In this document: positions 1 to 24,846 of the stretch, piece after piece | Position numbering within the stretch: the first letter of the stretch is position 1 | Layout of the letters: each line of letters opens with the position of its first letter | Source of the DNA: a virus | Reading direction: 5' to 3' (one strand) | DNA length: 24,846 bases | IMG/VR virus record: IMGVR_UViG_3300037427_001348 | Span: 1 to 24,846 of that record | Notes under the pieces: model-generated | The model's database searches: none | The model's input: the letters and a program-made list of their open reading frames with translations, nothing else | What the model was told of the DNA's origin: nothing | Program-made: the position numbers and the translations under genes

Positions 1-118
1 ACTCACTAAAGGTAATCATCATTTCCTTACGTGATAGTCTACAATGTTTTGCTGCTTTTGGCAAGTTCCATTTAGCAGAAAACAACATTTCCATTGCTTC
101 TCTAGTTTCAATTCTCAT
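1..118 (-). CDS. Hypothetical small protein, N-terminal part (runs off the window)
   Basis: An ATG at 116-118 opens a frame that stays open to the window edge, giving 39 residues. It overlaps the preceding stop by one base (TAATG), the junction style used throughout this cluster. The visible residues include AKWNLPKAAKHCRLSRKEM, which reads like a short helix-turn-helix of the Fis or sigma-region-4 kind (alanine pair, turn, second helix). This is pattern recognition only. By synteny with T4-like phages, clamp loader small subunit gp62 and regA should lie nearby downstream, but this N terminus does not look like gp62. Function unknown. Confidence 0.6.
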   Translation of the reverse strand, partial: MRIETREAMEMLFSAKWNLPKAAKHCRLSRKEMMITFSE

Positions 119-345
119 TAATAAAATCTCTGTTTACCATAAGATTGTTCCAATTCAAGAACTATAGAATCCATAATACGATCAAAAGACCTTGCCATCT
201 GACGATATCCTGACCCAACATATACTTGACCCAATACAACTGATGCTGTTGCTACACCCCAAAAGATGTAATAAAATCTGGACTTAACTTGAGCCTTTTG
301 TTTTTGTTTTAATGCTCCCCATTCTGGAATTGGTGGTGCTGTCAT
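118..345 (-). CDS. Small single-pass membrane protein of unknown function
   Basis: This frame encodes 75 residues from ATG 343-345. A proline-rich N terminus (MTAPPIPEWG) is followed by a basic stretch (KQKQKAQVKSR). One hydrophobic segment at roughly residues 26-43 (YYIFWGVATASVVLGQVY) should span the membrane, and the tail is amphipathic. A TTG at 358-360 is in frame but unlikely to be the start. It lies inside the Shine-Dalgarno stretch TTGGAGAAAACAATCATG, where GGAG sits 9 nt from the ATG. The start overlaps the stop of the 29-aa gene upstream (ATGA) and the stop overlaps the next start (TAATG). Small membrane proteins near gp44 occur in cyanophages as unknowns. No function assigned. Confidence 0.75.
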   Translation of the reverse strand: MTAPPIPEWGALKQKQKAQVKSRFYYIFWGVATASVVLGQVYVGSGYRQMARSFDRIMDSIVLELEQSYGKQRFY

Positions 346-431
346 GATTGTTTTCTCCAATGTTGTATTAAGAGTTTTAACTCTTCGATTCTTTGTTCTG
401 CTTGTTTAATTTTTTCTTCTAGAGGTGTCAT
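342..431 (-). CDS. 29-aa coiled-coil micro-gene after gp44
   Basis: ATG at 429-431 overlaps the gp44 stop (ATGA), and the TGA at 342-344 overlaps the ATG of the membrane-protein gene (ATGA again). The frame therefore exactly fills the space between two genes. The peptide MTPLEEKIKQAEQRIEELK continues to LLIQHWRKQS. It is strongly helical, with Leu/Ile at heptad-like spacing (L4, I8, I15, L18, I22), as in a short coiled coil. A GGAG lies about 11 nt before the start, which is weak. The case rests on the double overlap and the non-random composition. It could instead be only a translational bridge that carries ribosomes to the next gene. Confidence 0.55.
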   Translation of the reverse strand: MTPLEEKIKQAEQRIEELKLLIQHWRKQS

Positions 432-1369
432 TTGAATTCACACTCCACCATTATTTCGGTGAGACAGGCAAGCATATTTATCTCCTGATCTGCTACAAAG
501 GCGGTTTGGTATTGATATTTCGCAATAACAAGAACGGCAGCAGGAATAGTGCTAGGGACAAGGGATTCGTATAGACTATCGTAAATGCGACGAAATAATA
601 CACTAGTATCATTGTCCAAACTACTGTTGACCCACTTACGTACTTCAGGAAAGTTTTTCTCTTTAAGGATTTTAATAAGGTCATCAATCGCAACATCTGA
701 AAAAGCAGCTAATATTCCACTATCTATCTTACCACTAACTGCATATCTCTGACACTCGTTTAATACTCTTCTCCAATCTGGAAAATGCTTATTTACCAAT
801 TGTACTAATACTTTCTTATCAGCTTCAACCCGTTCTTTGTCCAAGATAAAGTTAAGTCTTTCGAAGAAAGAAGCAGCAATCGTTGGTTTATCCCTCTTGT
901 TGATTGTGAAGTCAATGACGGCACAACGGGAATGGAGTGGTTCAAGGATTTTGTTCTTATAATTGCAGGTAAATATGAACCTACAGTTTCCTGCGAATTC
1001 CTCAATAAAGGCCCTAAGTAAGAGTTGAACGTCATTTCCTGTGTTGTCTGCTTCATCAATAATAATAACCTTATGCTTTGCTTCAGATGTGAGTGATACT
1101 GTTGATGCAAAATTCTTAGCATTATTACGAACAGTATCAAGGAATCTTCCTTCATCAGATCCATTAATGACATAGAAGTCAACTCCTAGTTCATTACATA
1201 ATGCTTTAGCAACTGTGGTCTTACCTATACCAGGAGGACCAGCAAGAAGCATATTTGGTATTTCACCCTTATTTAGAAATTCCTTGAAAGTCTTCTTAGT
1301 ACTTTCAGGTAAAATACAATCATCAATTGTTTTGGGTCTATATTTCTCAACCCAGATGAAGTCACTCAT
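428..1369 (-). CDS. 44: Clamp loader large subunit (gp44-like AAA+ ATPase)
   Basis: The 313-aa protein is the ATPase subunit of the sliding clamp loader, which opens gp45 and places it on primer-template DNA. It begins with the RFC-type sequence WVEKYRPKTIDD. Walker A is GPPGIGKTT (residues 44-52), Walker B is VIIIDEAD (101-108), a sensor-1 Asn lies in FTCNY (about 136), and the SRC arginine finger is near 147-149. T4 gp44 is 319 aa, so this copy is full length. No clear Shine-Dalgarno precedes the ATG; the leader is AT-only up to the tRNA genes 21 nt upstream. The small subunit gp62 is expected past the window edge. Identification is secure. Confidence 0.96.
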   Translation of the reverse strand: MSDFIWVEKYRPKTIDDCILPESTKKTFKEFLNKGEIPNMLLAGPPGIGKTTVAKALCNELGVDFYVINGSDEGRFLDTVRNNAKNFASTVSLTSEAKHKVIIIDEADNTGNDVQLLLRAFIEEFAGNCRFIFTCNYKNKILEPLHSRCAVIDFTINKRDKPTIAASFFERLNFILDKERVEADKKVLVQLVNKHFPDWRRVLNECQRYAVSGKIDSGILAAFSDVAIDDLIKILKEKNFPEVRKWVNSSLDNDTSVLFRRIYDSLYESLVPSTIPAAVLVIAKYQYQTAFVADQEINMLACLTEIMVECEFK

Positions 1370-1390
1370 AATAAAATAAAAAATTAATAA

Positions 1391-1464
1391 CGGGACAGAT
1401 GGGATTTGAACCCACGACCTCTGCCGTGACAGGGCAGCGTTCTAAACCACTGAACTACTATCCC
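1391..1464 (-). tRNA. tRNA-Asp (anticodon GTC)
   Basis: Reading the minus strand, a complete cloverleaf forms. The acceptor GGGATAG pairs with CTGTCCC (one T-G), the anticodon stem CTGCC/GGCAG encloses loop CTGTCAC with anticodon GTC, and the T stem GTGGG/CCCAT encloses TTCAAAT. The discriminator is G. The CCA end is not encoded, so host nucleotidyltransferase must add it. It lies 3 nt after tRNA-Asn and 21 nt before gp44, so it is probably cut from the same transcript. I cannot tell from the window whether it compensates for phage codon usage. Confidence 0.95.
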
Positions 1465-1720
1465 AAACTCCTCCACCTGGACTCGAACCAGGGACAGGTT
1501 GATTAACAGTCAACTGCTCTACCAACTGAGCTATAGAGGATTGATTAACGGTTCCATCACCCCAGTGTCTTATGACCCCTGCAGTAATAAAACAGTTAGT
1601 GACGAGATAAGATACGAAAATAATAGAACGTACCAGAACAATGTAGTTGTCGTAGGGTTCAGTTTTTTCGTCAGAGAAACTACCCAATGCATACTTCCAA
1701 ATCCTCCATGTTTTTTTCAT
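1442..1720 (-). CDS. Small membrane protein whose frame continues through the tRNA genes
   Basis: ATG 1718-1720 opens a 92-codon frame. The first ~55 residues look like a real protein: MKKTWRIWKYALGSFSDEKT, then a hydrophobic segment at about 28-50 (VLVRSIIFVSYLVTNCFITAG), then VIRHWGDGT. I believe a similar short protein is widespread in cyanophages, but I am recalling that, not matching it here. There is no stop before tRNA-Asn. The frame runs through that whole tRNA and ends at a TAG inside the D-loop region of tRNA-Asp, so the last ~35 residues are a translated tRNA and probably carry no function. The start overlaps the stop of a 24-aa frame (ATGA). Confidence 0.65.
   Translation of the reverse strand: MKKTWRIWKYALGSFSDEKTEPYDNYIVLVRSIIFVSYLVTNCFITAGVIRHWGDGTVNQSSIAQLVEQLTVNQPVPGSSPGGGVWDSSSVV
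1468..1540 (-). tRNA. tRNA-Asn (anticodon GTT)
   Basis: The minus strand folds as a full tRNA. The acceptor TCCTCTA pairs with TGGAGGA, the D arm is GCTC/GAGC, the anticodon stem GTTGA/TCAAC encloses loop CTGTTAA (anticodon GTT), and the T arm CCTGG/CCAGG encloses TTCGAGT. The discriminator is G and CCA is not encoded. The membrane-protein frame upstream reads straight through this gene. The nine bases TTGATTAAC (plus strand) occur both in the anticodon arm (1499-1507) and directly before the tRNA 5' end (1541-1549). Confidence 0.95.
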
Positions 1721-1791
1721 TTCTTTTTGAATACACCCAACTTAGAGAATAACCATAATGTAACTATTGTCCAACCTATAATATACCACAT
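1717..1791 (-). CDS. 24-aa membrane micro-protein
   Basis: ATG 1789-1791 starts the peptide MWYIIGWTIVTLWLF, which ends SKLGVFKKK. It has one hydrophobic Trp-rich helix and a basic tail, the shape of a single-pass mini membrane protein with its C terminus on the cytoplasmic side. It begins 3 nt after the stop of the 80-aa gene, and its TGA overlaps the next ATG (ATGA). AGGA lies 9 nt before the start, a good Shine-Dalgarno. Membrane-like composition, Shine-Dalgarno and exact fit between neighbours together support a real gene. It may act with the membrane protein encoded directly after it, which is inference. Confidence 0.6.
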   Translation of the reverse strand: MWYIIGWTIVTLWLFSKLGVFKKK

Positions 1792-1794
1792 AAT

Positions 1795-2037
1795 TCAATA
1801 TCCTGCAGATCTTCCATCTTTCCACATATTCTTTTCATAATCAAAGTCAGGATGTGGTGCTGCTGATACAACAGGATTCTTGGATCTGTTATGAATTGCT
1901 ATGAACTTATCTGCAGCAAATGTTCCACCAAGACACACTTCAATTTCATCTCCATCATTCCAATTCAAATCACCATTCATTTTAGTATGGTCCATTGCCT
2001 CTTGGATTTTATCAATGATTTCTTGTGTTAGTTTCAT
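1795..2037 (-). CDS. Conserved-looking 80-aa hypothetical protein
   Basis: An 80-residue acidic soluble protein with no membrane segment or signal peptide. An N-terminal amphipathic helix (MKLTQEIIDKIQEAMDH) is followed by a predicted beta-rich part (NGDLNWNDGDEIEVCLGG, then ADKFIAIHNRS) and a C-terminal stretch with HPDFDYEKN. I do not recognise a domain. The ATG overlaps the stop of the nucleotidyltransferase gene (ATGA), so it is probably translationally coupled to it. The short spacing on both sides makes a real gene very likely, but its role is unknown. Confidence 0.8.
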   Translation of the reverse strand: MKLTQEIIDKIQEAMDHTKMNGDLNWNDGDEIEVCLGGTFAADKFIAIHNRSKNPVVSAAPHPDFDYEKNMWKDGRSAGY

Positions 2038-2492
2038 ATCCCTAATAATTTACGTTGACGTTCAAAATATCCATGGAGTATCCATGAACTACTATTCATT
2101 TTATCTGTTCCTCCAGTGCCAAATTCAAATGATACCCTTGAATTGTCTTTATATCTTTCATATTCTGGTGTATTAGTTTTTCCTCTATCACCTCCATTGC
2201 AAAATATAACTTCGTTAGATATCTCTAAACATTTTGCTATAGCACCACACGCAGAATCATCAGCATCATCCCATGATATAACAGCATCTACCATATCAAG
2301 ATGACGTACAATATCTGCACGTTCAGTCCAACACTGAAAGTATTGACCTTTTTTACGTGTCAACCAAGGATCACCATTTAATCCCACTACAAGATAATTC
2401 GATAAATCCTTTGCTCTCTTAAAGTACTGAAGATGACCACTATGAATAGGATCAAATCCACCAGTAACTAAACTTAGTCTATCACAAAACAT
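2034..2492 (-). CDS. Cytidylyltransferase-like nucleotidyltransferase
   Basis: A 152-aa protein of the HxGH nucleotidyltransferase superfamily (Rossmann-like alpha/beta fold). The signature GGFDPIHSGH sits at residues 11-20, after the first beta strand LSLVTGG, and the second conserved part NGGDRGKTNTPE is at about 99-110. Family members transfer CMP, AMP or similar groups from NTP to a phosphorylated substrate, as in glycerol-3-phosphate cytidylyltransferase or the C-terminal half of HldE. The substrate cannot be read from the sequence. Its length suits a stand-alone catalytic domain. It starts on the last base of the gp45 stop (TAATG). The C terminus carries SSSWIL (134-139), also found in another protein of this window. 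Superfamily is secure, substrate is not. Confidence 0.85.
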   Translation of the reverse strand: MFCDRLSLVTGGFDPIHSGHLQYFKRAKDLSNYLVVGLNGDPWLTRKKGQYFQCWTERADIVRHLDMVDAVISWDDADDSACGAIAKCLEISNEVIFCNGGDRGKTNTPEYERYKDNSRVSFEFGTGGTDKMNSSSWILHGYFERQRKLLGI

Positions 2493-3157
2493 TATTCAAA
2501 TGTGGAATCTGGTTCAAGTGCAATAAAATATTTTAGATTATAAGTTGAATTAGTAAATTGTGATAATAATTTAGAAGAAACTACCACATCATATGCACCA
2601 GGAATAATCTTAATATTCTCTACTTTAAAGTTGAAAGAAAACTCTTTATCAGTTTCACCAACTACAATGGCAAACTCATTAGAAGTATCATTCTTCTTGT
2701 CACGTACAACAAGTTTAACAACACCTGCACCACCAACTGCTGAGAAATCAGGTAGTTGATATACTGCTGCTGCCTTAAGTAGTTTCTCTAAGGTAACACT
2801 ATCAAGTTGAAAATGAACATCTTCAGAAGGAAGACTAATCTCCTTATCTGGTGGAGAAATAATTACATTAGGGTCTGCAAAGAAATACTTTACTCTCCTC
2901 TTACCTTCACGAATTGTTAAATAAGAATTCTCAGTAAAATCAAGATCAGGATCCTGATGTAAACCCAATCCATTTAAAAATTGATTGAGATCATAGATTG
3001 CAAAATCTCTGGAGAAATCTTCAACGATTTCTGCTTCTGCAAGAATATTCTTAGCAACAGAAATGGTACGAAGACTATTCCCTTTCTTTACAAGAATGGA
3101 ATTGTTAATACCAGCAAAGTTTTTAAGGATGGTTAGAGTTTTTTCAGATAAATTCAT
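2492..3157 (-). CDS. 45: Sliding clamp (gp45-like DNA polymerase processivity factor)
   Basis: gp45 forms a trimeric ring around DNA that tethers polymerase gp43 and, in T4, also activates late transcription through gp55/gp33. The protein begins MNLSEKTLTILKNFAGINNS, typical of T4-like clamps. I prefer this internal ATG (221 aa) over one seven codons upstream at 3176-3178, because AGAG lies 8 nt before it while the upstream ATG has no Shine-Dalgarno. T4 gp45 is 228 aa. It has the low-motif alternation of strands and helices expected of a clamp, with no catalytic residues. It sits in the usual order before gp44, although a nucleotidyltransferase, small genes and two tRNAs separate them here. 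Confidence 0.93.
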   Translation of the reverse strand: MNLSEKTLTILKNFAGINNSILVKKGNSLRTISVAKNILAEAEIVEDFSRDFAIYDLNQFLNGLGLHQDPDLDFTENSYLTIREGKRRVKYFFADPNVIISPPDKEISLPSEDVHFQLDSVTLEKLLKAAAVYQLPDFSAVGGAGVVKLVVRDKKNDTSNEFAIVVGETDKEFSFNFKVENIKIIPGAYDVVVSSKLLSQFTNSTYNLKYFIALEPDSTFE

Positions 3158-3180
3158 AGTTTGGTCTCTAAGTTTCATAA

Positions 3181-3867
3181 TTAAGGCATGTTGTGGTCAA
3201 TGTTCCCACTAGTCATTTTTGGTTTACCGTAATGCTCATCAAAATGTAAGAGTAGCATAGCATAATGTATGACTTTCATCAAGTCTTTCTTATTCTTTCC
3301 ATCTTTACTTCCATAACGGCTACCATACTTGAGTATGTTTGCTTGACAAAATGTAGATGCAAGATCCCTAGATGCCATTAAATCTAAGGTTTGAACATTA
3401 CGATACTCATGTTTGGTTCCAGTATAATGTCCATTGTAAGTACGTGACACATACTCTTTCACATCTTTGAGTATCTCCTCTTCATGATACTTGTTCCTGC
3501 TGTCTGACATATTCTCCTCTGTTGGATCCTCGATATTTAGCGTTAATTCATCATAGTTTAAATTAATATGATGTGCGATTTGATCATCATTATCTGAGAG
3601 AGGATCAGAAGAAAAAGGATTTGGCATATCAGGATCATTACGAGTGTAATCATACCAATATTGAGAATGCTCATAATCATCAGTATTAGTACTAATACTA
3701 ATTCCATCCTCTAATCCACTAATAGTAATACCATCACCCAAATCTTGAGAGGTACTTGTTTTTATTGGATCGTATTCATCACTTTCTTGTGGTGTTACTC
3801 TGTTTTCATCAGTCATTTTATCATCTCCATAAAGTTCATCATAAAGTAAACTCCAAGCATTTACCAT
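3181..3867 (-). CDS. DUF3310-like protein with acidic N-terminal region
   Basis: A 228-aa protein in two parts. Residues 1-125 are very acidic, low in complexity and probably disordered, with a near-repeat DGITISGLEDGISIS. Residues ~130-220 carry the pattern FCQANILKYGSRYG, then KNKKDLMKVIHYAMLL. This matches the DUF3310 family (nucleotide-kinase-like phage proteins of unproven role), with the characteristic KY..RYG..GG..DL.K...Y arrangement. It is preceded by the strongest Shine-Dalgarno in the window, an 11-nt full complement to the 16S 3' end at 3877-3887, inside the end of the AAA ATPase gene. The product may be abundant early. Biochemical role unknown. Confidence 0.75.
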   Translation of the reverse strand: MVNAWSLLYDELYGDDKMTDENRVTPQESDEYDPIKTSTSQDLGDGITISGLEDGISISTNTDDYEHSQYWYDYTRNDPDMPNPFSSDPLSDNDDQIAHHINLNYDELTLNIEDPTEENMSDSRNKYHEEEILKDVKEYVSRTYNGHYTGTKHEYRNVQTLDLMASRDLASTFCQANILKYGSRYGSKDGKNKKDLMKVIHYAMLLLHFDEHYGKPKMTSGNIDHNMP

Positions 3868-3871
3868 TATA

Positions 3872-4969
3872 TCAGTTCACCTCCTTATCGTCAAGTTGAA
3901 AATCAGCATCTACTTTATCATACAATTCAAGGAATGATTGCTTAGTATCATCATCAAATCTATTAACACATACTTGGATTGCCTTTGCTTTATTATTAAA
4001 GATGCTATATGCACGAAGAATGTGAACTAAACGACGAGTACTAATAATCTCATCCACACCACCATCATAGAATGTTTTACGGATGATGTCACCCCAATCA
4101 ACCAATCTCTTACAGAAATCAGTATCAGTAACACCCAATTGAGCAGCAATACCACCTAAGATTCTATTCTCAATAGTTGGTGATGGATAATCTTGCTCAA
4201 ATGTTACAGGGAACCTTTCAAGGAATGCTTCATTAAGAACATTAGTTCCTATGAACCTACCATCATCAGAACCTTTACCCTTTGTATTGGCAGTTGCAAT
4301 AACATTGAATCCTACCGCAGGTCTGACCACTCTACCGATTTTTTTGAGGAACACCCCTTTACCTTCAAGTATGGATTGGAGGCATAAGATTTTGTTACTA
4401 GCCAAGTCAATCTCATCGAGTAACAAGACTGCTCCTCGTTCAAGTGCTTCAACGACAGGTCCGTTATGCCAAACAGTTGACCCATCCACAAGACGGAACC
4501 CACCAATAAGATCGTCTTCATCAGTTTCAATAGTAATGTTTACACGAATAAGTTCTCTACCAAGTTGAGCACATGCTTGCTCTACAGAAAATGTTTTACC
4601 ATTTCCAGATAGTCCAGTGATAAAAGCAGGATAAAAAACATTGCTTTGTATGATTTTTTTAACATCTTTAAAACTACCAAATGGAACAAAAATATCATCC
4701 TTTTCAGGAACTAGATTTTGAATTTCTGAAGGAATTACAGCAGGTGCACTGAATGATTTTTCAATATTCTCAACTGCTTTAGTTGTTACCTCTAAATTCC
4801 ACTTACCTTTAGATACTTTATACTTCTGTATCTTTTTAGAAACAGTTGCATAACCAATATCATTCATAGCACAAAATGCTTTAACATCAGCAGCAGTAAA
4901 TTCTGTTCCATATGTTTCTCTTAATCCATCAACTGCCTGTTGCTCAGTCATTTTCAATTCAAAAGCCAT
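3872..4969 (-). CDS. CobS/MoxR-like AAA+ ATPase
   Basis: A 365-aa AAA+ ATPase of the MoxR/CobS clade. Walker A is GLSGNGKT (119-126), Walker B is VLLLDEID (181-188), the sensor-1 Asn is in ATANT (about 228), and the arginine-finger-like motif NEAFLERF is at 246-253. Residues 1-75 form an N-terminal helical region. Cyanophage homologues are usually named CobS after cobaltochelatase, but no CobN is present here. MoxR-type ATPases typically work with a VWA-domain protein to remodel or activate targets. Such a partner is encoded at 7247-9457. A terminator and a -10-like box lie just upstream, so it probably starts its own transcript. Family is secure; a cobalamin role is doubtful. Confidence 0.9.
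   Translation of the reverse strand: MAFELKMTEQQAVDGLRETYGTEFTAADVKAFCAMNDIGYATVSKKIQKYKVSKGKWNLEVTTKAVENIEKSFSAPAVIPSEIQNLVPEKDDIFVPFGSFKDVKKIIQSNVFYPAFITGLSGNGKTFSVEQACAQLGRELIRVNITIETDEDDLIGGFRLVDGSTVWHNGPVVEALERGAVLLLDEIDLASNKILCLQSILEGKGVFLKKIGRVVRPAVGFNVIATANTKGKGSDDGRFIGTNVLNEAFLERFPVTFEQDYPSPTIENRILGGIAAQLGVTDTDFCKRLVDWGDIIRKTFYDGGVDEIISTRRLVHILRAYSIFNNKAKAIQVCVNRFDDDTKQSFLELYDKVDADFQLDDKEVN
3877..3887 (-). promoter_or_regulatory. Full-length Shine-Dalgarno sequence
   Basis: The minus strand reads TAAGGAGGTGA, complementary over all 11 bases to the common bacterial 16S rRNA 3' end (TCACCTCCTTA). It lies within the last codons of the CobS-like gene (Lys-Glu-Val-Asn-stop) and ends 9 nt before the ATG of the DUF3310-like gene. 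Most genes here have short or no Shine-Dalgarno, so this one stands out. Confidence 0.85.
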
Positions 4970-4993
4970 TAGGTTGTTTGTTTAATTGAATAT

Positions 4994-4999
4994 ATTATA
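4994..4999 (-). promoter_or_regulatory. -10-like promoter element before the CobS-like gene
   Basis: The minus strand reads TATAAT within TATTATAATATATTC, about 25 nt before the ATG at 4969 and 10 nt past the terminator stem. No TTGACA-like -35 is found at the normal distance, where the terminator hairpin lies instead. It may be a -10-only or activator-dependent promoter. In AT-rich DNA a chance TATAAT is possible, but the position between terminator and gene supports it. Confidence 0.55.
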
Positions 5000-5003
5000 A
5001 TAC

Positions 5004-5028
5004 AAAAAAGAGGGTCATATAGACCCTC
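5004..5028 (-). terminator. Rho-independent terminator
   Basis: On the minus strand, GAGGGTC, a 5-nt loop, and GACCCTC form a perfect 7-bp stem followed by TTTTTT. It begins 13 nt after the stop at 5041 and closes the operon that starts with the VWA gene. Confidence 0.88.
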
Positions 5029-5040
5029 GTGGACACTTAT

Positions 5041-5283
5041 TTAATTGTCTCTTGTCTTTTTAAAAAACTCACCTAAAGACGATTGTAATTGACCTTCATT
5101 TTCTTCAGGATCTAACTTATCATATCCCTTCATCTTTTTCCATTTACCATATAGTGCTTGCAATATCCAACTAGAGGAAAGACTATCTGGTCCTTTCTCT
5201 AGTAGTTCAAGATGCCTTTCATTACTGGTGTAAGATTTGTACTCTTCCCTCCAATTGGAATCATCATAAAGTTTGTTTGTCAT
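5041..5283 (-). CDS. 80-aa hypothetical protein with SSSWIL motif
   Basis: A soluble, charged 80-residue protein with no recognisable domain. The N terminus is NWREEYKSYTSNERHLELLE. The centre holds SSSWILQALYGKWKK (about 36-50), a likely helix rich in aromatic and basic residues. The C terminus is acidic, then FFKKTRDN. Its ATG overlaps the stop of the Lys-rich gene (ATGA), and a terminator follows its own stop, so it is the last gene of the operon. SSSWIL also occurs near the C terminus of the nucleotidyltransferase. Function unknown. Confidence 0.75.
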   Translation of the reverse strand: MTNKLYDDSNWREEYKSYTSNERHLELLEKGPDSLSSSWILQALYGKWKKMKGYDKLDPEENEGQLQSSLGEFFKKTRDN

Positions 5284-5789
5284 TTTTTGTAAGCAAAGGT
5301 TTTTCCTTTAATTTTAGTATCACCTTCTGGTGAAGTTTGACCTGGTTTAAATTTACCTGCTTTTATTCTTTTAACGTTTTTACCTTGACTATCTTTGCCG
5401 AGTCCACCTTTTCTAGTTGCTGATACTGTACCAGTTTTTTTAGTTTGTGTCAAGACCGCATCCTGACCATACTTCTTACCTAAAGATTTAATTGCTTTCT
5501 TAAATGCCTTCTTTCCCTTTTTACCAGAACTGACAACATGACTTCTCTCTTTAACCTTTGTGGTCTTACCAGTCTTATCATCCTTCTCATCCCATCTTCC
5601 AGATACCTTAGTAGCACCAGGAAGACCCTTACCCTTGATATCCTTATCTAACTGCTTTGCTCTTGCCTTATTTTCTTTCTTTGATTTGTCACCACGACTT
5701 CCAGAGATGACTGCTATACCCCCTTTATCTGATTTAGATTTTATTCTACTCAGACTACTTTCTTCTAAAAATTCCTTAAAAGTTTTCAT
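5280..5789 (-). CDS. Lys-rich basic protein, candidate internal head protein
   Basis: The start is taken at ATG 5787-5789 (169 aa); a GTG four codons upstream also fits. The N terminus MKTFKEFLEESSLSRIK closely resembles the capsid-targeting sequence of T4 internal proteins (T4 IPIII begins MKTYQEFIAEA), and LEE-S fits the gp21 protease rule (L/I-x-E, cut after Glu). The rest is extremely rich in Lys and Gly with almost no hydrophobic core, as expected for a DNA-binding packaged protein. An AATAAATA late-type box lies 21 nt upstream. I infer that it is loaded into the head, cleaved and perhaps injected with the DNA. The sequence proves only the motif and the charge; other small phage proteins share this N-terminal motif without known packaging. 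Confidence 0.75.
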   Translation of the reverse strand: MKTFKEFLEESSLSRIKSKSDKGGIAVISGSRGDKSKKENKARAKQLDKDIKGKGLPGATKVSGRWDEKDDKTGKTTKVKERSHVVSSGKKGKKAFKKAIKSLGKKYGQDAVLTQTKKTGTVSATRKGGLGKDSQGKNVKRIKAGKFKPGQTSPEGDTKIKGKTFAYKK

Positions 5790-5809
5790 TATCAGTGACA
5801 CTTTTTTAT

Positions 5810-5817
5810 TATTTATT
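5810..5817 (-). promoter_or_regulatory. Possible late promoter box (AATAAATA)
   Basis: The minus strand reads AATAAATA, one base from the T4 late box TATAAATA. It overlaps the stop of the 48-aa gene and ends 21 nt before the ATG of the Lys-rich protein. This would fit late expression of a packaged protein. The motif is short and AT-rich, so chance is a serious alternative. Confidence 0.35.
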
Positions 5818-5959
5818 CTTCTTCCTCATCATACCCATCAATTGGAATTCCCATTGATTTATATTTCAATTGGTTCCTAAGAAAAAGAACCTCCTCTCTG
5901 AGAAGAAGATTCTCTTGCTCAAGAATTTCTATATGATCTTGGTAGATAATTACGCTCAT
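5813..5959 (-). CDS. 48-aa coiled-coil micro-protein
   Basis: ATG 5957-5959 opens a 48-codon frame ending at TAA 5813-5815, filling the otherwise empty space between purC and the Lys-rich gene. Residues ~9-32 (HIEILEQENLLLREEVLFL and on) form an almost ideal leucine-zipper helix with hydrophobic residues at a/d spacing. The tail is acidic (GYDEEEE). No Shine-Dalgarno is evident. The coiled-coil pattern is very unlikely in random AT-rich sequence, so I regard it as a gene. It may dimerise or bind a partner; the partner is unknown. Confidence 0.65.
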   Translation of the reverse strand: MSVIIYQDHIEILEQENLLLREEVLFLRNQLKYKSMGIPIDGYDEEEE

Positions 5960-5975
5960 GAAATTATTTAATCAT

Positions 5976-6674
5976 TTAAGGATTGCTTAATTTTAATTTC
6001 TGTAAAATATCTTTATAAGCATCTACTATATTTCCTTCACCCTTCCTAAACAAATCTTTGTCAAAACTTTTACCTTCTTTCCAAAGACGCATTCCATCAG
6101 GTGATAGTTCATCAGCAAGGAGTAAATTTTTATCAGAATCATAACCAAACTCCAATTTAAAATCAACAAGTGTAAGACCTATTTCTTTAAAGGTCTTTGA
6201 TAAGATACCATTAACTTCTCTAGCAGTCTGTTCCATATCTCTTAATGGATAGTTACCCATTGCCCATATACGATTCTCTGTTAATAATGGGTCATTCTTT
6301 TCATCATCCTTCAAATACCACTCAACCAATGGCCACCCAAACTCAGTTCCTTCTTCAATGTTTGTCTCTCTGACTATAGAACCAGCAGCAACATTCCTCA
6401 CTACAACTTCTATAGGTATAATATCAACTCTCCTACAACACATAATTGCTACTGGATGCATGTTGATATAGTGAGTGCGTATACTATACTTCTCTAAATG
6501 TTCAAAAAGTAATTTAGAGATTTCACAACAAACCTGACCTTTACCTTCAGGAAAATCTACCATCCTACCATTACCAGCAGTAACCTTGTCCTCATATTGT
6601 ATAAGAACTTCTTCAGGTTCAGATGTACTGAATAATGTCTTGACTTTTCCTTGTATGATTTGTGTATTAGTCAT
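5976..6674 (-). CDS. purC: SAICAR synthetase (PurC)
   Basis: PurC joins aspartate to CAIR using ATP, a late step in making the purine ring. The 232-aa protein has the family landmarks in order: GKVKTLF (9-15), DKVTAGNG (29-36), VVRNVAAGSIVR (91-102), FKLEFG (172-177) and ADELSPDGMRLW (187-198). I start at ATG 6672-6674, which overlaps the previous stop by 8 nt and has AAGGGGG about 10 nt upstream. A longer in-frame start (6722) would add 16 residues without family resemblance. Length matches bacterial PurC (~237 aa). Cyanophages often carry purine genes, presumably to feed nucleotide supply during infection. Identification is secure. Confidence 0.95.
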   Translation of the reverse strand: MTNTQIIQGKVKTLFSTSEPEEVLIQYEDKVTAGNGRMVDFPEGKGQVCCEISKLLFEHLEKYSIRTHYINMHPVAIMCCRRVDIIPIEVVVRNVAAGSIVRETNIEEGTEFGWPLVEWYLKDDEKNDPLLTENRIWAMGNYPLRDMEQTAREVNGILSKTFKEIGLTLVDFKLEFGYDSDKNLLLADELSPDGMRLWKEGKSFDKDLFRKGEGNIVDAYKDILQKLKLSNP

Positions 6675-6855
6675 TGAGATTAAACCCCCTTTGTTGTTTC
6701 CACTGATTGTACATCTGACCATATATCATACCCTCATGCGATTTCAAATCTCTACCTGAAAGTATATCTATCTGTTGCTCAGATAAATCTTTTCTATTTT
6801 CCTTCAAGTAATTATTCTCCCAATTTGGAAGTTCTTCTTTCATTTTTGAATTCAT
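6667..6855 (-). CDS. 62-aa hypothetical protein
   Basis: A small hydrophilic protein rich in Glu, Lys and Asn. The sequence runs MNSKMKEELPNWENNYLKEN to a Gln/Trp-containing C terminus (YGQMYNQWKQQRGFNLND). No known domain, signal or membrane segment is visible. Its ATG overlaps the stop of the 130-aa gene (ATGA), and its end overlaps the PurC start by 8 nt. The packing supports a real gene; function unknown. Confidence 0.7.
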   Translation of the reverse strand: MNSKMKEELPNWENNYLKENRKDLSEQQIDILSGRDLKSHEGMIYGQMYNQWKQQRGFNLND

Positions 6856-7244
6856 TTGTTTTTCCTCAAAGGTACATCAATAGTCCATGATGATGATTCT
6901 AATTTAACTAAATCAAAGTTTTTCTTAAACTCTTTTTCTCTTTCTTTCTTTTCCTTCTCCATTGTTATGTCAAGAGATTCAATAGTTCTCTCACCATAAT
7001 GAGGTTTGTTTGGATCCTTTACTTCCATATAATCTAAGATAGCACCATCTACCATATAGTAGAGTGTATCCCAAGTGATATTATCTCTTAGTATGACTGC
7101 GATTCTATCCACATCATTCTCATCAAGATACTCACCTTTGTTTATCTCTGCAGAGTAATCTCCATATTGAGTCAAGAGTTTTGCTCTGATCTCTACCAAC
7201 TCATTAAGGTTGATAGTAATCTTCACGTCATCGTAAATTGCCAT
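6852..7244 (-). CDS. 130-aa hypothetical protein
   Basis: A soluble acidic protein. The N-terminal part (MAIYDDVKITINLNELVEIR) looks alpha/beta, a central part includes RIAVILRDNITWDTLYYMVDG, and residues ~94-110 are a run of Lys and Glu likely to form one long helix. It ends ESSSWTIDVPLRKNK. I do not recognise a family. The start follows the VWA gene stop by 2 nt, with a GGTGG about 9 nt before the ATG. It is probably made together with the VWA protein; any functional link is inference. Confidence 0.78.
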   Translation of the reverse strand: MAIYDDVKITINLNELVEIRAKLLTQYGDYSAEINKGEYLDENDVDRIAVILRDNITWDTLYYMVDGAILDYMEVKDPNKPHYGERTIESLDITMEKEKKEREKEFKKNFDLVKLESSSWTIDVPLRKNK

Positions 7245-7246
7245 AA

Positions 7247-9457
7247 TTAAGCCACCAAGTCAACAAATTCACCAAGAATCTTTTTATTTAATTTCTTGGT
7301 TTTAAGAGATTTAATAAAAGCACGTTTGATCTCTGTTTTAGATGCATCATCCTTTACTTCAAACTCATCATCATTTGATAAATCATTTGATGATAATCCA
7401 AAGTAAGTGTGATAACCAGAGTTCTTAATAGAGAAGCACTTCTCTTTTCTCCACCTTTTGTGTATTGTATCATATTCTGAACCATGTTGACAATACCTTC
7501 TAATAAATGATCCTGCATCTCTTGAACTCATTACTCTAATACCAATAAAATTACTATCTGGAAAATTATCTCTTAGATTTCTAAGATATACATCTGTAGA
7601 CTCATGATAACTCCATGACAATCTATATGTTTTACCAGTTTTACGATCACGTAAAAATGTATGATCTCCAGTTTCATTAGTTCCTAGATAGGGAGAATTT
7701 TCCCAGTCTCTTTGAACTTCACGATGATATCTTAGTGGGTATGCTTCACCATCAGTTAAAATAACACATTGAACCTTTTCAACTTTATTCTTCTCTTTAA
7801 ATTGTGGAATGATTTGATGAAGAGCTATTAATGATTCATTCAAAGGAGTTCCAGATAAAGAAAGTGATGATGGAGAATGATACCTAACACTATTACGGAA
7901 ACCATAAGCAACACGAAAAATATTTTTCATTTGTTGATCTAATGTTTTTCCATTTACATTACTTGTAAACATATTCAACAAAGAGAACCATCTACACACA
8001 TCCAATAAACCTTCCTTTGGTTCATATGCACAATCTTTCAGTTCACTATTATCATATCCAGGATGATTATTAGTGAAAGCATAAACATCAAAAGGTATAT
8101 TAACTTTCTTACAAAACCAAAGTAAGTTATAAAGTTGCTTTAAAGTATCTATCATTACATCAGACATTGACCCTGACCAATCAAGAATAAAAATTAACCC
8201 ATGATTTTTACCTTCAGGAATTACAGTTACTTTTTTGAAAAGGTCTTCATTGTACTTGTAAGTATGAAGTTTTGATGTATCCAAAACACCAGTCTTTGCA
8301 ACACTAGCACGAGCATATGCACTAGCAGATTTCTTACACTCAAACTCCTTTACAAGATAATTAACTTCTTTTTGTGCAGACTTTTTAAATTTTTCAAATT
8401 CTTTATCAACACCTTTAAGACCATGAACTGGCATCCATCTATAATATTTTGCCTCCATTTCCTCCCGATTTATTTCATCATCATCTTCTGCCTTAGCAGA
8501 ATCACTTAATAGATACTCATCCCAACATTGCTGACATTCATCATGAATATGCTTATTAGAAATAAGAACCTCTTCCAATTTTAACTTAGGAATTTCAACA
8601 TATACATTATCTCTACCACCTTTACCAACCAAATCTTTTATAGCATTTGCTAATGCATCAGCAGTTTTTACTTCTGGTTCAGAATTCTCACTTCCCCTAG
8701 TTCCTGCTGATGTAGGTTTTTGAGGAGAACCAGTATTAGTACTATCAGATTGTTGCTCATCAAATCCCTGCTCAGATGATTCTGGTTGATGGTCAAGGTC
8801 AACTTCTTCCTTTTCCTCAGTCTTCTCAGAATTATCTAATGATGTCCCACCACCTTGAGTAGGTTGCATTTCAACATTTCCTTCTACTTCCTCTTGAGCA
8901 TCTTCTTCTTGTTGCTGCTTACAATAATCATAGAGAACTTTAGAAGCATCTAATACTTCTTCAAAGGTTTCACACTTTTCAACTAAAGAGACAATCTCCT
9001 TCTCAGCATCTGAAAAAGATATATTAACGAACGAACCAATCTTAAAGTATAAATTAACCCTATCAGCAAGATTAAGAGTATCAATATCTTTATCATCTAT
9101 CTCAAAAAAATCATTATCATTGAGTTCATTATATCCCCTAAAGAAAGTTTTTGCAATACCAGCATACTTTCTTCTCATCAACTTTTCAATTCTAGCATCC
9201 TCAACAATATTCACAAATGGTTGTGGAATCTTATGAGTCTTTGTCCAATCAACATCTGGTGTGAATAATGCATGTCCTACTTCATGTGCCACCAAAGAAT
9301 CATATATGTTGTTAGATGCCTTTTCCCATACTGGTAATGTCAAAACACGAGTATGAACATTAAATTCTGCTGTCTCTACTTGCTTATGCTCTACTACAAG
9401 GTCTTCAGTAGCAAGTAATTTTGCGAGTTGTGACTTGATTTCGTGCTTAACTGCCAT
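7247..9457 (-). CDS. CobT-like protein: HExxH peptidase-like domain plus VWA domain
   Basis: A 736-aa protein in three parts. Residues 1-180 hold a zinc-peptidase-like motif HEVGHALF (58-65) followed by VNIVEDARIEKL (82-93), where a Glu could be the third metal ligand. Residues ~181-265 are an acidic Gln/Ser-rich linker with little order. The C-terminal part is a von Willebrand A domain with DWSGS (426-430), a later SGTPLNES threonine and VILTDGE, which together make a complete MIDAS metal site. This layout matches CobT and related partners of MoxR ATPases, and a MoxR/CobS-like ATPase is encoded at 3872-4969. Cyanophage copies are often called CobT or peptidase. Substrate unknown; remodelling of a phage or host protein is more plausible to me than cobalt insertion. 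Confidence 0.88.
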   Translation of the reverse strand: MAVKHEIKSQLAKLLATEDLVVEHKQVETAEFNVHTRVLTLPVWEKASNNIYDSLVAHEVGHALFTPDVDWTKTHKIPQPFVNIVEDARIEKLMRRKYAGIAKTFFRGYNELNDNDFFEIDDKDIDTLNLADRVNLYFKIGSFVNISFSDAEKEIVSLVEKCETFEEVLDASKVLYDYCKQQQEEDAQEEVEGNVEMQPTQGGGTSLDNSEKTEEKEEVDLDHQPESSEQGFDEQQSDSTNTGSPQKPTSAGTRGSENSEPEVKTADALANAIKDLVGKGGRDNVYVEIPKLKLEEVLISNKHIHDECQQCWDEYLLSDSAKAEDDDEINREEMEAKYYRWMPVHGLKGVDKEFEKFKKSAQKEVNYLVKEFECKKSASAYARASVAKTGVLDTSKLHTYKYNEDLFKKVTVIPEGKNHGLIFILDWSGSMSDVMIDTLKQLYNLLWFCKKVNIPFDVYAFTNNHPGYDNSELKDCAYEPKEGLLDVCRWFSLLNMFTSNVNGKTLDQQMKNIFRVAYGFRNSVRYHSPSSLSLSGTPLNESLIALHQIIPQFKEKNKVEKVQCVILTDGEAYPLRYHREVQRDWENSPYLGTNETGDHTFLRDRKTGKTYRLSWSYHESTDVYLRNLRDNFPDSNFIGIRVMSSRDAGSFIRRYCQHGSEYDTIHKRWRKEKCFSIKNSGYHTYFGLSSNDLSNDDEFEVKDDASKTEIKRAFIKSLKTKKLNKKILGEFVDLVA

Positions 9458-9627
9458 AAGTCTTTTCGTTTGTTGAACCTATTATAAGACGAAACCCCTC
9501 GATTTGAGGGGTTCTGTAGACGCTTTATCAACTGTCTGCGTCTTTCTCTTGCAGCACGTAGTGCCTGTGGTTTAAGTTTTCGTTTCGGTGGCTTACCCGA
9601 ATTGTGTTGCCAGTTAGGTTTGTTCAT
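9394..9627 (-). CDS. Arg/Lys-rich small protein, 77 codons
   Basis: The frame begins MNKPNWQHNSGKPPKRKLKP and continues with a strongly basic helix, ALRAARERRRQLIKRLQ, so nucleic-acid binding is plausible. The start overlaps the oxygenase stop by 4 nt. From about residue 38 the frame runs through a hairpin, a TATAAT box and 64 nt of the VWA gene in another phase. The last ~22 residues are therefore constrained by another gene and may be dispensable. The N-terminal part looks like a genuine protein; the exact functional C terminus is uncertain. Confidence 0.6.
   Translation of the reverse strand: MNKPNWQHNSGKPPKRKLKPQALRAARERRRQLIKRLQNPSNRGVSSYNRFNKRKDLWQLSTKSSHNSQNYLLLKTL
9481..9513 (-). promoter_or_regulatory. 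Hairpin followed by a -10-like box before the VWA gene
   Basis: On the minus strand, AACCCCTC and GAGGGGTT form an 8-bp stem with a 5-nt loop (9493-9513). Only three T follow, so it is a weak terminator at best. TATAAT lies at 9481-9486, 24 nt before the VWA start. The arrangement resembles the two terminator/-10 pairs at 4994-5028 and 17183-17228. The hairpin lies inside the Arg-rich gene. Confidence 0.5.
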
Positions 9628-10205
9628 CGGTAATTGTATGATGAGTCTAAAAAATCACAAAATCCACTTGGCATAAAATTCATAGCAAGTGAATGACGAT
9701 CATGATTGGTCTCATTCTCCTTAATATAATGCCTTATATTACCAGGAATCAATAGCATATGTCCCATTTTTGCTGAAAACCCAACATTTCCTGAAGGAAT
9801 TAAACCAAAATCTGTTGTATTCCATGGAACATGAATTTGTGGACTTTCTTTTTCCACAACAAGTTTAGAACAATCATCTTGAAAATAAAAAATACCACTA
9901 TAAAAGGAGTTTACATGATAATGGTTTCTACCACTAGTATTGGGTTTAACACGAGTAAACCAACTGGTGGACATTTTTAAAGGAACCTGATATTGATGAT
10001 CCTTTAAAGCATCATTTACAACATCATTAAACTTCTTAGCAAGTTTCTTATTTTTCTTTAATGTAAAATTACTATCGTTAACATTAACATCCGAATCTAT
10101 CCAATTTGCTTTATCAAATTCAAGTAATACATCATCAATTAATTCAGGACATTCCACATCATAAATCAATGTTGGAAATAATGGTATCATTTTAGATTTA
10201 TTCAT
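9624..10205 (-). CDS. 2-oxoglutarate/Fe(II) oxygenase-like protein
   Basis: A 193-aa protein resembling the phage 2OG-Fe(II) oxygenase family (2OG-FeII_Oxy_5 type). It starts PLFPTLIYDVECPE, typical of that group. The core has NHYHVNSFYSGIFYF (about 95-109, candidate metal His residues) and, near the end, MLLIPGNIRHYIKEN with a second His, then HDRHSLAMNF, where the Arg would bind 2-oxoglutarate. A classic HxD is replaced by HYHVN, so I cannot name the exact ligands. Such enzymes hydroxylate protein, nucleic acid or small molecules; the substrate is unknown. The ATG overlaps the gp46 stop (ATGA); a second ATG five codons later is possible. Confidence 0.8.
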   Translation of the reverse strand: MNKSKMIPLFPTLIYDVECPELIDDVLLEFDKANWIDSDVNVNDSNFTLKKNKKLAKKFNDVVNDALKDHQYQVPLKMSTSWFTRVKPNTSGRNHYHVNSFYSGIFYFQDDCSKLVVEKESPQIHVPWNTTDFGLIPSGNVGFSAKMGHMLLIPGNIRHYIKENETNHDRHSLAMNFMPSGFCDFLDSSYNYR

Positions 10206-11914
10206 GAAACCATTCTACTAAATCCCTTTATCTTATCAAATTTTATTATATTGTCAAACTTGTCATTAAGGTCAGTCTTATGGGATATAACAAAAATATT
10301 TGCACCCTTTATTATATATCTAATAATCTTAAGAAATTCTTCTGTTCCAAACCCATCAAGAGAACTATCAAATACCTCATCCATAATAAGAAGATTGGTA
10401 TTCACAGAGTTCTTTACCCTAGCCACCTCTCTCCATGTAAAGAGTAATGCTAAGTCAATCCTCATCTTCTCACCTTCACTGAATGATGAATATGAGAAGT
10501 CTTCGTGAATCGGTGATTGTACCGTCTCATTAAACTCCTCATCTAATGTAAAATTGATATAGAAATCCATCAACTGAAGGTAACGATTTACCTGTTGATT
10601 AATAAGTGGTAGATACTTCTTGATTATTTTTGTCTTAACTCCATCATCCCTCAACAAAGAATAGGCAAAATCGTAGTGATTAATATCTTCCTTTTTCTCT
10701 GATAGGTCTTCGATTGTTTGTTGGAGGTTCTCTTTAAACTCTGCTAACTTCTCATGCTCAGTATTTCTGTTTTTAAATTGTTCGGTAATTCTTTGAACTT
10801 CTTCTTCAAGATCTCGGATTTGTCTTTGATTGAGACTGATTCGAGTATTGTTTTGAGAAATGCCATGGTTGAGTTGAGTAATCTCCTTAGATAATTTGGT
10901 AAACTGATATTCTCTATCCTTTTCTTTTTGAATTGCTTCCTCCAGTTCTTTATAACCAGATTGCAACTCCTTTGCTTTATCTTGAACATCAGCAATTCTA
11001 TTTACACGAAACTCTTCTTCTATATCCTGAGTGCAGGTAGGGCAAACCATATTATCTGTGAAAAACTTATGTTCTTTGGTAATTGTTGCTACTTTTTGAG
11101 TAATTTTACCCTTAAGATTATTAAGTTTCACTAACTTTTCACCAGCACCAGCAACAACTTCTTGCTCCTTAAGTAAGTCTGATATATCTGCTTCAACAAG
11201 TCCATTTTTTTCCATATGAGTATCATTTTCAATACTCAATGTTTTAATCTTTTGCTTATTATTTTCAATATTATTATTACCCTGCTCTTCCAATTCCTTA
11301 ATAAAATTCTTTTGCATAGACATCTTATCTTTAAGATTATCTTTCTTCAAATCTAAAGACTTAATTTTATCCTTTTGTGTTCTAATCTTTTCTTTAATCA
11401 AACTATTCATAGCCGAGAATATACGTATGTCCAGTAAATCCTCAATAACATCTCTACGATTAGAACCACTCAATTGCATAAAGGGTACAAAAGTGCTACT
11501 ACCCAGGATTACAATTTGAGTAAAGGACTTATAATTTACTTTTAATATAGTATCTTCTAATATTTTTTGATTCGTTCTATCATCAGCTTGTTTGTGAAGT
11601 GGATTGCCATCAACTTCAATATCAAATATATTAGGTTTAATTCCTCTTCTTACAAGATACTCACGATTATTAACATTAAATTCTATTTCAACAATACAAT
11701 CCTTTTCATTAACAGTATTAATCAACTGCCCCTTATTAATTTTACGAAATGGTTTATTAAATAAGGCAAAGGTAAGTGCATCCAACATGGTAGATTTACC
11801 AGCACCATTAGTACCTACTATCAAATTAGTATTATGCTCAAGAAAATTAATTTCAGACCAGTTATTACCAGTACTTAAGAAATTTTTCCACTTTATATTT
11901 TTGAAAGTAATCAT
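10202..11914 (-). CDS. 46: Recombination nuclease subunit gp46 (SbcC/Rad50-like)
   Basis: A 570-aa SMC-type ATPase, partner of gp47 in the T4 end-resection nuclease that makes 3' tails for recombination-dependent replication and degrades host DNA. Visible parts: Walker A GTNGAGKS (34-41), a Q-loop region near ILGSSTFVPF (137-146), long coiled coils (~165-290 and ~300-410), the zinc hook CPTC (291-294), signature FSEGEK (478-483) and Walker B LLIMDE (508-513) with the D-loop SLDGF. T4 gp46 is 560 aa. The start overlaps the DUF3110-like stop by 3 nt (ATGA). Confidence 0.96.
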   Translation of the reverse strand: MITFKNIKWKNFLSTGNNWSEINFLEHNTNLIVGTNGAGKSTMLDALTFALFNKPFRKINKGQLINTVNEKDCIVEIEFNVNNREYLVRRGIKPNIFDIEVDGNPLHKQADDRTNQKILEDTILKVNYKSFTQIVILGSSTFVPFMQLSGSNRRDVIEDLLDIRIFSAMNSLIKEKIRTQKDKIKSLDLKKDNLKDKMSMQKNFIKELEEQGNNNIENNKQKIKTLSIENDTHMEKNGLVEADISDLLKEQEVVAGAGEKLVKLNNLKGKITQKVATITKEHKFFTDNMVCPTCTQDIEEEFRVNRIADVQDKAKELQSGYKELEEAIQKEKDREYQFTKLSKEITQLNHGISQNNTRISLNQRQIRDLEEEVQRITEQFKNRNTEHEKLAEFKENLQQTIEDLSEKKEDINHYDFAYSLLRDDGVKTKIIKKYLPLINQQVNRYLQLMDFYINFTLDEEFNETVQSPIHEDFSYSSFSEGEKMRIDLALLFTWREVARVKNSVNTNLLIMDEVFDSSLDGFGTEEFLKIIRYIIKGANIFVISHKTDLNDKFDNIIKFDKIKGFSRMVS

Positions 11915-12168
11915 CTTTTAGGGGGAATCACAAAATCATCAGGGGTAATTACAGCATATTTGTAATTATGTTGTTTACATGTTTTTATTGCAAGTTCATC
12001 ATCAACCTCAATAACATCCATTTCTCTATCTTCTTGATCCTCTAACATCATAGCATATCTTTCAGCATCATCTTCTTTTTCAAATAAAAATAAAACTTGA
12101 TTACCATATCTGTCATCAACAGCATAGGCACCCTCACCTTTATTTTCTTTAAGAGTAAGAAGATACAT
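11911..12168 (-). CDS. DUF3110-like protein between gp47 and gp46
   Basis: An 85-aa acidic protein. MYLLTLKENKGEGAYAVDD is followed by QVLFLFEKEDDAERYAMMLE (about 25-44), then VIEVDDELAIKTCKQHNYKY and a C-terminal ITPDDFVIPPKR. The pattern of a strand, FE.EDDA.RYA..LE, and a late PP matches my recollection of DUF3110, a family known from cyanobacteria and plastids. No biochemical role is known to me. It follows gp47 with no spacer and overlaps gp46. It is therefore likely made with the nuclease and might modulate it, but that is inferred from position only. Confidence 0.75.
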   Translation of the reverse strand: MYLLTLKENKGEGAYAVDDRYGNQVLFLFEKEDDAERYAMMLEDQEDREMDVIEVDDELAIKTCKQHNYKYAVITPDDFVIPPKR

Positions 12169-13203
12169 TTATTCTACCTCGCAAGCTTGCCTATAAAGAT
12201 CCTGAAAAATACCTTTAATGATATGTTTATCAAATTCAAATTCCGATTCATCAATATATCGATTCAATATTGATAATGTATTTTCATCTTCATCTATATC
12301 AAAATCTTCACTCTCCTGAATATCAAAATTCTCAATTATCTTTAAATCTTGTACACCAACTGAATAGAGTTTATCGAGAAATGTATCAAACATATTCTGA
12401 TCAGTCTTTTTACGAACAATTACCTTTACAATCTTATTTTCATATTGAGTAGCATTAAACAACTTATGATTAGTATCTTCATAGTATATGTTATAAAATA
12501 ATTTATAAGGATTGTTAATTGGAGTATGTTCCAAAGTCTCTGTATCAAATAAATGAAACCCTCTAGGGTCATTCACATCATTCCAAAACATCTCATATGG
12601 ATTACCAAGATAATAAATCTGACCATCATCTGAACGAGTATGAAAATGACCAGAATAAACTTTTTCAAACTTATTAAAAGTTTTCACATCCATCCCATTT
12701 TCCATAAGATGACCACGAGTAGCCTTAAATCCATTTACTTCAAGATGACCCATGGCAATCTTTGCCTTAGTCTTTTTAATTAATTTCTCAGTTTCTTCAA
12801 AGTTCTCAGAATTAATCCAAGGTAAAAGAAGAATCTTTAATTTATCTAAAGAAATTTCTGTTGCTTTTGAGTACGTCTTAATGTTTTCATAATCTTTTAA
12901 TAAAAGTTCTGGAGAATTGACATTATTGGTATTCTTATAATAACAATCATGATTTCCGATAAGAGCATGAACATTATATTTTTTAAGAGGTTCAAATACT
13001 ACTCTCTTCGACCACTCAAGACTTTGCAAGTCTATTGCCTTACGACTATCGAATATATCACCCATATGAATGATAGTATCTATCTTATGCTCTTCTAAAG
13101 ACGGAAAGAAGACATTCTTATAGAATAGTTCAAAATAATCGTGAAGATGCTTAGAACCTTTCCTAGCCCCATAGTGGGTATCGGTAATAATAGCTAATCT
13201 CAT
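12169..13203 (-). CDS. 47: Recombination endonuclease subunit gp47 (Mre11/SbcD-like)
   Basis: A 344-aa calcineurin-type metallophosphoesterase, the nuclease subunit that pairs with gp46. Metal-binding motifs are in order: DTHYG (8-12), GDIFDSRK (48-55), GNHD (83-86), GHLEVNG, and SGHFHTRSD further on. T4 gp47 is 339 aa, so this one is complete. Its ATG overlaps the gp55 stop (ATGA), linking sigma factor and nuclease expression. The C-terminal part, rich in acidic residues, would contact gp46. Identification is secure. Confidence 0.96.
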   Translation of the reverse strand: MRLAIITDTHYGARKGSKHLHDYFELFYKNVFFPSLEEHKIDTIIHMGDIFDSRKAIDLQSLEWSKRVVFEPLKKYNVHALIGNHDCYYKNTNNVNSPELLLKDYENIKTYSKATEISLDKLKILLLPWINSENFEETEKLIKKTKAKIAMGHLEVNGFKATRGHLMENGMDVKTFNKFEKVYSGHFHTRSDDGQIYYLGNPYEMFWNDVNDPRGFHLFDTETLEHTPINNPYKLFYNIYYEDTNHKLFNATQYENKIVKVIVRKKTDQNMFDTFLDKLYSVGVQDLKIIENFDIQESEDFDIDEDENTLSILNRYIDESEFEFDKHIIKGIFQDLYRQACEVE

Positions 13204-13724
13204 CTATTATTATTTCGGTATTGAATATTATCCTTAATTGTATTATACTCAGAACTATCTCCTGATAATGAATTGTCATCGACCTTCATAACCTCATCAA
13301 ATCCAGTTCTTTCAATAATCTTTGTTTTAATATCTAACTGCTTCTTTTCTTTTTGAATACGTCTGAGAAACGCATAATGTATAACCTGCGTAAAGTATGC
13401 AAAAGGATTACGGGATTTCTCAGGATCAAAATTATGTATGTACTGAACGCAATTTTCGATTCCATCTGATATCATGTCCTCCCTGAACATGTAGTTTACA
13501 AAATTAGGTTTGTAAGATAAGTGTGTAGCAATCTTTAAAAAACAAGAACCAAGATAGTTTGGAATAGGTGGCTTACCTTCCCATGGACCAGACTTTGGTG
13601 GTTCTTTATCAGGATACTTTTTTAAAAACTTTGCCTTTGCTACAGCAACTTTTCCTCTATAAACAATCATTGCTTCCAGCAACTCCTTGTTATTTACATA
13701 ATGTTCAGATTTCTTTTTTGGCAT
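13200..13724 (-). CDS. 55: Late-transcription sigma factor gp55
   Basis: A 174-aa protein resembling T4 gp55 (185 aa), the highly diverged sigma that directs host RNA polymerase to TATAAATA late promoters, with clamp gp45 as activator. The sigma-2-like core is visible at about 85-135: EDMISDGIENCVQYIHNFDP, then RNPFAYFTQVIHYAFLRRIQKEKKQ. The N terminus is basic (MPKKKSEHY). The C terminus is polar and short (NIQYRNNNR), where T4 gp55 has its clamp-binding end. A sigma70-type promoter with an extended -10 lies 32-59 nt upstream, consistent with expression before late genes. Confidence 0.93.
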   Translation of the reverse strand: MPKKKSEHYVNNKELLEAMIVYRGKVAVAKAKFLKKYPDKEPPKSGPWEGKPPIPNYLGSCFLKIATHLSYKPNFVNYMFREDMISDGIENCVQYIHNFDPEKSRNPFAYFTQVIHYAFLRRIQKEKKQLDIKTKIIERTGFDEVMKVDDNSLSGDSSEYNTIKDNIQYRNNNR

Positions 13725-13755
13725 AACATTGAAGTTTCCGTCTTAAGATATAAGT

Positions 13756-13783
13756 ATTATAACATATTTTCAGGGCTTGACAA
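13756..13783 (-). promoter_or_regulatory. Sigma70-type promoter for gp55
   Basis: The minus strand reads TTGTCA (13778-13783), a 16-nt spacer, then TATAAT (13756-13761) preceded by TGT, an extended -10. This is the most complete minus-strand promoter in the window. It is well placed to transcribe gp55 and the genes after it early in infection. Its -35 overlaps that of a plus-strand promoter-like sequence. Confidence 0.75.
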
Positions 13784-13805
13784 GTCACCCAAATATCTGT
13801 ACAAT
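13777..13805 (+). promoter_or_regulatory. Plus-strand sigma70-like promoter, antisense to late genes
   Basis: The plus strand reads TTGACA (13777-13782), exactly 17 nt, then TACAAT (13800-13805). The -35 is perfect and the -10 is one base off consensus. No plus-strand gene is visible downstream, so an RNA from here would be antisense to the Sm-like gene and uvsW. It could also be incidental to the near-palindrome CTTGACAAG shared with the gp55 promoter. Confidence 0.45.
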
Positions 13806-13832
13806 AACCTTTGTGGAGGTTGAAGGGATAAA

Positions 13833-14246
13833 TTAGCTTTCTTTATTTTTAAGCTTAAATAGTACCTCTAAGGTCTTACGAGCATCTTTTATTGAAGTAA
13901 CATAACCCATTTGAGAATCAGGTCTTACTGAACCATCAGGATGATAAGCCTCTTGAGCATCATCAGCAAGAAAATGATTGTATATATCAATTAATCTTTG
14001 TTCCTTTGTTTCAGACATTGTTATAACTTTGTCTAATCTTATCATAAAAAAGTCTTCTTCAATTAATTCAATCCAAGATTTAACTTTAATCAATCCACCA
14101 TTAGGAGTATTAACATACTTTATAGTGAGTGGATTTTGTAGTATTAATATAGGATTTTCTGACTCTTCATCATCCACAGATACGAGAGCAAAAATTTCTT
14201 CTCCAGATACTAATTTTATTATTGCGTGAAATTCTTCTCCCATCAT
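13833..14246 (-). CDS. Hypothetical protein, possibly Sm-like
   Basis: A 137-aa acidic protein between uvsW and gp55. Residues 1-70 look like a small beta barrel: EEFHAIIKLVSGEEIFALVS, then ENPILILQNPLTIKYV, then LIKVKSWIELI. A strand, a G-E turn, and further strands recall the Sm/LSm fold. I recall a crystal structure of a Sm-like protein of presumed cyanophage origin and think this is related, but I have not verified it. Residues 80-137 are helical and acidic (TKEQRLIDIYNHFLADDAQE). The start overlaps the uvsW stop (ATGATG). Binding of RNA or of RNA polymerase is conceivable but unproven. Confidence 0.72.
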   Translation of the reverse strand: MMGEEFHAIIKLVSGEEIFALVSVDDEESENPILILQNPLTIKYVNTPNGGLIKVKSWIELIEEDFFMIRLDKVITMSETKEQRLIDIYNHFLADDAQEAYHPDGSVRPDSQMGYVTSIKDARKTLEVLFKLKNKES

Positions 14247-15709
14247 TTTTTAAGTGGTATGTTGACTATATCGTAATCAAAATTTTCTTCATTATAAATT
14301 TTGATTCTTTCAATTAAGTGATTCAATGTATAATTCTTTCTAGATTTATAACTGATATCATCAGCAATATCATATAAAGTTGCTCTAGTTTTTTGATTAC
14401 CTTTTCTAAGTACCCTCCCAATTGACTGTAAATTTCTTATTCTTGACTTTGATGGAGAAGCAAAAATTACATTGTGTAGATTTTTGATATTAATGCCGGT
14501 AGAAAAGGTTCCATACGAGGCAACGATAATAGCATTATTCTCTTGCTCAGTGATTTCTCGAACTTTCTCTCTGTCTTCGGTATCCACTCCACCATGAATA
14601 AAAAAGACATTTCTATTCTCAATAGTGTTATTATTATTTATTAATTCGTATAAAGGTACACCATGTCCTTCAACTCTGGCATAGAGTATTAGTGTATTAC
14701 CTTTTAAATCAAGAGCAAGATTTTTAATAAAGTTATTTCTACGATTATGACCAATAATATACTGAACCTCTTCTTCAAAGTTTTCAAATTTATTCGGTGG
14801 GTGTTTCAATAGAAGTACATTGATATCCAGTTTAGCAAGATGCCCTTTCTTCATTAACTCGTCAGTTTTTATGATCTTATAGGAAGGTCCAAACAATCCC
14901 TCAAGAACCCATTTATGTGTTTGAGAACCATCAAGGGTTCCTGTAAATCCGAAACGAAACTTAGCATCAGATAATTTAGTCATTATAGATATAAGTGACT
15001 TCGATTTAAATTGGTGAGCCTCATCCCCAACCACAACAGAGAATCTCTCAAAATAATTTCTGGGGAGTTTGTAGATTGATTGCCAAGTAGTAATAATGAC
15101 TTGAGAGTCCGTCTCTCTTTCCTTTCCTGCGTATATCTTGTGGCAAAATGAACCTACGTCCCAGCCATAGTCTGCAAAATCTTTATACATCTGCTCTACT
15201 AGGGAAGTCGTCGGAACGACTATCAGAGTATTTTGCCGTTTCTCAACAAAATATCTCACAATCGAATATATCATCAGAGACTTTCCCGATGCAGTTGGGG
15301 ATATCAACAACTTTCTATTATGTCTTAGAGCGTCGTATACTCCCTCTATTTGATAATCTCTAGGTTTATGCTTAGAGATTGCTGTCATATAATCCTTTAC
15401 ACCTTCCTTTGAAATGTATTCATTAACTTCAAAAGGAGTTCCGTAATACTTATTGTCTTTAAATTCGTAGGTATATCCGTGGTCTTTACAAAACTGAATT
15501 ATTCTATCTAAAAGTCCAACATATATTTGACCATTTTTAGTATTAAATAATCTTATTTTACCATCCCAAAATTTCTTTTTGTAGGCAGGAGAAAAACTTG
15601 CACCAGGTACATCAAAAGTAAATTGATCTGCTAGTTCATAATAAACATGTATCTCTGCTTCTACATGAAGATATACCTCACTCTTCTTTGATATAACCAA
15701 ATGTGACAT
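14243..15709 (-). CDS. uvsW: UvsW-like superfamily 2 helicase
   Basis: A 488-aa helicase. In T4, UvsW unwinds branched DNA and R-loops and so moves replication from origins to recombination. Motifs: an N-terminal domain (1-110) as in T4 UvsW, PRDYQIEGV (Q/motif-I lead, 116-124), Walker A SPTASGKS (137-144), DEAH (229-232), motif III GFTGT, and motif VI SIGRVLRKG. Length is close to T4 UvsW (~500 aa). No Shine-Dalgarno is visible, but a GATAAATA late-type box lies 22-29 nt upstream; uvsW is a late gene in T4. Secure. Confidence 0.95.
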   Translation of the reverse strand: MSHLVISKKSEVYLHVEAEIHVYYELADQFTFDVPGASFSPAYKKKFWDGKIRLFNTKNGQIYVGLLDRIIQFCKDHGYTYEFKDNKYYGTPFEVNEYISKEGVKDYMTAISKHKPRDYQIEGVYDALRHNRKLLISPTASGKSLMIYSIVRYFVEKRQNTLIVVPTTSLVEQMYKDFADYGWDVGSFCHKIYAGKERETDSQVIITTWQSIYKLPRNYFERFSVVVGDEAHQFKSKSLISIMTKLSDAKFRFGFTGTLDGSQTHKWVLEGLFGPSYKIIKTDELMKKGHLAKLDINVLLLKHPPNKFENFEEEVQYIIGHNRRNNFIKNLALDLKGNTLILYARVEGHGVPLYELINNNNTIENRNVFFIHGGVDTEDREKVREITEQENNAIIVASYGTFSTGINIKNLHNVIFASPSKSRIRNLQSIGRVLRKGNQKTRATLYDIADDISYKSRKNYTLNHLIERIKIYNEENFDYDIVNIPLKK

Positions 15710-15730
15710 AACATAATGTTCATTTGTAAA

Positions 15731-15738
15731 TATTTATC
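15731..15738 (-). promoter_or_regulatory. Late-type promoter box before uvsW
   Basis: The minus strand reads GATAAATA, one base from T4 late TATAAATA. It lies in the 30-nt gap between uvsY and uvsW, 22 nt before the uvsW start. This matches the late expression of uvsW known in T4. Confidence 0.55.
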
Positions 15739-15739
15739 A

Positions 15740-16168
15740 CTAAAATCCAGATTGAAATTTCTGCCATTCAATGGCATTTTTGATTTGATAAGTACGATTT
15801 GATATTGTTTTAATTATCTCCTCAAGGAATTTTAGAGTGGAGTCATAATATCTAATCTTAAGATCTATATTAGTTAACCTCTCATCTGCTTCCAGGTGCC
15901 TCTGTATTGCGTCCTTTTCCCTAACCTTATACGGAAATGGGTCTTCGGCATATACTTCTGGTTCTGCCTTTCCTGTGTAGTAATTGTATCGTTCTAATTT
16001 TATTTTACTATAAGAAGTTCTTGCCTTCTCACGCAAAAGAGTAATCGTATTATAAACAGTATAATACTTGGAATGTAATTGAGGAATTTTTAGTGATTCA
16101 TCATGTAGGTTATCAGGGTCAATGACAGAATCTTTCTGCCACATCTCCTGAATTTTATCAAGATTCAT
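15740..16168 (-). CDS. uvsY: Recombination mediator UvsY
   Basis: A 142-aa protein. UvsY helps load the RecA-like UvsX onto single-stranded DNA covered by gp32. The N terminus MNLDKIQEMWQKDSVIDPDN is characteristic (T4 UvsY also has a helix with a W-x-x-D-like pattern). The body is helical with many basic and aromatic residues (SKYYTVYNTITLLREK, RLTNIDLKIRYYDSTLKF) and it ends IEWQKFQSGF. T4 UvsY is 137 aa. The ATG overlaps the stop of the tail-tube-like gene (ATGA). Its place directly before uvsW supports the call. Confidence 0.92.
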   Translation of the reverse strand: MNLDKIQEMWQKDSVIDPDNLHDESLKIPQLHSKYYTVYNTITLLREKARTSYSKIKLERYNYYTGKAEPEVYAEDPFPYKVREKDAIQRHLEADERLTNIDLKIRYYDSTLKFLEEIIKTISNRTYQIKNAIEWQKFQSGF

Positions 16169-16713
16169 AAAGGAGTACGTCCGTCAGGTTTAACAATATT
16201 ATACACAGTATACTTGAAAGTAACCTCTGCTGTAAAGTAGTTGATATCAGTATCACTTGCTTCAAATTCCAGAGAGGTTAGATTTGTTGGAAATAATTGT
16301 GCAAATTTAACTATAGCAGTTGTATTAAAATTACTATTTAAAATATGTAGACTACCATCACTAAAGACATATTCAAGATCTCTCAATCCATCATCATCCG
16401 TAGTTGCTTTTTTATACTGCTCTGTCGTTTCTGGATATCCCAATCCAGTTAGCCAATTATGAATCTTCATATAATTTTCAAGATTCTCATCAACTAAAAA
16501 TTTAAGTGTAAAATCACTATATTGTAATTTATCACCAGGTGTTTCAATATCCTTAAGGTAACTTGGTTGAATTGCTGTTCCTAAAGTAATATCAGGTATT
16601 GTAGCAGCATTAGAAAAGAAACTTACTTTAGGTTCTTTTGCCAAAGTAAATTTAAAACCAACTGGAGATAGAAAGTTTCTATTTTCTATCTGATTTGCAA
16701 ATGCTCTTGCCAT
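16165..16713 (-). CDS. Second tail-tube-fold structural protein
   Basis: A 182-aa protein that looks like a paralogue of the gp19 tail tube in this window. Its FPTNLTSLEFEASDTDINYF parallels gp19 YPTNISTIDLSYETTDTIEEF, and both then continue in a beta strand (FTAEVTFKYTV against FTVEFQVHWW). N-terminal segments also align: VGFKFTLA...FSNAATIP...DFTLKFLVDENLENYMKIHNW against FEVELAF...VKAAALP...WTVTVINDTDFAIRSAFEKW. It is therefore likely a tail-tube initiator, terminator or completion protein. By synteny some cyanophages have tail completion gp3 after gp23, which is one possible identity. Start overlaps the previous stop (TAATG). Confidence 0.78.
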   Translation of the reverse strand: MARAFANQIENRNFLSPVGFKFTLAKEPKVSFFSNAATIPDITLGTAIQPSYLKDIETPGDKLQYSDFTLKFLVDENLENYMKIHNWLTGLGYPETTEQYKKATTDDDGLRDLEYVFSDGSLHILNSNFNTTAIVKFAQLFPTNLTSLEFEASDTDINYFTAEVTFKYTVYNIVKPDGRTPL

Positions 16714-16937
16714 TATTCCTCAACAACAGTACTATTTTTCCACCAAGAAGGTTGATATGTAATACCCAAGCTTCCAGTTACAGTGGTTGCCTTTTGAGCA
16801 TCAGCATCTGCTTGATTTGTATAAACCTTTCTATCTTCATAAGTGTTTGTCCAACTATTATTACCAGCATAATATTCTTCTCCACCTGCAGGTACAGCAG
16901 AACCTAAAACACTAGTTTTTTTGATATGATATGGCAT
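16713..16937 (-). CDS. 74-aa conserved-looking hypothetical protein
   Basis: Starts at ATG 16935-16937, with GGAGGAG 7 nt upstream. A longer in-frame start exists but lies inside the preceding gene without such a site. The sequence MPYHIKKTSVLGSAVPAGGE, then YYAGNNSWTNTYEDRKVYTN, is rich in Tyr, Asn and Thr and looks beta-structured. It ends SWWKNSTVVEE. I recall similar short proteins in cyanophages near the capsid gene, possibly structural. No known domain or enzyme motif is visible. The good Shine-Dalgarno and tight packing make it a real gene; role unknown. Confidence 0.75.
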   Translation of the reverse strand: MPYHIKKTSVLGSAVPAGGEEYYAGNNSWTNTYEDRKVYTNQADADAQKATTVTGSLGITYQPSWWKNSTVVEE

Positions 16938-16938
16938 A

Positions 16939-17169
16939 TTAAGACTCCTCCTTTTCTTTCTTATCCATGGTATTGAATTTTGCTTTTTGTACGTTTGATT
17001 GACCTTCACCACTACTAAACTTCTTCGTCATCTTACTGACTTGAAGTTTTCTTTTTTCTCTAGCCTTATCTCTTTGGGCAGCAAATCTTTGTCTAGCAAT
17101 TTCTGCTCTGGATTGTTGTCCAGTCTCAGTGCTTTCCAGTTCTTCAGAAAATTCTCTAAAAGACTTCAT
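16939..17169 (-). CDS. Small basic protein with capsid-targeting-like N terminus
   Basis: The start is set at ATG 17167-17169 (76 aa); a GTG four codons earlier is less likely. The N terminus MKSFREFSEELESTETG matches the pattern of the Lys-rich protein at 5280-5789 (MKTFKEFLEES) and of T4 internal head proteins (MKTYQEFIAEA). The rest is a long charged helix rich in Arg, Lys, Gln and Ala (AEIARQRFAAQRDKAREKRK) and ends NTMDKKEKEES. It is the first gene after the capsid terminator, so a packaged internal protein is a reasonable inference. No proof of packaging can be read from sequence. Confidence 0.72.
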   Translation of the reverse strand: MKSFREFSEELESTETGQQSRAEIARQRFAAQRDKAREKRKLQVSKMTKKFSSGEGQSNVQKAKFNTMDKKEKEES

Positions 17170-17182
17170 TACTCTATACACT

Positions 17183-17188
17183 ATTATA
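17183..17188 (-). promoter_or_regulatory. -10-like promoter element after the capsid terminator
   Basis: The minus strand reads GGTATAATAG, 14 nt before the ATG at 17169 and 18 nt past the terminator stem. TCTAAATA, a variant of the late box, lies 3 nt before it. No -35 is visible because the terminator occupies that place. Either element could restart transcription for the genes through gp55. Confidence 0.5.
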
Positions 17189-17200
17189 CCTTATTTAGAC

Positions 17201-17230
17201 AAAAAAAGAGACCCTTTGAGGGGTCTCTTT
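17201..17230 (-). terminator. Rho-independent terminator after gp23
   Basis: On the minus strand, AGAGACCC, a 6-nt loop, and GGGTCTCT form a perfect 8-bp stem followed by six T. It begins 25 nt after the gp23 stop. It would limit read-through from the very strong capsid transcript. Confidence 0.9.
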
Positions 17231-17255
17231 GAATGAAGGAATATATCCTTTCTTC

Positions 17256-18707
17256 TTACATAAGGTTCTTAACTGTAACTCTTCTGTAGTACTTGTTAGC
17301 ATTAACCTTAAGACGACCAAGACTTTCAGTAGTACCTTCAGCAAATGGGTTTGCAACGATACCATATCTTGTCTTAAAGCCGATTTTTGGCTGGAATGAG
17401 TTCTCTCCAACTGCACGAACCATCTGTAGAGGAACGTATGGGCAATAGAACAGACCTGCATCATAAGGTGAAGAACCCTTATAACCAATAACATAGTACT
17501 GATTATCAGTCAGTCCAGATGCATTTGAAGAATATGGGTCAATGTATACCTTATACTTACCTTGAAGTACACCAGCAAATGTATTGCCTGTGTCATCAAC
17601 ATTAAGGTTAGCATTAAGAGCTGGGGTGTAATCCAAGACACCTGCCATTGTTAGTGCAGAAGCAACGTCAGCAGAGCAAAGGATCATATTACCCTTTCCG
17701 CGACGAGTTCTCTGTGCGATTGCGTTGGCATCTCTTTCGATCTGGAAGATAAGTCCTTTGAACTTCTCAACTGACCAACGACCATTACTATCAACGTCAA
17801 GGTCGAATGTACCTTGAGCAGCAACGTTTGTAGACGCACCAGTTTCAGCAACCTTGTAGATTGTTCTGATAACTTCTCTGTTGATCTCAGCAAGAATCTC
17901 AGTAGAAAGAATGTTTGCCAATTCGGCTTCTGCATTCAATCCGTGGATTGCTTTAAGATCCTGAGCAAGCTCTAGTGAGTACTCAGCTTTCAACGCACGT
18001 GACTTCGCAGTAACGGTGACTTTCTCGATTGAGAATGCCATCTGGTTGAAGTTTGGAGAAGAACCACCAGTACCTAGTGCTTCAGCCTTCTCGGTATCCA
18101 TACCTTGACCAGTTGCATATGCTTTATCTTTAGCAGCACTGTTAGGGTTAAGAAGGTCAGGTCTGTTTGCAGACGCAGGAGTAGTTCCGTTGTTTGAAGA
18201 TGTAGTACCTATACCAAGGTTTGCTCCATCAGAACCAGCAACATATCCTGAACCAATGTCAGCAGTTGCATTAGCAGAACTAACACCAGAGAATCCAGTA
18301 TCTGCTTCGTCAAATAATGCTTCAGTTCCTGCCTGAGTATCGTAGCGTGAACGCATTGCGAAGATTAGTCCAGTAGGACCAGTCATTGGTTGAACACCAG
18401 CAAGGTCATATGCGACCAAGTTTGGCATTGAACGACGGATCAAACTGATTAGTACAGGGTCGAAACCTTTAATTGCACCTGTTGCTCCACCACTTAAACC
18501 TGCTGCGGTTCCTGAAGAACCTGTGCCGTTTGTTGGACCATCTTCTGAAAGAAACTCTCTTTCTTCTCTAATTGCTTTTTCTTGATTTTCCAGGAGAACG
18601 GCAGTAACCATTCTTTTATGTGGGTCTGTAATCTTCTCTGCACCATCATGGTCGAGAAGTGGTGCCCACTTTTCCTGCAAAACCTCGTTATTTATTGGGG
18701 CTTGCAT
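17256..18707 (-). CDS. 23: Major capsid protein gp23
   Basis: A 483-aa T4-type (HK97-fold) capsid protein that forms the head hexamers. FDPVLISLIRRSMPNLVAYD and VQPMTGPTGLIFAMRSRY (about 78-115) are hallmark gp23 stretches. The first ~55 residues form the propeptide, and FLSE-D at 52-56 fits the gp21 cleavage rule (L-x-E), close to where T4 gp23 is cut (after Glu65). T4 gp23 is 521 aa. The start has a modest AGG 11 nt upstream. TTTAAATA boxes in the gap before it resemble late promoters. It is followed by a terminator. Secure. Confidence 0.97.
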   Translation of the reverse strand: MQAPINNEVLQEKWAPLLDHDGAEKITDPHKRMVTAVLLENQEKAIREEREFLSEDGPTNGTGSSGTAAGLSGGATGAIKGFDPVLISLIRRSMPNLVAYDLAGVQPMTGPTGLIFAMRSRYDTQAGTEALFDEADTGFSGVSSANATADIGSGYVAGSDGANLGIGTTSSNNGTTPASANRPDLLNPNSAAKDKAYATGQGMDTEKAEALGTGGSSPNFNQMAFSIEKVTVTAKSRALKAEYSLELAQDLKAIHGLNAEAELANILSTEILAEINREVIRTIYKVAETGASTNVAAQGTFDLDVDSNGRWSVEKFKGLIFQIERDANAIAQRTRRGKGNMILCSADVASALTMAGVLDYTPALNANLNVDDTGNTFAGVLQGKYKVYIDPYSSNASGLTDNQYYVIGYKGSSPYDAGLFYCPYVPLQMVRAVGENSFQPKIGFKTRYGIVANPFAEGTTESLGRLKVNANKYYRRVTVKNLM

Positions 18708-18719
18708 TTTAGTTTTACC

Positions 18720-18758
18720 TATTTAAAATTGTTTTTGTTTGACTTTATACTATTTAAA
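18720..18758 (-). promoter_or_regulatory. Two TTTAAATA boxes before gp23 (possible late promoters)
   Basis: The minus strand reads TTTAAATA at 18751-18758 and again at 18720-18727, each one base from TATAAATA. The first begins about 44 nt before the gp23 start, a normal leader length. The second is only 13 nt away. They lie in the 51-nt gap after gp22. Support is moderate, given the AT-rich context. Confidence 0.4.
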
Positions 18759-19907
18759 TCACTTAGACATACGGCCAAGAGATGCCATGTAGGCTTCCAT
18801 TGATCTGGAATGTTGCTCCTGTGGTACAGATGCTGTTCCTTCAGATAGATTCTCTGACTTGTCTTTTGGAGTGCCAGGATTAGCTGGGAAATAAGATTCC
18901 CTTAATGTCTCTAGCTTCTCACGATACTTGTCTTCACTATCAAACTCAACATTTTCTGCAAGTGAATTTAATTTATCCTTTTGCGAAACTGCGAGACCTT
19001 CAGATACATCTGCTAAAATTACATCAGCGGAAGATTCTGATAATCTCTTATTTAGAGCAACGTTTTTATTGATTTGCTCGTTGAGTTTATCTTCCATTTC
19101 ATCAAGTTTTTCTACCATGCTATTAAGCACATCATATTTTTCTTCAGGGATTGTTACATAATGATCTTCAAAAAGACCCTTCATTCCTTCAAGGAATGAT
19201 TCGGTCATTTCAGTCTTAAGTCCATGCTCGACTGCGAGTGCATTTTCAGAAATCCACTCATCGGCAACGTACTCAAGGTAAGAATCAGTTCTCTCTGTGA
19301 GTTCTGTTCTAATGACGTTAACCTCTTCAACTAGAGATTGCTCGTACTCAACTTTGAGTTCTTCCTTAAGTTCTGAAATCTTTGTTTTGATAGCAGCTTC
19401 AAAAATGGTTCTTGCCTTTTCTTGAAACGCTTCAGAAAGTTCTTCACCAGAAATAAGAGCATTGAGATCTTCCTCAACGTCAATCTTATCTTCGACGACG
19501 ACTTCCTCTTCAGTTGTCTCTTCTTCAGCAACTACTTCTTGTGTCTCAGTAGTTTCTGTAGTTTCTTCTTCAGAAACGACTTCCTCTTCGGTAGTCTCTT
19601 CTTCAGAGACAACTTGATCTGCAGGCTTCTCTTCCTCTTCCTTAACACCTGCTTTCATAGGTTCAGCAGGTTTAGCACCTTTATTAACAATATCTTTTAC
19701 TTGCTTTAAAGTTGCACCAGGAGTTTTTAACTTAGCTGAATCATCATCAGCTTTATAGTTTTCTGGAGTAGGACCACCAAGGTCTTCCCACGTAGCGGGA
19801 GTTCCACCTGTGGTAAGTTTTTGCATTGGCTCCGCAGGTGATGCACCTTTGGTTACCACATTCTCTTCGATGTTTTCCATTTCGTTTAAATTGCTACCAA
19901 CGGACAT
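18759..19907 (-). CDS. 22: Prohead scaffold core protein gp22
   Basis: A 382-aa, strongly acidic, mostly helical protein. It is the main internal scaffold around which gp23 assembles, later cut to small peptides by gp21. Residues 25-90 hold an imperfect repeat, GASPAEPM and GAKPAEPM. Residues ~97-140 are a Glu/Thr/Val low-complexity run (EETTEEEVVSEEE and variants), and ~160-320 form coiled coils. The C terminus EAYMASLGRMSK is typical of gp22 in cyanophages. T4 gp22 is 269 aa, so the N-terminal acidic extension makes this one longer. No Shine-Dalgarno, but a perfect TATAAATA box lies 29 nt upstream. Confidence 0.92.
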   Translation of the reverse strand: MSVGSNLNEMENIEENVVTKGASPAEPMQKLTTGGTPATWEDLGGPTPENYKADDDSAKLKTPGATLKQVKDIVNKGAKPAEPMKAGVKEEEEKPADQVVSEEETTEEEVVSEEETTETTETQEVVAEEETTEEEVVVEDKIDVEEDLNALISGEELSEAFQEKARTIFEAAIKTKISELKEELKVEYEQSLVEEVNVIRTELTERTDSYLEYVADEWISENALAVEHGLKTEMTESFLEGMKGLFEDHYVTIPEEKYDVLNSMVEKLDEMEDKLNEQINKNVALNKRLSESSADVILADVSEGLAVSQKDKLNSLAENVEFDSEDKYREKLETLRESYFPANPGTPKDKSENLSEGTASVPQEQHSRSMEAYMASLGRMSK

Positions 19908-19935
19908 TTATTTAGATATGTGTTTAATCTGTATT

Positions 19936-19943
19936 TATTTATA
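19936..19943 (-). promoter_or_regulatory. Late promoter TATAAATA before gp22
   Basis: The minus strand carries the exact T4 late consensus TATAAATA in the 40-nt gap between gp21 and gp22, starting 36 nt before the gp22 ATG. It is probably read by host polymerase with gp55 and gp45. Confidence 0.75.
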
Positions 19944-19947
19944 GAAC

Positions 19948-20598
19948 TTATAGATTTGATAAGAAATCGTTGAATAAATTCAACTTGTGTTCTTCCAATC
20001 TATTTTGCCCTCCTAAAGCATTAATTCTATTTTTAATACTTTGGGCATGTTGTTCACGAAGAATTCCTCCTTCCCAAACCCACTCCTTTCCTTCCATGAT
20101 TCCAGAGACAAAAGCATCTGGAGCACTAGGATCTGCTACAATATCAGCAGCAGTTGCTAACATAAAATCTTCACCAACAACTTTGCAACCATTACGATCT
20201 TCTTTAAGAGAACCAACTCCACGAGAAGAAACACCAAGAGTTACACCTTCACCAATTAAAGATTTTGCAATCTTACCCATAGGGGTATCAAGAAGTTGTG
20301 CTTTACCAATAAAATTATTACCCTCTTGTCTAAGAGAAGTAATCATATGTGATACACGATCAAGGTTTACAGTTGGACCATCTGGATGTCCCAACTCACC
20401 AAGTGCACGTCCCTTTTGAACAAAGGACTCATTGTACCTACCAACTTCTCTTGTAAGAGTGTTTACTGGATACATTCTACCATTACGATTTTTGAGGTCT
20501 CCTTGTAAGAAGACTCCTTCAATATACATCTTTTTCTTAGCGCCTTTACCTTCAGTGATAAATTTAACGCTAGATATTTCTTCCGTAATGAGTTTCAT
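19948..20598 (-). CDS. 21: Prohead maturation protease gp21
   Basis: A 216-aa serine protease of the T4 prohead type (herpesvirus-assemblin-like fold). It matures the head by cutting gp22, gp23 and internal proteins after L/I-x-E. The nucleophile region is GVSSRGVG (122-129), the catalytic His lies in GELGHPDG (68-74), and the conserved IVADPSAPDAFV follows (153-164). T4 gp21 is 212 aa. It starts 1 nt after the previous stop, with no Shine-Dalgarno. Position between the core proteins and gp22 is standard. Secure. Confidence 0.95.
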   Translation of the reverse strand: MKLITEEISSVKFITEGKGAKKKMYIEGVFLQGDLKNRNGRMYPVNTLTREVGRYNESFVQKGRALGELGHPDGPTVNLDRVSHMITSLRQEGNNFIGKAQLLDTPMGKIAKSLIGEGVTLGVSSRGVGSLKEDRNGCKVVGEDFMLATAADIVADPSAPDAFVSGIMEGKEWVWEGGILREQHAQSIKNRINALGGQNRLEEHKLNLFNDFLSNL

Positions 20599-20599
20599 T

Positions 20600-20833
20600 T
20601 TAGTTTGTAAATGCGACTGGGGTTGCTAGAACAGCAGATGTAGCACCAATGGCTGCTCCAACTTCTTTCTCAATAACAACAGATGTATTAGCAAGTAAAG
20701 TTAATTCTGCTGGAGTAGTATTAGCAACAGCAACTTTTTCTGTTGCTCCAGTATTAACTAATCTTACTACTCTTGCTGCAGCGATAGTTGCATCACCAAC
20801 TGCCACTTCTGCACTTAAAGGTTTGATAATCAT
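20600..20833 (-). CDS. Small beta-rich hypothetical protein between gp67-like and gp21
   Basis: A 77-aa protein almost free of charge in its centre, rich in Ala, Val and Thr (VAVGDATIAAARVVRLVNTG, NTTPAELTLLANTSVVIEKE). It looks like a small all-beta domain. It sits where T4 has gp68 (prohead core) but does not resemble that charged helical protein. A head-decoration or structural role is possible, and similar proteins occur here in cyanophages as far as I recall. Its ATG overlaps the gp67-like stop (ATGA). Confidence 0.75.
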   Translation of the reverse strand: MIIKPLSAEVAVGDATIAAARVVRLVNTGATEKVAVANTTPAELTLLANTSVVIEKEVGAAIGATSAVLATPVAFTN

Positions 20834-21030
20834 TCTTCTTCTTTTACCTCTGGTTCATTTGTAACTTCTGGTTCAACTTCTGGCTCAGATTGATTGAACA
20901 TAGACATTGCAACATCAGAGCGTTGTGATTCTATTTTATCTGCAGCTTTAGTATATAAAAGATCTTTAATCTTAGTACTAACATCCGAAGAACTAGAATC
21001 AGTCGCAATCAAATCGATAATCTCATCCAT
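20830..21030 (-). CDS. 67: Prohead core protein gp67-like
   Basis: A 66-aa protein. The N-terminal half, MDEIIDLIATDSSSSDVSTK then IKDLLYTKAADKIESQRSDV, is helical, and the last ~20 residues are an acidic tail of repeated EPEV units. Small size, acidic tail and position between portal gp20 and protease gp21 match T4 gp67 (80 aa), a scaffold component that sets head length. A perfect TATAAATA box lies 24 nt upstream, overlapping the portal stop. Confidence 0.8.
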   Translation of the reverse strand: MDEIIDLIATDSSSSDVSTKIKDLLYTKAADKIESQRSDVAMSMFNQSEPEVEPEVTNEPEVKEEE

Positions 21031-21053
21031 TTTATTAATATATTATTATACTT

Positions 21054-21061
21054 TATTTATA
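21054..21061 (-). promoter_or_regulatory. Late promoter TATAAATA before the gp67-like gene
   Basis: The exact T4 late consensus TATAAATA on the minus strand overlaps the end of the portal gene and its stop codon. It starts 31 nt before the gp67-like ATG and would drive the prohead core and protease genes. Confidence 0.7.
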
Positions 21062-22724
21062 TCTCTGCCTTCTTGGTGTCTTTTCCTAACTGAGCATTAG
21101 TAATTCCACCATCAATTTCTGGTTCCATTGGGACTTCACCCATCATTCCCATTTCACCTTCAGGTGGTAATGGTTCTCCTGTTATAGGATCTATTGCAGC
21201 AGGATCTGGTATTACACCATCTTTAATTTCCTGTTCTATTTGCTCATCCATTTCTATCATCTCACTATCAGTTTGACGTAAGACTTTTCTACGCACCCAC
21301 TCTTTAGAGTAGTATTGACCAATATAAGGTTCGATGGTAGCAAGAGTTCCTAGTCTCTCATTCATCATCTCAGTATCTTTTAATTCAGCAAACTGATTAT
21401 CATAGATGAAATCATACTGAATATGCTCTCTAATAGATTCCCAATCTTCTGGTGTTACAATATTCTTCAGAATCAATTGAGTTCTGAGCATATCATTAAA
21501 CATTTGAGCAAATCTCTTTCTCAAACGTCCTACAAATTTAGAGAATTTTAATTCATCTCTTAATATCTCAGATGAACGTCCTAAATTAAAACCACCTTCT
21601 GCAGCAATTCTAGATTCAGGAACACCTAATGAACGATATAGTTTCTTTTGGAAGTACTCAATATCAGCAAGTTCTCCAAGGTTCTGTCCACCAGGAAGTG
21701 TTGTGATTTCAGTTCCTCTACCACCTTCTCTACGTGGTAACCAAAAATCTTCCATCATAGACATGAACTTACGATCATCTCTAACTTCACCAGTTGTAGC
21801 ATTATAAACAAGTTTATTTCTATAACGATACATTACCTCTTTAAGGTATTGCTCTGCCTTAACTTTAGGTAGATTACCAACATCAATGTAGAATATCCTA
21901 CGTTCAGGAGCACGTGATAATCTATAGATGACAAGAGCATCCTCAATCATTCTCAATTGATTGAGTGACTTGATTGCTTTATTGAGATATGAAAGAACTG
22001 TTCCTTTATTTCTATCAATTAATCCAGATGTGCAATAGGTAATTGCATCCTTTGCAATCTTAACTCCCTTACTTCCACCACCACCAATTATTGAATTTGA
22101 TGGGTATGCAGGTGTAGGAGTATAAAGATAATACTCTTCAAGTTCTGGAGTTATTGAAGATGCAGGATCATCCCTATTACTAGCAACATTAATATATTGA
22201 TTTTTATTTTTTTTCTTTTCCTGCCTAATAAATCTTATTTTTAAGGAGTCAATATATCTTAAATCTTGAATACCTTCTTCAGGATGTTTTTGATCTATGA
22301 CTTTAAGGTAGCATAGTTTGCCATCAATATACCAATTTTTAAATATCTCATGTGCCTTTCTATCAAAATCTAATATCTCTTTGATATTTTTAAATTCTTC
22401 TCTAATAATTTTCTTTAATTTATCACTTGCATTCAAGTTTGTTAATTCTATCTCAACTGGTGAGTCATACAAATCACTAACAATTGCTTCATTAACAACA
22501 TCTTCAATGGCACCATCACACTCAGGGTGTAGTGCCATCTCACGATATCTTCTAATTAAATCAAATTCGTTTTTATATACTCCTTCGATATCTACGTATT
22601 GTCCGTAAAACCCACTAGAAATATAAAAGTCTGACCCGTCCTCATTAGTTTGAGGTACGGGTGAGACTATAGATTTTGATTGTTTTTCCTTATCCTCAAC
22701 GGAGAATCCAAAGAGTCGTGCCAT
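21057..22724 (-). CDS. 20: Portal vertex protein gp20
   Basis: A 555-aa T4-type portal that forms the 12-subunit channel for DNA packaging and tail attachment. Recognisable stretches are GFYGQYVDIEGVYKNEFDLI (about 38-57), then IRRYREMALHPECDGAIEDVVNEAI region, YIDVGNLPKVKAEQYL, and TLPGGQNLGELADIEYFQKK. It is close in length to T4 gp20 (524 aa), with a disordered acidic/Pro/Met C-terminal tail (PPEGEMGMMGEVPMEPEID). A TATAAT lies 23 nt upstream in the gap after gp19. Secure. Confidence 0.97.
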   Translation of the reverse strand: MARLFGFSVEDKEKQSKSIVSPVPQTNEDGSDFYISSGFYGQYVDIEGVYKNEFDLIRRYREMALHPECDGAIEDVVNEAIVSDLYDSPVEIELTNLNASDKLKKIIREEFKNIKEILDFDRKAHEIFKNWYIDGKLCYLKVIDQKHPEEGIQDLRYIDSLKIRFIRQEKKKNKNQYINVASNRDDPASSITPELEEYYLYTPTPAYPSNSIIGGGGSKGVKIAKDAITYCTSGLIDRNKGTVLSYLNKAIKSLNQLRMIEDALVIYRLSRAPERRIFYIDVGNLPKVKAEQYLKEVMYRYRNKLVYNATTGEVRDDRKFMSMMEDFWLPRREGGRGTEITTLPGGQNLGELADIEYFQKKLYRSLGVPESRIAAEGGFNLGRSSEILRDELKFSKFVGRLRKRFAQMFNDMLRTQLILKNIVTPEDWESIREHIQYDFIYDNQFAELKDTEMMNERLGTLATIEPYIGQYYSKEWVRRKVLRQTDSEMIEMDEQIEQEIKDGVIPDPAAIDPITGEPLPPEGEMGMMGEVPMEPEIDGGITNAQLGKDTKKAEI

Positions 22725-22746
22725 CGTATAATTGCTTTATCTTACT

Positions 22747-22752
22747 ATTATA
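22747..22752 (-). promoter_or_regulatory. -10-like element before gp20
   Basis: The minus strand reads GCTATAATAG in the 35-nt gap between gp19 and gp20, 23 nt before the gp20 start. A -35-like hexamer at 17 nt spacing (TGAAAA) is poor. CTAAATAG, a late-box variant, lies just before it across the gp19 stop. Support is modest. Confidence 0.4.
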
Positions 22753-22759
22753 GCACTAT

Positions 22760-23353
22760 TTAGCTGATATTTTCACCACCAGCATTTGGACCATTACCTT
22801 TGAATGCTTCCCACCAGTGAACTTGGAATTCTACTGTAAATTCTTCAATAGTATCAGTTGTTTCATAACTTAGGTCTATTGTTGAAATATTAGTTGGGTA
22901 AATGTCCCAGAACTTGTAAGATCTGAGAACAGATCCATCTCTATCTAATTGATGAACCTGAGCATCTTTCTGGTATGACTCTGGATTTGTAAGACCAGTT
23001 GCATCATCCAATTTGTTGATTGCATTCATCCACTTTTCAAAAGCAGAACGAATTGCAAAGTCAGTATCGTTGATAACAGTAACTGTCCAAGTTTCGAAAG
23101 TTCTGTCACCAGCAACTTTCAAAATACGACCCCTGAATGGGATATCTACTGGAGCAATGGTTGATGTTGGAAGAGCAGCAGCTTTTACGAGAAATCTTGA
23201 TTTCTGTAAAACATCATTTGCTATGGATACAGCATCTGGGAATGCTAGCTCAACCTCAAAGAGATTCGGTCTAGCACCACCACCAGATAGTCTGCTTTTA
23301 AAATCACTAATTTTCCTTAGTGGAATAGTGTTTTGTTGTTGACGTGAAGGCAT
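22760..23353 (-). CDS. 19: Tail tube protein gp19
   Basis: A 197-aa protein that stacks in hexameric rings to make the tail tube inside the sheath. It shows the T4 gp19 pattern: SRLSGGGARPNLFEVELAFP near the N terminus, VKAAALPTSTIAPVDIPFRG (about 51-70), TFETWTVTVINDTDF, and YPTNISTIDLSYETTDTIEE near the end. T4 gp19 is 163 aa; the extra length lies in the N terminus and loops. AGAGG lies 9 nt before the ATG, a good Shine-Dalgarno. It follows the sheath gene by 20 nt, the normal order. Confidence 0.93.
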   Translation of the reverse strand: MPSRQQQNTIPLRKISDFKSRLSGGGARPNLFEVELAFPDAVSIANDVLQKSRFLVKAAALPTSTIAPVDIPFRGRILKVAGDRTFETWTVTVINDTDFAIRSAFEKWMNAINKLDDATGLTNPESYQKDAQVHQLDRDGSVLRSYKFWDIYPTNISTIDLSYETTDTIEEFTVEFQVHWWEAFKGNGPNAGGENIS

Positions 23354-23373
23354 TTTTTAAACCTCTAATTTAA

Positions 23374-24846
23374 TTAAACGGAACCTATTACTTCTTCAAA
23401 TGAAACGCCAGTTCTAGTGGCAATAAATGTTAGACCAATGAAGTTAATTGATCTTGCAGGCTTGATGTATATATCTGCAACAAATTCATTTGAATCAATG
23501 ATTGCAGCAGTGTTATTTGTTTCATCACAAATTACAACATAATCTTGAATTCCTCTCTTAGCCTGAACATCACGGAGGAATGGTTCAACGATATTAACGA
23601 AGTTCGACCTTGTAATTTCATCGTTGAATTCAAATAATTGATCCTTTGCAGCAGCAGAAATAGCATCTTCAAGGTAGATGAATAATCTACGAACATTAAT
23701 TCTATCAAATGCAGATCTCTTAGCAAATCCAGTCTTATCACCAAATAGAACAATTCCTGATCCAGGTGAGAAGATTACAGGGTTTACTCTATTTGAATAA
23801 AGTGAATCTCTCTGTAATTTGGTTGGATTGTATGGAAGTTTTACTGCATTAAGAATAGCACCTCTATCTGTTCCTGCTGGTGAGAACCATGGGAAATCAT
23901 TGATATCAGTTCTTGCACAAGTTCCTGCAATATCACCATTTAATGGGACATAACGGAACTTATCGTTAAATCTATCATACATGTACTTGTATCCACTATC
24001 GAATACAGCATATGATGAAGATGATATTGTACTATAGTAATCAACTACATTTTGAGTAATTTTATCATCATCTTCAATTGTTGCTTTACCTTCATCAGAA
24101 GTATCAGTTATCATTGCTCCTCTATATGGAGAAATAAATGCAACTGCATCCTTTCTTATATCAGCAACAGCAATTAACTTCTCTGCAAGTGCTCTGGTCT
24201 TATCTTCACCATATTTTCCAGAACCCATAAGTAAGAAGTCTACATCTACTGTAGTATCATTCTCAAACTTACCATAACCACCGATTAAATCATCTAGTCC
24301 AGAATCAAGTGCTCCAGCAGTAACTAAATCTCCTTTACCCTGATAGTTTAATCCACCACTTAAGGTAAGATCCTGTTTTCCAGATACATTAAAAATAGTA
24401 CCTTCGGTATTTTGATCCCATGTACCATCACCAAATGGAACAAAATTAGTACCTGCAAATCCAGCTTGTGTTGTTCCGATAAGAGCACCTGTTCCACCAA
24501 AGATGTAATCAGAATTGTTCTCTAAGTATGATCTCCAGTATGAAGGTGAACCTACAGAAAACTCAGAATCTTTTGCTTTTGAAAGATTTAAATGCTTTTC
24601 AAGAATTGTTCCTGCATTTCCAGTAACACTTCCCTTACCATCAATTACAACAACATGAACCTCATCAAATCTTGAGCCTCTAGTAGAAGCAAAATCTGAT
24701 GTTCCTGGTGTATCAGCAACAGTATTCCAATTTATAGTCGTTACAGTTGTTGCTCCACCAACAGTATTAGTTCCTGTTGCTATAGTTTGTTGATCAAACC
24801 AATCAACAGATTGCTTACCAGTTTTTTCACTAACATCTCCATTATA
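23374..24846 (-). CDS. 18: Tail sheath protein gp18 (C-terminal part; 5' end outside the window)
   Basis: The frame is open without a stop from the window edge to TAA at 23374, giving at least 490 residues. An internal ATG (24228) is not the start, because the upstream codons continue sensibly (GGYGKFENDTTVDVDFLLMG). The C-terminal part is the conserved contractile sheath domain: FISPYRGAMI, YMYDRFNDKFRYVPLNGDIA, GTCARTDINDFPWFSPAGTD, VIFSPGSGIVLFGDKT, RLFIYLEDAISAAAKDQLFE and INFIGLTFIATRTGVSFEEV. The sheath shortens to drive the tube through the host envelope. The variable part upstream (rich in Gly, Thr and Asn) is the outer domain. T4 gp18 is 659 aa. Confidence 0.95.
   Translation of the reverse strand, partial: YNGDVSEKTGKQSVDWFDQQTIATGTNTVGGATTVTTINWNTVADTPGTSDFASTRGSRFDEVHVVVIDGKGSVTGNAGTILEKHLNLSKAKDSEFSVGSPSYWRSYLENNSDYIFGGTGALIGTTQAGFAGTNFVPFGDGTWDQNTEGTIFNVSGKQDLTLSGGLNYQGKGDLVTAGALDSGLDDLIGGYGKFENDTTVDVDFLLMGSGKYGEDKTRALAEKLIAVADIRKDAVAFISPYRGAMITDTSDEGKATIEDDDKITQNVVDYYSTISSSSYAVFDSGYKYMYDRFNDKFRYVPLNGDIAGTCARTDINDFPWFSPAGTDRGAILNAVKLPYNPTKLQRDSLYSNRVNPVIFSPGSGIVLFGDKTGFAKRSAFDRINVRRLFIYLEDAISAAAKDQLFEFNDEITRSNFVNIVEPFLRDVQAKRGIQDYVVICDETNNTAAIIDSNEFVADIYIKPARSINFIGLTFIATRTGVSFEEVIGSV

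Follow-up and report, generated by a model that had tools for sequence, protein, structure and literature searches.

A MoxR-type ATPase and a metallopeptidase-like VWA protein as a candidate remodelling pair of T4-like cyanophages

Introduction

What does a gene resembling cobS do in a cyanophage? The gene is commonly listed among the auxiliary metabolic genes of these phages, on the view that it enhances vitamin B12 synthesis. The cobS gene has been listed as cyanophage core (Sullivan et al., 2010, PMC3037559), and an earlier account of the viral cobST pair reported it to be common among tailed viruses and to belong to the core genome of cyanophages, read it as a CobN-dependent chelatase that hijacks host CobN, and called the label "peptidase" a mistake (Liu et al., 2021, PMC8651126). 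Pairs of MoxR and VWA proteins, including a viral one in tail assembly, have been reviewed (Kaur et al., 2020, PMC7159879); no paper treating MoxR, VWA, phage and CobT together was found in the literature. The window analysed here, which is the entire 24,846-base IMG/VR virus record IMGVR_UViG_3300037427_001348, is a fragment of a T4-like cyanomyovirus, as judged from its gene content, and carries such a pair (Table 1). New in the present analysis are the conservation of the peptidase motif across lineages and its absence from aligned CobTs, a test of co-divergence, evidence against an adaptor role of the intervening genes, and the recombination genes found around the related loci.

Table 1. 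Coordinates, strand and basis of assignment of the features of the pair in the window
Feature	Position	Strand	Basis
MoxR/CobS-type AAA+ ATPase, 365 aa (phrog_249)	3872..4969	-	AAA_5, PHROG, conserved motifs, solved relatives
HExxH-VWA protein, 736 aa (phrog_459 'peptidase'), distant CobT relative	7247..9457	-	PHROG, invariant HExxH and MIDAS, structure model
N-terminal metallopeptidase-like domain, residues 1-196 (H58, E59, H62, E86)	8870..9457	-	61-sequence alignment, model pLDDT 89.3, fold matches
Small basic ORF (phrog_3309) upstream of VWA gene	9394..9627	-	PHROG match, position across loci

Organization and co-divergence of the gene pair

The two minus-strand ORFs bear out the original prediction of an ATPase paired with a VWA protein that carries HEVGH and a MIDAS, and their PHROG matches (E=1.8e-137 for the ATPase, E=4.5e-272 for the VWA protein) exclude chance as the source of both gene identities. 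In the phage collection, both queries gave equal tallies in each class of cyanophage record (365 Synechococcus, 61 Cyanophage and 24 Prochlorococcus), these being totals per query and not pairings matched record by record. Among 68 IMG/VR loci with both genes, order and strand are identical throughout, and regular separation of the two genes, which had been named beforehand as evidence against the prediction, was not seen in the loci examined.

Between the ATPase and VWA genes of the window lie sm130, sm62, purC, an ORF of the SAM-lyase family and sm80. Small proteins encoded here had been proposed as adaptors or substrates of the pair, a role rejected here on the ground of their variability: each of the five genes recurs between the pair in only 1 to 6 of the 68 loci, and in 17 of the 68 the gap is shorter than 100 bases. 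The position of purC between the pair is incidental. Adjacent or almost adjacent copies of the two genes further occur in Pelagibacter phage HTVC008M, Stenotrophomonas phage DLP6, Ochrobactrum phage OC, the Klebsiella phage-plasmid pJN2-26 and Vibrio phage ICP2. In 60 of 64 loci the VWA gene is directly preceded by a small ORF of the phrog_3309 type; in the window its PHROG match spans the first 37 residues and the ORF overlaps the start of the VWA gene, with which it possibly shares a transcription unit.

In partial Mantel tests controlling for flanking genes, the distances of the ATPase and the VWA protein correlate at 0.67 (18 loci) and 0.72 (32 loci), p 0.001, and the same test of each member of the pair against its own immediate neighbour gives 0.14 and -0.12. 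The positive control, the gp46-gp47 complex known from T4, reaches 0.88. Judged from these distances, the ATPase and the VWA protein co-diverge beyond the flanking genes, and they may form a complex.

As a separate observation, the SAM-lyase-family ORF (5280-5801, minus strand; PF23780, 55.5 bits) begins with MKTFKEFLEE, which is retained by relatives in other loci and which we take to resemble the capsid-targeting sequence of T4, so that the protein could be packaged and injected. Another minus-strand ORF, at 16939-17181, has an internal MKSFREFSEELE start similar to this possible capsid-targeting motif.

The ATPase and the VWA domain

The AAA_5 domain (65.5 bits, Pfam), Walker A (GLSGNGKT) and Walker B (LLLLDE) motifs and, in the alignment columns, conserved sensor and arginine-finger positions place the ATPase among MoxR-type AAA+ ATPases, and its nearest solved relatives are Midasin, CobS and NorQ. 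Against the curated CobS model TIGR01650 it scores 69.1 bits, below the equivalog cut-off of 558.55. Kayvirus SA5 was rejected as a further carrier of the pair: its ATPase matches, but the adjacent ORF185 lacks both HExxH and any match to a VWA family.

The MIDAS residues of the VWA protein (D426-x-S428-x-S430, T537 and D569) are invariant in 58 aligned homologues. In the full-length structure model (mean pLDDT 77.7), the VWA domain best matches the MIDAS domain of MDN1 (Z 16.2), NorD (15.8) and Rea1 (14.8), against a general VWA background of about 11-12. The complete MIDAS and this predicted fold close to NorD and Midasin are what is expected of a MoxR-partner VWA protein, and together with the ATPase motifs they sustain the predicted MoxR/VWA layout. 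No Pfam model, the CobT models PF06213 and PF11775 included, matches the VWA protein at E 0.1; for the metallopeptidase-VWA family DUF2201 (PF13203), phage proteins gave no Pfam match and 58 genomes gave a single match, below cut-off.

The HExxH domain

The HEVGH stretch comprises residues 58-62, and H58, E59, H62, N83, E86, D87 and R89 are invariant in the 58 aligned homologues. Across 61 aligned N-domains with identity down to about 21%, H58, E59, H62 and E86 are kept throughout, and HExxH is present in every IMG/VR locus that covers the N-terminus of the VWA protein. The IMG/VR scan, the source of most loci, did not use HExxH as a search pattern; the bacterial-genome scan did, so that loci from the latter are biased towards the motif.

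Modelled alone, the N-domain is predicted to place residues 49-65 and 79-97 in helices, and the HExxH with the downstream Glu on the second predicted helix corresponds to a gluzincin signature, in which zinc would probably be bound. Fold matches include ArdC (Z 6.9), ZMPSTE24 (6.3), minigluzincins (5.2-5.9), BlaR1, PprI and Wss1. These scores are weak (all Z below 8, best Foldseek E 0.05), the top rows are mostly zinc metallopeptidases, and Mycobacterium transcriptional-regulator entries (Z 5.6-5.8) are interspersed among them. The modelled fold is thus consistent with a metallopeptidase, and falls short of proof. In the VWA protein of Stenotrophomonas phage BUCTxx99 (L181:4879-6864), REVST replaces HExxH, so that both histidines are gone, and the ATPase partner is retained. 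This is an independent loss of the motif; because the pair is kept despite REVST, proteolysis may be dispensable.

Relationship to CobT

In one alignment, the same columns read H-E-x-x-H in 19 of 19 proteins from mobile elements and [SAG]-x-A-L-[RK] in 11 of 11 CobTs, ten of which come from alphaproteobacterial genomes and one from a Sphingomonas plasmid. E86 is still conserved in these CobTs despite the absence of HExxH, and CobT retains an E-x-x-R-[IV]-E stretch. A regular-expression screen of 30 canonical CobT ORFs found 29 without HExxH anywhere; the exception is L138, where HEPAH occurs at offset 264 within an extended CobT frame of 951 aa that lies outside the alignment. At the level of columns, absence of the motif from CobT rests on the 11 aligned proteins, and the homologous stretch is displayed for 15 of the 30 screened. 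In the tree, CobTs and T4-like proteins form separate, well-supported groups, and several branches are long. Because HExxH occurs on both sides of the midpoint root, the simplest reading is a single loss in the CobT line, for a tree whose root is not established. The solved CobT structure (9uka) was absent from the rows of the fold search, which is no argument against relatedness.

Relatives on plasmids and integrative elements

Relatives of the HExxH-VWA protein are found in ICE-like loci, IncC plasmids and phage-plasmids. In the plasmid collection, 1455 records match the Vreelandella VWA protein, and 921 of these are typed as conjugative. The term "infection-specific" in the original prediction was therefore too narrow, since such relatives also reside on conjugative plasmids and ICE-like loci.

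Genes for RecT/Bet and an exonuclease adjoin the HExxH-VWA gene in seven of eight cellular or plasmid loci examined (L114, L115, L116, L117, L118, L156 and L157). The carriers are Pseudovibrio, Desulfallas, Pelotomaculum, Vreelandella, a gammaproteobacterial MAG, an IncC plasmid and a Citrobacter plasmid; several of these loci share one arrangement and are not independent. No RecT or exonuclease was found for G151, which has the HExxH form with DUF3150. Elsewhere, DnaE lies near the pair in phage-plasmids and Rhizobium phage RHEph10, and Toprim and DnaB-like genes lie near it in ICP2. In T4-like phages, gp47-gp46 come before the pair and the clamp gene after it; this neighbourhood is a matter of conserved synteny among replication genes and does not count as independent evidence. 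By a rough null, a replication or recombination gene would stand within one or two genes in 12-22% of cases in pJN2-26 and in 5-9% in IncC, so that each neighbourhood is weak on its own. The link to recombination genes is suggestive across lineages, and is not statistically established.

Five Firmicutes loci found with the Desulfallas protein (L174-L178) encode MoxR/VWA proteins without HExxH, and blastp, a weaker test than the Pfam scans of the HExxH loci, detected no adjoining RecT or exonuclease. Two of them contain single ORFs with both Walker A and MIDAS motifs (L176:8423-10465 and L178:8275-10365), possibly fused ATPase-VWA proteins.

Proposed function and alternatives

With a probability of roughly 0.55, the pair is one module, a MoxR-type AAA+ ATPase acting with a VWA partner whose N-domain is zinc-metallopeptidase-like, and this module remodels a DNA-bound complex and does not chiefly serve as a cobaltochelatase. 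On the model of NorQ-NorD and Midasin, the VWA/MIDAS domain would capture a target protein, the ATPase would remodel the captured target, and the HExxH domain may clip it or act on it in some other way. In several unrelated elements, related pairs adjoin genes of replication or recombination, so that the most likely target would be a protein complex on DNA undergoing these processes; a role in recombination-dependent replication is the leading inference. Remodelling or cleavage, as originally predicted, is favoured over cobalamin synthesis by the conservation of the motif, the lack of CobN in phage records and the co-divergence; restriction to infection and the adaptor role of the intervening proteins have had to be given up.

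It is unlikely that the CobS- and CobT-like proteins of the phage take over host CobN and so raise cobalamin or corrinoid synthesis during infection, even though they share ancestry with CobS and CobT, and, in the control set, Synechococcus elongatus, a cyanobacterium, matches PF02514, a family that also covers a magnesium-chelatase subunit. The ATPase fails the curated CobS cut-off (69 vs 558 bits), no CobT model matches the VWA protein, and HExxH is kept where CobT lost it. As predicted, no CobN (PF02514) lies near the pair: there is no match in the window, which says little because the window is only a fragment, and none in eight complete phage records, where co-occurrence had been set beforehand as evidence against the prediction. 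E. coli has no PF02514 match by the control list, yet the pair is present on many phage-plasmids of E. coli and Klebsiella, and no class II ribonucleotide reductase scored above cut-off in seven phage records. Two of the five HExxH-bearing bacterial genomes (G001, G004) contain CobN and the other three lack it; Pseudovibrio (G001) has a canonical CobT (334 bits) with CobN and, separately, the HExxH form (32 bits). Since the phage pair could still use host CobN, the cobaltochelatase reading is weakened, and no more than that.

Rather doubtful, too, is that the pair only remodels, the HExxH fold providing a scaffold for binding or for a metal site and no proteolytic activity. The domain does persist in CobT and in the BUCTxx99 protein after loss of the motif, but the full set of HExxH and Glu is invariant in all other sequences examined. 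The intact HExxH would suit a protease that cleaves or unfolds a host protein (of defence, RNA polymerase or photosynthesis) in favour of infection, and ArdC and PprI, two proteins of metalloprotease fold from anti-restriction and the DNA-damage response, are among the fold rows. This is distinctly improbable, as the module is conserved over hosts whose proteomes differ greatly, from cyanobacteria to Firmicutes, and PADLOC gave no match. Still less probable is that the pair builds or matures a virion component in the manner of an archaeal-virus MoxR-VWA pair, despite the tail-assembly precedent (cited in Kaur et al., 2020, PMC7159879) and the core status of the pair in virion-building phage: HExxH-VWA relatives with a MoxR ATPase sit on IncC and other plasmids and in ICE-like loci, and the neighbours are replication and recombination genes, not structural ones. 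Because the plasmid and ICE relatives are distant, a specialised role of the phage copy is still conceivable.

Should the pair prove to be a machine for remodelling with peptidase activity, the B12 interpretation would be mistaken for a core gene that almost every T4-like cyanophage carries, and experiments could be aimed at a machine that has been little studied and whose relatives sit on resistance plasmids. Only tentatively, the idea may be extended to T4-like phages, phage-plasmids, ICEs and IncC plasmids sharing an ATP-driven metallopeptidase module that clears or remodels complexes in recombination-dependent replication, with bacterial CobT as a domesticated derivative in which the peptidase site was lost.

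Comparison with known systems

The viral cobST cluster of Liu et al. (2021) is the same gene pair as that described here; the difference is that HExxH proves intact and conserved here. Canonical CobS and CobT are homologous to the two phage proteins, whereas the aligned CobTs have no HExxH and the phage proteins fall short of the curated models for CobS and CobT. The RecT/Bet-exonuclease-DUF3150-VWA loci of ICE-like elements and IncC plasmids share the HExxH-VWA protein and, where one was identified, a MoxR-type ATPase; they differ in DUF3150, which was not identified in the cyanophage loci, and in the N-domain, which is only about 21-24% identical to that of the window protein. NorQ-NorD and Midasin likewise combine a MoxR-type ATPase with a VWA partner or MIDAS domain and give the best VWA fold matches, and the phage VWA protein is distinguished from them by its additional N-terminal HExxH domain.
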